From an uncultured cyanobacterium (GTDB taxonomy: Bacteria > Cyanobacteriota > Cyanobacteriia > Cyanobacteriales > Nostocaceae), in NCBI GenBank assembly GCA_903848645.1, contig CAINGU010000043.1, positions 1 through 64,000 of the forward strand: a stretch of 64,000 nt of DNA. The letters run 5' to 3'. The position numbers and the translations under genes are program-made. The notes under the pieces are model-generated. The model saw only the letters and a list, made by a program, of their open reading frames with translations, did not search any database and had not been told where the DNA came from. The stretch's first letter is position 1. Every line of letters starts with the position of its first letter. Below, piece after piece: positions 1 through 64,000 of the stretch.

Positions 1-2988
1 ACCACCATTGCCTGAGAATTTCTCATCATTGTCAAATCCTGATAAATAGTCAGCATTGGCAGTCCCGATAAATGGTGCGGTTAATAACTTGTTAATATCC
101 CAATTTGTGCCATCGGCAAAGACCACTTTTTCTATCCAGTAATTAGCACCATAGTTCCAATTCTGAATCGTGATTTTATCCGTACTACCATTCAAACTGA
201 GATAAAAATTAGTCGCATCTCTAGTTAAGGTAATATCTGTGGGATTAATGCCAGTACCAAAACGGATGGTATCAATGTTGCCAGTGGTGGGGTCATAATC
301 AGAAATGGTATCTTGTCCAAAACCTTTATTAAAGATGTAGGTGTCATTACCATAACCACCATTTAAGGTATCATTTCCTAAACCACCATCAATAAGGTCA
401 TTACCATCACCACCAGAAATATTGTCATTACCAGCACCACCATCAATAAGGTCATTCCCATCACTACCAGAAATATTGTCATCTCCTGCATTTCCAACTA
501 GCCGATTGTCTTTTCCGTTGATACCGTTGAGGGTGTCGTTGTTTGCAGTGCCGTTGATGGTGTTGTATCCCATCGTAGCTAGAGAGAAAGCAAAGCCCTG
601 TCCTGCGATGTTGCCTTGTTTTTGTAAGGTAGCTAATACTTGTTGTCCAAACTCACCACCAGTGGTTTTGAGGCTGTTGCCAAAATCTAGTATCAAAGCA
701 GCACCAGCAGTTGCGTCTGCTTTGTACTTGGTTTGCAAAGCAGTGACGGTGGCGCTGACATCAATATCAAACTGGTTTGTGGTGTTGTTCCAACTCAGAC
801 TGATGCTGTCGTATAGGCTTTTGAACTGGGTTTGCGCCAGTAGCTGATTTTCCATGAATTGTGCCAGTTTACCAAACATGGCTTCCAAAATGGGTGTTGC
901 GTGTCCGTGAGGATTGGGGTCTAACGTACCCCAGCACCAAGTCCCTAAAAACCCTTGTCCCATAAACGCTTCCAGCACTTCGATTTTGCGTGCGTCTATC
1001 AGATGTCCATATACTTGTGTCGGGTCGCGTTTATTAGGGTTATCGCCTTCAACACCTACCCAGGCATATAGCAAGGTAGTCATGATGGTGTCTCTGGTGG
1101 CAGCATTGGTTTCTTTGATGAAATTTTGTACCAGGGTTTGCAGTCTTCCGCTAGTATCTCGCGCCATCGCTTGCTGTAGACTGTGGACATTGCCAAAGCC
1201 TTGCAATTCGGGTAGGGCAGCAATGGTAGCATTGACAGTAACGAGGTTTTGATCTATTGTGCGGGCGGTGTCAGTTGCAAACCAAACATCGTCCATTGCT
1301 CGTGTGCTGCCGTCTGTGCGGGTGTAGCTACCAGCCTGTAGGTGCTGATTGCCTTGTGTATCTGTTTGCGTCTGTTCGGTAAACCCAGTGTTCAGGCTTT
1401 TGACACCAGCTTGAGTCAGGGTAAGCAGTTCACCCGTATCTACTACTCCGTTGCTGTTGCTGTCTTTCCATACACGCAATTGGGAATAGGCGCTGTCGGA
1501 GGCATCAATCTTACCATCTTTATTACTGTCCAATTCTGCTAGAGCGGCAAAACCATTGGCGGCTTTACTACCATTCTTGAGCAGGGTGTTATTACCGAAC
1601 AGTTCAGAACCATCGTCTATTTTTCCATTGCCGTTTTTGTCTAATACCAGCAGTCCATCGTTTTTGCCAACCCAGCCAGTAGTTTCAGCAAATTTATTGC
1701 CGTCTAGATCAAAATGCACCCCAGCAGATTTGCTGATTGTGTCAACGCCGTTGCCGTCTAAATCTAGAACAATTGGACTGCGGATAACTTCGGCTTGGTT
1801 GAAATCAGAAAAAAGATCGGTAATCAATTTACCAAGACCCACCCCGCCCTTGTTTCCCCAGGAGGCAGCCCATAAACTCGTTGCAATAATACCAACCACA
1901 GCCACACCAATACCAATCGGACCGAACAACGCCAATGGTGCGGCTAGAATTGCTGTTCCTTCAAATGCCAAGCCACCCAACAGCATAGCTCCAGCAGTCC
2001 CCAAGCTCCAATCGCGCACTAATCTGAGTGCGCCGGCTGTATCGCCAGATTGATAAGCTTTATTTGCATCAAGAGCCATATTAACGAGTGAAACCGCCAT
2101 CATTACCCCACCAACAGTGCCCAGAAGTTTTCCTGAACCCTCCACATAGCCCCTATATTTTGCGTTTAAGCCAGCCTGTTCCAATAAGCCAGCCTGTTCC
2201 AAAGAAGCAGATAAATTCTGTATTAAAGCTATGCGTTCAGGAGTCGGTTTGCCAGCAATCTCTCCTAGTGTTGTTGGTTTCGCGCCAGAGGGTATTGCTT
2301 TCAGTGCATCATCCGTGAACTGCGATACATCAGCCCAAGTAATCTGACCATTTTCTATTACAACTCGCAGGTTTTGGGTGTTAAGCTGAGAGCCGGCAGA
2401 AACCAGTTCCGTCACAGTACGGGTAGCATCATTTTGGTTGAAACCCTTACTTTTTATCAGATCATCAAGCAAATCTACCCATTGCTGGCGGGGTATTCCT
2501 TCGATGCTAGGTACGTTTGGATTTCCAAGCGCAGTAGCTATTTCGACTGCGCCAAACGTGCGGGCTGGGTCGGCAAATGGGGTTACTGATTCGACAGGAC
2601 CATTCGCAGCCTTCACAAAGTTTTGGGACACCAATGCCCACGGACCTTTGGTAGCATCAAAAAGCCAAGCATCATAAGCAGATTGTGTTGAGAATAATTG
2701 CCTTGATGCAGCCTTAAACTGATCGCCATTTAAAAACTCGGCCGCAGGAGTACTGTCAACTACACGCACGCTGCTGGAATAATTGTTTTTGATGTAGGTA
2801 GCCAATTGCCCTGCATTAGGACCAGTTTTTTCTGGACCAAGATGACCACTGTAGAGCAAAGTTGTTGCGCCTGGGCGATCCGCTGGCGTAGAAACCGATA
2901 GCTGTCGAATCAGATCGCTAAGTCCGTCCGGTGTTTGATATTTGGGATCGTTGAGTAAAGCCTCGGCTTGTGCGGCAGTTAGAGTCAT
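1..2988 (-). CDS. RTX/EF-hand calcium-binding toxin-like protein (partial, C-terminus beyond window)
   Basis: About 996 codons are visible; the gene runs off the left edge, so the C-terminus is missing. The start at 2988 follows AGGAT nine bases upstream. Residues 1-280 match nothing I recognise. Residues 326-379 are a long hydrophobic glycine/alanine stretch that could insert in a membrane. Residues 406-519 hold EF-hand-like calcium loops (DLDGNGVD, DKNGNGKIDDG, DSNKDGKID, DSNSNGVVD). Residues 825-882 are glycine/aspartate nonapeptides of the RTX type (GNDLIDGGAGND, GLGNDTLNGG). No signal peptide is seen, which fits type I export through a C-terminal signal, as known for RTX proteins. Toxin, adhesin or S-layer-type function is open. 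A small gene sits 14 bp upstream and is probably cotranscribed. Confidence 0.85.
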   Translation of the reverse strand, partial: MTLTAAQAEALLNDPKYQTPDGLSDLIRQLSVSTPADRPGATTLLYSGHLGPEKTGPNAGQLATYIKNNYSSSVRVVDSTPAAEFLNGDQFKAASRQLFSTQSAYDAWLFDATKGPWALVSQNFVKAANGPVESVTPFADPARTFGAVEIATALGNPNVPSIEGIPRQQWVDLLDDLIKSKGFNQNDATRTVTELVSAGSQLNTQNLRVVIENGQITWADVSQFTDDALKAIPSGAKPTTLGEIAGKPTPERIALIQNLSASLEQAGLLEQAGLNAKYRGYVEGSGKLLGTVGGVMMAVSLVNMALDANKAYQSGDTAGALRLVRDWSLGTAGAMLLGGLAFEGTAILAAPLALFGPIGIGVAVVGIIATSLWAASWGNKGGVGLGKLITDLFSDFNQAEVIRSPIVLDLDGNGVDTISKSAGVHFDLDGNKFAETTGWVGKNDGLLVLDKNGNGKIDDGSELFGNNTLLKNGSKAANGFAALAELDSNKDGKIDASDSAYSQLRVWKDSNSNGVVDTGELLTLTQAGVKSLNTGFTEQTQTDTQGNQHLQAGSYTRTDGSTRAMDDVWFATDTARTIDQNLVTVNATIAALPELQGFGNVHSLQQAMARDTSGRLQTLVQNFIKETNAATRDTIMTTLLYAWVGVEGDNPNKRDPTQVYGHLIDARKIEVLEAFMGQGFLGTWCWGTLDPNPHGHATPILEAMFGKLAQFMENQLLAQTQFKSLYDSISLSWNNTTNQFDIDVSATVTALQTKYKADATAGAALILDFGNSLKTTGGEFGQQVLATLQKQGNIAGQGFAFSLATMGYNTINGTANNDTLNGINGKDNRLVGNAGDDNISGSDGNDLIDGGAGNDNISGGDGNDLIDGGLGNDTLNGGYGNDTYIFNKGFGQDTISDYDPTTGNIDTIRFGTGINPTDITLTRDATNFYLSLNGSTDKITIQNWNYGANYWIEKVVFADGTNWDINKLLTAPFIGTANADYLSGFDNDEKFSGNGG

Positions 2989-3002
2989 TTGTTTAATCCT
3001 TA

Positions 3003-3437
3003 TTAATAATTAGTTTTTTCAACTGTAATTTCATCCACAACTGTTCCCCAAGGTGCTTTATCACATTCTGCTTGTAGGTGAATAGTGAGAGCTTCTCTGA
3101 TTTTCTTGGTAATCAAATTTTGTTCAGAATGTGAATCAAACCAATTGTCTGGTGTCCAGAAATTGATAATTTTGCCGTTTATTGTTGGCTTACCATTTTC
3201 TGAGTTCGGTCCATCTTTTATGATGATGGCGACACCAATCACCTGTTCCTGCCACCAAAAAGCATACCAATGTTCATGTGGCGGTTCTCTCTCTTGAATC
3301 ACCCACACTAAAAAAGCGTCTAAGTCACGATCAATTGTCCACCAGTGTGGATTTGATTTAATCGCCCCAACCTTAATTGAAGAAAAATCAATTCGCTGTT
3401 TGTCTTCATCACTGATTTTTTCGTACACAAATGTCAT
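3003..3437 (-). CDS. Small protein of unknown function, upstream partner of the RTX gene
   Basis: This encodes 144 residues if started at the ATG at 3437, which has AGGAAA seven bases upstream; an in-frame ATG 14 codons earlier (3479) lacks a comparable site. The protein is rich in Trp, His and acidic residues (SNPHWWTIDRD, HEHWYAFWWQEQ) and shows no signal peptide or membrane segment. I do not recognise the family. It ends 14 bp before the RTX start on the same strand, so the two are probably one operon. The position parallels hlyC, the acyltransferase gene before hlyA in haemolysin operons, but I see no HlyC similarity. A chaperone or immunity role is equally possible. Function is unassigned. 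Confidence 0.7.
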   Translation of the reverse strand: MTFVYEKISDEDKQRIDFSSIKVGAIKSNPHWWTIDRDLDAFLVWVIQEREPPHEHWYAFWWQEQVIGVAIIIKDGPNSENGKPTINGKIINFWTPDNWFDSHSEQNLITKKIREALTIHLQAECDKAPWGTVVDEITVEKTNY

Positions 3438-3489
3438 AGCGTTTTCCTGTATTTGCAATTTGCTATAAGTAAGCATCACACCTTAATTC

Positions 3490-3675
3490 TTACAGCTTTG
3501 AGCAATGATTTTACGCAAATCGCCCCTGCTTCATAAAAACTTTACAAATCAGGAGCGATCGCAAATTGCTATATTATACATATCAGCATTGAGACATGAT
3601 TTTATACAAATCATCATTGCTTCATAAAGATTTCATGAAATCTTTATATATTAGGAGCGATCGCACTTTTGTCTT
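3490..3675. repeat. Two diverged direct repeats, each ending in a HIP1 octamer
   Basis: The 320-bp gap between the small gene and the Uma2-like gene holds two related units. Copy 1 spans about 3500-3569 and copy 2 about 3591-3670. Shared blocks in order are ATGATTTTA-ACAAATC, TTGCTTCATAAA (CTGCTTCATAAA in copy 1) and AGGAGCGATCGCA. Copy 2 carries an extra internal segment, a small palindrome ATTTCATGAAAT. No open reading frame of note lies here. Confidence 0.6.
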
Positions 3676-3757
3676 CTCAAGTAGCAATTCGTTGGGTATA
3701 TAACATAAATGTTTCAAATTTTGTAGTAATATGTACTAAGAGAATGGAATTATATTT

Positions 3758-4339
3758 ATGGTTCAAACTCCTCAAGCACCAGTCAATTATTTTTCCTTTG
3801 AAGATTACTATGCCTATGATGATGGCACTGAAAATCGCTATGAATTAGTGGATGGAGAATTAGTTTTAATGCCACCAGAATCAATTTTTAACTCTGATAT
3901 ATCAATGCGATTATTATTGGAATTGGGTAAAATAATCCCTTTTCATCTATTAAAATATAAAGAGGTTATGATTGAAGTAAGTGGACGTAGGGCTAAGGTA
4001 AGAATCCCTGATTTATTAATCTTGGGTGAAGAATGTCGCGCTGCTTTAGAAACTACGAAAAGAGGAACAATTACCCATGATATGCCACCACCATTAATAG
4101 CGATAGAGGTGGTATCTCCTGGTACTGAAAATGAAGTAAGAGACTATCGTTTCAAGCGTTCTGAGTATGCAGCCAGGGGAATTGCTGAATATTGGATTGT
4201 CGATCCTGTACAGAACAAAATTACAGTGTTATCTTTAGTAGAAGGTTTTTATGAAGAATTTATCTATACAGGTGATGATTTAATTAAAAGTGAAGTATTT
4301 CCAGAAATTAAGATTAAGGTAAGTGATATTCTCGTTTAA
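3758..4339 (+). CDS. Uma2 family endonuclease-like protein (DUF820)
   Basis: The 193-residue product has the usual length and motif order of the Uma2/DUF820 family, a PD-(D/E)XK-fold group greatly expanded in cyanobacteria and of unknown biological role. Visible motifs are YELVDGELVLMPPES near residues 28-42, the PDLLIL strand near 85, IAIEVVSPGTE (containing the putative catalytic Glu) near 112-122, and EYWIVDPVQNKI near 144-155. The gene stands alone on the plus strand, between the direct-repeat region upstream and a MITE-like element downstream. A weak AT-rich promoter region precedes it, with no clear Shine-Dalgarno sequence. The family name is solid; cellular function is unknown. Confidence 0.85.
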   Translation: MVQTPQAPVNYFSFEDYYAYDDGTENRYELVDGELVLMPPESIFNSDISMRLLLELGKIIPFHLLKYKEVMIEVSGRRAKVRIPDLLILGEECRAALETTKRGTITHDMPPPLIAIEVVSPGTENEVRDYRFKRSEYAARGIAEYWIVDPVQNKITVLSLVEGFYEEFIYTGDDLIKSEVFPEIKIKVSDILV

Positions 4340-4399
4340 TAGATATACTAAATACGGTTGGGAGATGGACTTTTGCAAAATTACGAAAAACCTAGATTT

Positions 4400-4642
4400 G
4401 TAGGGGTTTAGCAGTGCTTATTGGTGTCAACTTAACGTAAAACCCATAGCCCGCCTGGGAATGAATTCCCAGTCTAATAGCGGAAGTCATCTAAAGATGA
4501 CTAAATACTAGGAAAATTTATTAGTCCGTTTTAACGGACTTGAGCTATTAGACAGGGAATTTATTCCCTGACGGGTGTGGGAGCCAACAGATAAGCCATT
4601 TTTAGCTTAAGTTGACACCAGTGAGCAGTGCTAAACCCCTAC
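4400..4642. mobile_element. MITE-like element with long terminal inverted repeats
   Basis: A non-coding element is bounded by 36-bp inverted arms (4400-4435 and 4607-4642) that differ at only three positions. Their inner 14 bp, TGGTGTCAACTTAA, are a perfect inverted pair. The interior is a string of small palindromes: CTGGGAATGAATTCCCAG, GTCATCTAAAGATGAC, AGTCCGTTTTAACGGACT and AGGGAATTTATTCCCT. A second, right-truncated copy of the inner part starts at 38069, beginning at GGTGTCAACTTAA. This suggests that the transposable unit starts there and that the outer 22 bp belong to a separate palindrome. No transposase is encoded. Confidence 0.75.
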
Positions 4643-4696
4643 CTACTGAATCAAATAATTAGCCCTGTTGAGTATAATTCCTACTCTAAAATTTGT

Positions 4697-5851
4697 TTAA
4701 AATCCCATCGCTTCCGCAACAGCTTTAATATCTGCGGGAATACCCTGCTTGAACTGAGCATGACTGTGTTTAATAGCTGTATCTGGATCTTTCAAACCAT
4801 TACCAGTAAGAACACAAACCACTGTTGCACCAGTAGGAACTTCGTCTTTTACCTGTAACAATCCTGCCACAGAAGCCGCACTAGCAGGTTCACAGAAAAT
4901 CCCTTCCGATGATGCTAATAGACGGTAAGCGTCGAGAATTTCCTCATCAGTCACAGCGCGGAAACTTCCCTGACTAGCTGTTTGGGCGGCTACAGCTTTA
5001 TCCCAACTGGCAGGATTACCAATTCTAATGGCTGTGGCTAGGGTTTCAGGATGTGCCACCGGTTGACCATTTACCAAAGGTGCAGCCCCAGCGGCTTGAA
5101 AACCCATCATTTTGGGTAGGCGATCGCATTTACCATCTTGATGGTATTGACAAAAGCCCATCCAATATGCTGTGATATTGCCCGCATTTCCCACAGGAAT
5201 ACATAACCAATCGGGAGCATCACCTAAAGCATCAACAACTTCAAATGCACCAGTTTTTTGCCCTTCTAAACGGTAAGGATTGACAGAATTCACTAAAGTG
5301 ATGGGATAGTTATCTGCCATGTCCCGGACAATTTCTAGGGCGCGGTCAAAATTGCCCTTAATTGCTAATACCTCTGCACCATAAAGTAACGCTTGGGCTA
5401 ACTTGCCTAAAGCTACATAGCCATCAGGAATTAGCACAAAGGGTTTCATTCCCCCGCGTCTAGCATAGGCGGCGGCGGCGGCGGAAGTATTACCGGTGCT
5501 GGCACAAATCACAGCCTTAGCACCTGCTTCTGCTGCTTTAGAAATTGCCATGGTCATCCCCCGGTCTTTGAAGCTACCAGTAGGGTTAAGACCATCATAT
5601 TTGACATACACCTTGACCTGTCTGCCAATACGTTCAGCGATCGCTGGCACGGGAATCAAAGGTGTGTTACCTTCCAACAGAGTCACCACGGGGGTTTTGG
5701 CGCTGACAGGCAAGTATTGACGATAGGCTTCTATCAGCCCTGGCCAGGGTTGGCGATGAGATTTAGCAGCAGACAGGCTCAAAGTCACGGGATTTTTAAA
5801 TTTCTTAATTAAGGATTTGGAATTGGGAATGCTTTTGGATAAGTATCCCAC
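4697..5851 (-). CDS. thrC: Threonine synthase
   Basis: Threonine synthase converts O-phospho-L-homoserine to threonine with pyridoxal phosphate. The 384-residue product carries [12 protein letters not shown] near 58-69, the PLP-lysine motif [12 protein letters not shown] with the Schiff-base lysine at about residue 95, the phosphate-binding [14 protein letters not shown] near 117-130 and [10 protein letters not shown] near the C-terminus. Length and order fit the short bacterial/cyanobacterial form. The first 35 residues are variable, so the start is uncertain; the ATG at 5851 is used because the frame is open to it and conserved sequence begins at [13 protein letters not shown]. It stands alone, with a TnpB element beginning about 12 bp upstream of its start. 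Confidence 0.93.
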
Positions 5852-5854
5852 TTT

Positions 5855-7290
5855 TCAAGTCTATTTGACACTTTCAGGTCTAAAGACACTGAGATTCTTA
5901 GGAGATTTTCACTCGTAAAGGCTGTGCCAAACAGCCACTAGACACTCCGCTTAAAGCATTGTGCTTACTTTTTCTGAGAATATTGGCCGCACCGTTGCAG
6001 TCTGCATTCACCAAAATACCATACTGAGTAAGATACAGACCCCGCTTAATTCGCTTGCCAGAGAACTCATACTTCTTGGGATTGTCGGCATTAAAAACAG
6101 GAATAGTGTCATTGTCCAAAAAACTAGCTTTGCTAGTATAAGACTCTTCCTGTTCCGCATACTTGATTCCGTATCGCTCACAGAGAGCTTTCAGTTTAAA
6201 TCTAAAACTGCTGTGGGGAATCTGTACGAAGTTTTGATTATTGCGAGAACCAATATTAATCGCCTGTTTCATCTCAATATTGAAGCCAACTACCAACTTA
6301 TCAATACGATGCTCAATACAGTGGTTGATAACATATCTAGCCGCTTTGTTCAAATAATCTCGAACTTTGGCATTACGATTAATAGCCAGTTTAGCTTGAC
6401 GCTCGGTAGTTCCCTTAATTTTCTGCAAATCTTTAATAGATTGCAGTCTAGCGTTTTCTTTGTTGAACCATTGATTAAAAGATTTAAGTGGTTTGCCATC
6501 CAAAATAAAGGATGCCCCATTGGTATCAACACAAGTTGCTAGATTATCAAGTCCCAAGTCAATGCTAATTGCACTTTCTGATTTAGTCTCAATCGGTGTT
6601 TCTTCAGCCTCAGAGATAAATTCAACCTCAAAAAATCGCCCATTATATTTTGGGAGTATGCGGACTTCTTTGAGAGTTTCTTGGTTTAATCGCTCAGGAA
6701 ACGGTATCCAGATTTCACCATGTTCAGCCTTAAAAGCAGTAGACATAGGAATCCGAAATTTTCCATCTTTGACCTTAACTCTTGGCATGATCAAAGGAAA
6801 ATATCCCTCCTTGGGCAGGTAGTGAGGCAATCTTACTTTACTGCTGTAAGACCCAGATTTAACTGAAGCAATCAATTCGTAGAAGCTGCGAAAAATTCTG
6901 TCAACCACTTTCAATGTTTGTTGAGCAATATCAGTGTTAAGCATCCGATAGTTCTCATTTCCCTTGCAGTGATGATAGTTAGACTCATATTTCAAATGTT
7001 TCCGTTCTTGAAAGTAATACTGCCTAACTGTGTAAAGTCCTACGTTATAGAGATTCTTACTCAGCCTACAGAGTTCTTTCAGGGCTGTAAATTCATTGGT
7101 TTTGAGTCCCCGTATTTGATTCCTTTGAGTCAGATACATTTTAGTTTCGCTGTAACTCTAGCTATCCTAGCGAGAGGCATGGAGATTGTCAAGATGTAGA
7201 AAGACCACAGCGGTTAAAACCGTGGTCAGTGAGCTTGTCGAACTACTCGTGCCGCTTCCCTGAGTTTCCCACTTACCGCGAGGTCTTATG
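5855..7290 (-). mobile_element. TnpB-only IS200/IS605-superfamily element (IS1341-type)
   Basis: The element comprises the tnpB gene and flanking end structures. On the left (gene 5' side) there is a hairpin at 7203-7227 with GACCAC/GTGGTC arms, followed by sequence common at such ends. On the right, beyond the tnpB stop, there is a short palindrome GTCTTTAGAC and the end motif near 5864-5898. A matching motif recurs as a solo remnant at 38293-38327. No tnpA (Y1 transposase) is present, so mobility would need one in trans. In this superfamily the right end is normally transcribed as the guide (omega/re) RNA; that is known from relatives, not shown here. Boundaries are approximate. Confidence 0.65.
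5898..7139 (-). CDS. tnpB: RNA-guided nuclease-like TnpB protein
   Basis: The 413-residue product is a full-length TnpB of the kind abundant in cyanobacteria. RuvC-I is SIDLGLDNLAT with Asp194. In the usual RuvC-II place the sequence reads KLVVGFNIEM without the canonical Glu; the conserved Glu is instead probably in EQEESYTSKASF (331-332), an arrangement described as a rearranged RuvC site. RuvC-III is VNADCNGAANI with Asp380. The usual four-Cys zinc finger is absent, as in this subfamily. The frame is intact with all three acidic positions present, so the nuclease could be active. It is the only gene in its element and lies between thrC and a small conserved gene. Confidence 0.88.
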   Translation of the reverse strand: MYLTQRNQIRGLKTNEFTALKELCRLSKNLYNVGLYTVRQYYFQERKHLKYESNYHHCKGNENYRMLNTDIAQQTLKVVDRIFRSFYELIASVKSGSYSSKVRLPHYLPKEGYFPLIMPRVKVKDGKFRIPMSTAFKAEHGEIWIPFPERLNQETLKEVRILPKYNGRFFEVEFISEAEETPIETKSESAISIDLGLDNLATCVDTNGASFILDGKPLKSFNQWFNKENARLQSIKDLQKIKGTTERQAKLAINRNAKVRDYLNKAARYVINHCIEHRIDKLVVGFNIEMKQAINIGSRNNQNFVQIPHSSFRFKLKALCERYGIKYAEQEESYTSKASFLDNDTIPVFNADNPKKYEFSGKRIKRGLYLTQYGILVNADCNGAANILRKSKHNALSGVSSGCLAQPLRVKIS

Positions 7291-7336
7291 AAAACTATAC
7301 TATTTTTTAACAAAGCTTAAAATTAGTATATTATAG

Positions 7337-7342
7337 TATAAT
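7337..7342 (+). promoter_or_regulatory. Probable -10 box of the small conserved gene
   Basis: TATAAT lies 26 bp before the first ATG of the following gene. No good -35 hexamer is seen at 16-18 bp, only AT-rich sequence. It is inferred from sequence alone. Confidence 0.4.
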
Positions 7343-7368
7343 CTCTAATGGTGTGAGCTAAGTTTGTA

Positions 7369-7572
7369 ATGCAAACAACTATGTCTACTATGTCATCCAG
7401 TGTTTCCGAATGCGAATCCCACGCTAACTTGGTCAAGAAGTTAACGAAGGCTTACTATCGAGACGATCAGCAAGTGAAGTTCATGGACTTGCAAGCAGAG
7501 GTAGATTCCCTTTTAGAGCAATTGCAAAATCTCAAAAGCGAAAGAGTGGAAGCTCCTAGCGACGAAGAATAA
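7369..7572 (+). CDS. Small conserved cyanobacterial protein of unknown function
   Basis: The 67-residue acidic, helical product has the core SECESHANLVKKLTKAYYRD, then a leucine-rich coiled-coil-like segment, and a short acidic tail APSDEE. I recall similar small proteins in other filamentous cyanobacteria but no function. The start is uncertain: the ATG at 7369 and the ATGs at 7381 and 7390 lack a clear Shine-Dalgarno sequence, and conservation seems to begin at SECESH. A TATAAT lies just upstream. It converges on the large membrane-anchored gene, with only 16 bp between their stop codons. Confidence 0.65.
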   Translation: MQTTMSTMSSSVSECESHANLVKKLTKAYYRDDQQVKFMDLQAEVDSLLEQLQNLKSERVEAPSDEE

Positions 7573-7588
7573 GCCACCTATCTGGTAA

Positions 7589-10003
7589 CTATTCAAATCG
7601 CTGATTAGTTTGTGACCAACGTTGCAGACTATAGCCCTGTTTATTTTCTACCAGTAACGCTAGAGATTGGTCATCAGTAAGTTGAGCGATCGCTATTAGC
7701 GTTTGCTGGTTTGCACGGGCAAAATCACTATAAATTACTTTGCTATCCGCCGATAAAATCAAAGTCCGAGGACGTTTTTCCCGTTCTCCTAGCTTGGAGT
7801 TATTACCATCGGACTGATTTAAAGATGCTATAGCTGTAGTAGAAATAGTCAGGACAATCTCCTGCTGTTGATCATTAGTTAAATCGGCCAACTGAACTGG
7901 CCAATCAGCCATTTTTTCGCGCATTTCCTGTAAATTAGGAATAGGATTAGCAGTAATATCACCCGACTGTTGTAAAGTTCGCCAGATGGTCGGCAGCATT
8001 GACTCTACCAATTGGGGTTTTTGTTGATATAAATCTTTTATAGATATCGGTGAAGGTTCTACCCATTTCAAAGCATCCACTGTCAGGGCTAAAGGTTCAG
8101 GTTGGAGAGACTTAACCTGACTTTCAGGAAGTGAAGAGCCAGCAACTAACAGGCTTAAACCTTGATCATGAACTTGTACAGCTTTAATAGTAGCAGTAGT
8201 AACTTCTTGTTCTCCATTAGGTTTCCAGACAATAATTTGCATACTTGGGTCAGAACTAATACCCAAAATTTTTCGCCAAAATTGTCGAGGTTGATTCTTC
8301 AGTTGGTCAAAATTAGTAAACGGATAACGTAACCAGTTTGTACCATCTTGAAATGCACTAACTTCCACCTGATACCAAACTTGATGATTAGTAATTTTCA
8401 AATCAGTTTGCAGAGATATTGGCAACCAATCCGACTGATTAATCTGACTAATTTGGTGTACAGTCCCAATAATCCGACTTTTATGATCATTAATTGTATC
8501 ATCATCAAGTTTAGTTAAAAGACCTTGAATATAGTTCAATGTTTCCGCGTCAATATTTGGTTGTGCTTGCAACCAAGCATTAGTTCTTTCTTCCCCCCGT
8601 TGGACTTTAAAAATTAGTGCTACCCAAGCTAAAACCGCCCGACGATTGGGATTGAGTCGCAAAGCTACAGCAGCACGATTCCAAATTCTCCCTTTATCAG
8701 TTTGTAGTAAATTAGCAATTTCTTCAGCATAACCAGGTGAAGTTTCAAATACCTGTAAAGCCTTTTCCCAACGACCATCAATAATATCTGCTGTCACTTG
8801 TTGATTAGGACTCGCCCAACTTTTTTCAGCTTGACTTTTCGTTAATTCCGAATGTAACCGAATTACATCTATTTGTGCCTGTGCTGCTGCTGAAAAAGGC
8901 TGTTTCCGCTGTTTCTCTAGAGATTTTAACCATGTAAAAGCAGGAGTCCAGAGTCCATTTCTAGCTAATAATAGAGATTGTTGAAAAGCAAATTCATTAA
9001 CTGCGGGTTTCTGGAAATTAATCGCTTCTAAATAAATAGAATTAGCAACTAACTGACTAGATTTGACTTGATAGACTTGCAAATTTGGTTCTATATCCAC
9101 CGTTTGATCAATAATTAACTCTTTTGTATCATTACCCGTTATCTGTTGCCATTTAGGTAATTGCCCGTTACGGGTTTTCCAAAGCAACATCTGTTGTAAG
9201 CTTTTTAAAGTAGGATTATAATGGGCAATTTGACCATAGATAATATTATCTTTCTCCTTTTTGTGTTCACCCTGCAAATAAAACCAAAATCCAGGTGCTA
9301 GATTAGCATCTGCAAAAGCTTTCACCTTAGTTAAAGGTAAATGTAACTTTGCTTCCTGATTATCTGAGTCAGAAATGGCTGCAACTGAAGGAGACTCTAT
9401 AAAAGTTTTTGATAGACCAATAATAGGCAATTTGGTAATTAAATAGTAATATTTTTCTGACTGAAATTTATATTCTAAATCTTGGGAAAGTTGATAAATC
9501 CTCAGTTCTACCAATTCTTGACAATTAGATTGACAATTAGTCCGTTTTTGGAAAATTGGTAATAAAAAAGAATCTTCTGACTTACCATCTAAAGGCATAA
9601 TTTCGCCAGCTAGACGTTGTTTTTGAGTTAAACTGAGTTGAATAGCTGGGAATGTTTGGGGTATTTCCCGCTTACCTGTAGAGATTTTTGCCCATTTTGG
9701 TAAATATTCATTCATCCAACTAACCTGTGCGGGGTTGAAGATAAATAAAACACTAATCCAACCAAAACCAATAATTGCACCAGCAATGCTAAACAAGAGA
9801 CTCAGCGCTAAAGTAGAGGATAACCAACTTCGCCACTGAGAAGGTTGTGACGTTTTTTTAACATTCTTCTTTGTGACACTTTGAGAAGCCTGATTCAGCT
9901 TAGTAGCTTTTGGTCTGCGTTTGCGGGGTTTATTCGTCATCTGACTAGCACTAGCACTGGTAATTTGAGGTTGTTCAAAATCATCAATGATAGATTTTGA
10001 CAA
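7589..10003 (-). CDS. Large single-pass membrane protein of unknown function
   Basis: The 804-residue product has a basic, disordered N-terminus (about 1-55, with RKRRPKATK), one strong transmembrane segment (about 58-90) and a long soluble region predicted outside the cytoplasmic membrane. The soluble part includes a stretch (about 350-480) of helices with TPR-like spacing, including ALQVFETSPGYAEEIANLL and AVALRLNPNRRAVLAWVAL. I recognise no catalytic motif. It is probably a conserved cyanobacterial envelope or scaffold protein; that is inference from layout. It is transcribed alone, convergent with the small gene to its left, and preceded by a repeat-rich gap. Confidence 0.75.
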   Translation of the reverse strand: MSKSIIDDFEQPQITSASASQMTNKPRKRRPKATKLNQASQSVTKKNVKKTSQPSQWRSWLSSTLALSLLFSIAGAIIGFGWISVLFIFNPAQVSWMNEYLPKWAKISTGKREIPQTFPAIQLSLTQKQRLAGEIMPLDGKSEDSFLLPIFQKRTNCQSNCQELVELRIYQLSQDLEYKFQSEKYYYLITKLPIIGLSKTFIESPSVAAISDSDNQEAKLHLPLTKVKAFADANLAPGFWFYLQGEHKKEKDNIIYGQIAHYNPTLKSLQQMLLWKTRNGQLPKWQQITGNDTKELIIDQTVDIEPNLQVYQVKSSQLVANSIYLEAINFQKPAVNEFAFQQSLLLARNGLWTPAFTWLKSLEKQRKQPFSAAAQAQIDVIRLHSELTKSQAEKSWASPNQQVTADIIDGRWEKALQVFETSPGYAEEIANLLQTDKGRIWNRAAVALRLNPNRRAVLAWVALIFKVQRGEERTNAWLQAQPNIDAETLNYIQGLLTKLDDDTINDHKSRIIGTVHQISQINQSDWLPISLQTDLKITNHQVWYQVEVSAFQDGTNWLRYPFTNFDQLKNQPRQFWRKILGISSDPSMQIIVWKPNGEQEVTTATIKAVQVHDQGLSLLVAGSSLPESQVKSLQPEPLALTVDALKWVEPSPISIKDLYQQKPQLVESMLPTIWRTLQQSGDITANPIPNLQEMREKMADWPVQLADLTNDQQQEIVLTISTTAIASLNQSDGNNSKLGEREKRPRTLILSADSKVIYSDFARANQQTLIAIAQLTDDQSLALLVENKQGYSLQRWSQTNQRFE

Positions 10004-10053
10004 ACTTTGTGCAATTTTGCCAGTGTAATCGGGTAAAACTTAAAACTTCGCTG

Positions 10054-10085
10054 AGATCCCCGATTCTGGAAGAAGTCGGGGATCT
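10054..10085. repeat. Palindrome AGATCCCCGA...TCGGGGATCT, family copy 1
   Basis: A 10-bp stem separated by a 12-bp spacer lies just upstream of the large membrane-protein gene. Full or near-full copies recur at 50462-50494 and 54299-54331, and a half copy at about 60369-60382. Copies between convergent genes could act as bidirectional terminators; this one is next to a gene start, so it is more likely just a repeat. Confidence 0.7.
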
Positions 10086-10110
10086 TATGATCTTATTGTT
10101 GATTAATAAT

Positions 10111-10240
10111 ATAGGAATCATAAATGATATTTGATAGCTTGCGTGGCGTAGCCATAAAATTTTAAGTAGTGTAGGGTGGGCAATGCCCACCAAAAACCCC
10201 CTAAGGTGGGCAATGCCCACCCTACATATATTTCAAAAAT
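10111..10240. repeat. 130-bp dispersed repeat, copy A
   Basis: The segment begins ATAGGAATCATAAATGATAT, contains two GGTGGGCAATGCCCACC palindromes and ends near TTTCAAAAA. A nearly identical copy lies in reverse orientation at 41078-41206. No coding capacity is convincing: a 78-codon frame across it is composed of the palindromes. Confidence 0.8.
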
Positions 10241-10304
10241 AAAATATTAGTCCTAGAGAAAATGGGTATAGTTTTTTCCTAAATTATCAACGGGACAAAA
10301 ATAA

Positions 10305-10414
10305 GCAATAAAAAAGGTTTGGTTGACAACCAAACCTTGACTTAAATCCAGTGCATAACAACATCCCGAATTAATCTAACCTGTATGATCTATTCTTCGC
10401 ATCTTCCTATAGTA
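10305..10414 (-). ncRNA. Candidate small RNA, unit A, with terminator hairpin
   Basis: Read on the minus strand, TACTAT (10409-10414) is preceded seven bases upstream by GGAAATTT. About 65 bases after it comes a near-perfect 12-bp stem hairpin (10314-10338, AAGGTTTGGTTG arms) running into a T-rich tract. A transcript of roughly 90-100 nt would result. There is no ORF of note. The neighbouring unit B shares the same promoter-like block at the same spacing. Confidence 0.4.
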
Positions 10415-10459
10415 TGTATGCAAATTTCCTAAAATCTGATAAGAAATCATAATTTATAG

Positions 10460-10516
10460 CCAAAAATAAAGGACGGGTTTGATCCCGTCCGCAATCATAG
10501 CTTGAAAGTAGTAGTA
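10460..10516 (-). ncRNA. Candidate small RNA, unit B, with terminator hairpin
   Basis: On the minus strand GGAAATTT is followed by 7 bp and TACTAC (10511-10516), then a perfect 7-bp GC-rich stem GGACGGG/CCCGTCC (10471-10490) and TTTATTTTTGG. The predicted transcript is about 45 nt. The promoter-like block matches that of unit A in sequence and spacing. Confidence 0.4.
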
Positions 10517-10579
10517 CACCTTGAAATTTCCAAAAATATTATGAATAAAATTCAATAGGTTGTGAGGAGAGGAAATGAA

Positions 10580-10612
10580 GCCAAAAATAACAAGAACGTG
10601 ATTTAGTTCTTG
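10580..10612 (-). terminator. Terminator-like hairpin C (third of the series)
   Basis: The 7-bp stem CAAGAAC/GTTCTTG (10591-10612) is followed on the minus strand by TTATTTTTGGC, nearly the same tail as hairpin B. It could end the transcript of the agmatinase-family gene (stop at 10717) or a further small RNA. Confidence 0.45.
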
Positions 10613-10716
10613 CTCGTTTTGCCAGCATTATCTATCCATACAATTATTTAAACCTATCATAGATATATTTTTTCGTCTTGCCAAAATGGCAAATGGTAAT
10701 GGGTAATTGGTAATTG

Positions 10717-11760
10717 TCAATTCTTTTTACGGGATAAATCCAGGAAATTGGCTAACTTATAAACTATGCGCGCCCCAACATTACCATCCCATTCAGCATT
10801 ACCAACTTCACAAACATCAAAACCAATAATTTCTCTACCACTATTTACTACTTCGCGGAATAGACAATAAACTTGTTCTAATTCCAGTCCTCCAGGAACA
10901 GGAGTACCTGTATTTGGGCAAAGTTTGGGATCTAAACCATCAACATCGAAGCTAATATAAACTTTTTCTGGTAAATGACTGATGATTTCTTGACATAAAT
11001 CTAGCCAAGTTTTACCAGAATATAGTTGTTGTTTAATGGCTGAATCATAATAACCAATAATCCGATCATTTGATTGATTAATTATTTGCACTTCATCATG
11101 ACAAATATCCCGCACACCTACCTGGACTAATTTAGAAATTTGCGGTATTTTCATGGCATTGAACATAATAGACGCATGGGAAAATTCAAATTCTTCATAG
11201 GCATTACGTAAGTCTGCGTGGGCATCAATATGTAAAATTCCCCAGTCATCATATTGATTAGCTAAGGCTTGGAAGTAACCTAATGGTGAACTGTGATCAC
11301 CACCAATGACAGCAACTCGTTTACCTTGATTCATTGCTGCTTGAGATTGAGTAAATAACCAATGATTTACCTGTTCTCCGGCTTGGTTAATGGCTGCGAG
11401 GATAGGAGTTAAATCTGGTGAATCTGTGAGGGATTTACCTTCGGCTTGACGTTCAATAATTTTGGCTGCTTGTTGACGATAATAGTTATTTTTTTCGATC
11501 ATTTCCTGGGGAATTTCTCCCATAAATATGCCCTGTTTCCAACCATCAGGATGATCAAAATCAAATAAATCTATTTGCAGAGAAGCATCTAAAATTCGCT
11601 GTGGACCGTTGGCCGTTCCTGCACCATAGGAAACGGTGACTTCCCAAGGGATAGGGAAGATAATTAAATTAGCAGCATCATAATCATGAGGTAATCCGAG
11701 GAAGTTACCATTTATTTCGGCTACGCTGTTGGGATTATATTCTTGTAGTTGGTTATTCAT
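10717..11760 (-). CDS. speB: Ureohydrolase: agmatinase-family protein
   Basis: The 347-residue product belongs to the arginase/agmatinase family, binuclear-metal enzymes that hydrolyse guanidino compounds to urea. Metal-ligand motifs are all present: IGGDHSSPLG, HIDAHADLR and ISFDVDGLDP. Agmatinase (agmatine to putrescine and urea) is the usual call in cyanobacteria; some cyanobacterial members hydrolyse free guanidine, and I cannot separate the two by eye. It acts in the cytoplasm. With the arginine dihydrolase gene at 17575 it suggests active arginine turnover. It is transcribed alone; heptamer repeats and terminator-like hairpins follow its stop. Confidence 0.85.
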   Translation of the reverse strand: MNNQLQEYNPNSVAEINGNFLGLPHDYDAANLIIFPIPWEVTVSYGAGTANGPQRILDASLQIDLFDFDHPDGWKQGIFMGEIPQEMIEKNNYYRQQAAKIIERQAEGKSLTDSPDLTPILAAINQAGEQVNHWLFTQSQAAMNQGKRVAVIGGDHSSPLGYFQALANQYDDWGILHIDAHADLRNAYEEFEFSHASIMFNAMKIPQISKLVQVGVRDICHDEVQIINQSNDRIIGYYDSAIKQQLYSGKTWLDLCQEIISHLPEKVYISFDVDGLDPKLCPNTGTPVPGGLELEQVYCLFREVVNSGREIIGFDVCEVGNAEWDGNVGARIVYKLANFLDLSRKKN

Positions 11761-11867
11761 TGATGAAAGGATTTGATAAATTTAAATTACAAAGATGCAA
11801 AATTACAATTATAGAGTTTTTAGTTATAATCCTGTTCCCTGCTATATAATATTTCTTTGCATTTAGA

Positions 11868-12788
11868 TTAAGAGCGACGGGCATTTAAACAACACCATTC
11901 TTTTCTTTTCCAGAGAGTAGCCACAATCCAACCATTTTGTTCTAAAGCATCAGCAACAGCTTTGGATTGTTCAAGTAAAATACCACTGAATATACCCCAA
12001 GTTGTAGATTTGGTAATTGCGGTCATTTCTGGGAGTAATTCAATAATTACATCAGCTAAAATATTACAAACAATACCATCTACTGGCTGATCAATTATTT
12101 TTCTTACCATGTCTACACTCCCTTCAATGGGAATTAAGCATTCGGGACGGATATCATTAAGAGCGCGATTACTAAAAGTGGATCTTACCGCTAAAGGATC
12201 GTTATCAACAGCATAGACTTTACCAGCACCTAATAATATTGCTCCAACCCCTAGAATACCTGAACCACAACCAATATCGGCAATAACTAAAGGTTCTCGT
12301 TTTTCTTCTGTACCCATAAAGGATTGGGGAACTTCACTGAAGCGCATTTCTAGGGATTCCAAACATAATTGAGTGGTAGCGTGATTACCCGTACCAAATG
12401 CCACACCCGGATCTAAACGAATTACCAACCGATCTAAGGATTCCGGTAAAGGTAGCCAAGCGGGGTTAATGAGGATGCGATCGCCAATTTCTTCCGGTTG
12501 CCAATGTTGTTTCCAGCTACTAGACCAGTCTTCCTCGTCAATTAAACCCCAATGTACCATGGGTGAAGGGAGTCCTACACATATTGCATCTTGACGCAGC
12601 CATAGTGATAAGGCAGCTAAATCTAATAATTGTGCTTTAAAACTAGGCAAATAAGCCTTGACTAATGAGACATTGCCTTTAATTTCCACTGCTGTACCAC
12701 GACAGCCAAAGTTTTCTAACCGCCAAAATATAGTATCTTCTAAATCAGGTTCAGATAAAATATTCAGTTCCCACCAAGTGTTTGCCAT
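11868..12788 (-). CDS. prmA: Ribosomal protein L11 methyltransferase
   Basis: PrmA trimethylates ribosomal protein L11 using S-adenosylmethionine. The 306-residue product has an N-terminal substrate-recognition domain beginning WWELNIL, the interdomain motif [20 protein letters not shown] (about 135), the SAM-binding [15 protein letters not shown] (about 180) and the [12 protein letters not shown] motif (about 240). Length and order are typical. It lies downstream of serA on the same strand, separated by about 170 bp of short direct repeats, so cotranscription is possible but not clear. Confidence 0.93.
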
Positions 12789-12858
12789 ATAATTTTAGAT
12801 TTTAGATTTTAGATTGGTAAAAACAAACTATGATTTTTATGACTAGGATAATTAAGAT

Positions 12859-12967
12859 AATCATCCTAATCAAATAAATCACAAAAATCATAGTTAAAGA
12901 TGATTTTTATAATTCTCAAATTATTTAATCATCTTCATCAAATAAATCCCAAAAATCACAGTTAAAG
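12859..12967. repeat. Direct repeats between prmA and serA
   Basis: Two copies of a roughly 35-bp unit, ATCAAATAAATC-C-AAAAATCA-AGTTAAAG, end at 12899 and 12967. The right copy includes the serA stop codon (12962-12964), so the repeat touches the coding end. Just left of them, the trimer ATTTTAG is repeated at 12794-12812. Confidence 0.6.
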
Positions 12968-14542
12968 TGCGACTGTATAAGCGTCCCGAATGCCGTCTAC
13001 TTTTTTAATTTCTGTTAAAATGCCATCGGGTAAAGGATCATCAATGCTCAGAGCCATGACAGCATCACCACGAACGATTTTCCGACCTACCTGCATACTG
13101 GCAATATTGACATTGAAACTGCCGAGTAGAGAACCAAGTTTACCAATAATACCTGGCATATCCCGGTGCAGGGTGAACAGCATATATTTGCTAGGAGGGA
13201 CATTAATGGGGAAACCATCAACGTCTGTTAAGTGAATTTCCTTATCACCCAACAAAGCACCAGTAACAGAATGTTTACCTAAAGTCCCTGTGGCTTCTAG
13301 ATGCAATGAACCAGCATAATCTCTTGCGGAAGCGTCCCTTGTTTCAATGACTCGAATTCCCCGTTCTTTGGCTTCTATGGTAGCGTTGACATAATTTACC
13401 CGTTCCCGCAGGGCTTGGTAAAGTAGTCCTTTCAGGGCGGCGATAACTAGAGGTTGGCTTTTATTAGTTGCCAGTTCTCCTTGCAGTGTAACATTAAGTG
13501 TCTCAACTCTACCGCCTGTGAGTTGACCAACTAAGTTCCCCAAGGTTTCCGCTAATTCCATGTAAGGCTTGAGTTCTTCTAGGATATCAGGGCCAAGTCC
13601 AGGAATATTCACAGCGGAACGGGCAGGTAGTCCTAATAACACATCCCGAATTTGTTCAGCCACATCTATGGCTACATTTACCTGGGCTTCAGCCGTGGAA
13701 GCACCGAGGTGAGGAGTGAGAATAACATCTTTACCGAGCGATCGCAATTCAGAATCACCTAAGGGTTCAGAATCGAACACATCCAAAGCAGCCCCAGCAA
13801 TGACACCATTTTTAATTGCCACTGCTAAAGCCGCTTCATCTATAATGCCACCACGGGCGCAGTTAATAATTCTGGTGGTGGGTTTCATTAACGCCAAAGT
13901 TTTAGCATTAATGATGTTGGCAGTTTCCTTAGTTTTGGGAATGTGCAAGGTGATATAGTCGGCTTGCTGGAATAGCAAATCTAAATCCACTAATTGACAA
14001 CCCAGTTGTTCCGCTCTTTCTACGGAGATAAATGGATCATAAGCTAGAAGTTTCATGCCCATTGCTTTAGCTACAGTCGCAACATGAGAACCAATTTTTC
14101 CTAACCCCACAACGCCGAGGGTTTTTTTGTATACTTCCGAACCAACAAATGATTTCCGATCCCATTCACCACGTTTTACTGAAGCATTAGCATCAGGAAT
14201 GTGACGAGATAGGGATAACATCATGGCTAAAGCGTGTTCTGCGGCAGCAATGGTATTACCTTCGGGAGAATTGACGACGACAATCCCTTTGCGAGTCGCT
14301 GCGGGAACGTCAACGTTATCCACACCCACACCGGCACGGCCAATAATTTTTAATTTTGTGCCAGCTTCTATAATTTCTTGAGTAACGCGAGTTCCAGAAC
14401 GGATCATCAGCGCGTCATACTCACCAATGATGGCTTTGAGTTCATCTGGCTTGAGGCTGGTTTTGACATCAACGGTGGCAACTTGGGAAAGAATATCAAT
14501 ACCAACTTGATCAATTGGATCTGAGACAAGAACCTTAGACAT
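12962..14542 (-). CDS. serA: D-3-phosphoglycerate dehydrogenase
   Basis: SerA makes the first step of serine synthesis, oxidising 3-phosphoglycerate with NAD. The 526-residue product is the long form: substrate/NAD domains with GVVGLGKIGSHVA (about 142-154), the catalytic Arg in NCARGGIIDE and the catalytic His in LTPHLGASTAEA, then an intervening ASB-type domain (about 320-450) and a C-terminal ACT domain (DMPGIIGKLGSLLGSFNVNI, about 457-476). Regulation through the ACT domain by serine is known in some homologues, not shown here. The start at 14542 begins the conserved MSKVLVSDPID. It is upstream of prmA on the same strand. Confidence 0.96.
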   Translation of the reverse strand: MSKVLVSDPIDQVGIDILSQVATVDVKTSLKPDELKAIIGEYDALMIRSGTRVTQEIIEAGTKLKIIGRAGVGVDNVDVPAATRKGIVVVNSPEGNTIAAAEHALAMMLSLSRHIPDANASVKRGEWDRKSFVGSEVYKKTLGVVGLGKIGSHVATVAKAMGMKLLAYDPFISVERAEQLGCQLVDLDLLFQQADYITLHIPKTKETANIINAKTLALMKPTTRIINCARGGIIDEAALAVAIKNGVIAGAALDVFDSEPLGDSELRSLGKDVILTPHLGASTAEAQVNVAIDVAEQIRDVLLGLPARSAVNIPGLGPDILEELKPYMELAETLGNLVGQLTGGRVETLNVTLQGELATNKSQPLVIAALKGLLYQALRERVNYVNATIEAKERGIRVIETRDASARDYAGSLHLEATGTLGKHSVTGALLGDKEIHLTDVDGFPINVPPSKYMLFTLHRDMPGIIGKLGSLLGSFNVNIASMQVGRKIVRGDAVMALSIDDPLPDGILTEIKKVDGIRDAYTVAL

Positions 14543-14650
14543 AATAACTTGATTTTGGTTGACAGGGTTTGCTGTACAAGACTTTTTAGTTTAGTGCTTA
14601 TCTGTGGCACTTGTGCAAAAATTATCTATTTTTTGAGGAGTCAGGAGGTA

Positions 14651-14670
14651 GGGGCGCAGGGCCTGCGCCC
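14651..14670. repeat. GGGCGCAGG/CCTGCGCCC palindrome, copy 1
   Basis: A short GC-rich palindrome sits in the menD-serA gap, set in sequence like TAGGAGTCAGGA. Similar palindromes occur at 55652-55671 and 63445-63464. It is a dispersed cyanobacterial repeat of unknown role. Confidence 0.65.
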
Positions 14671-14735
14671 AGTTAGGAGTCAGGAAGAAGAAAGAAGAAA
14701 GAAGAAGTTGGAAAAAATACAAATATTCTCTTTAT

Positions 14736-16445
14736 TTACCAATTACCAAACTTTGCTAAATTTTCCTTTCTCCACATCACATCTTTTTTCCTATTTGTCT
14801 TTAATTCTAAAACCCTAATTCCTGTTTTTGGTAATTGCTTTAAGTGATCTTGCAATTCTTCCCAAGAGTTAATTAACTGATGTTGCACATTATAGGTAGC
14901 GCATAATTGAGCAAAATCAATATTTTGGGGAGTGGCAAAAAACTCTTCAAAAGGAGGATTGAATTTAGCAATGGGTAACATTTCAAAAATACCTCCTCCA
15001 TTGTTATTAATCAAGATAATCGTTAAATGTCCAATAAACTTATTGCTAATTAAAAAACCATTGGTATCATGTAATAAAGATAAATCTCCTGTTAACATTA
15101 CACTACTTTGCTGATGATGTGCGATTCCTAAAGCTGTGGAAAGTGTCCCATCAATGCCATTTGCACCCCGGTTAAAATAAGGTTGAATTCTTAAATTATT
15201 GGGTTTCCAGAAAAATTCTATATCTCGCACTGGCATACTATTAGCAATAAATAGGGGTGTTTCTGGTGGCAGATTTTGGGAAATTAACCAAGCGGTTTTA
15301 CTTTCAATTAATTCATCTAGATTTTCAAAATAATCATCAATATTTCTTCTAACCTTATTTTCTGCTGTCCACCATTTTTGCAAATAGTCATTTTCTGCTA
15401 ACTTATCAATTTCCAATTTCCCAATTTCTGTGACTGACATTCTTAAATGTCTAGTTTTTCCATGTAACGGATCTAAATTTTGATCACAATTATCAATTAC
15501 AAAACGTTGAGGATTAGTAGTAATTAACCAATTGCGTAATTCTTTACTTGTGGCCATTTCGCCAATTTGAATTACCATTTCTGGGGTTAATTCTTGGGCA
15601 AGATTTTGATTTCTAAGAATAATATCGTATGTAGAAATTAAATAGGGATTTAAGTCTGCGTAATTTCTCACAGGAGAAAGTCCTTCAGCTAAAACAGGCC
15701 ATTGGAGAGATTGACTTAAATGTGCGATCGCTTTACAATACTCTTCCGGGGCTTGTGGTTGAGCTACACCAGCAATAATAATCCCTTTTTGCTGATATGT
15801 AATGGGTAATTGGTAAGGGGTAATTGGTAAGGGGGTGGAAATTATTCCCGCAAAGAAATCTTCCACATCTAAGGTAAAATCCGTACCATCAGGAATGGGC
15901 GCGAGAGGATCACGAAAAGGTATATTTAAATGTACTGCTCCAGAATTGGGAAATTGACAACGTTCCCAAGCGTGAATTACCGTTTGTCTGAGATAAGCTA
16001 ACATTCCCATATCCACCAAAGGTGTAGCTAATTCTGCTTGCCAATTGGGATAATTACCGTATAATTTTACTTGGTCTATGGTTTGTCCAGAATGACAATC
16101 CCGTAATTCTGCTGGTCTATCGGTGGTTAATATTAACAAAGGGATACGACTTTCCCTAGCTTCAATTACCGCAGGATAAAAATTTGCTCCCGCAGTTCCC
16201 GAAGTACAAACTAATACTACAGGTTTTCCCGTTGCTTTAGCTTGTCCCAACGCAAAAAAAGCCGCTGAACGTTCATCTAAAATCGGAATAGCTTCAATAT
16301 GTGGTATTTGTTGGACAAAAGCCACCGTTAACGGTGTAGAACGAGAACCAGGACAGATTACAGCGCAATTTAAACCCAAACGTTTGAGGGTTTCAGTTAA
16401 TACATAAGACCAAAGTTGATTAAGATTATTAAAAGTAAGCTGCAT
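14736..16445 (-). CDS. menD: SEPHCHC synthase (menaquinone/phylloquinone pathway)
   Basis: MenD is a thiamine-diphosphate enzyme that joins 2-oxoglutarate and isochorismate; in cyanobacteria the pathway leads to phylloquinone of photosystem I. The 569-residue product begins with FNNLNQLWSYVLTETL and carries CPGSRSTPLTVAF (about 31-43), the ThDP-Glu in IPILDERSAAFFALGQA (about 57), the NSMPVRDIEFFW segment and the metal-binding GDLSLLHDTNG plus INNNGGGIFEML motifs. An unusual stretch, STPLPITPYQLPIT (about 202-215), is encoded by heptamer repeats at 15798-15838. Its start lies only 12 bp from the divergent folB start. Confidence 0.94.
   Translation of the reverse strand: MQLTFNNLNQLWSYVLTETLKRLGLNCAVICPGSRSTPLTVAFVQQIPHIEAIPILDERSAAFFALGQAKATGKPVVLVCTSGTAGANFYPAVIEARESRIPLLILTTDRPAELRDCHSGQTIDQVKLYGNYPNWQAELATPLVDMGMLAYLRQTVIHAWERCQFPNSGAVHLNIPFRDPLAPIPDGTDFTLDVEDFFAGIISTPLPITPYQLPITYQQKGIIIAGVAQPQAPEEYCKAIAHLSQSLQWPVLAEGLSPVRNYADLNPYLISTYDIILRNQNLAQELTPEMVIQIGEMATSKELRNWLITTNPQRFVIDNCDQNLDPLHGKTRHLRMSVTEIGKLEIDKLAENDYLQKWWTAENKVRRNIDDYFENLDELIESKTAWLISQNLPPETPLFIANSMPVRDIEFFWKPNNLRIQPYFNRGANGIDGTLSTALGIAHHQQSSVMLTGDLSLLHDTNGFLISNKFIGHLTIILINNNGGGIFEMLPIAKFNPPFEEFFATPQNIDFAQLCATYNVQHQLINSWEELQDHLKQLPKTGIRVLELKTNRKKDVMWRKENLAKFGNW
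15798..15838. repeat. Heptamer tandem repeats inside menD
   Basis: Units of the TAATGGG/TAATTGG/TAAGGGG type run in tandem within the coding region. They are the same units that fill intergenic gaps at 34470-34515 and 42593-42625. They encode the PLPITPYQLPIT stretch without breaking the frame. Confidence 0.8.
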
Positions 16446-16457
16446 TGATTAGAAATT

Positions 16458-16820
16458 ATGGACTGTATTCATTTAACAGGAATTCGTTGCTACGGCTATA
16501 CTGGGTTTTTACCAGAAGAACAGGTATTAGGACAATGGTTTGAGGTAGATGTTAAATTATGGTTGGATCTTTCTCAACCTGCCAAAACAGATAATATTGA
16601 ACATACTATAGATTATCGCCGTACCATTAGCTTAATTCAAAATTTGGTGAAAACCTCAAAGTTTGCATTAGTGGAAAGACTAGCAGGGGCTATAGCTGAT
16701 GGTATTTTAGAGGATAGCGACGGTATTAATCAAGTTCAGGTTATTCTTAGTAAACCCGCTGCACCTATTCCTGATTTTAATGGCAAAATTAGTATTGAAT
16801 TGACTAGAAGTAAAGTCTAG
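16458..16820 (+). CDS. folB: Dihydroneopterin aldolase
   Basis: FolB cleaves 7,8-dihydroneopterin in folate synthesis. The 120-residue product has the usual length and motifs: MDCIHLTGIRCYGYTGFLPEE at the start, DYRRTISLIQNLV in the middle, VERLAGAIADGIL and the C-terminal QVILSKPAAPIP. The start is fixed by conservation; no Shine-Dalgarno sequence is visible. The divergent menD gene begins 12 bp away, so promoters for each gene must lie within or very close to the other coding region. It ends before a DUF4351 remnant. Confidence 0.93.
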   Translation: MDCIHLTGIRCYGYTGFLPEEQVLGQWFEVDVKLWLDLSQPAKTDNIEHTIDYRRTISLIQNLVKTSKFALVERLAGAIADGILEDSDGINQVQVILSKPAAPIPDFNGKISIELTRSKV

Positions 16821-16847
16821 TATGTGAAAAACTTTTCTGTCAGAATC

Positions 16848-16981
16848 AGGATTCTGACAATTAAATTAGTTGCTAAAATTGCGGTTTACCTGTAGAACAG
16901 TTAGAAAATTTAGGTGCTGCGTTGTTTAACATTTCCGAAGTGGCTGACTTAGTAAGTTGGTTAAATCAACAAAATCATTAG
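16848..16981 (+). pseudogene. C-terminal remnant of a DUF4351 protein
   Basis: From 16880 the frame reads CGLPVEQLENLGAALFNISE and on through VADLVSWLNQQNH to a stop at 16981. This matches the C-terminal pattern of DUF4351, usually found on Rpn-type PD-(D/E)XK nuclease-like proteins. Just upstream, LVAKI is readable in another frame; adding one base at about 16880 would join them as LVAKIGGLPVE, so the fragment also carries a frameshift. No start or N-terminal part remains. Confidence 0.6.
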
Positions 16982-16998
16982 AATTAATAATTTGTGGT

Positions 16999-17018
16999 GT
17001 TGGGTTAAGAAACCCAAC
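16999..17018. terminator. Palindrome GTTGGGTT...AACCCAAC between convergent genes
   Basis: An 8-bp stem with a short loop lies six bases before the DUF2085 gene stop, between it and the folB/DUF4351 side. It could serve as a bidirectional terminator, but a T-tract is weak. A related single arm appears at 38045-38054. Confidence 0.4.
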
Positions 17019-17023
17019 CTACT

Positions 17024-17524
17024 TTATAACCTACGAAAATGCAAAATTGGCATAGTAAATAAACCCCAAGCCAAACCCGTAATCAAACCAAAAGGAGTAA
17101 CAATATAATTATTAAAATCCCATAAACCAAAAATCTGCGCTGCTAACTCCAAAGGATAAGCCATCATTAACACACTAGCAACAGCCGCACCAGTCCAACC
17201 ATATTGACTTAACCAAAAAACGCCTTTTCCATTAGTTAAACCATACAAAATCCGAGTTATCAATAAACCTGACACCGTTCCATAACAGCGCATACAAACC
17301 GCCATAATAAAAGGTGGAGATAACTCCAAACCCATAGTAGGCTGCGGACATACATGATTACCCATAAAGTAAATAATGTCCGCAATCCCCGGAAGCAAAA
17401 ACACAGCAGACGCAGCCAAAAAAGGAGCAAGAGGGGGACCAAAAACCATCCCAGCTAACAGGAAATCAGCAAAAAAACTTACCCAATTAAACTGTAACCC
17501 TCTTGACAAAACCACCCTTTGCAT
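17024..17524 (-). CDS. DUF2085 domain membrane protein
   Basis: The 166-residue product has about four hydrophobic segments (about 17-35, 38-52, 80-96 and 107-130). It carries the DUF2085 signature: a Cys in NHVCPQP (about 58) and the pair in MAVCMRCYG (about 77-80). The paired cysteines suggest metal or redox binding in the membrane; the family function is unknown. The gene lies 50 bp downstream of argZ/agrE on the same strand. The spacer holds a tandem repeat of TTTGCGCC units (17526-17560), so cotranscription is possible. Confidence 0.85.
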   Translation of the reverse strand: MQRVVLSRGLQFNWVSFFADFLLAGMVFGPPLAPFLAASAVFLLPGIADIIYFMGNHVCPQPTMGLELSPPFIMAVCMRCYGTVSGLLITRILYGLTNGKGVFWLSQYGWTGAAVASVLMMAYPLELAAQIFGLWDFNNYIVTPFGLITGLAWGLFTMPILHFRRL

Positions 17525-17525
17525 C

Positions 17526-17560
17526 TTTCTTCCTTTGCGCCTTTGCGCCTTTGCGCCTTT
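17526..17560. repeat. Tandem TTTGCGCC-type repeats
   Basis: Three to four copies of a 9-bp unit (CTTTGCGCC) fill the short gap before the DUF2085 start. This is typical of short tandem repeats in filamentous cyanobacteria. Confidence 0.75.
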
Positions 17561-17574
17561 GCGTGAGATATTCC

Positions 17575-19686
17575 TTAACCTACATTAGCAACATAAGGAC
17601 TCGTCAACTTATCCAATTGCTGAGTTAACAGACTGAGGAATAAACCCACATCAGTCACCACACCTACAGATTCTATTGAACCGCGATCGCTCAATTTTGT
17701 CACCACAGCCGGATTAATATCCACACAAACCATCTTCACACCCGCAGGAGTCATATTCCCCACCCCAATAGAATGCAGCATAGAAGACAACATCAAAATC
17801 ATATCCGCACCTTGGATGATTTGGGAATATTCCTGTTGTGCTAAAATCAAGTTCATTTGGGTATCTGGTAAAGGACCATCATCCCGAATTGAACCAGCGA
17901 GGGAAAAGGGAATGTTATTTTTCACACATTCATACATGACCCCACTTTTTACTACTCCCGCTTCTACAGCTTTAGCAATGCTACCAAAACGGCGGACAGT
18001 GTTAATTACCTTCAAATGATGTCGGTGTCCACCACGCACAGCCACACCCCGCTTCATATCCACACCTAGGGATGTTCCTAGCAGGTTTTGTTCCATGTCA
18101 TGAACAGCGATCGCATTTCCGCCTAAAAGTCCCTGTACATAGCCTTCTCGAACCAAGCGACAGAGATGTTCACCACCACCTGTATGAATCACCACTGGAC
18201 CTGCTGTGACAACTACTTTACCGCCACTATCCTTAATTTTACGTAATTCCCAAGCCACTTGTTCCACGACTAATTCCACCCGTCTTTCGCTGGAAACACC
18301 AGAAGACATAAAGCTGAATTCTTGAGAGTTGCGTTGTTCGCGTGATTCGGCTTTGCGGACGGTGCGGATACCAAAGACATCAACAACTACTTTATCGCCA
18401 ATTTCTAAATCACGGAGGAGTTTGCATTTTGCTACTATACCATTGGCAGTTTGCGAAATAGCGATCGCTCCATCCATGCGTTGATTTTGGACTTTTAGCC
18501 ATTCTCCATTTACCCGGATTTCAGTGGGATAAATCGTGCTGACATAGAAATCATCGGGAGCTACACCCGCTTGAATTACAGGTTCTAACCTAGTATCTCG
18601 TTCATCTTGGGGTAAATCAACCGCACCCAAATCAATCAATTGGGAGATGATTTCTTCCATCACATCGTGAGATGGTGCAGATACCCTCACTTCAGCCGCA
18701 GATGTACTTTGACGTTGTTCTCCCAAGTTGAATTTGAGAACTTGGAAACTTCCCCCCATTTCCACAATTAAATCTAAAGCGCGGTTAATTAAACCTGCAT
18801 CTAAAAGGTGTCCTTCCATGCGAATGACACGGCTTTCTACAGATACATTAGCGTGAATTTCCTCGCCAATAGGTTCTGTCACCCGCAAAGTCAAGCATTT
18901 AGCCGCACCACCAGCTTTGAGGAATTCGGTTAACGGTGTTTCAATGACTTGAAAACCAACTTCTGCTAACCGTGATTTTAAACTCTCACTGGTTTTGTTC
19001 ATAATCACGATGCTTTCCACATTCACCGCATTACAAGCAAAGTTAACAGCATCAGCTTCTTCAATAGCAATCCGCTTTTCTGGTGCGACGCGCATTTCAA
19101 TGACGCGGTTGGAGTAGGAATCAAACGCACCGGGATAATACAGCAAATAACCATTTGCTAAAGGACAAAAACAGGTATCCAGGTGATAAAAACGCTCATC
19201 CATCAACCGCAGAGAAATCACCTCAATGTCTAGCCATTTAGCCAGGTAGGGGTGAGAATCTAATTCTGACCGAAAACCATATCCAGCCCATAACCACCGC
19301 CCTTCTCGGTCTAGGAGTGCGTCACCAGCACCTTCAAAGGGGAGGTCTTTGGGAAGAGTGTAAACATTAAAACCATTTTGTTCAAACCACTGTTGAAAAT
19401 ACGGTTCTTCTCCTTGACGTTCTTTATGTAAAAAACGGCTGAGAACGACGTTTTCACCGAGGACTAAACCCGCATTGGCACTGAATACCATATCAGGCCA
19501 GCCTTTTTCGGGGGCAACTAAATCAACAATGGCGTGATCTTTAATAACATGGTATAATTTATTCCATTGTTCCACAGCGCGATCGCGTGAGGACTTATGA
19601 ATATTCCCTTCCATCCAAGGATTAATCACATAATCCACATCATAATGGTCAGGAGCGCACATCAAAAAACGAATTTGGGAAACCAT
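17575..19686 (-). CDS. argZ: Bifunctional arginine dihydrolase / LOR-SDH domain protein
   Basis: The N-terminal half is an amidinotransferase-fold arginine dihydrolase that, in characterised cyanobacterial homologues (ArgZ, AgrE), turns arginine into ornithine, CO2 and two ammonium. Key residues stand at the reported ArgZ positions: Asn71 (FSANAG), Glu118 (FEGAGD), His168 (FYHLD) and the nucleophile Cys264 (GGAAKCLTL). The C-terminal half (about 280-703) is the LOR/SDH-like domain with a Rossmann-type region; in Anabaena AgrE it yields proline from ornithine. At 703 residues it is full length. It mobilises nitrogen from arginine or cyanophycin, together with the agmatinase-family gene nearby. 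The symbol agrE is equally used. Confidence 0.93.
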   Translation of the reverse strand: MVSQIRFLMCAPDHYDVDYVINPWMEGNIHKSSRDRAVEQWNKLYHVIKDHAIVDLVAPEKGWPDMVFSANAGLVLGENVVLSRFLHKERQGEEPYFQQWFEQNGFNVYTLPKDLPFEGAGDALLDREGRWLWAGYGFRSELDSHPYLAKWLDIEVISLRLMDERFYHLDTCFCPLANGYLLYYPGAFDSYSNRVIEMRVAPEKRIAIEEADAVNFACNAVNVESIVIMNKTSESLKSRLAEVGFQVIETPLTEFLKAGGAAKCLTLRVTEPIGEEIHANVSVESRVIRMEGHLLDAGLINRALDLIVEMGGSFQVLKFNLGEQRQSTSAAEVRVSAPSHDVMEEIISQLIDLGAVDLPQDERDTRLEPVIQAGVAPDDFYVSTIYPTEIRVNGEWLKVQNQRMDGAIAISQTANGIVAKCKLLRDLEIGDKVVVDVFGIRTVRKAESREQRNSQEFSFMSSGVSSERRVELVVEQVAWELRKIKDSGGKVVVTAGPVVIHTGGGEHLCRLVREGYVQGLLGGNAIAVHDMEQNLLGTSLGVDMKRGVAVRGGHRHHLKVINTVRRFGSIAKAVEAGVVKSGVMYECVKNNIPFSLAGSIRDDGPLPDTQMNLILAQQEYSQIIQGADMILMLSSMLHSIGVGNMTPAGVKMVCVDINPAVVTKLSDRGSIESVGVVTDVGLFLSLLTQQLDKLTSPYVANVG

Positions 19687-19958
19687 AAAAATTTTACGAA
19701 CTTCTAAAATGCTACTAATGTCTTCTGGATACAGAGTTTTGGTGATCCAATTCTGTCAAATCTGCTACTTAACCTCTACCTTTTGTTCTTGGTAGGCTTT
19801 ACAAGGATATCGTTATTATTCTATTACTACTAGGGACAATGTGAGCGGTAGGAGGGAAATGGTTCTGTTTGAATGCAATATTAACTTGTTAATTGATGGG
19901 TGATTCTGATTATTGGCTTAACTTGCTCTACAATAATTAAATTATGGAGTTTTCTATT

Positions 19959-20201
19959 ATGCCCCCTACACTAAAAGCAATCTATCGTAACGGCACATTC
20001 ATTTTGGAAACAGCCTGTAATTTACCTGAAGGTTCTGAGGTGGAATTACTCATTCAATCAAGTTCTATTGTTTCACCTCCTATTTCCGATGTAGAAAGTA
20101 AACAACGTTTTCTCAAATCTCTAATTTCACGAATGCAGCAAAATCCGATTCCATTAAATGCACCTCGTTTCACACGGGAGATGCTGCATGAACGCTGTTA
20201 A
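19959..20201 (+). CDS. Antitoxin of the DUF104/AF2212-like family
   Basis: The 80-residue product starts MPPTLKAIYRNGTFILE, the hallmark N-terminus of this antitoxin family, with LPEGSEVELLIQ next (about 24-35) and a C-terminal helix region that normally binds the toxin. The ATG at 19959 has GGAG nine bases upstream; an ATG at 19944 lacks one. In intact loci a VapC-type PIN toxin follows with an overlapping start. Here the overlapping toxin frame stops after 18 codons, so the antitoxin is orphaned. Confidence 0.78.
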   Translation: MPPTLKAIYRNGTFILETACNLPEGSEVELLIQSSSIVSPPISDVESKQRFLKSLISRMQQNPIPLNAPRFTREMLHERC

Positions 20202-20244
20202 TACTAAAATGGTATTTTCTATTTGGAATATAGGCGAAAAATGA
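20188..20244 (+). pseudogene. Truncated VapC/PIN toxin stump
   Basis: An ATG inside the antitoxin end (14-bp overlap) opens the frame MNAVNTKMVFSIWNIGEK and then stops. Its first residues resemble the MNAVDTNVL start of PIN-domain toxins, which normally follow this antitoxin. The catalytic Asp at residue 5 reads Asn here. The TGA overlaps the ATG of the AAA gene (ATGA at 20241-20244), so ribosomes could pass from antitoxin to stump to ATPase. Confidence 0.6.
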
Positions 20245-21671
20245 AAATCAAATTCTCAAACTTAGGTAGTATTCAAGAAACAGAGTTAGATTTGCGTCCT
20301 TTAACAGTAATTATTGGACCGAATAATTCAAATAAAACCTATATTGCCTATTCTACCTACGGTTTGTGGCAGCGTGCTAGAAGCAGTCTAAGCTTACGAC
20401 GTGATAATAAATCAGAACTAGAACTTAAGCCCGAAGAACACGATAGGTGGTCGCTTAAAATAGATCATAACTTGCTTGATTTTTTTATCAGAGATATTGA
20501 AAAAACAGCAAAACGTTTTGGAGAAGACAAATATTTTGGTGTACAACAATTTTTTCAGGATTCAAGTCGTAAACTTTTCTCGACAACATCATTTGAAATG
20601 ATAATTTCTCAACAAGAAGTAGAAGATGCTATCAATCAATTAATTCATAAAGATGCTATTCCTCTGACAGATGAAATTTCTCTTAAACTTACTCGTAAAG
20701 AGGATGTTTTATTCTTTGAAATTCAACCTAAAAATGAAGAACTAAGTAAAAATCAAACATTACATTTTACCAATAGATTTATCTCTAGTGTTGCAGAAGT
20801 GCTTTTTTCTAATATTTTTCCATTTCCTGCTGAACGAAATGCGTTTATAAATATATATAAAATATTGGAAACTAAAAGATATAGAATTCTTAAACAAAAA
20901 CAAAGAGAGTCATTTATCAACAGTACCTCTGAAGAGAAATTTGGCTTACCTCAACCGCTAATAGCAATAGATATCCGTTATCCACAACCAGTAGAAGATT
21001 TTTTAGATTTTCTATCTGAAATAGAACTTCAAGAAACAACCAAGATTAATTCAAGCAATAAAAACGAATTTCAGAAATTAGCAGATGAGATTGAAAAACA
21101 GCTACAAAACAAAAATAAAACTAATTTAAAACCTACTAAGCTAGGTGGAAAAGAAATAAAAGTTTTAGTTAAAAAAGGTTTAGAAATTGATCTATATAAT
21201 GCTTCATCTTCTATCAGGCAACTTGCACCATTGCTGTTATATTTAAGATATCGTGCAAGTAAAGGTGATTTTCTGGTAATAGATGAACCAGAGATGAACT
21301 TACACCCAGAATCACAAGCAAAGCTGCTGGAAGCATTATCTATTCTGGTTAATCTTGGTGTGAGAATTTTACTCACTACCCATAGTCCATATATTATGGC
21401 ACATTTGAATAATTTAGTTAATGGTAATCATGAAAATCCTGAAATATTAAAACGTCAATCTTCATCTTTATATCTTCAAGATGAAAGAGCATTTTTACCT
21501 ATAGATAAAGTTAGTGCGTATGAAATGAAAGATAATAAATTAGTCTCATTAAATGATCCAGATTATGGTATAAGATGGGATACCTTAAGTGATGTTTCTG
21601 TAGATATTCAACAAAAGTTTTTTCAAATTTATGAAGCAGGACAAGAAAAAGCAGATGAAACAGAAGATTAA
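20241..21671 (+). CDS. AAA/ABC-type ATPase of a two-gene nuclease cassette
   Basis: The 476-residue product (ATG at 20241; an earlier TTG is less likely) is an SMC/OLD-like AAA protein. The Walker A is IIGPNNSNKT (24-33), where Asn replaces the Gly before Lys. A PAERNAF motif lies near 197. The signature-like NASSSIRQLAPL is near 320, Walker B FLVIDEPEMNLHPE near 343-356 and the switch His in LTTHSPYIM near 380. Such ATPases partner with nucleases in many antiphage systems (for example OLD, Gabija, PARIS, Septu). The downstream gene overlaps it by 17 bp and has a PD-(D/E)XK-like motif. Cassette function is inferred. Confidence 0.82.
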   Translation: MKIKFSNLGSIQETELDLRPLTVIIGPNNSNKTYIAYSTYGLWQRARSSLSLRRDNKSELELKPEEHDRWSLKIDHNLLDFFIRDIEKTAKRFGEDKYFGVQQFFQDSSRKLFSTTSFEMIISQQEVEDAINQLIHKDAIPLTDEISLKLTRKEDVLFFEIQPKNEELSKNQTLHFTNRFISSVAEVLFSNIFPFPAERNAFINIYKILETKRYRILKQKQRESFINSTSEEKFGLPQPLIAIDIRYPQPVEDFLDFLSEIELQETTKINSSNKNEFQKLADEIEKQLQNKNKTNLKPTKLGGKEIKVLVKKGLEIDLYNASSSIRQLAPLLLYLRYRASKGDFLVIDEPEMNLHPESQAKLLEALSILVNLGVRILLTTHSPYIMAHLNNLVNGNHENPEILKRQSSSLYLQDERAFLPIDKVSAYEMKDNKLVSLNDPDYGIRWDTLSDVSVDIQQKFFQIYEAGQEKADETED

Positions 21672-22545
21672 TCCTGCTCAAATTCTCAAAGACAAAAAAG
21701 ATAAACTTGATTGGCAAAATTTTAACTTTCTAGAAAATCTCCTAGTGTTTTGTACAGTACCAGGAAGAAGTGTTCCTAAAGAAAGTGGAGTACATTTTAG
21801 AATAACGTTAGATTTTCAAAATCAAGCTGTATGTATTTTATTTGAAATAGATAGAAGGAATGATCCTCTTATCAAGAATCAAGCATTAAAACGTCCAGAT
21901 TATATGTCTCTTTATATTGATTGTACTTCTTGTATTTGCACAATTATTGAAATGAAAGGGAAGAATCACAACTCTTTAGAAAATGGAATTGAACAAATTT
22001 TAAAGTTGAAAGAAATTTTACAAAATGAAATATCTGATCATTTACCTAGCAAACTAAAAGTTAAATATCAAGGAATTTTATTGACTCCCTATAATTCACA
22101 AATTCCATTTAAAAAAATAGCGGAGTTAGCTTCAAGTGGTTTTATTATTTTACCTATTCAATATGATCATAAAGCTGAATTATATCCTTATGTTTCAAAG
22201 CCAAATAAGATAACAGACAAATATAACCATCAAGAAATTACTGAATCAATGGCTTTATTGATTGAAGAGATTTTAACAAAAATAGCATTACCAAAACGTA
22301 TGGAAGATGACTATTATTCCAGCAATTTTGTAATTGAGAAGGATAGAAAAGGGATTTATATTAATTATTTATTACCAGATGTAACAGATTATATAACTTT
22401 ATTGTCGAATACAAAATTTACTGAAATTAATATAGAGGAAAATGAATATAAGGAAAAAATCAAAGCTGAATTAGAATTACTTAATCTAATAAATAAATTA
22501 GCAATAAAGTTCTCACATAGGCAAATATCAGAGTCTAATAACTAA
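21655..22545 (+). CDS. Putative PD-(D/E)XK nuclease partner of the AAA ATPase
   Basis: The 296-residue product starts at 21655 inside the ATPase gene (an ATG at 21631 is also possible; AGGA lies 13 bases before 21655). It contains RPDYMSLYI with Asp82, a strand TIIEMKG with Glu99 and Lys101, and a following helix with Gln near 114. This is the PD-x(n)-ExK-Q arrangement of restriction-like nucleases. The rest is unlike anything I recognise. There is no membrane segment. The overlap with the ATPase implies translational coupling and a working pair. Low-GC, Lys/Ile-rich codon use sets both genes apart from the housekeeping neighbours. The nuclease assignment is by motif only. Confidence 0.68.
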   Translation: MKQKINPAQILKDKKDKLDWQNFNFLENLLVFCTVPGRSVPKESGVHFRITLDFQNQAVCILFEIDRRNDPLIKNQALKRPDYMSLYIDCTSCICTIIEMKGKNHNSLENGIEQILKLKEILQNEISDHLPSKLKVKYQGILLTPYNSQIPFKKIAELASSGFIILPIQYDHKAELYPYVSKPNKITDKYNHQEITESMALLIEEILTKIALPKRMEDDYYSSNFVIEKDRKGIYINYLLPDVTDYITLLSNTKFTEINIEENEYKEKIKAELELLNLINKLAIKFSHRQISESNN

Positions 22546-22574
22546 CTTGTCTATTATACAATCAAACAAGTAAT

Positions 22575-22601
22575 GGTGGGTTACTCTGTTGCTAACCCAC
22601 C
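22575..22601. terminator. Palindrome GGTGGGTTA...TAACCCACC between convergent genes
   Basis: A 9-bp stem with a 9-base loop sits between the nuclease gene (plus) and the peroxiredoxin gene (minus). It is a likely bidirectional terminator built from a dispersed repeat. Confidence 0.5.
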
Positions 22602-22636
22602 CTACAATAGAAAGCAATATTTGCTGTTATGAAAAC

Positions 22637-23275
22637 TTACTTGTTAGGTTGAGGAGTCATCCGCAAATAAGGTTTAATTTCTGCATAACCTTTAGGAAAC
22701 TTGGCTTTGAGGACTTCAGGATCTTTCAAAGATGGTACAATCACCACATCTTCACCATCTTTCCAGTCTGCGGGAGTAGCAACGCTGTAATTATCGGTTA
22801 ATTGCAGAGAATCAATGACGCGCAAGATTTCATCAAAGTTGCGTCCAGTGCTGGGAGGATAGGTAAAAGAAAGACGGAGTTTTTTATTGTTGTCAATAAT
22901 GAAAACTGAACGCACGGTAACAGTAGCCGCTGCGTTGGGGTGAATCATATCATAAAGTTCGGAAACCTTACGATCTGGATCTGCTAAAATTGGGTAATTG
23001 AGAGTGGTGCTTTGGGTTTCTTCAATATCCCCCACCCAGCCATTGTGAGATTCTACATCATCAACGCTGAGAGCGATCGCTTTCACATTGCGTTTATCAA
23101 ATTCTGGTTTTAGTTTGGCAACTGTACCTAGTTCGGTGGTGCAAACTGGTGTAAAGTCAGCAGGGTGAGAGAATAGCACTACCCAGCTATCACCAGCCCA
23201 GGCGTAAAAGTCAATTTCCCCATGGGTAGAGGCTTGGGTAAAATTAGGTACTGTATCACCAAGACGAAGAGTCAT
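22637..23275 (-). CDS. 1-Cys peroxiredoxin (Prx6 type)
   Basis: This enzyme reduces hydroperoxides through a single peroxidatic cysteine. The 212-residue product has the active-site motif HPADFTPVCTTELG with Cys45 and the supporting Arg in TVRSVFIID. It contains no other cysteine, which supports the 1-Cys class. The C-terminal extension with VIVPSLKDPE and the KGYAEIKPYLRMTPQP end is typical of the Prx6 group. It is cytoplasmic, transcribed alone, and converges on the nuclease gene. Confidence 0.95.
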   Translation of the reverse strand: MTLRLGDTVPNFTQASTHGEIDFYAWAGDSWVVLFSHPADFTPVCTTELGTVAKLKPEFDKRNVKAIALSVDDVESHNGWVGDIEETQSTTLNYPILADPDRKVSELYDMIHPNAAATVTVRSVFIIDNNKKLRLSFTYPPSTGRNFDEILRVIDSLQLTDNYSVATPADWKDGEDVVIVPSLKDPEVLKAKFPKGYAEIKPYLRMTPQPNK

Positions 23276-23383
23276 GCAAGATTCCCTGTATTCTAAAAAG
23301 ACATTTATATTCTACCGTGACATTATGACACAAAAGACCGATTATCCTATCGGGCTGTCGCGGTTTGCAACAAAATTTTAAGT

Positions 23384-24553
23384 TTATGGAGAAATTATCT
23401 CTTGATATGCTTGAATCATTTGCAGGGCGATCGCATCCCAGCTAAAATGTTGTAAAGCGTATTTTCGGGCATTTAATCCCCGGCGTTGAAGTTCTTCTGA
23501 ATTTGCCAAAGCTATTTTTAATAAATCCACAATTGAATTAATATCTGTAGTTCCCACCCAACCAGACTCACTATCTATCACTTGCTGATATATATGCACT
23601 TGGTCAGAAATAACCACAGGTGTTCCTGTTACCATGGCTTCAGCGACAGCAATACCAAAATTTTCGTAATAAGAAGGTAACACAAATAAATCCGCAGCTT
23701 GCAACAAACTTCTTTTCGCTTCTCCCGTGACAAAACCTGTAATTGTTGTTTGGGAATTTAAAGATGAATTAGCAATTTGTGATTTAATTTTCTCTTCATA
23801 AATTGGATCTTGAGGATTTGTCCCTGCTAAAACAAAATGAAAATCTAAACCTGCTATTAATAATTTTTCTAATGCCGGAATCAACAATTCTAAACCTTTT
23901 TTAGGATCAATGCGAGACATAAATAAAATCACAGGTTTATGACTAGGAATATGCCATTGATTAACTAAATCACTGCTATTTTCTAGGGGAGGAATCACAC
24001 CCAAAGGAATTACTAAATCTTTTGTAGTTACTCCAAATCTGTTGGAGATTTTGGACTCTTGTGCGCTAGTAAAATGAATTGCTGCTGCACTTGCTAAATT
24101 ACCACGTTCTATCAGTTGAACATAAAGCTGTTTTAATTGTTTTTTCTTCTGTAAATCAGCAGGGTCTAGAGTTCCTAAAGGACGTAAAATATAAGGTAAT
24201 TTCTGTTGACGACAGACTATCGCTGCTGCACTACTAACAGGAGAAAATAAAGCATGAATATGGGCAATATCAAATTCGTCAGCGTGTTTTTTTAACCATT
24301 TTAATAAATCCAGAGAAAACTTATATCTGCGAAATGGTGAACAACGAAAATAAATTATTTCATAACCATCTTGTTTGATTGGCTGATTTAAAGGCACATT
24401 CAGGGGTTTTTGTCCAGAATCACCATTACTATCGGTGGTGAGAATAGTAACTTCTACACCTGCTTCTACCAATGCTGGGGCTAATCCTAATACCATTTGA
24501 CTAGGACCACCATAAATCAGAGAAATTGAGGGGAGAATTTGGAGAATTTTCAT
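23384..24553 (-). CDS. Glycosyltransferase family 4 protein
   Basis: The 389-residue product is a GT-B glycosyltransferase. It has the N-terminal GGPSQMVLGLAPALVEAG (about 16-33), the donor-phosphate lysine region FMSRIDPKKGLELL (about 211-224) and the E-x7-E motif in PSYYENFGIAVAEAMVTGTPVV (about 294-315). It transfers a sugar from a nucleotide donor, probably in the assembly of an envelope polysaccharide, at the cytoplasmic face. It is the last gene of a minus-strand run of glycosyltransferases, six bp after the preceding gene, so the two are cotranscribed. Confidence 0.9.
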   Translation of the reverse strand: MKILQILPSISLIYGGPSQMVLGLAPALVEAGVEVTILTTDSNGDSGQKPLNVPLNQPIKQDGYEIIYFRCSPFRRYKFSLDLLKWLKKHADEFDIAHIHALFSPVSSAAAIVCRQQKLPYILRPLGTLDPADLQKKKQLKQLYVQLIERGNLASAAAIHFTSAQESKISNRFGVTTKDLVIPLGVIPPLENSSDLVNQWHIPSHKPVILFMSRIDPKKGLELLIPALEKLLIAGLDFHFVLAGTNPQDPIYEEKIKSQIANSSLNSQTTITGFVTGEAKRSLLQAADLFVLPSYYENFGIAVAEAMVTGTPVVISDQVHIYQQVIDSESGWVGTTDINSIVDLLKIALANSEELQRRGLNARKYALQHFSWDAIALQMIQAYQEIISP

Positions 24554-24559
24554 TTTTTG

Positions 24560-25735
24560 TCATTTATTATTAATCAGTTCTTGATAAAATGCAAATTGTT
24601 CTTTTGCTAAAGCCTTATTTGTATATTTAATCATGGCTTTTTCATAACCCAATGTACCCAAATTTTCAGCCAAATCAGGTTTTTCCATTAATTGTAATAA
24701 GCAATTAGCTAAAGCTTGAATATCACCTTCAGGAAAAATTAAACCAGCTTCACCAATTACATAGGGAATTTCTCCAGAATCAGAACCAATTACGGGAACT
24801 TTGCAAGCCATAGCTTCAATTAAAACATGACCAAATTGTTCTTTCCAACCTACAGCGGTGAGAGTTTTAAAGTTGTAAGTTGTTTCTGAAGGCAGTACCA
24901 AGGTACTCATTAAATTGATATAATTAGCAACTTGATTATGAGGGACACTTTCAATCCAAATTATCCGATCTTGAAGATTATTTTCTGTGGTAATTTTTAT
25001 TAATTCATCTTTTAATTCTCCTCTACCCAAAAGCAATAATTTCCAGGATTTATCTGAGATAGTAATTAAAGATTTAATCAGAGTTAATAAACCTTTTTCG
25101 GAAACAAATCTCCCCACAAAACCAACGACAAAATCATCTTGACTAATTCCCAATTTATCAGATAATTCTGGTTGATGTGTAGGAGTAAATAAAGTTTCAT
25201 CTACCCCTAATTGTGGCATAACTTTAATTGCACCTTGATAACCTCTTTGTCGTAAAACTTCTGCTCCATCTTGATTACCAGCGATAATACCATGACTATT
25301 GTCAAGATTAAACTTCTCTAATAAAGAAATAGGAAATTTTAACTGATAAGGTAAATTCCACCAAGTAAAAAAGATATTCTTGGCTTTTAATCCCAGTAAC
25401 TTATTCAGAATAATCATTTCCGTATAAGCTAATCCCCTAGAAGCTTGTTCTACTTGAATTATTTGGGGACGAAATTCTTTTAATAAGGAAATTAAATCAG
25501 TCCCAAAAGTCAATAATCCTTGATGATTTTGACTAAAATTAGATATGGGGACTATTTTAAATGCACCTTCATCACGATATTCAGTTTCAATAATTTTGTT
25601 TTGTACTCCTCCTGGTTTCCAGCGTTTGGGGACGACAACTGTAACTTCAATTCCCGGTTGTAGTTGTGATAAAGCGCGTAATTTCTCACAATTTAAATCT
25701 ACGATATAGGTATGACTAGCAACTAAAATTCTCAT
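24560..25735 (-). CDS. Glycosyltransferase family 4 protein
   Basis: The 391-residue GT-B glycosyltransferase starts MRILVASHTYIVDLNCEKL. It has VGFVGRFVSEKGLLTL (about 206-221), the typical donor-site Arg/Lys, and HVLIEAMACKVPVIGSDSGEIP (about 304-325) containing the conserved Glu residues. Donor and acceptor cannot be deduced. It lies six bp upstream of a second GT4 gene and about 100 bp after a GT2 gene, so it belongs to the polysaccharide cluster. Confidence 0.9.
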   Translation of the reverse strand: MRILVASHTYIVDLNCEKLRALSQLQPGIEVTVVVPKRWKPGGVQNKIIETEYRDEGAFKIVPISNFSQNHQGLLTFGTDLISLLKEFRPQIIQVEQASRGLAYTEMIILNKLLGLKAKNIFFTWWNLPYQLKFPISLLEKFNLDNSHGIIAGNQDGAEVLRQRGYQGAIKVMPQLGVDETLFTPTHQPELSDKLGISQDDFVVGFVGRFVSEKGLLTLIKSLITISDKSWKLLLLGRGELKDELIKITTENNLQDRIIWIESVPHNQVANYINLMSTLVLPSETTYNFKTLTAVGWKEQFGHVLIEAMACKVPVIGSDSGEIPYVIGEAGLIFPEGDIQALANCLLQLMEKPDLAENLGTLGYEKAMIKYTNKALAKEQFAFYQELINNK

Positions 25736-25837
25736 GATAATTTACAATGTTAAACTAAACAGAAACCTATCCTTTTATTTGGGCGAGCAAGATGCCCACC
25801 CCACAAGAATTATTTTGTGATTATGCAATGCTATAAT

Positions 25838-26818
25838 CTAAACCTGTTGATCTAAACGACTATAAATTTGTCCATCATTCCAACTTGATTGAATTACACT
25901 ACCCACAGCTTTCAGAAAGCCCCAAAAATAGAAAAATCCACGAGTTGCAACTTTAATCGGAGAACCACTTTTGTAGCAAGGTGGATTCCCAAGAACGTGA
26001 CAATCAAATAAACGTCCATAGAAGCGTAAAGCTTGGGTAAAGGTGAGGTTTTTCAGCCCCAATAAAAAATGGTTATGATAAAAAGTGATTTGATAATTTA
26101 GGGATCTCATACTCATATCATGACAGCCGCCACTTTCTTCTCCTAAATGTACCAAATAAGCTTCTGGATCATACCAAATCTTATACCCAGTCTTTCTAAT
26201 TCGTAAACAAAAATCCGATTCTTCTCGCACTGCACTACCGCGAAATCTCTCATCAAATTTAAGTCCATATTTAGTAAAAATTTCGCTACGAAAAGACATA
26301 TTACAACCCCGCGCTGTTAGCACCTGTTGAGGTTTGGTAGTATGAACTAAATCAATGTGATACCAAGCAATTCCTGGGTCCATTGCTTCCGGGGGTAGAT
26401 ATTCAATTTCCAATTTTCCCCCGGAGTCACCTAATTTCATTCTGTCAAATACCCGGCCAGCAACAGCGCCTATTTCTGGATTTTGCAAATAGTTTTGAGC
26501 ATGAGCGGTTAAAAATTCAGGATTTAACTTGACATCATCATCAATAAATAAGATGATTTCACCTTGTGATCTTCTCACCGCATAATTTCGCGCTCCTGGT
26601 AAACTTGCCCAATCTAAACGCAATAATTTAATTTTACCTGCGGCTGACATTTCTGTCAAAAAAGCTTGAGTTTCTGGTTCGTGAGTTTCCGTTTGGTCTA
26701 CTACTAAAACTTCAAACTGGGGATAGTCTTGTTTTAAGACATCTAAAATGCTATCACAAAGCAATTTTTCTCTTTTGTATGTCGGTATAATGACTGAAAT
26801 CAAAGGATGATTATTCAT
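25838..26818 (-). CDS. Glycosyltransferase family 2 protein
   Basis: The 326-residue product is a GT-A glycosyltransferase. It begins PLISVIIPTYKREKLL, has the metal-binding IILFIDDDVKLNPEF (about 91-105) and RGCNMSFRSEIF (about 170), and the catalytic-base region RGSAVREESDFCLRIRKTGY. It probably adds a sugar during exopolysaccharide or lipopolysaccharide assembly on the cytoplasmic side. It stands between a broken acyltransferase gene upstream and two GT4 genes downstream, all on the minus strand. Confidence 0.9.
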   Translation of the reverse strand: MNNHPLISVIIPTYKREKLLCDSILDVLKQDYPQFEVLVVDQTETHEPETQAFLTEMSAAGKIKLLRLDWASLPGARNYAVRRSQGEIILFIDDDVKLNPEFLTAHAQNYLQNPEIGAVAGRVFDRMKLGDSGGKLEIEYLPPEAMDPGIAWYHIDLVHTTKPQQVLTARGCNMSFRSEIFTKYGLKFDERFRGSAVREESDFCLRIRKTGYKIWYDPEAYLVHLGEESGGCHDMSMRSLNYQITFYHNHFLLGLKNLTFTQALRFYGRLFDCHVLGNPPCYKSGSPIKVATRGFFYFWGFLKAVGSVIQSSWNDGQIYSRLDQQV

Positions 26819-26998
26819 GATTTTTGCTGATTTAAGACTGGATTAATTAAGCTTGATTGAATATAACTATATTGCGGCTTTATATAATTGAAAGCGTGAA
26901 TTAATTCATATTTACTCCATATTTTGCCATAAAAATTAAAACCTTATTATTTAGATTTATTGATATTTTATATTATTTTTATAACATTTTTTTCTATA

Positions 26999-27163
26999 TT
27001 AGTAAATATGAAAACATATATTTATATCGAAAACAATAATCAGTTGATTCCCTTCTGGATAATTTTGAAAAAGATGAAATAAAACAATTCCTAATATTGC
27101 TAATCCTTTGGTTCTATCAATCCAATGAAATCTATTTTTTTGTGTTGAGTTTTGAGTATTCAT
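26999..27163 (-). pseudogene. N-terminal remnant of an acyltransferase 3 family gene
   Basis: The 54-codon frame reads MNTQNSTQKNRFHWIDRTKG then LAILGIVLFHLFQNYPEGNQ before degenerating and stopping. WIDRTKGLAILGIVLFHLF is the first transmembrane helix signature of acyltransferase 3 proteins, which O-acylate sugars. Full family members exceed 330 residues, so this is a stump. It lies in the 375-bp gap of the polysaccharide cluster; the rest of the gap is very AT-rich with nothing else readable. It may mean loss of an acetylation step. Confidence 0.65.
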
Positions 27164-27193
27164 ATTATATATAGTTTATTTGTGAACTGATTT

Positions 27194-28813
27194 TTAAGCC
27201 AGACGTTTTTTCTTGTTTTTTGGTTTAACTTCTACCTCGTCCGTATTTTCTTGTTTATCGAGTTCTGGTAACTTGAAGATTATTCCCGCAGACAACCAGT
27301 AATAAACAGCAACAGGATCGACATCTAAAGGGTAGTAATAAGTATTATAGCTAATAAATAGTATAAATGCCCACATACTTCCGGCATAAGTCCGTAAATC
27401 ACGGTTTTTGATGGAACGATAGGCCTTGAAACCTGCCATTGTGATGCTAGTAACAAAAGCTAGAAAGACTAGCATTCCCACAATTCCGACTTCATAGAGA
27501 ACCTTGGGGTAATAGGTTTCGACTAGCTTACCTGAACCCAGGACACGAGCAGAGTTGGTGGCTCGACCTAAGCCACTACCTATAGGAGTATCAACACTTT
27601 TCCAGTTTTCCGCAAATTGGTCAGTAATAAACTGTTGAGGGGGTGAGGCGTTCCACCGACCGGTAAAACTATCCATTCTCTCTTGCACAATAACGGGGTT
27701 AGCTGCCATTGCAATTACTAAAATTATTGCCAACCCTCCTCCTAGTGGAATAAACCGTTTGAGGTTGCCAAGTTGACCCGTTAGTAATAGTAACAGCACA
27801 AAGCAGATTGGCACTAAAGCTAAGGCAATTCTCTGCCCAGAAACAACGGCATTCACAAAAACTAATGCTAAAGAACCTAAACTGATCAGTCTCCAGATAA
27901 TGGCAGGATCACTAAAACCAGTGGCAAAGGTGAAAAAAGTGCTAGAAATTAAAAACCATGCCCATTGCCAAGGGGCAACAAATGTTCCTGGGAGACGAAT
28001 TACCCCTTCTTCGGGAGAATATAATAATGCCCCACCAAAATAACAACGAGAGTCAATAGAGGCTTTAAATAAAGCATCTCCTTCCACACCCACCGTCCCT
28101 TTACATACTCCAATTATCAGCAGCATATATTGGATAATTCCCAAAACACCGCAGACTAGGATCAGAACTATTTGAATGCGGGACAACAATAGAAAATCCC
28201 GTTTATTGCGAATCAGATAGTAAGTACAAGTAATTAAAGGTATATAGCCCATAAATACTTTTAAACCTAAAATTCCTACTCCTATAGGTATTTCCCCTGA
28301 TGGGTGTTTACTTAACTGCTGCCCACCATTAATAAATACTAGTGTTAATAAACAACAAATCCAGAGTATTAGTAGGGGGGTTTTAATGGCTTTAGGAACT
28401 ATAAAGGCTTGATTCTGTTTTTTACAAGCTTGCCATATAGAAATTGCGGCAGGAACGTAAAAAGCATCCTTGGCTAATTGCATTAAGGGACTATTGCCCA
28501 AGGTATAGATGATTGTGCCACCAAAGGGTACGTAAATAATGAAGGCAAATAGGGCAGGACGGGGATATTTAGAGGCAAGAGTGATGATGATGATGCCTAA
28601 AGCCGCAGGAATCGCTAATTTTACTCCAGCTACGAAAAAAATGATCATTCCCAAGAATAAACCACATCCTGTAGTAGAAGTGAGGATGCTGGTGAATTCT
28701 TTGCGGGCTTTGGCCGCTTGGCGTTTTTGGGCTAATTGTTCTTTGAGACTAAGGGTAGGAGTCTCTACCGTGGACTGTTTTTTTGATTTGGGGGATTTTT
28801 TAACTTTTGCCAT
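27194..28813 (-). CDS. O-antigen ligase/polymerase-like membrane protein
   Basis: The 539-residue product has a basic N-terminus (1-35), about eleven transmembrane segments and a basic C-terminal tail (PKNKKKRLA). A large loop after the central helices carries SGLGRATNSARVLGSG, followed by YPKVLYEVGIVGMLVFL, which resembles the Wzy_C/RfaL (O-antigen ligase) pattern. Such proteins polymerise or ligate polysaccharide units outside the cytoplasmic membrane. Its place among glycosyltransferases supports a role in exopolysaccharide production. Ligase and polymerase cannot be told apart by sequence. Confidence 0.82.
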   Translation of the reverse strand: MAKVKKSPKSKKQSTVETPTLSLKEQLAQKRQAAKARKEFTSILTSTTGCGLFLGMIIFFVAGVKLAIPAALGIIIITLASKYPRPALFAFIIYVPFGGTIIYTLGNSPLMQLAKDAFYVPAAISIWQACKKQNQAFIVPKAIKTPLLILWICCLLTLVFINGGQQLSKHPSGEIPIGVGILGLKVFMGYIPLITCTYYLIRNKRDFLLLSRIQIVLILVCGVLGIIQYMLLIIGVCKGTVGVEGDALFKASIDSRCYFGGALLYSPEEGVIRLPGTFVAPWQWAWFLISSTFFTFATGFSDPAIIWRLISLGSLALVFVNAVVSGQRIALALVPICFVLLLLLTGQLGNLKRFIPLGGGLAIILVIAMAANPVIVQERMDSFTGRWNASPPQQFITDQFAENWKSVDTPIGSGLGRATNSARVLGSGKLVETYYPKVLYEVGIVGMLVFLAFVTSITMAGFKAYRSIKNRDLRTYAGSMWAFILFISYNTYYYPLDVDPVAVYYWLSAGIIFKLPELDKQENTDEVEVKPKNKKKRLA

Positions 28814-28847
28814 ATTTACAGTCTCCTGACTCCTACCTCCTGCGTTT

Positions 28848-30296
28848 TTATGCTAGGTGTTCTGCAACTTGTGAGACTAATTCATTTGTCCAATGGTTGA
28901 CAAGTTCAGCGTTAGCGGCTTCTACCATGACTCTAATTACAGGTTCTGTCCCAGAGGCACGGACAAGGATTCTGCCATGATCACCCATTGCTACTTCGGC
29001 AATAGCTATCGCTTGTTGCACAGGTTGACAACTTTCCCATCCTAACCGTCGCTCACGATCTAATACTCGCACATTCCGTAATATTTGGGGGTAGGTTTGG
29101 AAACTTTGATCTACCATTTCTCCCAGGGAAAGATTAGCCTCTTTGACGACGGCAGCAATATGCAAAGCTGTTAATAAGCCATCCCCAGTCATGGCATAAT
29201 GACTGCAAAGGATATGTCCTGATTGTTCTCCCCCCAACATTCCCCCAGTTTTCCGCATTTCAGCATGGACATATTGATCACCGACAGCGGTACGAATTAA
29301 TTTACCACCTATTTGTTGCCAAGCCCGTTCAAAGCCTAGGTTAGCCATGACGGTGGAAACTATCAAGTTATCTGGGAGTTGTTGCCTTTGTTGTAAATGG
29401 CGACCCCACAGGTAAAGAATGTAATCACCATTAACTGATCTACCCGTATTATCCACAGCTAAAACCCGATCTGCATCGCCATCAAAGGCAAAACCCATAT
29501 CGGCGTGATGGGCTTTAACAGCGGCTTGGAGAATATCTAAATGTGTAGAACCGCAATTAACGTTAATGCGATCGCCATCTGCCTCGTTATGTAAACAAAT
29601 AACTTCCGCACCCATTTCCGTAAATACCGCTGGTGCTAAACCTACCGCTGCACCCCAAGCTAAATCTAAAACAATCTTCATCCCCTGGAGAGTGAGTCCA
29701 GATTCTAAAGGTGTTTGGATGGCTTGGCTATATGTTTTAATTAACTCTGGGCGGGAATAATGTCTGCCGCAATTATTTATACTAAAACTTGGGGATAATT
29801 TACCTCGTAATCCCGCTTCAATTTCGCCTTGCAGGGCTTTGGATAGCTTACCACCATCACCATCAAAGATTTTAATTCCGTTGTCTTCTGGGGGGTTGTG
29901 GCTGGCGGAAATCATGATTCCCCCAATGGCATTAGTGATACTGGCGAGATAGGCTACGCAAGGTGTAGGACATAATCCCAAATACCACACTTCTAAACCG
30001 GCAGCGGTTAACCCAGCACTCAAGGCCATGGCTAACATATCACTGGAGTTTCGGGAATCTTGTCCGAGGATAATTGGACCGGAATGGGTTGCATGACTAC
30101 GAAGGACAATCCCTGCCCAAAAACCCACTTGTAAGGCTAAAGGGGCATTTAGCAATTCTCCCACTTTCCCCCGAATCCCATCTGTACCGAATAAAGCGTT
30201 GGTTGGCAGTGGTATGGAATTTAACATCCAATTATTTTCAACCTCTGTCACCAATTCTGAAATACAGCCTTGAGTCCGAGTCATTGATGAAACCAT
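28848..30296 (-). CDS. glmM: Phosphoglucosamine mutase
   Basis: GlmM interconverts glucosamine-6-phosphate and glucosamine-1-phosphate on the way to UDP-GlcNAc for peptidoglycan. The 482-residue product (ATG at 30296, beginning MVSSMTRTQ; upstream codons to 30335 look like non-coding extension) carries [16 protein letters not shown] (about 35-50), the phosphoserine loop [15 protein letters not shown] (about 130), the metal site [14 protein letters not shown] (about 270), GGEQSGHIL (about 356) and [14 protein letters not shown] at the end. It is upstream of the polysaccharide run on the same strand, 34 bp before the ligase-like gene. Confidence 0.95.
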
Positions 30297-30505
30297 AAAT
30301 TTAATACTCCACACAATCACACAGGAGAATAGCACTTTCTTCTATCATTCTCGACGTTGGTGAAACGCCAGCGCAACTTATTGCTTAATGATTTTTAATA
30401 TAAATTCTCATCAAATAGTTTTAATCTAACCTTTTAATGGGGTTTTTTCACCATTATGTACAGAAAAATCCAACAGTTAATTTTTTTACAGTTGAGAATT
30501 TTAAT

Positions 30506-31222
30506 ATGAGCAGCAATTTAGCAAGCAAATTACGTGTGGGAACTAAGAAAGCACACACTATGGCAGAAAATGTGGGTTTTGTCAAGTGTTTTTTAAAGGG
30601 AGTTGTGGAGAAAAACTCCTACCGCAAGTTGGTTGCTAACTTTTACTTCATTTACTCGGCTATGGAAGAGGAAATGGAAAAACACAAGCATCACCCAATT
30701 CTGAGTAAAATTTATTTTCCTGAACTTAACCGCAAGCATACCTTAGAGCAAGACCTTCATTACTACTATGGTTATAATTGGCGGGAGCAAGTTAAATTAT
30801 CGCCTGCGGGTGCGGCTTATGTAAACCGGATTCGGGAAATTTCTGCCACTGAACCCGAATTATTAATTGCTCATTCCTATACCCGCTATCTAGGTGATTT
30901 ATCCGGGGGGCAAATCCTCAAAAACATTGCCCAAACCGCGATGAAACTGGGTGAAGGTGAAGGAACTGCTTTTTATGAGTTTGCAGATATTACTGATGAA
31001 AAGGCATTTAAAACTAAGTATCGAGCCAATTTAGATGCTATGCCTATTGATGATACTACAGGCGATCGCATTACTGAAGAAGCAAATGCCGCTTTTGGTG
31101 TAAACATGAAGATGTTCCAAGAGTTGGAAGGTAATTTGATTAAAGCTATCGGTATCATGGTTTATAACGCCATGACACGGAAGCGGACAAAGGGTAGCAC
31201 TGAATTAGTGACTGCTGAGTAA
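30506..31222 (+). CDS. ho1: Heme oxygenase 1
   Basis: Heme oxygenase opens heme to biliverdin IX-alpha, iron and CO using ferredoxin. Biliverdin feeds phycocyanobilin for phycobilisomes and phytochrome, such as the one at 56131. The 238-residue product starts at the ATG at 30506 (MSSNLASKLRVGTKKAHTMA), where conservation begins; a 23-codon upstream frame is probably not translated. The proximal heme ligand is His17. YTRYLGDLSGGQIL (about 131-144) is the distal helix with the flexible glycines. Length matches the cyanobacterial enzyme. It is transcribed alone and converges on folC across a MITE-like element. Confidence 0.95.
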   Translation: MSSNLASKLRVGTKKAHTMAENVGFVKCFLKGVVEKNSYRKLVANFYFIYSAMEEEMEKHKHHPILSKIYFPELNRKHTLEQDLHYYYGYNWREQVKLSPAGAAYVNRIREISATEPELLIAHSYTRYLGDLSGGQILKNIAQTAMKLGEGEGTAFYEFADITDEKAFKTKYRANLDAMPIDDTTGDRITEEANAAFGVNMKMFQELEGNLIKAIGIMVYNAMTRKRTKGSTELVTAE

Positions 31223-31261
31223 TGAGTTGAGAAATATTAACTTTTCTCAATTTAAAATATC

Positions 31262-31325
31262 TAGGGGTAACAGCCTTGTGATTGTTTTCTATGAGTGAAA
31301 GCAACCGGAGGAATGTCACCCCTAA
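31262..31325. other. Long imperfect inverted repeat after ho1
   Basis: Arms TAGGGGTAACA and TGTCACCCCTA can pair with one mismatch around a 40-base interior, which itself contains TTTTC...GAAA. It lies 40 bp after the ho1 stop. It may be a transcript-end structure or an unnamed small repeat; there is no strong T-tract directly after it. Confidence 0.35.
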
Positions 31326-31377
31326 AAAATGAGGAAATCATTTTTCGTTACAAAAAAAAAGGAACAGGGAACAGATA

Positions 31378-31578
31378 AGAGGATGTTTTAAAAGTTTCCG
31401 GCGATTATAAAGATGCCTCCGGCTCCCGTTAGGGATACGCTACTACACAAACAAAGTCCACTTGCGTGGACTAGCGGAAAATTAAGGTTTTCAAACCCAC
31501 GCAGGTGGGTTTCGCTTGTATAGACGCGGTTTCCAACCGCCAATACATGTATAAATTTAAACTTTTCAAACACCCTCT
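31378..31578. mobile_element. MITE-like element B, copy 1
   Basis: About 201 bp are bounded by 20-bp inverted ends AGAGGATGTTTTAAAAGTTT and AAACTTTTCAAACACCCTCT (18 of 20 paired). The interior includes GATGCCTCCGGCTCCCGTTA, GTCCACTTGCGTGGAC, AACCCACGCAGGTGGGTT and GCGGTTTCCAACCGC, which are small palindromes. A second copy lies at 60169-60367. A 61-codon frame inside it looks accidental. It fills most of the ho1-folC gap. Confidence 0.8.
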
Positions 31579-31587
31579 AAGAAACAA

Positions 31588-32838
31588 TCATCTACTTACC
31601 AAAAAATAACCAATTAAATACAAAGAACCACATAATACAACTTGATTATCTGTGGGGGTAAAAGCAGATTCTAGGGCTGAAAACACATCTGGATAGATAT
31701 TACAAAGTTGCAAATCTGGACAAATTGATGTTGCTAACTTAGCTAATTCTCCTAAATTTGCTGAATTGCTGTCTGGTACTGGCACTAAATATAATTTATC
31801 TCCTGGTTTGAGAAGTTCCTGAAAAATCTCACCATGATCTTTAGTGGCCAGCATTCCCATTACCCAAGTGATATTTTTGGTGTTGAGACTATCTACATAA
31901 TCACGCAAAACTGTTGCTGAGGCTGGGTTGTGTGCGCCGTCAATGAGGAGTTTATGACTTTTCCAAGTTATCCATTGCATTCTCCCTGGCCACTTGGTTT
32001 TAGCCATTCCTTGAATAATAGCTTCTTCAGAAATTTGCCAATTTTGTTTTTGCAATATTTCCAAAGCTGCTAATGCTAAAGCTGAATTATGTAATTGAAT
32101 TTGTCCTTGTAATGGTAAGGGATATTGTATAACTTCATAACTTTCTAGTTTTTGATATTCTGCCCAATTTTGATTAATTTGACGAGATGGTTGCGGGGTA
32201 AAAATTGGGCATTGTAATTCTAGGATACGCGATTTTACAACTTTTTCCGCATCGGCTGGTAATGAACCCATAACCACAGGACATCCCTGTTTGAGAATTC
32301 CCGCTTTTTCCCTGGCAATATGGGCTACAGTGGGGCCAAGTTGTTGCCAATGTTCTCGACTAATAGAAGTAATAACTGTCACTAAAGGATTATCACAAAC
32401 ATTGGTGGCATCTAAACGCCCGCCTAATCCTACTTCAATGACGGCAATATCAACTTGTTGCTGGGCAAAATATAACCAAGCCGCAGCGGTAATTACTTCA
32501 AATTGGGTAGGTGATTCTTCCTCTGGGTTAATAGCTGCTTGAACTTGCAGTATTAATTTACACAGTTTATTACTATCAATTGGTTGTTCGTTAACACAGA
32601 TTCTTTCTGTCCAATCAACCAAATGGGGAGAAGTATAGCGTCCGGTTTTATAACCAGCCTCAGTAAGTACCGCAGACAGGTAAGCACAAACAGAACCTTT
32701 GCCGTTAGTCCCAGCCACATGAATAATTGGCACTTGGTGATGGGGATTTCCCAACTTTGCCAATAAATCGACAATGCGGGATAATCCCAAATTCACACCA
32801 AAATGCTGAAAAGGTTGGAGTAAAGAATCTACGTTCAT
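31588..32838 (-). CDS. folC: Folylpolyglutamate synthase / dihydrofolate synthase
   Basis: FolC adds glutamate to dihydropteroate and folates with ATP. The 416-residue product has the P-loop HVAGTNGKGSVCAYL (about 38-52), the omega-loop region GRYTSPHLVDWTERI (about 66-80), VIEVGLGGRLDATNV (about 128) and LIDGAHNPASATVL (about 294). The start used is the ATG at 32838 (MNVDSLLQPFQHFGVNLG), where family similarity begins; a 22-codon upstream extension is encoded by heptamer repeats and is probably not translated. It follows psbY on the same strand, converging on ho1 on the other side. Confidence 0.93.
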   Translation of the reverse strand: MNVDSLLQPFQHFGVNLGLSRIVDLLAKLGNPHHQVPIIHVAGTNGKGSVCAYLSAVLTEAGYKTGRYTSPHLVDWTERICVNEQPIDSNKLCKLILQVQAAINPEEESPTQFEVITAAAWLYFAQQQVDIAVIEVGLGGRLDATNVCDNPLVTVITSISREHWQQLGPTVAHIAREKAGILKQGCPVVMGSLPADAEKVVKSRILELQCPIFTPQPSRQINQNWAEYQKLESYEVIQYPLPLQGQIQLHNSALALAALEILQKQNWQISEEAIIQGMAKTKWPGRMQWITWKSHKLLIDGAHNPASATVLRDYVDSLNTKNITWVMGMLATKDHGEIFQELLKPGDKLYLVPVPDSNSANLGELAKLATSICPDLQLCNIYPDVFSALESAFTPTDNQVVLCGSLYLIGYFLVSR

Positions 32839-32879
32839 GGTGATTAGTGATTGGTAATTTGGATAAATAACTTCCCTGT

Positions 32880-32930
32880 TCCCTATTCCCCCATTACCAA
32901 TCACCTATTACCCATTACCCATTACCCAAA
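32880..32930. repeat. Heptamer repeats (TAATGGG/TAATTGG type) before folC
   Basis: The tract runs ATTACCAATCACCTATTACC and on through repeated CCATTA units, filling the folC-psbY gap. The same family occurs at 10690-10720, 34470-34515, 42593-42625 and 46831-46855. Confidence 0.75.
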
Positions 32931-33056
32931 TTATGCTTCTCTGCTCAAAAAGTTTTGTACTTGTCGAAGAGCAGCAGCACCGATATTGAAAACAGCCCAA
33001 CTAGCAGCGATCGCTACAGGCGCTAAAACAATTAATACACGATTATCAATGTCCAT
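32931..33056 (-). CDS. psbY: Photosystem II protein Y
   Basis: PsbY is a small single-helix subunit at the periphery of photosystem II near cytochrome b559. The 41-residue product begins [20 protein letters not shown] and continues [20 protein letters not shown]; the [22 protein letters not shown] pattern is the family signature with one transmembrane helix. A Shine-Dalgarno sequence AGAGGG lies nine bases before the ATG. A TTGACA (33095-33100, minus) about 40 bp upstream may be its -35 box. The gene is easily missed because of its size. It is upstream of folC, about 90 bp away. Confidence 0.92.
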
Positions 33057-33202
33057 ATCTACAATCCCTCTGTAAATTAAAAAATCTCAAGTTTTGTCAA
33101 CAGTTCTCAACTTTTATTGTGATCTGAAGTGGGGAATTTTTTCAAGCTTCTAGTAAAGTTTGATTAAAAGTCAGTTGTCAGTTGTTCGTTGTTCGTTGTC
33201 AA

Positions 33203-33751
33203 TTACCCATTAGCAGCATGAAGGAGGGCTAATTGATAGTATTTTTCGGCGTGTGCGATGATTTCGGTGATTTCGGTGTCTGAGAGTTGACGGACTACTT
33301 TACCGGGAACACCCATGACTAGAGAACCGGGAGGGACATTTTTAGTGACTACTGCACCTGCGCCGATAATGCTGCCTGTACCGACTCTTACACAATTTAA
33401 AATGATAGCACCAATACCAATTAAACTACCACGTTCAATGTGGGCAGAATGGACCACAGCGCGATGGCCGACAGTGACATGATCTTCTAAGATTGTGGGT
33501 ACGCCTGGATCACCATGGAGAATTGCGCCGTCTTGAATATTTGTACATTCACCAATTTCAATTCTTTCTACATCACCTCTAACCACAGATCCATACCAAA
33601 CGCTGGCTCTGGCTGCTATGCTTACAGAACCAATGATTACAGCGTTGGCTGCCACAAAAGCAGCTTGAGAAAATTCTGGAGATTTCCAGTCACAAGAGAT
33701 AGACACGGTAGAATATGGATATGGTACCCAGGAACACTGGAGAAACTCCAA
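33203..33751 (-). CDS. Gamma-carbonic-anhydrase-like hexapeptide-repeat protein
   Basis: The 182-residue product is a left-handed beta-helix protein with repeated hexapeptides (VIIGSVSIAARASVWYGSVVRGDVE, split over turns) and the gamma-class zinc-site histidines in AILHGD (about 79) and VGHRAVVHSAHI (about 94-105). It resembles the CcmM N-terminal domain and YrdA/PaaY proteins; activity as carbonic anhydrase cannot be told from sequence. The start is uncertain: the first 18 residues are atypical, and no other ATG precedes the conserved part. It is transcribed alone, divergent from the next plus-strand gene. Confidence 0.87.
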   Translation of the reverse strand: MEFLQCSWVPYPYSTVSISCDWKSPEFSQAAFVAANAVIIGSVSIAARASVWYGSVVRGDVERIEIGECTNIQDGAILHGDPGVPTILEDHVTVGHRAVVHSAHIERGSLIGIGAIILNCVRVGTGSIIGAGAVVTKNVPPGSLVMGVPGKVVRQLSDTEITEIIAHAEKYYQLALLHAANG

Positions 33752-33945
33752 CCTTTAGGGCTGGTTGCTAAACCAGAATATCACGGCGTTGGCCTTCTAT
33801 GGTCAAGTAGTTGTGAAACTTGTTCTCAGGCACTATCTTCATTTTTATGTAGCAGTGAGCAAGTTGTCTAAAGTAGTGGAGCAGGAGTGTAAATTTAAAC
33901 CTACTGGTGCTGGCAAAAAAACAATACTATGTTTATACGCACTTC

Positions 33946-34461
33946 ATGATAAATCCAGGCTTTCAGTACCCGATATTTGGCCCTGAAATACAGTGTCCTC
34001 ACTGTCGCCAAACTATTTCGGCTTTAACATTGACGGATACTTATTTGTGTCCCCGTCATGGCGCATTTGAAGCTGAACCCAAAACTGGGGAGTTAGTCCA
34101 TTTACAGTCTGGTCGTCACTGGCGCAGATGGGATGGTGAATGGTATCGTCAACATACTCATCCTGATGGGATTCGGTTTGAAATTCACGAAGCTTTAGAC
34201 AAGCTTTATACTCAAGGTTATCGGGCTACGAGGATAATTGTTGCTAACCGTTATCAGGAGTTAATGAGTGGCTATTTGGAACGGAGTACACCTTGGCGTT
34301 CTGGACAAGGGGAAGTTGCTACGGGGGCGCGGTTATATGGTTTACCTGTAGAGTTTAGCCCTGATTCAGCCACAGAACCTTGCTGGGAAGTGATTAACTT
34401 CGATTTGGATAAAGAACCTGGTGTGCCGGTGCGTTACCCATATTTTCGGTTGTTTGAGTAG
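33946..34461 (+). CDS. Conserved cyanobacterial protein (TIGR02652-like)
   Basis: The 171-residue product (ATG at 33946; an upstream TTG/ATG extension is unlikely) begins MINPGFQYPIFGPEIQCPHC and has a CPHC...CPRHGAFE zinc-ribbon-like pair (about 17-38). It continues with RHWRRWDGEWYRQHTHPDGIRFEIHEALD, read over about 57-85. This matches my recollection of a conserved protein confined to cyanobacteria (TIGR02652), without known function. It is soluble, with no signal peptide. Heptamer repeats separate it from the following VOC gene. Confidence 0.8.
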   Translation: MINPGFQYPIFGPEIQCPHCRQTISALTLTDTYLCPRHGAFEAEPKTGELVHLQSGRHWRRWDGEWYRQHTHPDGIRFEIHEALDKLYTQGYRATRIIVANRYQELMSGYLERSTPWRSGQGEVATGARLYGLPVEFSPDSATEPCWEVINFDLDKEPGVPVRYPYFRLFE

Positions 34462-34469
34462 GTGATTGT

Positions 34470-34605
34470 TAATGGGTAATGGGTAATTGGTAATGGGTAA
34501 TTGGTAATTGGTAAAAATTTCCGCCCTGTTCCCCAATTTGGGTTTTAGGTTGTAGATTAATCCCAAATCTAAAATCCAAAATCCAAAATCCAAAATCCAA
34601 AATTC
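34470..34605. repeat. Two families of heptamer tandem repeats
   Basis: The left part (34470-34515) is tandem TAATGGG/TAATTGG. The right part (about 34562-34605) is five copies of a CCAAAAT-type heptamer. This is typical STRR sequence of heterocystous cyanobacteria. There are no coding or promoter signals besides the start of the next gene. Confidence 0.85.
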
Positions 34606-34606
34606 T

Positions 34607-35029
34607 ATGCACCATGCTTCCATTAGAACGGCAAATATCCATCTAGCGATCGCTTTTTATGAGCAGCTAGGGTTTACGGTGGGCGATCGCTTCACCACCG
34701 GTTATACTCTAGCTTGCTGGATGGAAGGTTTAGGTGGGAGAATTGAACTCATCCAAATTCCCCAACCCAAACCAGCCCCAGATGCTTTTGACGATGAACA
34801 CTATGTGGGCTACTATCATCTGTCTTTTGATGTGACTCAGATCACACCAGATTTACCCACTTGGTTAGAAAGTTTAAAAACACGGTTAGCTGCAATAGAA
34901 AATTTACCACCTCTGAAAATTCTTTTAGAACCTACACAGCAGCAAATTGGCGATAATATCTTAGAAGTCGCATTTATCGCTGATTTTGACGGTTTACCTC
35001 TGGAATTTATACGGTTTTTGCATAAATAG
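34607..35029 (+). CDS. VOC/glyoxalase-like protein
   Basis: The 140-residue product has the vicinal-oxygen-chelate fold pattern. It starts MHHASIRTANIHLAIAFYEQ with LGFTVGDRF next, and ends ILEVAFIADFDGLPLEFIRF, where the Glu of the last strand is a usual metal ligand. The first-strand His3 and YHLSFDV (about 71) fit the other ligand positions. Substrate is unknown; relatives include glyoxalase I and dioxygenases. The HIP1 octamer overlaps codons near 34643. It is transcribed alone, directly after heptamer repeats, without an evident Shine-Dalgarno sequence. Confidence 0.82.
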   Translation: MHHASIRTANIHLAIAFYEQLGFTVGDRFTTGYTLACWMEGLGGRIELIQIPQPKPAPDAFDDEHYVGYYHLSFDVTQITPDLPTWLESLKTRLAAIENLPPLKILLEPTQQQIGDNILEVAFIADFDGLPLEFIRFLHK

Positions 35030-35181
35030 GCTGTAAATTACTATTCATGCCCTTTGGCTGATATAATATTTTTCCTTTTCAGGTACATTTTTAGTTTCCA
35101 TGAGGTGCAGAAACATTTGCCCTATTTTTCTAGTCACTCAATATATGTAACTTAAATTACATATATCTATTCGCCAAAGAT

Positions 35182-38013
35182 ATGTCTTTTTTTTCGCTCG
35201 CACAACGACATCGCTTTTCTTTAGTTATCTTGAGTATCTGGATCATAGCCGCTTTTGTGTTAAATCACGATGCTGCTTTTAGTGTGGAAAAGGTAGCTTT
35301 ACCAACCCATTCCTACAACTCCAACCCAGAAAAATCGGATAAAACACTAGTCGCTAAAGAAACACCAAATCTCGCTATTACAGCAAATGTTCGGAAAACA
35401 GTTCTTGATAATGGTTTAACTGTGATCACTAAGGAGGTTCATAATGCTCCTGTGGTGACAGTGCAGGTATGGTACAAATTTGGCTCAGGTCAAGAAGCAT
35501 CTGGGGTAAGTGGTATTGCCCATCAATTAGAACACATGATGTTTAAAGGTACTAGCAATCGTCCCATTCAGTTTGGACGCTTACTTAGTGCTTTGGGCAG
35601 TGATTCTAATGCTTTTACCAGTTATGACCAAACCGCATATTACAATACTGCGGAACGGGACAAACTCACGGCTCTGTTGACGCTAGAAGCTGATAGAATG
35701 AAAAACTCGCTGATTGATCCTCAACAGTTAGCTAGTGAGAAGCGAGTGGTAATTTCTGAATTACAAGGTTATGAAAATAGCCCCGAATATCGTCTGAATC
35801 GCGCTGTGATGATGTCGGTTTTTCCTGATCATCCCTATAGATTACCGATTGGGGGGACTAAAGCTGATGTGGAGAAATTCACAGTTGAACAAGTACGAGA
35901 ATATTATCAAAAATTCTATAGTCCTGACAATGCTGTTTTGGTAATTGCGGGAGATTTTGACACCGCACCAACTTTGAAAAAGGTACAAGCTGTGTTTGGG
36001 AAAATTCCTAAACGCCAATATTCACCCCAACCTCTAATTATCTCATCCCCTGCCCCTACACCTGCACCTGGGATTAAATTACAAGAACCGGGGGGAAATC
36101 CATTACTACAACTAATTTACCCACTTCCCCAAATCAATCAACCAGATATCCCCGCGTTGGAAGTCATGGATTACATCTTAACTGCGGGTAAAAATTCTTA
36201 TTTATATCAAGAGTTAGTAGAATCGGGTTTAGCTAGTGATGTTTCGGGAAATGTGGCTAGTTTACGTGCGGGTGGTTGGTATCAAATATTAGTGACTGCT
36301 GCGGTAAATCAGGATTTAAGTAAAATTGATGCAGCGGGAATGAAAGCATTAGGGAAACTTGCTAAAATCGGTGTGACAGCGGAACAAGTAGAACGAGCAA
36401 AAACCCAATTAACAGCTTCAGTAATTTTAAATAACCGTGATATTACCAGTCAAGCCATGCAATTGGGTAATGACCAAATCACGACGGATAATTACCAATA
36501 TACAGATAGTCACTTAGCAGATATTCGTCAAGTTAAAGTGGCTGATGTGATGAATGTCATCAATAAATACTTGCAACCAACAGCAGGGACGGTAGGATTT
36601 TTTGAACCCACTCACCATACAGAAACTATCCCTAGTTTATCATCTTCATCGCCAACACCAGAAAATTTTGCTGTTGATGTGGCTGTAGTTCCAGCGGAGG
36701 TAAAGAAATATTTACCACCTGTAGATATATTACCCAAAACTGAAGAAAGACAAATTCCCCAACAGTTACAATTAGCTAATGGGTTACGCGTGTTACTGTT
36801 ACCAGACAAAACTACACCAACAGTTACCTTAACCGGATATATCAACGCGGGAACAGAATTTGAGGCAGATAATCAAGGAGGATTAGCATCTTTAGTGGCA
36901 GCAAATCTGATGAATGGCACGAAAACCAAAGATATGCGGACTATTGCCCAAGGATTAGACGCAAAAGGCGCAAATTTGGACTTTGAAGCTTCTCGTGAAG
37001 GTGTGCGGATTAAAGGTAGTAGTTTAGCGGTGGATTTACCAGTTTTGCTGGGGACATTGACGGATGTAATCAGAAATAGTACATTTCCTGAAAAAGAGTT
37101 TGCACTTTCACGTCAACAGGCTTTAACTTCCCTAGATTCAGAGTTAGATGATCCTGATAAAGTTGCAAATCGCATCTTTGTGCAGTCCATTTATCCGAAA
37201 AAACACCCATTACACACCTTCCCAACTGCGGAAAGTATTGAACAAATTCAACGTCAAGATGTGATTGCTTTTAAAGCGCAACATTATCGTCCTGATACCA
37301 CTGTTTTAGCTATTGTCGGCGATTTTGATATTACCAAAGTGCGATCGCACTTTCAAGCACAATTGGGAGATTGGCAAGTTAAAGGGCAACCACCAACGGT
37401 AAAATATCCCAATGTGGGAATGCCGAAAAATGTCATTAATGTTAATCCTGTTGTTCCTGGTAAACCCCAAGCAATAACTTATATGGGTTATACGGGAATT
37501 AATCGTCAAGATAAACGATTTTATGCGGCGATGATCTTGAATCAAATTGTCGGAGGTGATACATTATCAAGTAGACTGGGGGCAGAAGTGCGCGATCGCC
37601 AAGGTTTAACCTACGGAATTTATAGCAATTTCATCACAGGTAAGAATGTCGGCACATTTCTCATTGAAATGCAAACCAGTCCAGAAGATGCACGCAAAGC
37701 GATTTCCAGTACCCGCAACCTCCTGAAACAAGTTCATCAACAAGGTGTGACAGCACAGGAAGTAGAAACAGCTAAACGCAATTTAATCAGTAATTATAAT
37801 ATTTCTTTGGCCAATCCTGAACAGTTAAGCCGCTTAATGGTAATGAATGAGGTTTATGGCTTAAATCAGGGAGAATTGCGCTCATTTATTAGCAAAATAG
37901 AGCAAGTCAACCTCAATCAAGTTAATCAAGCTGCCCGTGAGTTACTTCATCCTGATAAAATTGTTGTTGTCACCGCAGGTCCACAAATTCTGGCACATAA
38001 AAAGAGTAAATGA
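35182..38013 (+). CDS. M16 family zinc metallopeptidase, two-unit, exported
   Basis: The 943-residue product has an N-terminal hydrophobic signal (about 10-27). The first M16 unit (about 70-500) holds the inverted zinc motif HQLEH (His114, Glu117, His118) with the distal Glu in VISELQGYENSP (near 195). The second unit (about 525-930) has the same fold pattern but no HxxEH and ends with the RxxY-type region DRQGLTYGIYSNF (near 810). This active-plus-inactive pairing is normal for M16 chambers. It probably degrades peptides in the periplasm or thylakoid lumen. It is transcribed alone. Confidence 0.9.
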   Translation: MSFFSLAQRHRFSLVILSIWIIAAFVLNHDAAFSVEKVALPTHSYNSNPEKSDKTLVAKETPNLAITANVRKTVLDNGLTVITKEVHNAPVVTVQVWYKFGSGQEASGVSGIAHQLEHMMFKGTSNRPIQFGRLLSALGSDSNAFTSYDQTAYYNTAERDKLTALLTLEADRMKNSLIDPQQLASEKRVVISELQGYENSPEYRLNRAVMMSVFPDHPYRLPIGGTKADVEKFTVEQVREYYQKFYSPDNAVLVIAGDFDTAPTLKKVQAVFGKIPKRQYSPQPLIISSPAPTPAPGIKLQEPGGNPLLQLIYPLPQINQPDIPALEVMDYILTAGKNSYLYQELVESGLASDVSGNVASLRAGGWYQILVTAAVNQDLSKIDAAGMKALGKLAKIGVTAEQVERAKTQLTASVILNNRDITSQAMQLGNDQITTDNYQYTDSHLADIRQVKVADVMNVINKYLQPTAGTVGFFEPTHHTETIPSLSSSSPTPENFAVDVAVVPAEVKKYLPPVDILPKTEERQIPQQLQLANGLRVLLLPDKTTPTVTLTGYINAGTEFEADNQGGLASLVAANLMNGTKTKDMRTIAQGLDAKGANLDFEASREGVRIKGSSLAVDLPVLLGTLTDVIRNSTFPEKEFALSRQQALTSLDSELDDPDKVANRIFVQSIYPKKHPLHTFPTAESIEQIQRQDVIAFKAQHYRPDTTVLAIVGDFDITKVRSHFQAQLGDWQVKGQPPTVKYPNVGMPKNVINVNPVVPGKPQAITYMGYTGINRQDKRFYAAMILNQIVGGDTLSSRLGAEVRDRQGLTYGIYSNFITGKNVGTFLIEMQTSPEDARKAISSTRNLLKQVHQQGVTAQEVETAKRNLISNYNISLANPEQLSRLMVMNEVYGLNQGELRSFISKIEQVNLNQVNQAARELLHPDKIVVVTAGPQILAHKKSK

Positions 38014-38068
38014 ATGTGCTTCATAGATATGTCCATTTTTCGTAGGTTGGGTTAAGCGACAGCGTATA

Positions 38069-38192
38069 GGTGTCAACTTAACGTAAAACCCATAGCCAGA
38101 CTGGGAATTCATTCCCAGTCTAATAGGAAAAGTTGTCTTTTGATGACTAAGAATTGTCTAAATCCTCAGTTTACTTTAGTAAACTTTAGCTA
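38069..38192. mobile_element. Right-truncated copy of MITE-like family A
   Basis: It begins GGTGTCAACTTAACGTAAAA like the copy at 4422, followed by CTGGGAATTCATTCCCAG and TCTAATAG, then diverges and stops at AGCTAT. The right terminal repeat is missing, so it is immobile. Confidence 0.75.
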
Positions 38193-38198
38193 TGAGCA

Positions 38199-38297
38199 AT
38201 GAAAGGGTTATTGGTTAAGGAACAAGGTTATTTAAAAGTCCACAACCAAATTTATGAAGCTATTTTTAATAATAGCTGGATTTCGCAACATATTTGA
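38199..38297 (+). pseudogene. C-terminal fragment of an AAA-like NTPase gene
   Basis: The 32-codon frame reads MKGLLVKEQGYLKVHNQIYE and on through AIFNNSWISQHI before a TGA. GLLVKEQGYLKVHNQIYEAIFN matches the end of the AAA-like domain common in large cyanobacterial WD40/caspase-associated NTPases. Everything upstream is replaced by a MITE remnant, and the stop lies in the insertion-sequence end. Confidence 0.55.
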
Positions 38298-38327
38298 CAC
38301 TTCCGGCTTTAAAGAGACGGGGATTCT
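38293..38327 (-). mobile_element. Solo right-end remnant of a TnpB-type insertion sequence
   Basis: The 35 bp TTTGACACTTCCGGCTTTAA...GATTCT match 5864-5898, the right end of the TnpB element, at about 27 positions, in the same orientation. No tnpB sequence remains next to it. Confidence 0.6.
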
Positions 38328-38368
38328 ATATTCATCTCGATACGGACATTTAATGATCATAATCAGGA

Positions 38369-38899
38369 TTAATAATGCTCGGTAAATTCTAAATTGATAC
38401 GTCTACCTTCATTCTGTAGTAATAAACTTTTCCTAGTATGATCACCATAACTATAGGTTAATTCACTATTATTAATAACTTGAAAATACTCTGATGTTGC
38501 GATGCTATCTCCCATGGTACAATCCATTGATTTTTTTCTGGTAATATTTAATTTAGAAATCTGAATACGGCTTTCATCTGGTATTGGACTTGGTATTGTC
38601 TTGTAAGTACCAGTGTACGAAGCGCATGATGTACTACCTGCCACCTGACCTTTTTTTCCATTAAAATAGATACGAATCGCCCTATCGTCTATTTGAGCTT
38701 CTACATCTTTTATCATATCTTTTCGTCTATCTTCAGGGCGAAACCTAGTGTCCAAACCTCCCTTAAGCCTATAAATAAAATGATCAGCAGGCTCACCATA
38801 TCCAGGAGCATCGTCAGCAAGAGCTTTAGCAGTAAAGCCCAGCAGACAAGCAAAAGCTAGTGGTAAACAGAAGGCAGATCTAACAAAAGAACGAGTCAT
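38369..38899 (-). CDS. Secreted META/HslJ-like domain protein
   Basis: The 176-residue product has a clear signal peptide (hydrophobic 8-26, cleavage about ALADDA at 27-30). The mature part has VAGSTSCASYTGTYK (about 85-99), then IQISKLNITRKKSMDC (about 112-127) and EYFQVINNSELTYSY. This resembles the META/HslJ fold pattern of a small beta-barrel with conserved Cys residues (probably one disulfide). Family function is unclear; HslJ relates to stress resistance. It is periplasmic, transcribed alone. Assignment is tentative. Confidence 0.7.
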   Translation of the reverse strand: MTRSFVRSAFCLPLAFACLLGFTAKALADDAPGYGEPADHFIYRLKGGLDTRFRPEDRRKDMIKDVEAQIDDRAIRIYFNGKKGQVAGSTSCASYTGTYKTIPSPIPDESRIQISKLNITRKKSMDCTMGDSIATSEYFQVINNSELTYSYGDHTRKSLLLQNEGRRINLEFTEHY

Positions 38900-39305
38900 A
38901 GAGTCCTCTGAAGATTTAAATTGTTACATTTAATAGTGTATTTTAGTATATTTTGTTTTGTCAATTAAGAATTGAGTTAAATTCAGGTTAATTCAGTTAA
39001 ATTTATACATTTTCAAGCACAATTTAACAATCTAAACTCGCTTAAGCTTTTGATATATAGTCCTCTAGTTTTAGGGACTTCCAATGAAAAAAATACTCAA
39101 AAGTTTCTTGTGGTGCGGGCATCTTGCCCGCGATATATACCAATCTGTAAATTATATCGGCGATTATTCGATTATTCTATATCCAGAAATAGCGGAAAGT
39201 TTCTGAAGTCGCAAAAATAAGTTAACTTAAATATAGATATTCTTCGTAATAAATCTCAACAACTTCACACTTAATCGCTAAAAGCACCGGTAATTCCTAA
39301 AGTTC
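38900..39305. other. AT-rich intergenic gap with a GCGGGC palindrome
   Basis: This 406-bp gap between the divergent META-like gene and map holds the short palindrome GCGGGCATCTTGCCCGC (39115-39131). It sits in the context TGTGGTGCGGGCATCTTGCC, repeated at 63528-63549. The rest is AT-rich with no readable gene. Promoters of both flanking genes should lie here. Confidence 0.6.
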
Positions 39306-40136
39306 ATGATGAATATTTTCACCAACCTGCTTTCTCAACCAGCCCAGCCAAAACCTGAAAAACGACAACGCCGAGGGATTGAAATTAAATCAACCCGTGA
39401 AATTGAAATTATGCGCCAATCAGCGAAGATTGTAGCAACTGTTCTCAAGGAAATTTCTGAGCTAGTTCAGCCCGGAATGACCACGGCCGATTTAGATGCT
39501 TATGCGGAAAAACGCATCCGTGAAATGGATGCAACTCCTAGTTTTAAAGGATATCACGGTTTTCCAGCTTCCATCTGCTCTAGTATTAATAATGAAGTTG
39601 TCCATGGAATTCCTAGCCCTAAAAAGGTAATTCGCACAGGAGATGTATTAAAAGTTGATACAGGTGCTTATTATCAAGGGTTTCACGGTGATTCCTGCAT
39701 TACTATCGCTGTGGGTAATGTGACGAGTGAAGCCGCGAGACTGATTAAAATAGCCGAAGAATCTTTATATAAAGGGATTGAACAGGTAAAAGCTGGTGTA
39801 CATCTAAAAGAGATTGCAGGTGCAATTGAAGATCATGTAAAAGCCAATGGTTTTACAGTGGTGGAACAATTTACTGGTCATGGTGTAGGTAGAAATTTAC
39901 ACGAAGAACCAGCGGTTTTTAACTATCGGACTCGTGAAATACCCAATGTGAAATTACGCTCAGGGATGACTTTAGCAATTGAACCAATTTTAAATGCTGG
40001 TTCTAAAAATACGAGAATTTTAGCTGATAGATGGACTGCGGTAACTGTTGATAATGCTTTATCTGCTCAGTTTGAACATACTGTATTAGTGACAGATAGT
40101 GGTTATGAAATTTTGACTGATAGAAATCATCTTTAA
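39306..40136 (+). CDS. map: Methionine aminopeptidase, type I
   Basis: Map removes the initiator methionine from nascent proteins. The 276-residue product has the pita-bread metal ligands: Asp in [16 protein letters not shown] (two Asp, about 116-128), His in [12 protein letters not shown] (about 191), Glu in LAIEPILN (about 226) and Glu in [11 protein letters not shown] (about 257). The N-terminal 25 residues ([14 protein letters not shown]) are a linker, not the zinc-finger of other types. Cyanobacteria usually have several map genes. The start is probably 39306 or the next ATG (39309). It is transcribed alone. Confidence 0.95.
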
Positions 40137-40201
40137 CTATGATTCTTTTGATTTAGATGATTTATATGACAACTGACAACTGACAACTAACAACTGACTA
40201 A

Positions 40202-40762
40202 TTACATTGTTAGTTCCCACCAAGTTTTTTGACCAACCAGACCATCTGTTGATAGACTCCGACGATTTTGAAAGGCTTTGACAGCAGTTTCGGTAATTGG
40301 TCCAAAAACGCCATCAACAGGTATTCCATAACCATTAGCAACTAAAAGTTTTTGTAAAACTCTCACAGATATACCTGAACTACCAAAACTAATTATCGGC
40401 ATAGGTTTGTTCTGGTTTCTGGGATATCTTGTTGGTAATTGAACACCTTTTTTATTTGTGATAGGGATATTCCCAGCATCAGCTAATTCAAAAGAACTGA
40501 CTGACATTTCTTTTTGTCTAATTTTCTTAAATATTTCATGTCGTCGGAATGAAAGAATTGAAAGATGAGTTGGGGAAGTTTCATTAATTTGGATAAATTC
40601 TGGTGGTGTAATTTGAGTCGAGGCAATTAACTTATTTGATTGATAATTTGTTGACTGTACACCATTTTCCAGGTGAAACAAAGTTTGGTTTAATGGAAAA
40701 TGGGGTATAGTTACTGGTTTGGGATTAAATACACCTATCATCAACAGTCCAATTTCATTCAT
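40202..40762 (-). CDS. Peptidoglycan-binding domain protein
   Basis: The 186-residue product has an unremarkable N-terminal region (about 1-120) without a clear signal peptide. Its C-terminal PG_binding_1 domain (about 125-184) shows GSSGISVRVLQKLLVANGYG, then PVDGVFGPITETAVKAFQNR and LSTDGLVGQKTWWEL. This three-helix domain binds peptidoglycan in hydrolases and envelope proteins. No catalytic domain is present. The start is not certain; the ATG at 40762 is used. It converges on map with repeats of ACAACTG units (40170-40200) between them. Confidence 0.85.
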   Translation of the reverse strand: MNEIGLLMIGVFNPKPVTIPHFPLNQTLFHLENGVQSTNYQSNKLIASTQITPPEFIQINETSPTHLSILSFRRHEIFKKIRQKEMSVSSFELADAGNIPITNKKGVQLPTRYPRNQNKPMPIISFGSSGISVRVLQKLLVANGYGIPVDGVFGPITETAVKAFQNRRSLSTDGLVGQKTWWELTM

Positions 40763-41077
40763 TGTATTTTATAGTTGTACTTACTCATAAGCAGGGGAAG
40801 ACGAAAGTAAACAGATACTGGGTTTTTTGAAAACTCAAATATAATTCCTGTATAAAATTACTATGATCAAATAGTCAAAAATAATGTAAATGTAGGAAAT
40901 ATTAAATTAAAAAACAATGATCAAGATACATTTAATTGCAATGATAAGTAAGGGTTGCTGAAAAAGTTTTTTGGTGAGGATTGGGAGTCAAGTTAGGAGG
41001 TTGGAGTCATAGCCCACGCTATCAGTAAGCCCTAAATAAAGATCCTCAGAATAAATCTATATAGGAATAATATTTGA

Positions 41078-41206
41078 TTTTTGAAATATACGTAGGGTGG
41101 GCAATGCCCACCGTAGAGGGGTTTTGGTGGGCATTGCCCACCCTACACTACTTAAAATTTTATGGCTACGCCACGCAAGCTATCAAATATCATTTATGAT
41201 TCCTAT
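41078..41206. repeat. 130-bp dispersed repeat, copy B (inverted)
   Basis: The reverse complement matches 10111-10240 almost base for base, including both GGTGGGCA-TGCCCACC palindromes and GCTTGCGTGGCGTAGCCATA. One palindrome has an A/T change at its centre, and the spacer between palindromes differs. Confidence 0.85.
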
Positions 41207-41319
41207 AGATTGATATCAAAAGGATGATCTGACTTGAGACTATAAGAATTATTAATTTTATTCATCTATCTTAAGGGAGTTCAAATTATGAAAAAAATAT
41301 TTATAGCTTAGTAGAGTAT

Positions 41320-41347
41320 AAAAAAATCCCAATTTATGAGATTGGGA
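41320..41347 (-). terminator. Rho-independent terminator of the antiporter gene
   Basis: On the minus strand the 7-bp stem TCCCAAT/ATTGGGA (41327-41347) is followed by TTTTTT, 75 bp after the stop of the Ca2+/H+ antiporter gene. Confidence 0.7.
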
Positions 41348-41421
41348 GTATCAAACCTTTAATCAATTTGTGAGGGTATTTGCCAATAAGTCAAGAAAGA
41401 TATCAGCAAGGTGCGATACAA

Positions 41422-42513
41422 TTAACCCATACCATTGCCAACTGGATGGAAGTAAAAGGCAAAACCCAAGACGGTATAAGCAGCTAGGAGTAATGTCCCT
41501 TCTAACCAATTAGATTTACCATCAGAACTAATGCTATTAGCAATGAAAACTGATACAGCCACAGCTACTAATTCAAAGGGGTTAAAATCTAAATCCATTG
41601 GTTGGCCGACTACCCAGCCAGCAATTACTAAAACTGGGGCTACAAATAGGGCAATTTGCATACTTGAACCCACAGCGACAGACATAGCTAAATCCATTTT
41701 GTTCTTCATAGCTACGGTGACTGCGGTAGCGTGTTCAGCAGCATTACCGATAATGGGGACTAAAATTACCCCTGTAAATAGTGCGCTTAAACCCAGTTTA
41801 GATGTAGCGACTTCCAAGGAATCAACTAGCAATTCTGACTCCAAGGCCACTAATAGGGTACAAACTAAAAGGACACCACTCCACAACCAGACATTTGGTT
41901 TTTCATGGGAGATTTCTTCTTCTTCTATATCTGCTACACCAACTTCATACAAATAGGCATGAGTTTTCATAGAAAATAGCAGTGTCAAGCCGTAAACCAA
42001 AATTAAGACTACAGCCACAGCTAGGGAGAGATTCTGCACGGTTTTTTCGCTAATACCTATGGAAGTATAGTTCATTGCCGTTGGTAACAAAATGGCAATT
42101 ACCGCCAAGTTCATGGAGGAAGCATTTACCCGTGCTACAACTGATTCAAAGCTTTGTTCTTTGTAACGAATTCCGCCTAAAAGCATGGATAAACCCATAA
42201 CTAGGAGTAAGTTACTGATAATTGATCCAGTAATACTGGCTTTAACGACATCAATTAAGCCTGCATTTAGGGCAACTAAGGCAATAATCAATTCTGTAGC
42301 ATTGCCAAAAGTCGCGTTTAAAAATCCGCCTATTCCTGGACCGACGACTACAGCGATTTCTTCAGTAGCTGTACCCATCCAAGCGGCTAGGGGGAGAATG
42401 GCTAATGCAGCGGTAATGAAAACTATCAAGTCTCCCCATTCTAAAAAGTGGGCTGCTAGAGATATGGGTATAAACAACAGCAGCACGCTGAAAATAATGT
42501 TCTTGATTGACAT
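41422..42513 (-). CDS. cax: Ca2+/H+ antiporter (CaCA family)
   Basis: The 363-residue product (ATG at 42513 with AAAGG seven bases upstream; a start at 42543 lacks one) has about eleven transmembrane helices and the two inverted CaCA repeats. The first contains GGFLNATFGNATELIIALVAL (split at about 66-85) and the second VPIIGNAAEHATAVTVA (about 253-269). The Glu residues of GNATE and GNAAEH bind Ca2+ in CAX exchangers. An acidic loop (IEEEEISHEKP, about 190-200) separates the halves. It exports cytosolic calcium against protons. It is transcribed alone with its own terminator. Confidence 0.94.
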   Translation of the reverse strand: MSIKNIIFSVLLLFIPISLAAHFLEWGDLIVFITAALAILPLAAWMGTATEEIAVVVGPGIGGFLNATFGNATELIIALVALNAGLIDVVKASITGSIISNLLLVMGLSMLLGGIRYKEQSFESVVARVNASSMNLAVIAILLPTAMNYTSIGISEKTVQNLSLAVAVVLILVYGLTLLFSMKTHAYLYEVGVADIEEEEISHEKPNVWLWSGVLLVCTLLVALESELLVDSLEVATSKLGLSALFTGVILVPIIGNAAEHATAVTVAMKNKMDLAMSVAVGSSMQIALFVAPVLVIAGWVVGQPMDLDFNPFELVAVAVSVFIANSISSDGKSNWLEGTLLLAAYTVLGFAFYFHPVGNGMG

Positions 42514-42592
42514 TTTTACCTTTAGTTCAGGGGATATCTGCACAATGTCTAAAAAATTATGTGCATTTTAACACCTATCATATCTGTCGGAG

Positions 42593-42625
42593 GTGGTAAT
42601 TGGTAATTGGTAATTGGTAATTGGT
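42593..42625. repeat. TAATTGG heptamer tandem repeat
   Basis: About four perfect copies of GGTAATT occur in tandem upstream of the antiporter gene, in the divergent gap with the GH57 gene. Confidence 0.85.
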
Positions 42626-42790
42626 ATTATTCCCATTCTTTCTCCTGACTCGGTGACTCCTGACTTCTATTAAAATTTAGTTTTGTTTCACAGGTGTTAT
42701 TTATCACTGATTTTGTGAGAAAAGAATGGTAGAAAAGTAGATATAGTAAGAATCTTCTGCAAAATTACACATTTATTTGGATAAAAATAT

Positions 42791-45457
42791 ATGACTTTAG
42801 CTGCGGAAATACCAAGTAGTTCTAGCTCAATATTACCATTAGATAAAGAGGCTAAATCCAGTCCTGAACATGATCCCCTGAAAACTGCTCAAGGTGTTTA
42901 TGTTACAGTTCATGGTCATTTTTATCAACCTCCTAGAGAAAATCCCTATCTTGATGCTATTGAACGTCAACCCAGTGCTAGTCCTTTTCATGACTGGAAT
43001 GAGCGCATTCATTGGGAATGCTATCGTCCTAACGCCTTTGCTAGGGTCTTAAATGAACGAGGCGAAATTGTGAGGATTGTGAATAATTATGAATACATGA
43101 GTTTTAATATCGGTCCAACGCTGATGTCGTGGTTAGAACGCTACGATGGGTCGGTTTATCAGCGGATTTTGGAGGCTGATGCTAAAAGCTGTGAACGGTT
43201 AAATGGTCATGGAAATGCGATCGCTCAAGTCTATAATCACATTATCCTCCCCCTAGCCAATGAACGGGATAAATATACCCAAATTCGTTGGGGTAAAGAA
43301 GATTTCCGTTCCCGCTTTGGCCGTGATCCCGAAGGAATGTGGTTAGCAGAAACAGCCGTAGATTATGCCACCTTAGAAGCGTTAGTAGTCGAAGGGATCA
43401 AGTTTATCATTTTAGCTCCTTCCCAAGCCCAGCGTTGTCGTCCTCTCCCCACAAAAAATGATCCCCATAGTCAATGGCATGAGGTGGGGGGTAATCAGAT
43501 TGATCCTACCCGTCCTTACCGCTGTTACTTGGATAGCGATGAGTCTGCAAACAAATCAACTCCCTATATTGATATCTTTTTCTATGATGGTCCGATTTCG
43601 CGGGATATGGGTTTTAGTGATGTTGTTTACAATTCCCACCATTTTGCGGGACGCATTGGGGCAGCTATTCGCGGGGATCATCGTCAGTCCCAATTAATTT
43701 CTGTGGCTACAGATGGGGAAACCTTTGGACATCACAAAAAGGGAACAGAGAAGACTTTAGCCTATGCTTTTATTGGTGAGTTCCCCCGTCATGGTTGGAC
43801 TGTTACCAATTTTGCCCACTATTTGAGTTTAAATCCTCCCTCTTGGGAAGTAAAACTAAAATCTGTGACAGCTTGGAGTTGCGCTCATGGTGTGGATAGA
43901 TGGCAAGATGATTGTGGTTGTGGTGGTGAAGGGGGTGTATGGCATCAAAAATGGCGGCGGCCGTTACGAAATGCTTTGAATTGGCTGCGGGATCAGTTAA
44001 CTGACGTTTATGAAGAATATGGCAGTGCATTATTTCGTGATCCTTGGCAAGCGAGGGATGAGTATATTCATGTCATGGGTAATCGCACCCATGCCAATAT
44101 TAGCCGTTTTCTATCCCATCATCAAACTCGCAAACTGCAAGCGGCTGAACAGGTAGAGGCTTTGCGCTTGTTAGAAATGCAGCGTCACTCTTTACTGATG
44201 TTCACCAGTTGCGGCTGGTTTTTTGAGGAAATTTCTCGCCCAGAGGGAACACAAATTTTGCGCTACGCCTCCCGTGCTTTAGAATTAGCAGGGGATGTGG
44301 CAGGCGTACAATTAGAAAAAGGCTTTATCAAACGTCTAGGTTTAGCCCCTAGCAATGTGGAAGACTTTAAACATGGAGCAGAAATATATCGTCAATTGGT
44401 GCTAACTGCCCAAATCGGGTTTAAACAAGTTGCTGCCCATTACGCCATTACTTCTCTATTTAATCATCACAAAAATACTGTCCCTGAACAAGAAACGGAT
44501 AAACATCCTCATGCTCATTCTCAGCGTGTTTATTGCTATGCTGCCCATGAAATGGATTATCATAAGCAAAACCTGGGACCATTAACTATGGCAGTGGGGC
44601 ATTTGCAGCTAGTGTCAGATATTACCTGGGAAAGTGAACAATTAGTATTTGCTGTCTTGCATTTAGGTGGCTGGGATTTTCATTGCTGCATTCAACAGTT
44701 TACAGGACGACGCAACTATAGTCAAATTAAAGAAAAGCTGTTTACAGCACTGCAACAGGCTAGTATAGCTCATATAATTTTGGTGATGACTCAACTGTTT
44801 GGTGGTGAAGCTTTTAGTTTACAGACTTTATTTGCTGAGGAACGTCACCGCATTATGCGACTGTTGAGTCAGGAAACACTGGCACGATTAGACCAGTTAT
44901 ATACTCAAGCCTATCGTGATAATTACGGTGTGATTATGGCCTTTCATCGGGATGAGTTGGAAGTACCACGAGAATTGCAGGTAGCTGCGGAAATTGCTTT
45001 GGGGCATCGTTGTCTGACAACATTGCGATCCCTAGCCCAACTATCGTTAGAACAAGATATGAGCGAGATGCAATTAAGCTGGAATTATATTGTAGAATTG
45101 GAAGCGATCGCTACTGAAGCAAAACATCTCCGTTGTCAATTAAATATCCCTGAAGGCAAGCAAATTCTAGAAGAATTAATAGTCCGGTTATTGTGGCAAT
45201 TATTGTATGATGCCAATAGCAAACTAGATGCAGATATCCAACGTTTAGAACGATTGATTGATGTTGGTTATGAATTACATCTTGGCATTAGTTTAAACCA
45301 TTCCCAAGAAATATATTGGAGTTGTTTACACAGTCAAATATTGCCACGAATTAATGATATTGCCAGTGAAGCCGAAACTATTGAATGTCGTCAATTACTG
45401 AAATTAGGGCAAAAGTTAGCTGTTGATGTCAGTGCTTATCTAGATAAATTGACTTAA
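42791..45457 (+). CDS. Glycoside hydrolase family 57 / DUF3536 protein
   Basis: The 888-residue product has an N-terminal GH57 barrel. The conserved motifs are VTVHGHFYQPPRENPYLD (about 37-54), FNIGPTLMSWLE (about 105), the nucleophile-bearing GMWLAETAVDYATLE (about 181-195, Glu near 186) and SVATDGETFGHHKKG (about 303-317, acid/base Asp). The C-terminal half is the DUF3536 region, rich in His and Trp. GH57 enzymes act on alpha-glucans (amylase, branching enzyme), so a glycogen-related role is likely, but the specificity of this subgroup is not known to me. It is cytoplasmic, transcribed alone. Confidence 0.9.
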   Translation: MTLAAEIPSSSSSILPLDKEAKSSPEHDPLKTAQGVYVTVHGHFYQPPRENPYLDAIERQPSASPFHDWNERIHWECYRPNAFARVLNERGEIVRIVNNYEYMSFNIGPTLMSWLERYDGSVYQRILEADAKSCERLNGHGNAIAQVYNHIILPLANERDKYTQIRWGKEDFRSRFGRDPEGMWLAETAVDYATLEALVVEGIKFIILAPSQAQRCRPLPTKNDPHSQWHEVGGNQIDPTRPYRCYLDSDESANKSTPYIDIFFYDGPISRDMGFSDVVYNSHHFAGRIGAAIRGDHRQSQLISVATDGETFGHHKKGTEKTLAYAFIGEFPRHGWTVTNFAHYLSLNPPSWEVKLKSVTAWSCAHGVDRWQDDCGCGGEGGVWHQKWRRPLRNALNWLRDQLTDVYEEYGSALFRDPWQARDEYIHVMGNRTHANISRFLSHHQTRKLQAAEQVEALRLLEMQRHSLLMFTSCGWFFEEISRPEGTQILRYASRALELAGDVAGVQLEKGFIKRLGLAPSNVEDFKHGAEIYRQLVLTAQIGFKQVAAHYAITSLFNHHKNTVPEQETDKHPHAHSQRVYCYAAHEMDYHKQNLGPLTMAVGHLQLVSDITWESEQLVFAVLHLGGWDFHCCIQQFTGRRNYSQIKEKLFTALQQASIAHIILVMTQLFGGEAFSLQTLFAEERHRIMRLLSQETLARLDQLYTQAYRDNYGVIMAFHRDELEVPRELQVAAEIALGHRCLTTLRSLAQLSLEQDMSEMQLSWNYIVELEAIATEAKHLRCQLNIPEGKQILEELIVRLLWQLLYDANSKLDADIQRLERLIDVGYELHLGISLNHSQEIYWSCLHSQILPRINDIASEAETIECRQLLKLGQKLAVDVSAYLDKLT

Positions 45458-45460
45458 CTT

Positions 45461-45484
45461 TGTAGGGTGGGCATTGCCCACCAT
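45461..45484. terminator. GGTGGGCATTGCCCACC palindrome between convergent genes
   Basis: An 8-bp stem dispersed repeat lies nine bp after the GH57 stop and just before the stop of the opposing small gene. It is a likely bidirectional terminator. Confidence 0.5.
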
Positions 45485-45495
45485 GATCTTACATT

Positions 45496-45738
45496 TTAAT
45501 CCAGAGAACGTTTACAATGGTAGGGATACAGCCACTCACATTTAAATATTCCATAAGTATGTTTTTCTAAAAAAGTTCCCGCATGATACTTCTGTGAGAT
45601 GTTAATTCCAGCTTTTGTTTTGATCTCATAAAGCCAAGGAAAAGATCCAATCAAAACAGCCATAACACCAAAAAAGTACAAGGAAAAAGTTACGGCTTTA
45701 GGCAATGAACGAGACTGAGCATTGAGTTTTTTAGGCAT
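45496..45738 (-). CDS. Small single-pass membrane protein, unknown
   Basis: The 80-residue product has a basic start (MPKKLNAQSRSLPKAV), one transmembrane segment (about 17-37, FSLYFFGVMAVLIGSF) and a C-terminal part with two cysteines (IFKCEWLYPYHCKRSLD) that would lie outside the membrane. I recognise no family. The frame is supported by its sensible topology and by its place between two convergent or tandem genes, but it could be spurious. It is not obviously cotranscribed with the hydrolase upstream (115-bp gap). Confidence 0.55.
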   Translation of the reverse strand: MPKKLNAQSRSLPKAVTFSLYFFGVMAVLIGSFPWLYEIKTKAGINISQKYHAGTFLEKHTYGIFKCEWLYPYHCKRSLD

Positions 45739-45852
45739 AGAAATGATAAACTCAGAGTCTATCCTAGCGTAAAAATTAAGTTTTGAGAAAAAGCAAATTT
45801 AAAGAATTTAAAGCTTTCTATGTTTTTCTAATGAAGATTTTCAAATTATCCA

Positions 45853-46734
45853 TTACCTATTTAACCAATTAATAATTTCAGTATTAACAATATCTGGAAC
45901 TTCATCATGGGGACAATGGCCAGCGCCCGGAATGGGGACAATTTTGATATCTTGGCCATTTTCTCGCGCTGCTTCATAGATATTTGCACCTGTGATTGGT
46001 GTCCAGGGGTCTTCAGCACCCCAAATTACTAATAAAGGAAATTCTAACTTAGGTAATAATTCCTCTGGACTAGGTCCTGGAGGTGCAGTGAGAATAGAAG
46101 CAAAAACTTGTTGCGCTCCTGGGTCACAAGATGGGTTATAAAGTAAATCTACAAGTTCATCGGTTACAGCATGGCGATCGCTATATACTTGATATAAGGT
46201 GCGGCGAATTTGGGATTTTTGACGAATGCGGTTAAACACGAATTTACCTGTAACTGGGTTAGCCACCAACTTATTAAAAGTTGCCATGACAACACGCAGC
46301 ACAGGATTTAATTCATGGGGACGGTGACTTAAACCACCAGCAGAGTTAATTAATACTCCTCCAGCCGCAATTTCGGGATATTCTGTTAAAACGATTAAAC
46401 TTAAAAGTGCGCCAATAGAATTACCAATAAATATCGCTGGTGTTTGAATATGTGCATTATAAAAATCTTTTAATAATTCTGCCCACACTTCCATGCTATA
46501 ATCTATACTTGCTTTATCAGAACCGCCAAACCCCAACAAATCTAAAGCAAACACCTGATAACCAGCAGCAGCCAAAACCGGGATATTTTTCCGCCAATGA
46601 CCAATGGAAGCACCAAAGCCATGAATTAGCACCAAAGGTTGCCCTGTACCCATAACCGTATATTGAATTTTGTAATCTTGCCAAGTCCAAACCTGTTTTG
46701 CTAATGTTTGTAAGTGCGGGGTGGTAATTGTCAT
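45853..46734 (-). CDS. Alpha/beta-fold hydrolase
   Basis: The 293-residue product is an alpha/beta hydrolase. It has the oxyanion loop LIHGFGASIGHW (about 36-47), the nucleophile elbow FIGNSIGALLSL with Ser106, the acid Asp in VIWGAEDPWTPI (about 234) and the base His in PGAGHCPHDEVP (about 266). The lid region is about 135-200. Many close cyanobacterial relatives are annotated only as hydrolases; some are chlorophyll dephytylase-like, which I cannot assert here. It is transcribed alone. Confidence 0.9.
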   Translation of the reverse strand: MTITTPHLQTLAKQVWTWQDYKIQYTVMGTGQPLVLIHGFGASIGHWRKNIPVLAAAGYQVFALDLLGFGGSDKASIDYSMEVWAELLKDFYNAHIQTPAIFIGNSIGALLSLIVLTEYPEIAAGGVLINSAGGLSHRPHELNPVLRVVMATFNKLVANPVTGKFVFNRIRQKSQIRRTLYQVYSDRHAVTDELVDLLYNPSCDPGAQQVFASILTAPPGPSPEELLPKLEFPLLVIWGAEDPWTPITGANIYEAARENGQDIKIVPIPGAGHCPHDEVPDIVNTEIINWLNR

Positions 46735-47097
46735 TTGTGAAGATTCCTAAATTATTGTTTATTTATATAACTATCCTAAATCATTCCCAAACAACTATTA
46801 ACCCAATTTCTTAGTTATCTAACATTTAGGCTGGTAATGGGTAATGGGAATAATTCTTTACCCCTGCTCCCTGTTCCCTATTCCCTATCTGACAAAAGTA
46901 ATATAAAATGCCCTGTGTTACCTGTAAGTTTCACTAGTACACTGCGGCGTAAATTAACCAACCATTAAAAATCCCTGAAAAGCTTATACAATCTGCTTTT
47001 TAATTTTTAATTTTTAATTCCGCCCTGCGTTACTAGCATCAAAAATTTCTGAATCTAGAGAACATTAGTGCATTGCCAAGGTGTAAGATAAAATACA
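46735..47097. other. Intergenic gap with heptamer repeats
   Basis: The 363-bp gap lies between the divergent hydrolase and SLH genes. Heptamer repeats (TAATGGG) occupy 46831-46850, and CCCTGTTCCCTATTCCCTAT follows. The rest is AT-rich (TTTTTAATTTTTAATTTTTA at about 47000). No gene is readable; promoters for both neighbours should be here. Confidence 0.6.
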
Positions 47098-48561
47098 ATG
47101 AAACCCATTAACTCAACTTATTGGAGTAAACTAGTTGTTGCAACTGTCTCTGTTGTCGCATTATCGCCAATATCTTCTGCATTAGCATTATCAAAACTGT
47201 CTGCTGCGGTGGAATCAAAATTTACTCATTCCCCAAAAACGCAACTTTTAGCAAATCAATCTGATGGTGAAGCCGTCGAAATTCCCGTTAACAGTAATTT
47301 TTTATCAGAGAAGAAATCAGCATTCACACTTTATATATGGCAACCGGGTGGAACAATTTCCGAAGTAATTGCCCGTATTTCTATTAAGAGTAAATATGGG
47401 AATAAATATCGCCAAGAAAGATTTTTAGGTGACTATAAATATAAGATTAAACAAAAAGCTAAGTTTATTAAAGGATTTAAATTAGGCGATCGCATCGTTG
47501 TCCGTTTATATGATACCACAAATCGCTTTATTGGCTACAGTGAATTTGTTTGTTTACCGGAAAATACTGCCGTTAACCTCATTCTATCTGCTAATCCCAG
47601 AGAAAATCAAGTAGTTCGCACCTTTTATGGTTTTGATGTCAATAATGATAGCATTGTTGATAGTGGTACTACCTACGATTACTTCACGGAAGTTAATAAC
47701 CAAAAAGTTACTTTCCTCAACAGTTCGGAAAATATCAATATTACTCAATACCAAGCCGCAGGATTTTCTAAAGTTGCGACAACTGGCGCTTATCCTACCT
47801 CCTTTAGTGAAGGTGATTTCGCTATAATTGGTAAATCTATAAATGCCTTTGATTCTAATTTAGCAAAAGCTTTAACATCTGCTCCTGGTAGTTTGGTAAA
47901 GTTGACTCAAATTAGCCAAAATTCTATTTTTGAACTGGGCAAATTATTAAGTGAATATCGCCAAATAGGTGTAGCGAAAGGTATTCAAGTCTCATTTTCT
48001 GATATTTCCAAAAACTATTGGGCTAGGGAATATATTTCTGAATTGGCAGCAATGGAAGTAATGGGGGGATTTCCCGATGGTTCTTTCCGTCCTAATGCAC
48101 CTGTGACTCGCGCTGAATTAGCGGCATTATTGCAAAAAGTCTTTATCAAAACTAAAATCCGAGAAGCAATTAATTTTAGAGATGTCCCTAAGAAATATTG
48201 GGCTTATGATGCTATTCGGGAAACTTATGAAATGGGCTTTTTTACTACTTTGGGTAGTAAGGAATTTAATCCTACTCAAAAACTAACTCGTCTTGATGTT
48301 TTAATTACCTTAGCTAAAGGATTGAATTATAAATTTACAGGTTCAACAGCAAATATCCTTTCAGTTTATAGTGATGCTTCCAGTATTAGAAGCGAACATC
48401 GTGATTTTATTGCGGCTTTGACAGAAAATAAGGTAATTATCAACTATCCTAATAAAAAATTGCTCAGTCCTAAAAAAGTTGCTACCAGAGCAGAGGTTGC
48501 TGCTTTACTTTATCGGGCAATGGTAAGTGCTGATGAAGTAGCAGATTTACCCTCAAAATAA
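47098..48561 (+). CDS. SLH-domain envelope protein
   Basis: The 487-residue product has an N-terminal signal region (about 10-32). A beta-rich domain without known family follows (about 55-290: TLYIWQPGGTISEVIARI, GFDVNNDSIVDSGTTYDY). Three C-terminal S-layer homology repeats occupy about 300-480; the first is FSDISKNYWAREYISELAAM then GGFPDGSFRPNAPVTRAEL, where TRAE is the cell-wall-binding motif, seen again as ATRAEVAALL near 462. SLH repeats bind peptidoglycan-linked polymer. It is an outer-envelope structural protein rather than an OprB-type porin, since the beta-barrel domain is missing. Confidence 0.88.
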   Translation: MKPINSTYWSKLVVATVSVVALSPISSALALSKLSAAVESKFTHSPKTQLLANQSDGEAVEIPVNSNFLSEKKSAFTLYIWQPGGTISEVIARISIKSKYGNKYRQERFLGDYKYKIKQKAKFIKGFKLGDRIVVRLYDTTNRFIGYSEFVCLPENTAVNLILSANPRENQVVRTFYGFDVNNDSIVDSGTTYDYFTEVNNQKVTFLNSSENINITQYQAAGFSKVATTGAYPTSFSEGDFAIIGKSINAFDSNLAKALTSAPGSLVKLTQISQNSIFELGKLLSEYRQIGVAKGIQVSFSDISKNYWAREYISELAAMEVMGGFPDGSFRPNAPVTRAELAALLQKVFIKTKIREAINFRDVPKKYWAYDAIRETYEMGFFTTLGSKEFNPTQKLTRLDVLITLAKGLNYKFTGSTANILSVYSDASSIRSEHRDFIAALTENKVIINYPNKKLLSPKKVATRAEVAALLYRAMVSADEVADLPSK

Positions 48562-48562
48562 G

Positions 48563-48584
48563 GTGGGCATTGCCCACCCTACTT
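48563..48584. terminator. GGTGGGCATTGCCCACC palindrome between SLH gene and rtcB
   Basis: The palindrome sits exactly in the 22-bp gap between two convergent stop codons. This is the same dispersed repeat as at 45461 and inside the 130-bp repeat, and a likely bidirectional terminator. Confidence 0.55.
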
Positions 48585-50329
48585 TAACCTTTAACGCACA
48601 GAACTTGTTTAAGAGTTGCCACAATTTCCACTAAATCAGCTTGGTTTGCCATTACCTGTTCAATGGGTTTATAAGCAGCCGGAATTTCATCTAAAACTCC
48701 CGTATCCTTACGGCATTCTACACCTTTAGTTTGCTCGATTAAATCATCAAGAGTATAGATATTTTTTGCCTTACTTCTTGACATTAACCGCCCTGCACCA
48801 TGACTACAGGAACAAAAACTATGAGCATTTCCTTTACCTTTAACAATGAAAGATTTTGCTCCCATTGAGCCAGGAATAATGCCATAATCTTCGGTTTGAG
48901 CGCGAACTGCACCTTTACGAGTGACATACACATCTTCACCAAAATGTACTTCCTTTTCGGCATAATTGTGATGACAATTTACCTCTAATAAAGCTTTGGT
49001 AACTTTCCCACCATTGAGATGTTTTTCGACAATTTTTTTAAATCGTGACATCATGACATCACGGTTAAAAAGTGCGTAATTTTGCGCCCATTGTAAATCT
49101 TGCCAATAAGCCTGAAATTCTGGTGTCCCCACAACAAAATGAGCTAAATCGGGATCTGGTAATTTGTTATTCGCCATTTTTGCTAATTCTTTAGCAGTAT
49201 TAATATGGCATTGTGCGAGTTTATTACCAATATTCCGAGAACCAGAATGCAGCATTAACCAAACTTGATTTTCTGTATCCAAACATATCTCAATAAAATG
49301 ATTGCCTCCCCCCAGAGAACCCAGTTGTTTCATCGCTTTACCTTCTAAATCTTGCACACCACGATGCAAGTTAGAAAAATCGCGCCACCGTTGCCAGTTA
49401 GTTACAGCTTTTTCTACATCTTTATTTTCATTAAATCCTGTGGGAATTGCGGCTTCAACATCCAGGCGAATTTTCTTGAGTTTGCCTTCTAATTGTTCAC
49501 CTGTAAATGGTGTTTTGATGGCACTCATACCGCAGTTGTGAACAAATACCCCAGCTTTGAGAGCAAAGTTATGATACTCCGGTACTGTCAAACAATAGAC
49601 ATTTTCCGTGTAATTTAGGGGAATTACTGCGACAACTTTGTGATTATAATGAATGAGATCGTCTATCAATTCAATATTTTCTGGACGGTTATCCAATTCA
49701 TTAATTTCACCTAATAAACCAGAACGAGCAATCATCCAATGTGCCTTTTGCCATCTTCCAGAATATGGTTGAGATATGAGTGTATAACCATCTTTATCAA
49801 CTTGGGAATAAAAAGGCATTAAAGAAGTACCTACTTGCAGTAATTCTGCTTCTTGATAACTGCCATCTCGAAGCATAAATTGATGATCTGGAGTACAGAT
49901 AATCTCTTCATTGTTATCTAAAATTATTTTGACAAGGGGCGCATTTTTTCTCGTTAATTTTGCAGTGGCTTTAGCAGCTACAATTTTTCCTGTTGGTGTA
50001 CAGGCATAAACTATAAATTCTTCATTTTTATCAGCTAATTCTTTCATTTGATAGGATTTTCCATCAACTAAAGGAATCAAAGTTTCTCCGACAAAGCAAC
50101 CAAGATCCACTCCGACAGCCGCAGGAATAATGGCATCTTTAGTAGCAATAACTGAACCAACTAATGCCCCTTTTCCTAAGTGAACATCGGGCATTAAAGC
50201 AACGTGCTTAAATACAAATGGTAATGAGGCTACATTCTTAGCCATTTTAGTTTCATCTGAGCCTAATGAATGATTAGCCCAGGATAAAACGGGGTGGGGT
50301 GTGGTAATTCCTAATTGTTCGTAGGGCAT
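48584..50329 (-). CDS. rtcB: RtcB-type RNA ligase containing an intein
   Basis: RtcB joins 2',3'-cyclic phosphate (or 3'-phosphate) and 5'-OH RNA ends using GTP and manganese, in tRNA repair. Extein parts (residues 1-77 and 266-581, together about 393 residues) carry ALMPDVHLGKGALVGSV, GVDLG|CGMSA, GSLGGGNHFIEI, MLHSGSRNIGN and SFCSCSHGAGRLMSR, where the His is guanylylated in homologues. An intein of about 188 residues (78-265) splits the motif right before the metal-binding Cys266. The ligase is active only after splicing. Length without the intein is normal. It converges on the SLH gene. Confidence 0.93.
   Translation of the reverse strand: MPYEQLGITTPHPVLSWANHSLGSDETKMAKNVASLPFVFKHVALMPDVHLGKGALVGSVIATKDAIIPAAVGVDLGCFVGETLIPLVDGKSYQMKELADKNEEFIVYACTPTGKIVAAKATAKLTRKNAPLVKIILDNNEEIICTPDHQFMLRDGSYQEAELLQVGTSLMPFYSQVDKDGYTLISQPYSGRWQKAHWMIARSGLLGEINELDNRPENIELIDDLIHYNHKVVAVIPLNYTENVYCLTVPEYHNFALKAGVFVHNCGMSAIKTPFTGEQLEGKLKKIRLDVEAAIPTGFNENKDVEKAVTNWQRWRDFSNLHRGVQDLEGKAMKQLGSLGGGNHFIEICLDTENQVWLMLHSGSRNIGNKLAQCHINTAKELAKMANNKLPDPDLAHFVVGTPEFQAYWQDLQWAQNYALFNRDVMMSRFKKIVEKHLNGGKVTKALLEVNCHHNYAEKEVHFGEDVYVTRKGAVRAQTEDYGIIPGSMGAKSFIVKGKGNAHSFCSCSHGAGRLMSRSKAKNIYTLDDLIEQTKGVECRKDTGVLDEIPAAYKPIEQVMANQADLVEIVATLKQVLCVKG
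49535..50098 (-). other. Intein within RtcB, with degenerate HNH endonuclease remnant
   Basis: Residues 78-265 are the intein. It starts with Cys78 in CFVGETLIPLVDG and has the block B Thr-x-x-His in CTPDHQFML (145-153). It ends VYCLTVPEYHNFALKAGVFVHN (split), with final Asn265 followed by Cys266 as the +1 residue. The middle (about 180-225) holds HWMIARSGLLGEI and ELDNRPENIELI, which look like a worn HNH homing endonuclease (compare HxDxxxxNNRPENL). The HNH histidines are missing, so homing is probably lost while splicing residues remain. Confidence 0.88.
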
Positions 50330-50461
50330 AATTTTAATTGGGGACTTGAGATTTTAGTGAAAATACCACTCATGCGGAATTTTAGACAAAACTTTTATGT
50401 CGAATTTCTTTGTATTACAACAATACTACATAATTTATTACTCTGTCAAGCTATGACAACA

Positions 50462-50494
50462 AGATCCCCGACTTCTTGAAGAAGTCGGGGATCT
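50462..50494. repeat. AGATCCCCGACTTC...GAAGTCGGGGATCT palindrome, copy 2
   Basis: A 14-bp stem with a 5-base loop (TTGAA) lies between the rtcB start and the HAD gene start. It is the best-conserved copy in the window. Confidence 0.75.
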
Positions 50495-50591
50495 GACACT
50501 TCTATATCTGCAAAAATGGGTTAATCTTAAATATATTCCGGTAATTTACTCTGATAAATAATCATCTGGAGGGTTGTTTCCAGTTTGCACT

Positions 50592-51320
50592 ATGAGTTTA
50601 AAGGCAGTTTTATTTGATTTTAATGGTGTCATTATTAAAGATGGATCAATCCATATCCAACTGATAGATGAGATTCTTGTACAGGAAAATCTCCAACCTC
50701 AACGGGTGCAAGAACGTCAAGCTTTTTTAGGGATAAGCTCTCGTGCGTATCTGCAAAACCTGCTGCAAAATCGTGGTAGGGTGGTGACGGAAGCTTATAT
50801 GACTCAGCTACTCACTCGCAAAGCTCAAGCTTATGTGCTGGAATTGGAGAAGCTGGAAAAATTGCCTTTGTATTCGGGAATTGAAGATGTAATTTTTCAG
50901 ATTCGTTCCCGTCATCTCAAATTGGGGTTAGTCAGTGATGCTTTATCCCCAGAAATAGAAATGGTATTGACATCTGCTAAATTAGCTGAATACTTTTCTG
51001 TGATTGTGTCGGGGGATGATATCAGCAGCAATAAACCTAACCCGGAAGGCTATTTACTAGCTGTTGAACGCCTAAATCAAACATATCCAGAATTAAACTT
51101 AGAACCTCATGAGTGTTTAGTGATTGAAGATACTCCCGCAGGTATCCAAGCCGCCAAACGCGCTCAAATGCAAGTGGTAGGTGTAGCGAATACTTACCCT
51201 TTTCAGATAATACACCGTCAAGCTAACTGGACGATTGATTATTTAATTGATTTGGATTTACAGCGAGTACAGGAAGTTTTTTTAGAAAAAGATGTGAAAT
51301 CTGTCGTTCCTGAGTGTTAA
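50592..51320 (+). CDS. HAD-superfamily hydrolase (beta-phosphoglucomutase-like)
   Basis: The 242-residue product (ATG at 50592; GGAGGG lies 18 bases before, and a TTG at 50574 directly follows it) has HAD motif I LFDFNGVIIKD with nucleophile Asp9. The usual second Asp is Asn11. Motif II is LGLVSDALS, motif III the Lys in SSNKPNPEGYLLAVE and motif IV VIEDTPAGIQAAK. A helical cap lies between motifs I and II. The DFNGV form seems common in cyanobacterial relatives I recall, so it may mark a distinct activity. Substrate is unknown. Confidence 0.87.
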   Translation: MSLKAVLFDFNGVIIKDGSIHIQLIDEILVQENLQPQRVQERQAFLGISSRAYLQNLLQNRGRVVTEAYMTQLLTRKAQAYVLELEKLEKLPLYSGIEDVIFQIRSRHLKLGLVSDALSPEIEMVLTSAKLAEYFSVIVSGDDISSNKPNPEGYLLAVERLNQTYPELNLEPHECLVIEDTPAGIQAAKRAQMQVVGVANTYPFQIIHRQANWTIDYLIDLDLQRVQEVFLEKDVKSVVPEC

Positions 51321-51363
51321 GATATGATGTGTGTGTTAGAGTTTGTAACTTAAGCACTGCTAA

Positions 51364-51436
51364 GGGGAATTAGCTCAGTTGGTAGAGTGCTGCGATCGCA
51401 CCGCAGAGGCCAGGGGTTCGAGTCTCCTATTCTCCA
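51364..51436 (+). tRNA. tRNA-Ala, anticodon CGC
   Basis: The 73-base cloverleaf has acceptor stem GGGGAAT/ATTCTCC with the G3:U70 wobble pair that defines alanine tRNAs and discriminator A. The D arm is GCTC-AGTTGGTA-GAGT, the anticodon stem CTGCG/CGCAG with loop ATCGCAC (anticodon CGC at 51397-51399, reading GCG) and the T arm AGGGG-TTCGAGT-CTCCT. CCA is not encoded. The anticodon stem-loop overlaps a HIP1 octamer (51392-51399). It stands alone 43 bp after the HAD gene. Confidence 0.95.
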
Positions 51437-51499
51437 TTTGGAATGTACCTTATAACAGGTATCGCTGCCATGCAAATAAAAAAGGCAGAAGTTATGAAA

Positions 51500-51535
51500 G
51501 AATGAACCACGAAGACACGAAGAACGCGAAGGAAA
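51500..51535. repeat. ACCACGAAGACACGAAGA-type tandem repeat
   Basis: Short tandem units (ACGAAGA/ACGAAGG) lie after the tRNA; this is a repeat type common in Nostocales intergenic DNA. Confidence 0.65.
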
Positions 51536-51599
51536 GAACGTTTCAGAGATATTTTGTATAAGTCCTCAGAATCTCACTCTACAAGAGGAGCGATCACAC

Positions 51600-52136
51600 T
51601 CAATTGGCTTCTTCAATATTTGGCCACGTGCGAACCCTAAACCCATTTGTCTTTGCGTGACTTGTAAAATCAAATTTTTGAATGAGTTTATGAATTTCTT
51701 CGCCATAATAACCCTCTCCAATCTTTTCTAAAAGCTCAATTTGAGAACGCTCAAGCTGAATTTCATTCTGTCCAAACCATTTAACTACTTTCAGATCATA
51801 TAAAACACCTAAAAACTCAAACATTTCATTGACAGTGTGAGCATTGAAATCATAATCACGGTCTAACCACTGACTAATCTTGGTAGGGCTACCTTTGATT
51901 AAATAGTCAGAAGTTTTTAACTTGTATTTGTTGTGAGTATGGCCATTGTCGTATTTTGAACTGAGTCGATGTAGCAAATTCGCTGCTTGTTGGACACCAC
52001 GACAAAAGTAAGCGGAATAATCTGTAGCAATTCTTGGATCGTAAAATTCCCTTATGATTCCATCTTCTCCAGAGATACCAGTTTGATTTTCACAGAAAAT
52101 AGGTAAATTTATAAATTTACTATCACCAATATTTTT
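51600..52136 (-). CDS. Unknown protein with no usable ATG start
   Basis: The frame is open from a TAA just above 52136 to the stop at 51600, about 178 codons. It contains no ATG before the middle; a TTG at 51977 would give only 125 residues. The upstream part reads like real protein (KFINLPIFCENQTGISGEDG, then IIREFYDPRIATDYSAYFCR), continuous with HRLSSKYDNGH and later NEMFEFLGVLYDLKVVKWFG. So either a rare start (ATT at 52130) is used, or the 5' end was lost. A TATAAT on the minus strand lies only 8-13 bp upstream of the open frame. I recognise no family. Confidence 0.5.
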   Translation of the reverse strand, partial: KNIGDSKFINLPIFCENQTGISGEDGIIREFYDPRIATDYSAYFCRGVQQAANLLHRLSSKYDNGHTHNKYKLKTSDYLIKGSPTKISQWLDRDYDFNAHTVNEMFEFLGVLYDLKVVKWFGQNEIQLERSQIELLEKIGEGYYGEEIHKLIQKFDFTSHAKTNGFRVRTWPNIEEAN

Positions 52137-52143
52137 TTATTGT

Positions 52144-52171
52144 ATTATACTTGTAAATTCAGTAATCTTAA
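52144..52171 (-). promoter_or_regulatory. Possible promoter before the ATG-less gene
   Basis: Minus-strand TATAAT (52144-52149) with TTAAGA (52166-52171) 16 bp upstream, overlapping the stop codon of the S1-domain gene. If used, the transcript would start almost at the beginning of the open frame. Confidence 0.4.
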
Positions 52172-52485
52172 CCAGCTAAAGTAGGAATCTTCAAAGGTAC
52201 AAGAGCTTTATGCAGTACGCTAGGTTTTGCACTTAAATACACCTCGCGGGAATTACTCTCATTATATCCAACCACAACCGCGCCTATATTTTTACCAATT
52301 TCTGGATACATTTCTGAACTCATTCCCCCTTCATCTAAAAAGTCAGGGATTTTGATCAACCCCTTAACTAAAGACTCATCAATATTGACAAAAACGCCAA
52401 AGGGTGTATGAAATTCTACTTTTCCCAGAACAAACTGACCTAGCTTATATTTAGATTTAATATTTTCCCAACTTGTACTATCCAT
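52168..52485 (-). CDS. S1 RNA-binding domain protein
   Basis: The 105-residue product is essentially one S1 domain. It reads YKLGQFVLGKVEFHTPFGVF (about 13-32), VNIDESLVKGLIKIPDF, and VVVGYNESNSREVYLSAKPS (about 70-89), following the OB-fold pattern of strand, GVFV, GLI, then a V-DE/N-RE-LS type ending. It should bind single-stranded RNA or nucleic acid in the cytoplasm. Being a lone S1 domain without an enzyme, it may be a small regulator. It lies directly upstream of the ATG-less gene on the same strand, 31 bp apart. Confidence 0.82.
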   Translation of the reverse strand: MDSTSWENIKSKYKLGQFVLGKVEFHTPFGVFVNIDESLVKGLIKIPDFLDEGGMSSEMYPEIGKNIGAVVVGYNESNSREVYLSAKPSVLHKALVPLKIPTLAG

Positions 52486-52706
52486 AAAAAATCATATTCA
52501 CCCAAGTTGTTAGTTATCAAGTTAAGGCTTGTACAGGCTATGATACGTAATTATTGATGAAATCCCAGTCTTCATCCTGTAAATCCTTAAATCCTGGTCA
52601 TCCTGATTCAGACAATTTCACATACAACAGCCAAATTGAGAAAAAAGTCAAATAGTCTTAATTTTGGTTACAGTTAGATCACAAATAAATCGTGAGGGGT
52701 GATACT

Positions 52707-54290
52707 ATGCGTGTTTTGCTAGTTTATCCAATATTTCCAAGCACCTTTTGGTCTTATGAGAAAATTCTGGCACTAGTTGACAGAAAGGTGTTGTTACCAC
52801 CATTGGGTTTGGTGACAGTAGCGGCAATTTTGCCCCAAGAGTGGGAGTTTAAGCTTGTAGATCGTAACATCCGCGCTGCTACAGAGGAAGAATGGGCATG
52901 GGCAGATATGGTAATTTTCTCCGCCATGATTGTCCAAAAACAAGACTTACTAGAGCAAATTCGGGAAGCGAAACGACGCGGTAAGTTGGTGGCTTTGGGT
53001 GGTCCTTATCCTACCTCCACACCCCATGAAGTGGAAGCAGCAGGGGCAGATTACCTGATTCTCGATGAAGGGGAACTGACTTTACCCATGTTTGTGGAAG
53101 CAGTCAAACGGGGGGAAAAATCTGGAGTTTTCCGGGCTGCTGAAAAGCCTGATGTTACTAGTACACCTATTCCCCGCTTTGATTTATTAGAGTTTAATGC
53201 CTATGATATGATGTCGGTGCAGTTTTCGCGGGGTTGTCCTTTCCAGTGCGAATTTTGTGACATCATTGTTTTATATGGACGCAAACCCAGAACCAAAACA
53301 CCAGCACAACTTTTAGCCGAGTTAGATTATCTCTATGATTTAGGTTGGCGGCGGGGTGTGTTTATGGTGGATGATAATTTTATTGGCAACAAGCGGAATG
53401 TGAAATTGTTGCTGAAAGAGTTAAAAGTTTGGATGGCAGATCATCAATATCCTTTCAATTTTGACACAGAAGCTTCCATTGATTTGGCACAAGATCAAGA
53501 GATGATGGAGTTGATGGTTGATTGTGGATTTAAAGCTGTATTTTTGGGCATTGAAACCCCAGATGAAGATAGTTTACAACTAACGAAGAAATTCCAAAAT
53601 ACTCGCAGTTCCTTAACTGAGTCTGTAGAAACCATTATCAAAGCTGGACTGCGGCCAATGGCTGGGTTTATTATTGGTTTTGATGGTGAAAAAGCGGGTG
53701 CAGGCGATCGCATTGTCCGTTTTGCTGAACTCGCAGCCATCCCTTCTACTACCTTTGCGATGTTGCAAGCGTTACCTAATACCGCTTTATGGCATCGTTT
53801 GACCAAAGAAGGAAGATTGCGGGAAAACCAAGACGGGAACATCAATCAAACCACATTGATGAATTTCATTCCTACCCGTCCTCTAGAAGAATTGGCTAGA
53901 GAATATGTGGAAGCTTTCTGTGCTTTGTATGACCCTGCTGCTTATTTAGATCGCACCTATCGCTGTTTTATGATGTTGGGTTCTCCCAAATACACAGCAC
54001 CAGCAAAAATGCCAGAATGGGTAGTTGTCAGAGCCTTATTAATTGTAATTTGGCGACAAGGATTTAAACGAGAAACTCGTTGGAAATTCTGGCATCACTT
54101 CTTTAGTATTCTCAAGCATAACCCCAAGGTAATCGAACAATACGTTTCTACCTGCGCTCACATTGAGCATTTCATGGAATATCGGCAAATTGTCCGCGAT
54201 GAAATTGAAAGTCAATTAGCCGCGTATTTAGCCCAAGGTGCAGAAACACCTTATGTTCCTGTGAAGGAAAAAGTCGAAGCTGTAGTTTAA
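52707..54290 (+). CDS. B12-binding-domain radical SAM protein (DUF4070 type)
   Basis: The 527-residue product starts at the ATG at 52707 with GAGGGG eight bases upstream. It has an N-terminal cobalamin-binding-like Rossmann domain (about 1-150: LPPLGLVTVAAILP, VALGGPYPTSTP). The radical SAM core has the 4Fe-4S motif CPFQCEFC (Cys177, Cys181, Cys184), followed by VFMVDDNFIGNKRN and MAGFIIGFDGE. A C-terminal DUF4070 domain lies at about 370-500. HpnP, the hopanoid C-2 methylase, has this same layout, but cyanobacteria carry several related paralogues, so the substrate is open. It is transcribed alone. Confidence 0.88.
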   Translation: MRVLLVYPIFPSTFWSYEKILALVDRKVLLPPLGLVTVAAILPQEWEFKLVDRNIRAATEEEWAWADMVIFSAMIVQKQDLLEQIREAKRRGKLVALGGPYPTSTPHEVEAAGADYLILDEGELTLPMFVEAVKRGEKSGVFRAAEKPDVTSTPIPRFDLLEFNAYDMMSVQFSRGCPFQCEFCDIIVLYGRKPRTKTPAQLLAELDYLYDLGWRRGVFMVDDNFIGNKRNVKLLLKELKVWMADHQYPFNFDTEASIDLAQDQEMMELMVDCGFKAVFLGIETPDEDSLQLTKKFQNTRSSLTESVETIIKAGLRPMAGFIIGFDGEKAGAGDRIVRFAELAAIPSTTFAMLQALPNTALWHRLTKEGRLRENQDGNINQTTLMNFIPTRPLEELAREYVEAFCALYDPAAYLDRTYRCFMMLGSPKYTAPAKMPEWVVVRALLIVIWRQGFKRETRWKFWHHFFSILKHNPKVIEQYVSTCAHIEHFMEYRQIVRDEIESQLAAYLAQGAETPYVPVKEKVEAVV

Positions 54291-54298
54291 TAATACCC

Positions 54299-54331
54299 AG
54301 ATCCCCAACTTCTCAAAGAAGTCGGGGATCT
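54299..54331. terminator. AGATCCCCAACTTC...GAAGTCGGGGATCT palindrome between convergent genes
   Basis: A 14-bp stem with one mismatch lies in the 39-bp gap between the radical SAM gene and the opposing kinase gene, and its right end overlaps the kinase stop codon (54330-54332). It is a likely bidirectional terminator; copy 3 of the family. Confidence 0.6.
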
Positions 54332-55493
54332 AATTTGTTATCGGCAAATTCACTGTAAATGTTGAACCTACTCCCACTTGACTATCAACTGTAATCTCCC
54401 CTCCGTGGGCTATAACGCACTGTTTGACAATTGTTAACCCTAAACCACTACCGGGAATTATCCCCACGTTTTCTCCTCGATGAAATGGTTGAAATAGTTG
54501 TTTTTGGTCTGCTTCTGTAATCCCAATTCCCTGATCTTGAAACTTTAAAATTACGGTTTTTTCTTGTTTAATTAATTCAAATAGGACTGTACCACTAGGA
54601 AGTGAATATTTAATAGCATTATTGAGTAAATTACTGATAATATGCTTTGATAGGGTTTCATCTCCTAAGAATTCAAAACAGTGTTCAGAACTCGTAAAAA
54701 TTAAATTCAACTGTTTTTCTTGGGCAAATAATTGAGATTGTTCTACTAATTCATGGCATAATTTTTCTAGGTTGATTATCTGTGGCTGATAGGATAATTT
54801 ACCCGAATCAGATTTGCCAATTAATAAAGCTTCATCTAATAGATTTGATACATTTTTGATAGCGGAACGAATGAGTTGCAAATGATTTATTTTTCCATCA
54901 TTTGACAGTTCTTCATTATGCTTTTGTAGTAATCCGGCTGCTAGAAGAATAGTATTTAAAGGATTACGAATATCATGGGAAAGCATGGAAACAAATTCAG
55001 ATTTAAGCTGATTAATTTCTTGAGCTTTTAAGAGTTCCGTAGTTCTTTCTTCGACTTGAGTTTCTAATGTTTGATTAACTTGATGTAGTTGTTCTAAAAA
55101 TTGTTTACGTTCTATCGCATATCGCACAGAACGCACCAATGTATCTGGATTTACGTGTCTTTTGACTAGATAATCTTGCGCTCCCTGTCTGACGGCTTCT
55201 ATGGCTAATTCTTCATCATTTGTGTTAGTCAGAACTATGATGGGATTGCTAGGATTTTGCTGGAGTAATTGTGGTATGGAAGCTAATCCTTCACTGTCAG
55301 GAAGGGTTAAATCTAATAAAATTACATCGTATTTTTCGCTGTTTAATTGGTTGATTCCGTCTTGAAGTCTTTGGACATGAACTAAACTAAAATTTTGAGA
55401 TTTTGTGAGTTTAATAAACTCTTTTAATAACCTGGCTTCTGCTAAGTTATCTTCAATTAATAGGATTTTTAGTGTGGAAGTTGCGGTAATCAT
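54330..55493 (-). CDS. Receiver domain-histidine kinase hybrid
   Basis: The 387-residue product has an N-terminal receiver domain (about 8-125, acidic pocket IEDN, phosphoacceptor Asp61 in LLDLTLPDSEG, Thr89 and Lys111). A coiled linker (about 130-160) follows, then a HisKA domain with His173 in MLSHDIRNPLN and an HATPase domain (N-box LLNNAIKY, G1 DQGIGI, G2 GSGLGLTIVKQ). There is no sensor or membrane segment, so it probably receives signal through its receiver and relays it. It lies about 200 bp downstream of the phytochrome-response regulator pair on the same strand and may extend that signalling set. Confidence 0.92.
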   Translation of the reverse strand: MITATSTLKILLIEDNLAEARLLKEFIKLTKSQNFSLVHVQRLQDGINQLNSEKYDVILLDLTLPDSEGLASIPQLLQQNPSNPIIVLTNTNDEELAIEAVRQGAQDYLVKRHVNPDTLVRSVRYAIERKQFLEQLHQVNQTLETQVEERTTELLKAQEINQLKSEFVSMLSHDIRNPLNTILLAAGLLQKHNEELSNDGKINHLQLIRSAIKNVSNLLDEALLIGKSDSGKLSYQPQIINLEKLCHELVEQSQLFAQEKQLNLIFTSSEHCFEFLGDETLSKHIISNLLNNAIKYSLPSGTVLFELIKQEKTVILKFQDQGIGITEADQKQLFQPFHRGENVGIIPGSGLGLTIVKQCVIAHGGEITVDSQVGVGSTFTVNLPITN

Positions 55494-55651
55494 TTCCTGG
55501 TTTTACCTCTTGCGAGTTTTGAGTAAGATAAAGTTTTGTTAGATTAGTTTTCAAGGATATATTGAATATAGCAGTATCCACTTGAAGAAGATATAAAATT
55601 TACAGTAAAAGACTATTATTGCTGATTCTTTCTTCTTCCTGACTCTTGACT

Positions 55652-55671
55652 GGGCGCAGACCCTGCGCCCC
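55652..55671. repeat. GGGCGCAG/CTGCGCCC palindrome, copy 2
   Basis: It sits in the kinase-response regulator gap with flanking TGACTCTTGACT; the same family as 14651 and 63445. Confidence 0.65.
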
Positions 55672-55688
55672 TAACTCCTGCTATAGTG

Positions 55689-56141
55689 TTATTTTGATGG
55701 TAAAGTCACGATAGAAAACCAAAAGTCCTCAATACCTTTGATGATTTGGAATAGCTCACTTAGATTACGAGATTTAGTAATGTAGCAGTTGGCGTTTAAG
55801 TCATAACTATGGAAAATATCATCATCATTTTTGGAGGTAGTCAAAATGATGACAGGAATGCGTTTTAGTTGAGGATCAGATTTAATTTCTGCTAATACCT
55901 CTCTTCCGTCTTCTTTGGGTAAATTCAAATCTAATAAAATTAAATCAGGGCGTTGTACATTAGCATATTCTCCTTGTTGACGGAGGTAAGCCATAGCCTT
56001 TATACCATCTGTAACTGTGACTACTTGATGAGGTAATGAACTGGTTTTTAATGCTTCTTGAATGAGACGAACATCAGCTTTATTGTCCTCTACTAAAAAG
56101 ATTATTTTGTGTGTGTTTTTTTTTGCTATTTCAACGCTCAT
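55689..56141 (-). CDS. Response regulator (Rcp1-like), coupled to the phytochrome
   Basis: The 150-residue single-domain receiver starts at the ATG at 56141, with AGAGGG seven bases before; a 14-codon longer frame lies inside the phytochrome gene. It has IIFLVEDNKADVRL (acidic pocket Glu18-Asp19), phosphoacceptor Asp71 in LILLDLNLPKEDG, ILTTSKNDDD and CYITKSRNLSEL (Lys near 117). The VEDN-ADVRLIQEAL and LNLPKEDGREVL patterns are those of Rcp-type regulators that take phosphate from phytochromes. Its start overlaps the phytochrome end by 11 bp, so the two are translationally coupled. Confidence 0.93.
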   Translation of the reverse strand: MSVEIAKKNTHKIIFLVEDNKADVRLIQEALKTSSLPHQVVTVTDGIKAMAYLRQQGEYANVQRPDLILLDLNLPKEDGREVLAEIKSDPQLKRIPVIILTTSKNDDDIFHSYDLNANCYITKSRNLSELFQIIKGIEDFWFSIVTLPSK

Positions 56142-58395
56142 GATCATACCCTCTGATGGGAATTGTAAAGTAGAAAGTTGCACCTTGACCGAGTTGTGAC
56201 TCTACCCAAATCCGTCCCCGATGACATTCGATAATTTTCTTACAAATAGCCAAACCCATTCCTGTACCTGGATATTCATCTCTGGTGTGTAAACGTTGGA
56301 AGATGATAAAAATGCGATCGCTAAATTGCGGATCTAAACCAATTCCGTTATCTTCAACTGAAAATAACCATTCATCTTCTAATCTTTTCGCACTAATATG
56401 AATCTTTAGTGGTTGACTATTGTGGAACTTCATAGCGTTACAAATGAGGTTCAAAAATAGCTGGATTAATTGTGTTTCATCAGCCATAACTGTGGGTAAA
56501 GGATCATGGGTAATAATTGCGCCGGTTTCCACAATGCGTTGACGTAAATTCTTCAAAGTCCGATTTAAAGCTGTTTCTACTGCGGTGACTTGAAAAGCAA
56601 TTCCTAATGTATCTACTTTGGAATATGCGAGTATGTCATCAATCAAGGTCTGCATTAAACTTACACCTTCAACAACATAACTGATAAACTCTTTTCCATC
56701 TGCATCTAGTTCTGCTTCATAACGCATTTCCAAAAGTTGCACATAATTAGCTACTTGATTGAGTGGTTCTTGCAAATCATGGGAAGCGACATAGGCAAAT
56801 TTTTTCAATTCTGCATTAGAACGCTGTAAATCTTCAGCTAATTGGGCTAATTCATCAGCTTGATCTAAGACAATATCTATAATGGATGTTCGCAACTTCA
56901 ATGCAGCTTTAACTTCTACATTTTGCCAAGGTAAAGATGTTAATTGAACTATTTCTTTCCATAAATCAAATGATTTGCGGGGACACAACCGGACATTTTC
57001 TTCAGATTCATCAACTGAAAAAGCCTGATGGGGATTTCCACCCCAATTTACAGCTTGAATGACTTCTGGTCGAAACCATAATACATAATTTTTTCTAGAA
57101 ATGAGAATAGCTAATAAACCACTAGCGACATTTTTAAAGCCAATTGCATCTGGATAGATTTTAGGTAAGGAATTTGTGAAAAATACCTCATCTTTTGCAT
57201 TATTTTTTAGCCATTCTACTAAAAAATTTAGTTCTTCCTCTTGCGGAGTATTACCAATCAGAGTATATTTTCCACCAAAACAGATTGCTGCACCTTTAGC
57301 ATTAGTTAAATTGAGGAGATTTATTTGATTTTTGACTAAACCATCAATAAAGTTATGTTCTTGAGACATATATTCAACCAATTGTGATTGCATATGTTTT
57401 AAATTTATTTGATAGTCGTAGTTTTCTGTTTCTTCTTTGCTAGAAATTTCTGAAAATATAATTCTTCCTAAAAATTCACAAGCTTTCCGTAATTCATAGG
57501 AAACATATTTGGGTGATTGATGATGACAGGCAATTAAACCCCAAAGTTTGTTATCTTTAATTAAGGAAATTGTCAAAGATGCACCTACCCCCATATTATG
57601 TAAATATTCTAGATGACAGGGTGCAGGACTTCTGAGAATTGAATTAGTTAAATCAATGGATTTACTGCTAACTGGGTTAATTTTTGGAAAAAGTTCTACT
57701 GATGATTGAACGTTTGTATCGGGGATAATTCTAATAGAGTTTTCTAGAAATAATTGTCGTGCTGGCTGAGGAATATCCGATTCTGGATAATGTAATCCTA
57801 AATAAGGTTCTAAAGTATCTATTTTTTCTTCAGCAATGACAGAACCATGGCCATCATGACTAAATTTATATAACATTACCCTGTCAAATCCGGTTATTTT
57901 GCGGATTTCTTGAACAATGATTTGACTAAAATCGCGGAGACTTTTATTTTTTTCTAACCGATTGGCTGAAGATTTAGCTAAATGATAAAAACTTAAAAAA
58001 GGAATATTTTCTTGATATCCAGTAGGTTCTAATTCTAAGATTAAAAATCCTTCAAAATTACGATAAAAAACTGCATCAAATACTGTATATTCATCTTCTT
58101 TTTTCTTAATCCAAATTTTTGTAGGGTTAATAAAATCCAGATTTTCTTCTGATAACCAAAATTTAATTTTCTGAATTTGGTAAGGATCTAGTAAATCTTC
58201 TAATTCCTCTTTTACTATATCTTCTGGAGATATGCCAAAAGTGCTGAAAGTATTTTTACTAACTTGTAATATTTGTAAATCTGGCTCTTGTAAGACTAAC
58301 AAAATACCATAAGGTTGAATTTCACTAACCAGATGTATTGGTGGTTCTTTTAAGCTGTTGATATTAATATTCTGCTGCTTGACGTTGATATCCAT
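56131..58395 (-). CDS. cphA: Cph1-type phytochrome histidine kinase
   Basis: This red/far-red photoreceptor kinase has 754 residues. The PAS domain spans about 15-125. The GAF domain (about 150-320) holds Asp207 in PESDIPQPAR and the bilin-attachment Cys260 with His261 in SPAPCHLEYLHNMGVGASL, matching Cph1 Cys259. This favours covalent phycocyanobilin. The PHY domain (about 340-510) has the tongue WGG and PRKSF motifs (about 470). HisKA has ASHDLQEPLN (His about 537); HATPase has NLICNAMKF, DNGIGL and GTGMGLAIC. A GGAG site precedes the ATG. It overlaps the Rcp-like gene, and ho1 in this window supplies the chromophore precursor. Confidence 0.95.
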   Translation of the reverse strand: MDINVKQQNININSLKEPPIHLVSEIQPYGILLVLQEPDLQILQVSKNTFSTFGISPEDIVKEELEDLLDPYQIQKIKFWLSEENLDFINPTKIWIKKKEDEYTVFDAVFYRNFEGFLILELEPTGYQENIPFLSFYHLAKSSANRLEKNKSLRDFSQIIVQEIRKITGFDRVMLYKFSHDGHGSVIAEEKIDTLEPYLGLHYPESDIPQPARQLFLENSIRIIPDTNVQSSVELFPKINPVSSKSIDLTNSILRSPAPCHLEYLHNMGVGASLTISLIKDNKLWGLIACHHQSPKYVSYELRKACEFLGRIIFSEISSKEETENYDYQINLKHMQSQLVEYMSQEHNFIDGLVKNQINLLNLTNAKGAAICFGGKYTLIGNTPQEEELNFLVEWLKNNAKDEVFFTNSLPKIYPDAIGFKNVASGLLAILISRKNYVLWFRPEVIQAVNWGGNPHQAFSVDESEENVRLCPRKSFDLWKEIVQLTSLPWQNVEVKAALKLRTSIIDIVLDQADELAQLAEDLQRSNAELKKFAYVASHDLQEPLNQVANYVQLLEMRYEAELDADGKEFISYVVEGVSLMQTLIDDILAYSKVDTLGIAFQVTAVETALNRTLKNLRQRIVETGAIITHDPLPTVMADETQLIQLFLNLICNAMKFHNSQPLKIHISAKRLEDEWLFSVEDNGIGLDPQFSDRIFIIFQRLHTRDEYPGTGMGLAICKKIIECHRGRIWVESQLGQGATFYFTIPIRGYDHER

Positions 58396-58640
58396 AAAGC
58401 CATTTCTCCATGATTTTGGAGTATAAAATATGTAGATTTAATCTAAATTCCTCACACCTCTAAAATTTTTTTTAGTAGCTTTGATAGTGGCAAAGCCTAC
58501 ATTTATAGTTTCTCTTACCTGCTATTCTTGCACAGAAGAACTAACTGTTCCCAAATAGATAGATAAGAAATGTAAAAAAATACCTGAATAAAAGCTCAAG
58601 TATTTATATATCTTTATTAAGAAAAAGATAAGAATCTCAA

Positions 58641-60128
58641 TCAAATCCAAGAACTAAACCACATCCGCATTTTATAACCATCAGCAGAGAGAGGTAAACC
58701 TAGATAAATAGGCATCCAGAAAATAAAGGCAGCGACAATTATAAAAGTTATGGTGACACCTACAAACCGTAATGTGCGATAATAACTCAGCAGACATTGA
58801 TCAACAAACCAAGCGATCGCTATAAATGTAAAGACAACCGCAGACATATAATGGTAGATAAAAGCACACCTTGTTACCTCTACCCAAGGGAGGAAATTAG
58901 CTCCATAATTTATGACTAAAAATAAACCAATCCAAGCATCAAGGTTGAGATTTTTAGGGATAAATAACCGCTTTTTTTCTATTCCTGGCATCGTAATTTT
59001 TATAATCACCATACCAATTAAAAAGATCATAGCTGCTAAACCAAACCACCATAAAAAAGGATTTCCCATAGCATGAACATCATAAATTACCTTACCAGCA
59101 GCATCAGGTAAGGGAGGTCCGAATACAGGTAAGGAATCATGAATACTTTGAGCAGTTTCATAAAAATAAGCCATTGGCCGAGTTAATAACGGCCATTTAT
59201 ACCATGCTGCACAATAAGGATGAACGCTAGGACTATTACCACCTAATTGCAGATGAAATTGTAAAATCTGTTTATGGACTTCAATAAATCCATATCTTTT
59301 ATCAAGTTGGAGATGAGGAATCCAAATCAGACTATAAATAATTACGGGAATAATTCCTAAATAGGAAAACATTTGCCAAATATTTAATTTTGTCAGATTT
59401 TGTAAGGGTATTTTTATAGTATCAGATGGGGAATTATTGGCATAATTTAAAAAGCGTAAATAAGAAAATAATGGCACGCGGGATGTATTGTCAAAAGATT
59501 GCAACCAGCGAATTATCCAAGCTGCTATCCATACACCATAAGTACCAATTAAAAACCATAAACCGTTCCATTTTGTGCCAATAGAAGCCCCAAAACTTAT
59601 TCCAGAGAGAATTAACCAAAACCACCGTTTTTGCTTCTCTAATGCTAATAATAAAAGCCATTGTCCTAGTAAACCGAAGATTACTATATAGACATTACTT
59701 AAAGCATAACGAGATTCTACTAAAAATAATCCGTCACAAGCTGTAAAGAATCCTGCTAATAAAGCAAAACGATGACGATAACTAAATTGATAAGTTAATA
59801 AAGTCACGATTACGGGAATTAATGAACCAGTTAGCGCATTTACCCACCGATAATTCCAAGGGGATAATAAAGAACCTGTGAGACTATTGACAATATCTTT
59901 ACCTATGGGAATATATTTACTAATCCAAATACCCAACCCAATCATATATTGGCTGAGTGGTGGATGAGCATTAAAAAATGGTGTATGAGTAAGATAGTTG
60001 TTACCAAATTTCGCAAAATAAACTTCATCAAATACTAAAGTATTAAATCGGCTTATTCCCCAAAAACGTAAACTAAATGAAAGCAGAAATATGCCTATTA
60101 TGCCTAATCGGAACCAAGTTTTTCTCAT
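58641..60128 (-). CDS. PMT-family (GT39/PMT_2) membrane glycosyltransferase
   Basis: The 495-residue product has about eleven transmembrane helices and the catalytic first-loop acidic pair in LVFDEVYFAKFG (about 31-42), then NAHPPLSQYMIGLG (about 53-66). These features are typical of protein O-mannosyltransferase-like GT-C enzymes that use a lipid-linked sugar donor. The HPP segment and FFTACDGLFLVESRY (about 132-146) also fit. It glycosylates proteins or lipids outside the cytoplasmic membrane; substrates are unknown. It is transcribed alone, with a MITE-like element directly upstream. Confidence 0.88.
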   Translation of the reverse strand: MRKTWFRLGIIGIFLLSFSLRFWGISRFNTLVFDEVYFAKFGNNYLTHTPFFNAHPPLSQYMIGLGIWISKYIPIGKDIVNSLTGSLLSPWNYRWVNALTGSLIPVIVTLLTYQFSYRHRFALLAGFFTACDGLFLVESRYALSNVYIVIFGLLGQWLLLLALEKQKRWFWLILSGISFGASIGTKWNGLWFLIGTYGVWIAAWIIRWLQSFDNTSRVPLFSYLRFLNYANNSPSDTIKIPLQNLTKLNIWQMFSYLGIIPVIIYSLIWIPHLQLDKRYGFIEVHKQILQFHLQLGGNSPSVHPYCAAWYKWPLLTRPMAYFYETAQSIHDSLPVFGPPLPDAAGKVIYDVHAMGNPFLWWFGLAAMIFLIGMVIIKITMPGIEKKRLFIPKNLNLDAWIGLFLVINYGANFLPWVEVTRCAFIYHYMSAVVFTFIAIAWFVDQCLLSYYRTLRFVGVTITFIIVAAFIFWMPIYLGLPLSADGYKMRMWFSSWI

Positions 60129-60168
60129 GATGTTTTTCAGGTGTTTTTGAAAAAACTAACAATAAAAA

Positions 60169-60367
60169 TAGGGTGTTTGAAAAGTATTCGGCGATTAGAA
60201 CGATGCCTCCGGCTCCCGTTAGGGATACGCTACTACACAAACTAAGTCCACCTGCGTGGACTAATCAAAAATCAAGGATTTCACCCACGCAGGTGGGTTT
60301 TGCCTGTGTAGACGCGGTTTCTAACCGCCCAGAGATATATGAATTTAGACTTTTCAAACATCCTCTA
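60169..60367. mobile_element. MITE-like element B, copy 2
   Basis: About 199 bp with inverted ends AGGGTGTTTGAAAAGT and ACTTTTCAAACATCCTCT. The interior matches 31378-31578 (GATGCCTCCGGCTCCCGTTA, GTCCACCTGCGTGGAC, CACCCACGCAGGTGGG). Half of the AGTCGGGGATCT palindrome family abuts its right end (60370-60381). It occupies most of the 310-bp gap before the next gene. Confidence 0.8.
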
Positions 60368-60438
60368 AAAAGTCGGGGATCTTGTTGTCCACAAATGTAG
60401 AATAATAGCTCTAATACAGTGAGAAAACTTAATCTACT

Positions 60439-60843
60439 ATGTCACAATTAGAGCGATTGCAAAAAATGGCAGAAGATGAACTAACGGAGTATAGCACTGA
60501 TGCCCGCAAGATGGAAAAACTCCGCCGGAAGATTGGTTTATCGGTATCATTAGCAGAACAGCGGCAACTAAAAGCGACGTTATTAGCTACAATACCATCT
60601 AGTAAAATTGCAGGAATTGTGGAGGAGCAAAGACAAGTCGTGGCCTTGCCATTTTGGGGCATTGCTGGTTTGGGTTTGTTATTGGGGATTTCCCTGAATC
60701 AACCCATTGGCTTATTAGCAGCTATCGGAGGGACTGTCGTGGCTTTTAGAATTCAAACATGGGGTTGGCAATTACAGGCAAATCGTCTATTATTACGGAC
60801 ATTAGAAGATATTGAAATCCGGATTTCTCAACCTAGTAATTAA
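60439..60843 (+). CDS. Small membrane protein, partner of the TerB-like gene
   Basis: The 134-residue product has an N-terminal helical, charged region (about 1-58, KMAEDELTEYSTDARKMEKL) and two hydrophobic segments (about 70-90 and 93-108, LPFWGIAGLGLLLGISL, IGLLAAIGGTVVAF). It ends with LLRTLEDIEIRISQP. I know no family. The gene is followed 35 bp later by the acidic TerB-like gene on the same strand. Both were duplicated together at 62069-63407, where the copy of this gene lost its first half. Co-duplication suggests that they work together, perhaps as a membrane anchor. Confidence 0.75.
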   Translation: MSQLERLQKMAEDELTEYSTDARKMEKLRRKIGLSVSLAEQRQLKATLLATIPSSKIAGIVEEQRQVVALPFWGIAGLGLLLGISLNQPIGLLAAIGGTVVAFRIQTWGWQLQANRLLLRTLEDIEIRISQPSN

Positions 60844-60878
60844 GTACAAACAACAAATTAATTGAGGAGATAGAAGTT

Positions 60879-61949
60879 ATGACAAAGTATGATTATATTT
60901 TCAAATCAAAAGAGGGAATCAAAGAATCATTGAATGAAGAAGAAGCGGTAGCGGCAATTGCTGTGATTACAACAATTGTTGATTCTGGCAGTGAAAATGA
61001 TTCTGGCAGTGAAAATATAGATGCAGAAAGTTTAGCAGATATTCTTTGGGAGTTCGAGATATTTGATGAATACTCAGAAGAGGAAATGTTAGAAACGGTA
61101 GATAGACTCATAGAAATTGCCGAAGATGTGGGATTAGGATCTTTATTTAATGCGGCTCTGGCGGGAATTTCTGATGAAGTAGTATTAGATGGTTTTGCGG
61201 CTGGAGTGATTATGCTTTTAGATGCGGAAGATTTAATTATTCGCGCAGATAAAAAGATTTTTCTTAAACAATTACAAATAGCTTTAGAACTGGAAGATGA
61301 AGAATCAGAAGAAATTATCAAAGAGGTAATTGCCGCAATTATAGCAGGAGATGAGGAAGAATATTTAGATGAAGAATATGAAGCAGTAATCTTAAATGAA
61401 GCTGGTGAACAATTCTATCAATCTCCTTTGGGTAATTTTACAGTTCCTATTCCTCTAGATTCTGAACAGGGAGGAAAAATTCAAAGTGAAGAAGGAATGG
61501 TCAGCTTTTCTGATGATCTTGGTACTTTACTCAGAATTGATTATTATCTTCTCTCTCTAGAACAAATTGATGATATAGAATCTCAGGGAGATGAAACATA
61601 TCTTCATAAAATTCTTGTAGATAAATATGTTCCCCAGGCGATTATTTCTAATGTCCCCAATGCTGAAGTTAAGTATACAGAATATTTGCAAGATCCTTTA
61701 GAAAGATATTACTATGTATTGGTAGATATGCCCCAGGGATCAACTATTTCCCAGCATGAAACTAACGGCAGTGGGATGAGATTAGATGCCTATAGAGGAT
61801 TATTATCCTTTATTAATAATGAATGTTTGTATATAGTTAGTAGTCAAATTAGCTTTTTAAATGGTGAAACACCAGGTTCTATAAAAGAAGAAGCTGAGAA
61901 AATTAAACAAACTATTTTAGATTTTATCGGAACTATTGAGTTTACCTAA
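60879..61949 (+). CDS. Acidic TerB-like domain protein, copy 1
   Basis: The 356-residue, strongly acidic product starts at the ATG at 60879 with GAGGAG upstream. Residues about 15-150 are helical with a TerB-like pattern (EEEAVAAIAVITTIVDSGSE, then DGFAAGVIMLLDAEDLIIRA), where an Asp-rich turn resembles the TerB metal site. Residues about 165-356 form a second domain (FTVPIPLDSEQGGKIQSEEG, LRIDYYLLSLEQID, YYYVLVDMPQGSTIS) without a family I recognise. An inserted SGSENDSGSEN repeat (about 35-46) is missing in copy 2. No signal peptide; probably cytosolic at the membrane with its partner. Confidence 0.75.
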   Translation: MTKYDYIFKSKEGIKESLNEEEAVAAIAVITTIVDSGSENDSGSENIDAESLADILWEFEIFDEYSEEEMLETVDRLIEIAEDVGLGSLFNAALAGISDEVVLDGFAAGVIMLLDAEDLIIRADKKIFLKQLQIALELEDEESEEIIKEVIAAIIAGDEEEYLDEEYEAVILNEAGEQFYQSPLGNFTVPIPLDSEQGGKIQSEEGMVSFSDDLGTLLRIDYYLLSLEQIDDIESQGDETYLHKILVDKYVPQAIISNVPNAEVKYTEYLQDPLERYYYVLVDMPQGSTISQHETNGSGMRLDAYRGLLSFINNECLYIVSSQISFLNGETPGSIKEEAEKIKQTILDFIGTIEFT

Positions 61950-62068
61950 ATCTAAATTCTGGCGACGATAAAACCCCACCCATAGCCCCTCCAATCTTAA
62001 AATTTTACAGCAGCTTTCAGCGGTCAGCAATCAGCAAGAAAACCACCTCGCTGCAAGGTTTTGTGATT

Positions 62069-62309
62069 AAAGATTGCAGGAATTGTGGAGGAGCAAAGAC
62101 AAACCGTAGCTTTGCCATTTTGGGGAATCGCTGGTTTAGGTTTATTATTGGGTATTTCCCTCAATCAACCCATTGGCTTATTAGCAGCTATCGGGGGGAC
62201 TGTAGCGGCTTTTAGAATTCAAAAATTGGGTTGGCAATTACAGGCAAATCGTCTATTATTACGGACATTGGAAGATATTGAAATCCGGATTTCCCAACCA
62301 ACTAAGTAA
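62069..62309 (+). pseudogene. N-terminally truncated duplicate of the small membrane protein gene
   Basis: From the codons KIAGIVEEQRQTVALPFWG onward this matches residues 56-134 of the product of 60439-60843, including both membrane segments and the LLRTLEDIEIRISQP end. The first 55 codons are absent: similarity begins at AAA-ATTGCAGG near 62069. A GTG at 62085 preceded by AGGAATT could start a 74-residue protein of just the membrane part, so it may still be translated. It lies in the 399-bp gap between the two TerB-like genes, whose first 110 bp show nothing else. Confidence 0.7.
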
Positions 62310-62348
62310 TTAAGAACCAACAGAAAATTAATTGAGGAGATAGCAGTC

Positions 62349-63407
62349 ATGTCAAAGTATGATAAAATTTTCAATTCCAGAGAAAGCAGTGAAGAATCAT
62401 TGAGTCCAGAAGAAGGAATAGCAGCAATTGCTGTGATTACAGTACTTGCTGAGTCTACTATTGATGAGGTAGAGGCAGAAAGATTAGTTCTCAATCTCTG
62501 GGATTGGGAAATTTTTGAGAAATATTCAGAAGACGAAATAGCGGAAATGGTAGATAGACTCTTAGGCATTGCGGAGGACGACGGACTAGGGGCTTTGTTT
62601 AATACTGCTAAAGAGGTGATTTTTGGTGAAACAATTCTAGATGGTTTTTCGGCTGGAGTTATTATGCTTTTAGATGAGGAATATTTGATTATTCCTAAAG
62701 GGAAACAACCTTTGTTTAAGAAGCTACAAGAAGCTTTAGAACTGAACGATGAACAAGCACAAGAAATTATCCAAAAAATAATTGCCTCAATAGAAGCACG
62801 AGATCGAGATAAGGAAGAATATCTAGATGAAGAAATAATATTGAATGAAGATGAATTTGGTAAAAATTTTTATGAGTCACCCTTGGGTAATTTTACAGTT
62901 CCTATCCCTGTTGATGCTGAACAGGGTGGGAGAATCCAAAGTCAAGACGGAGTAGTGGGTTTTGCTGATGATATGGGGACTTTCCTCAGAATTGATTATT
63001 ATCTTATCCCTCCAGAACAGATTGATGATATGGAATCTCAAGGAGATGAAACATATTTGTATGGCATTCTTGTCAATAAATATGTTCCTGAGGTGATCAC
63101 TGCTAATCTCCCAAATGCTGAAGTCAAGTATACAGAATATTTGCAAGATAGTTTAGAAAAAAATTACTATGTATTAGTTGATATGCCCAACGGCTCAACA
63201 ATTTACAAAAGTTTGAATAATGGAACTAGCATAAGATTAGATGCTTATAGAGGATTATTGTCCTTTGTCAATGGTGAATATTTGTATATAGTTAGTAGTC
63301 AACGCAGCTTTTTCAATGGTGAAGAAACACTTGGTTCTATCCAGCAAGAAGCTGAGAACATTAAGCAAAGGATTTTAAATTTTGTCGGAACTATTGAGTT
63401 TACCTAA
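62349..63407 (+). CDS. Acidic TerB-like domain protein, copy 2
   Basis: The 352-residue product is a paralogue of the product of 60879-61949, roughly 65-70 percent identical by eye, with the same leader (AATTGAGGAGATAG before the ATG). The N-terminal TerB-like part (about 15-145) reads EEGIAAIAVITVLAES and DGFSAGVIMLLDEEYLIIPK. The C-terminal domain keeps LGNFTVPIPVDAEQGGRIQS and the common end FVGTIEFT. It lacks the SGSEN insertion and is slightly different after residue 150. It follows the truncated membrane-protein copy, as copy 1 follows the full gene. Confidence 0.75.
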   Translation: MSKYDKIFNSRESSEESLSPEEGIAAIAVITVLAESTIDEVEAERLVLNLWDWEIFEKYSEDEIAEMVDRLLGIAEDDGLGALFNTAKEVIFGETILDGFSAGVIMLLDEEYLIIPKGKQPLFKKLQEALELNDEQAQEIIQKIIASIEARDRDKEEYLDEEIILNEDEFGKNFYESPLGNFTVPIPVDAEQGGRIQSQDGVVGFADDMGTFLRIDYYLIPPEQIDDMESQGDETYLYGILVNKYVPEVITANLPNAEVKYTEYLQDSLEKNYYVLVDMPNGSTIYKSLNNGTSIRLDAYRGLLSFVNGEYLYIVSSQRSFFNGEETLGSIQQEAENIKQRILNFVGTIEFT

Positions 63408-63444
63408 ATCTAAATTCTCATCTCAATATTAGCAGTAATATTTT

Positions 63445-63464
63445 GGGCGCAGGCCTTGCGCCCC
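63445..63464. repeat. GGGCGCAGGCCTTGCGCCCC palindrome, copy 3
   Basis: It lies after the second TerB-like gene, the same family as 14651 and 55652. A GTGCGGGCATCTTGCCCGC palindrome follows at 63531-63549, also present at 39113-39131. Confidence 0.7.
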
Positions 63465-63656
63465 TACTGATTCTGGTGATAAGCTGTTACGCAGCTAAAT
63501 TTGATAACCATAATTTACTTGAACTTTGTGGTGCGGGCATCTTGCCCGCTAGAATTATACAAACTAAATGCACAACAGCTTATTAGCGATCGCATAGGAC
63601 AAGAGGACACAATTGCGAGAAACTAAGAATAGGTCTATTAAAATTAGGAGAATCTC

Positions 63657-64000
63657 ATGGCTTGGACTCAAGTTTTAGCTGCTAATGCACTGGCTGCGGG
63701 TGCGCGGGAAGTAGTCAAAGTGGGCGATCGCAAAATTCTACTGTTAAACCACGAAAATCAGTTTTATGCTGTAGATGATACCTGCCCTCACTTAAAAATG
63801 TCCTTGAAAAAAGGAAAAATCGAAAATGGGGCAATCGTTTGCCCTTTTCATCGCAGTGCTTTTGACTTGGGTAATGGTGAAGTAAAAACCTGGTGTCCAT
63901 TTCCACCAGTAGTTGGTAAATTATTGGGAAAGGTTTCTTCAGAAAAAACCTTGCCAACCTATCCCCTCAAAGTCGAAGCAGGCAATATTTTGATTGATGT
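63657..64000 (+). CDS. Rieske [2Fe-2S] domain protein (partial, runs off right edge)
   Basis: About 114 codons are visible from the ATG at 63657, which has TTAGGAG seven bases upstream. The Rieske iron-sulfur ligands are CPHL (about 43-46, Cys and His) and CPFHRSAFDLGNGEV (about 62-76, Cys and His). The domain begins MAWTQVLAANALAAGAREVV. The second cluster loop lacks the disulfide cysteines of bc1/b6f Rieske proteins, so it is a ferredoxin-type electron carrier or the N-terminus of an oxygenase. The C-terminus is unseen, so that choice is open. Confidence 0.88.
   Translation, partial: MAWTQVLAANALAAGAREVVKVGDRKILLLNHENQFYAVDDTCPHLKMSLKKGKIENGAIVCPFHRSAFDLGNGEVKTWCPFPPVVGKLLGKVSSEKTLPTYPLKVEAGNILID

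What the first reader, a model, noticed from the sequence alone, without database searches (positions are those of the whole stretch)
19959..22545. AAA ATPase plus PD-(D/E)XK-like nuclease cassette coupled behind a broken toxin-antitoxin locus
Seen: an antitoxin gene, an 18-codon toxin stump starting MNAVNTK, an AAA ATPase whose ATG overlaps the stump stop (ATGA), and a second gene overlapping the ATPase by 17 bp with RPD...EMK...Q. Known: ATPase-nuclease pairs (OLD, Gabija, PARIS, Septu) are antiphage systems, and defence genes often land in toxin loci. Inferred: this is a two-gene defence-like module that replaced a PIN toxin and may borrow its translation and antitoxin-linked expression. 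The odd Walker A (GPNNSNKT) and the unrecognised nuclease make it unlike the systems I can name.
Basis: partly seen in the sequence, partly recalled or inferred. Interest (0 to 1): 0.72.

Follow-up and report, generated by a model that had tools for sequence, protein, structure and literature searches.

The report
Cyanobacterial ATPase-nuclease phage-defence gene pair
A cyanobacterium carries a two-gene pair, an ATP-driven probable sensor and a probable nucleic-acid-cutting enzyme, that resembles known anti-virus systems but has a different second protein and a sensor segment that strains appear to exchange.

Summary
The pair is a real unit: A and B were found in the same 9 of 386 sampled cyanobacterial genomes. 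B has no accepted family match and does not resemble PD-T4-4_B, but keeps an invariant RPD-x16-E-x-K motif; it is probably a distinct nuclease. Only about 20 nt of the 'stump' are toxin; the rest is A's own leader. The site beside argZ holds other, often defence-type, cargo in relatives without AB. TA neighbours recur but are not needed. Unexpected: A residues 46-243 are hypervariable (55% against 91% identity), yet near-identical between some species about 11% apart in argZ, which suggests exchange by recombination. No structure could be predicted. Best reading: an abortive-infection sensor-effector pair, a new variant of a known kind.

The parts
19959..20201 (+). AF2212-like antitoxin gene (80 aa), intact; its PIN toxin partner is lost here
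   Evidence: of 9 full-length copies one (L019) has an internal stop
20188..20244 (+). 18-codon chimeric ORF: about 20188-20207 toxin-derived, the rest up to 20240 the AB module's own leader
20241..21671 (+). gene A: OLD-type ABC ATPase, 476 aa; Walker A GPNNSNKT, Walker B FLVIDEPE, H-loop TTHSPY; PD-T4-4_A-like
20376..20969 (+). hypervariable segment of A (residues 46-243), near-identical between some distant strains
21655..22545 (+). gene B: 296-aa putative PD-(D/E)XK-type nuclease without a known family
21892..21957 (+). B motif R80-P-D82 ... E99-M-K101; Q114 follows
17575..19686 (-). left flank of the cargo site: argZ, bifunctional arginine dihydrolase/ornithine cyclodeaminase
22637..23275 (-). 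right flank of the cargo site: peroxiredoxin gene

Best explanation
AB is a two-gene, abortive-infection type anti-phage system of the PD-T4-4/WonAB class. Shown here: A is a full-length PD-T4-4_A-like OLD-type ABC ATPase; B is a protein without a known family whose D, E, K and Q residues are invariant, in the order of a PD-(D/E)XK site; A and B were found only together wherever both were searched at the stated cut-offs; the site carries other defence-type genes in relatives; A's middle segment is hypervariable and shared as near-identical alleles. Inferred: an A dimer holds B inactive, the variable segment of A recognises a phage product or phage-induced state, an ATP-dependent change licenses B, and B cuts a nucleic acid (an rRNA or tRNA, as proposed for WonB, or DNA), stopping growth before phage is released. 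The TA remnant upstream is left over from earlier cargo at the same site; since AB's native upstream region is replaced by it here, AB may now be read from the antitoxin's promoter, but this is incidental to the system.
For: A vs PADLOC: PD-T4-4_A 5e-63 over residues 1-458, PDC-M47A 5e-49; AriA 2e-27, Old 1e-14, PtuA 2e-11, GajA 8e-11. Distant A relatives on plasmids (33 records) have a following gene of 176-210 aa in 8 of 8 loci read; 5 of those 8 partners were scanned and all 5 match PD-T4-4_B, best E-values 1e-12 to 6e-108. Pairing: B in 9 of 386 phylum genomes (E<=0.01) and A in the same 9 (E<=1e-40) (only the top 4-6 candidates per genome were scored); in the 15 of 217 family genomes with B, A or its remains lie directly upstream in all 15 (G066 is a remnant, G044 has an assembly gap in A; a second B fragment in G046 was not examined). 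Constraint: median pairwise dN/dS 0.36 (A) and 0.31 (B), 78 pairs each. Site: in the 6 same-genus genomes without AB, PD-T7-3 (2e-47, G055), a 79%-identical fragment of it (G056), GmrSD (G052), a weak HEPN match plus PIN_3/HicB (G054), an AAA-like protein (G053), an A remnant (G047). WonAB: both genes needed, growth arrest, translation stop (PMC12137116). D-to-[D/E] spacing of 17 as in B occurs in 6 of 8 plasmid partner proteins (four of the six are close relatives).
Against: No phage assay exists for this family. B's fold was not predicted (job interrupted; tool off). B has no profile match to PD-T4-4_B (hhalign probability 0.4%; 0.1-0.2%), and its weak hits are to unrelated or uninformative families (E=0.0014 to an NCBIfam methyltransferase model, 18.3 bits against a cut-off of 188; MrcB_N E=0.008 in 1 of 12 members; PHROG of unknown function E=0.013 for L078). 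So 'nuclease' rests on four invariant residues. In 7 of 13 homologues, the window included, the Walker A glycine before Lys is Asn, which could impair ATP binding. Some relatives are broken: L020 has a stop in B, L030 is a remnant, L059 keeps about 100 bp of A.
Confidence: 0.7

Rival explanations
1. Coupled hybrid: AB took over the TA operon, and the antitoxin controls its transcription and translation as a functional part of the system.
For: The same toxin/leader junction in 6 loci (window, L017, L019, L021, L027, L028), the 57-nt ORF open in each, no terminator-like site in 19680-22640. Junctions of three different cargoes lie 6, 9 and 16 nt past the antitoxin stop (by eye). TA-type neighbours recur: AB lies inside a HicB-like gene in L025, next to a divergent PhdYefM/ParE pair in L029, and a distant A homologue lies behind a Txe/YoeB pair in L088.
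Against: L018, L020 and L023 have no ORF of 40 aa or more between argZ and A and L078 has no TA upstream; A carries its own leader in 12 of 14 loci; the antitoxin has an internal stop in L019 and is partly deleted in L021; in L024/L026 the TA remnant before A has lost its start codon while AB is intact; the L029 pair is on the other strand.
Confidence: 0.12
2. AB is itself a toxin-antitoxin pair: B a toxic nuclease, A its neutraliser, kept by addiction rather than by phage defence.
For: Tight pairing and overlap; WonB is toxic when overproduced (PMC12137116).
Against: In WonAB the toxicity needs WonA, which argues against simple neutralisation; a hypervariable segment whose identity does not track B's identity (Spearman -0.17, p=0.17) fits sensing better than binding of B.
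Confidence: 0.08
3. A decaying passenger: the pair is no longer active here (Asn in Walker A, native upstream region lost).
For: Asn for Gly in Walker A; remnants in G066, G047 and on a second contig of G046; AB's native upstream region is replaced by the TA remnant; no promoter-like site on the + strand between 19680 and A's start (a scan at chance level).
Against: Both ORFs are intact; dN/dS about 0.3-0.4; K32, T33, D348, E349 and H381 are invariant in 12 aligned A sequences; the Asn form occurs in 7 of 13 homologues.
Confidence: 0.1

Closest known systems
PD-T4-4 (Vassallo et al. 2022, E. coli; PMC9519451, passages seen)
   Same: Full-length PD-T4-4_A match; same gene order, ATPase then second gene; equal D-x16-[DE]-x-K spacing in 6 of 8 plasmid partner proteins
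   Different: B is 296 aa, the 8 partners read are 176-210 aa; B matches no PD-T4-4_B model or profile; chromosomal site in cyanobacteria
[quoted passage not shown] cholerae; PMC12137116)
   Same: OLD-type ABC ATPase with a PD-(D/E)xK-type partner in a two-gene operon; [quoted passage not shown]
   Different: WonB is 16.1 kDa, B is 296 aa; the WonA/WonB sequences were not fetched, so homology to them was not tested
PDC-M47 (PADLOC candidate)
   Same: A matches PDC-M47A over residues 1-456, E=5e-49
   Different: B matches no PDC-M47B model
PARIS, Septu, Gabija, OLD
   Same: OLD/AAA_15-type ATPase
   Different: Much weaker scores; B matches none of their models

Membership tests
PD-T4-4 | ATPase component matches PD-T4-4_A over its length | tested here: met
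   E=5e-63, residues 1-458 of 476
PD-T4-4 | second component matches PD-T4-4_B | tested here: not met
   no PADLOC model at E<=10 for the window's B or any of 12 members; hhalign probability 0.4% and 0.1-0.2%
PD-T4-4 | A directly followed by the second gene | tested here: met
   15 of 15 family genomes with B, one a remnant; also L078
PD-T4-4 | anti-phage activity | not testable with these tools
   needs plaque assays
WonAB | OLD-type ABC ATPase motifs (Walker A, Walker B, H-loop) | tested here: met
   K32, T33, D348, E349, H381 invariant in 12 sequences; the Walker A glycine is Asn or Ser in 8 of 13
WonAB | partner has a PD-(D/E)xK nuclease fold | tested here: inconclusive
   D82, E99, K101, Q114 invariant; no fold prediction, no profile match
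WonAB | sequence homology to WonA and WonB | not tested
   the sequences were not fetched
PARIS (AriAB) | AriB-type partner | tested here: not met
   B does not match AriB
Gabija / Septu / OLD | GajB helicase, PtuB HNH, or fused TOPRIM (recalled definitions) | tested here: not met
   A shows only AAA_15/AAA_21 above cut-off, and B matches no such model

The most novel reading that the evidence does not exclude
A carries an exchangeable recognition cassette: strains of Dolichospermum/Aphanizomenon-type cyanobacteria swap a roughly 600-1000-bp sensor segment between conserved ATPase ends by recombination, giving a population-level repertoire of phage specificities (as HsdS does for type I restriction), coupled to a nuclease family not yet described.
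Probability: 0.35. Interest if true: 0.68.

Novelty: new variant of a known kind. Interest (0 to 1): 0.47.

Why it matters
The trigger of WonAB was unknown in the papers seen. A natural set of alleles, conserved in ATPase core and second gene but differing in one segment, points to that segment as the probable sensor and makes the question directly testable by allele swaps. B adds a candidate effector family that the searched family libraries do not recognise. The site beside argZ gives a compact natural list of further defence candidates in bloom-forming cyanobacteria.

Tried and rejected
Rejected: B as PD-T4-4_B. Rejected: the odd Walker A as a unique feature. Rejected: TA linkage as part of the system's definition. 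Considered and not claimed: positive selection on the variable segment; pN/pS there is about 0.7-0.8 in the worst windows, below 1, at high divergence. Considered: chimeric assembly as the cause of the 1,001-bp identical tract between G046 and G057; the G057 contig is a short node of coverage 0.96 by its title, so this pair alone is weak. Considered: that the flanks rather than the segment were replaced; that would also be recombination, but the segment would then not be what moved.

Led nowhere: plasmid and phage tblastn of B (no match); viral contigs gave one contig with a decayed copy; promoter scans were at chance (13 found, 15.0 expected; 1 found, 1.2 expected). Papers: PMC12137116 passages and sections 7-9 seen; PMC9519451, PMC10952713 and PMC12409358 passages only; the ABC-ATPase classification paper (PMC7544218) is not held and is known only as cited. 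No title or abstract start in the listings reports this B family or a defence hotspot beside argZ; these searches cover open-licence PMC only, and the listed papers were not read for it.

Full report
What is there. The coordinates in the finding are exact. An intact 80-aa AF2212-like antitoxin gene (19959-20201) is followed by an 18-codon ORF (20188-20244), an ATPase gene A (20241-21671, 476 aa) and gene B (21655-22545, 296 aa). A matches AAA_15 and AAA_21. B has no match above a curated cut-off in Pfam or NCBIfam, none in PADLOC, none in PHROGs for the window's protein, and only chance-level PDB sequence hits. Weak hits that I set aside: NCBIfam methyltransferase model E=0.0014 (18.3 bits, cut-off 188), MrcB_N E=0.008 in 1 of 12 members, a PHROG of unknown function E=0.013 for the L078 homologue.

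The pair. B homologues were found in 15 of 217 family genomes, own genome included. Fourteen wider regions were fetched, and in each A or its remains lie immediately upstream of B; L030 (G066) is a remnant, L021 (G044) has an assembly gap in A. A second, short B match in G046 (L016) was not examined for A. In 386 genomes drawn from the phylum, B was found in 9 (E<=0.01) and A in the same 9 (E<=1e-40). Two of the 9 are from another family. In one (L078) the pair lies between an adenylosuccinate lyase gene and a DDE transposase gene, with no TA gene seen. B was not found in the plasmid or phage collections. The named relatives are Dolichospermum, Anabaena, Aphanizomenon and Trichormus.

What class it is. 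A is a full-length match to PD-T4-4_A (E=5e-63) and PDC-M47A (5e-49), far above AriA, Old, PtuA and GajA. Relatives of A on plasmids (33 records) have a gene of 176-210 aa next to them in 8 of 8 loci read (the L064 ATPase is a 233-aa C-terminal half), and the 5 scanned all match PD-T4-4_B. The best-studied member of the wider class that I found is WonAB of Vibrio cholerae: both genes are needed, infection is aborted by growth arrest, and translation stops; the authors suggest rRNA or tRNA as target (PMC12137116, sections 7-9). [quoted passage not shown] B fits that phrase. Profile comparison of B with PD-T4-4_B gives no similarity, but D82, E99, K101 and Q114 are invariant in 12 sequences and in the L078 homologue (53% identity), and the D-to-E spacing of 17 equals that of 6 of 8 plasmid partner proteins, four of which are close relatives. 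The motif shape alone occurs in 3.4% of shuffles. That the surrounding beta-alpha pattern looks like a PD-(D/E)XK core is my reading of the sequence, from no call. Structure prediction failed or was switched off.

The TA remnant. At the same place, relatives L026/L036 and L056 hold the same antitoxin followed by an intact PIN gene (133 aa in L036, PF01850 above cut-off; similar ORF in L056 not scanned). In the window the toxin sequence stops after about 20 nt; what follows is A's own leader, which 12 of 14 loci have (all but L022 and L025), including L018, L020, L023 and L030, which lack this TA. The same junction occurs in 6 loci, and in decayed form in L024 and L026, so one event probably explains all. 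Two other genomes lost the same toxin to other cargo after 23 nt (L055) and 30 nt (L057) (by eye). All three junctions fall 6-16 nt past the antitoxin stop. In L025 AB sits inside a HicB-like gene, codons 1-38 before A and 58-97 after B; that gene is intact in L055, L056 and L060, and its 3' part lies behind B in L021, L023, L027 and L028. L029, at another site, has a PhdYefM/ParE pair on the other strand just before A. So TA genes are frequent neighbours, of different kinds and orientations; L018, L020 and L023 have no ORF of 40 aa or more between argZ and A.

The site. Of 14 fetched AB regions, 13 have argZ (named by NCBIfam) on the left; L029 does not. Eight of 14 also have the peroxiredoxin gene within the fetched stretch on the right, as do 3 of 6 regions without AB (L055, L056, L058). 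Of 16 same-genus genomes, 10 have AB here. The other six hold: antitoxin + a weak HEPN match (E=2e-5, below cut-off) + PIN_3 + HicB (G054); antitoxin/PIN + PD-T7-3 (2e-47) (G055); antitoxin + a 72-aa fragment 79% identical to that PD-T7-3 protein (G056); GmrSD (G052); an 810-aa AAA-like protein, matches below cut-off (G053); a short A remnant (G047). L026, L027 and L028 carry behind AB a PtuA/AriA-like ATPase (L036 copy scanned, L027 copy 98% identical), in L027 and L028 with a partner that weakly matches AriB (L028 copy: AriAB 4e-11, AriB 7e-5); L024 and L026 carry a Schlafen-AlbA_2 gene before A, L022 a DUF4145-HEAT gene. I call this a defence hotspot.

The variable segment. Over 13 A proteins, residues 46-243 average 55% identity, the rest 91%; B averages 78.5%. 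The segment holds variable stretches around a conserved PAERNAF motif. At DNA level, in 13 loci and 78 pairs, the segment is bimodal: five pairs at 94-100%, the next at 82%, mean 71%. The top pairs are not close relatives: G046/G057 are 100% identical here but 81.9% in B and 88.9% in argZ; G044/G000 99.7%, 90.5%, 89.4%; G045/G051 98.0%, 89.0%, 88.7%. The ATPase ends of these pairs are also somewhat above average (94-98% against means of 92-93%), so the shared tract is wider than the segment, and for G045/G051 the drop begins only at B. G046 and G057 share a 1,001-bp run without a mismatch from 109 nt into A; at 11% divergence this is about 1e-51 by my arithmetic. Against this: G057 is a fragmentary low-coverage assembly, so that pair could be a chimera. 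Segment identity does not track B identity (Spearman -0.17, p=0.17), whereas core identity does (0.57) (pairs are not independent). The natural reading is exchange by recombination. That the segment recognises phage is inference.

Selection. Median pairwise dN/dS is 0.36 for A and 0.31 for B, above the cruder pN/pS of 0.07 for argZ (10 genomes) but below 1: the genes appear to be maintained and to evolve fast.

Verdict. An abortive-infection type ATPase-nuclease pair of the PD-T4-4/WonAB class with a distinct second protein; a new variant of a known kind. The most interesting point, the exchangeable segment of A, was not in the finding.

Noticed in passing
17540-23385 and loci L017-L030, L055-L060: The site beside argZ is a cargo hotspot carrying PD-T7-3, GmrSD, PtuA/AriA-like, AlbA_2, weak-HEPN and TA genes in different genomes.
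   Followed up: partly
16883-17029: 147-bp sequence found up to three times near this site in relatives (87-91%), with 3 weaker copies elsewhere in the own genome.
   Followed up: partly
L025:6493-6606 and 8938-9057: AB lies inside a HicB-like gene, codons 1-38 before A and 58-97 after B; codons 39-57 are missing.
   Followed up: yes
L077:1653-2582: A contig filed as viral (IMGVR_UViG_3300019122_000810) has a copy of A lacking about residues 38-207, that is most of the variable segment, and only a B fragment; a KilA-N gene lies nearby.
   Followed up: partly
L088:1407-4419: On an Enterococcus plasmid a distant A homologue with a 176-aa partner (D..ELK motif) lies just behind a Txe/YoeB TA pair.
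   Followed up: no
L029:5772-6409: A PhdYefM/ParE pair lies on the other strand just upstream of AB at the one AB site not beside argZ.
   Followed up: partly
L055:1160-1280, L057:1160-1280: Toxin gene breakpoints with unrelated cargo cluster within 10 nt just past the antitoxin stop; cause unknown.
   Followed up: partly
L060:1056-3488: 810-aa AAA-like protein without a match above cut-off at the hotspot; candidate unknown defence gene.
   Followed up: no
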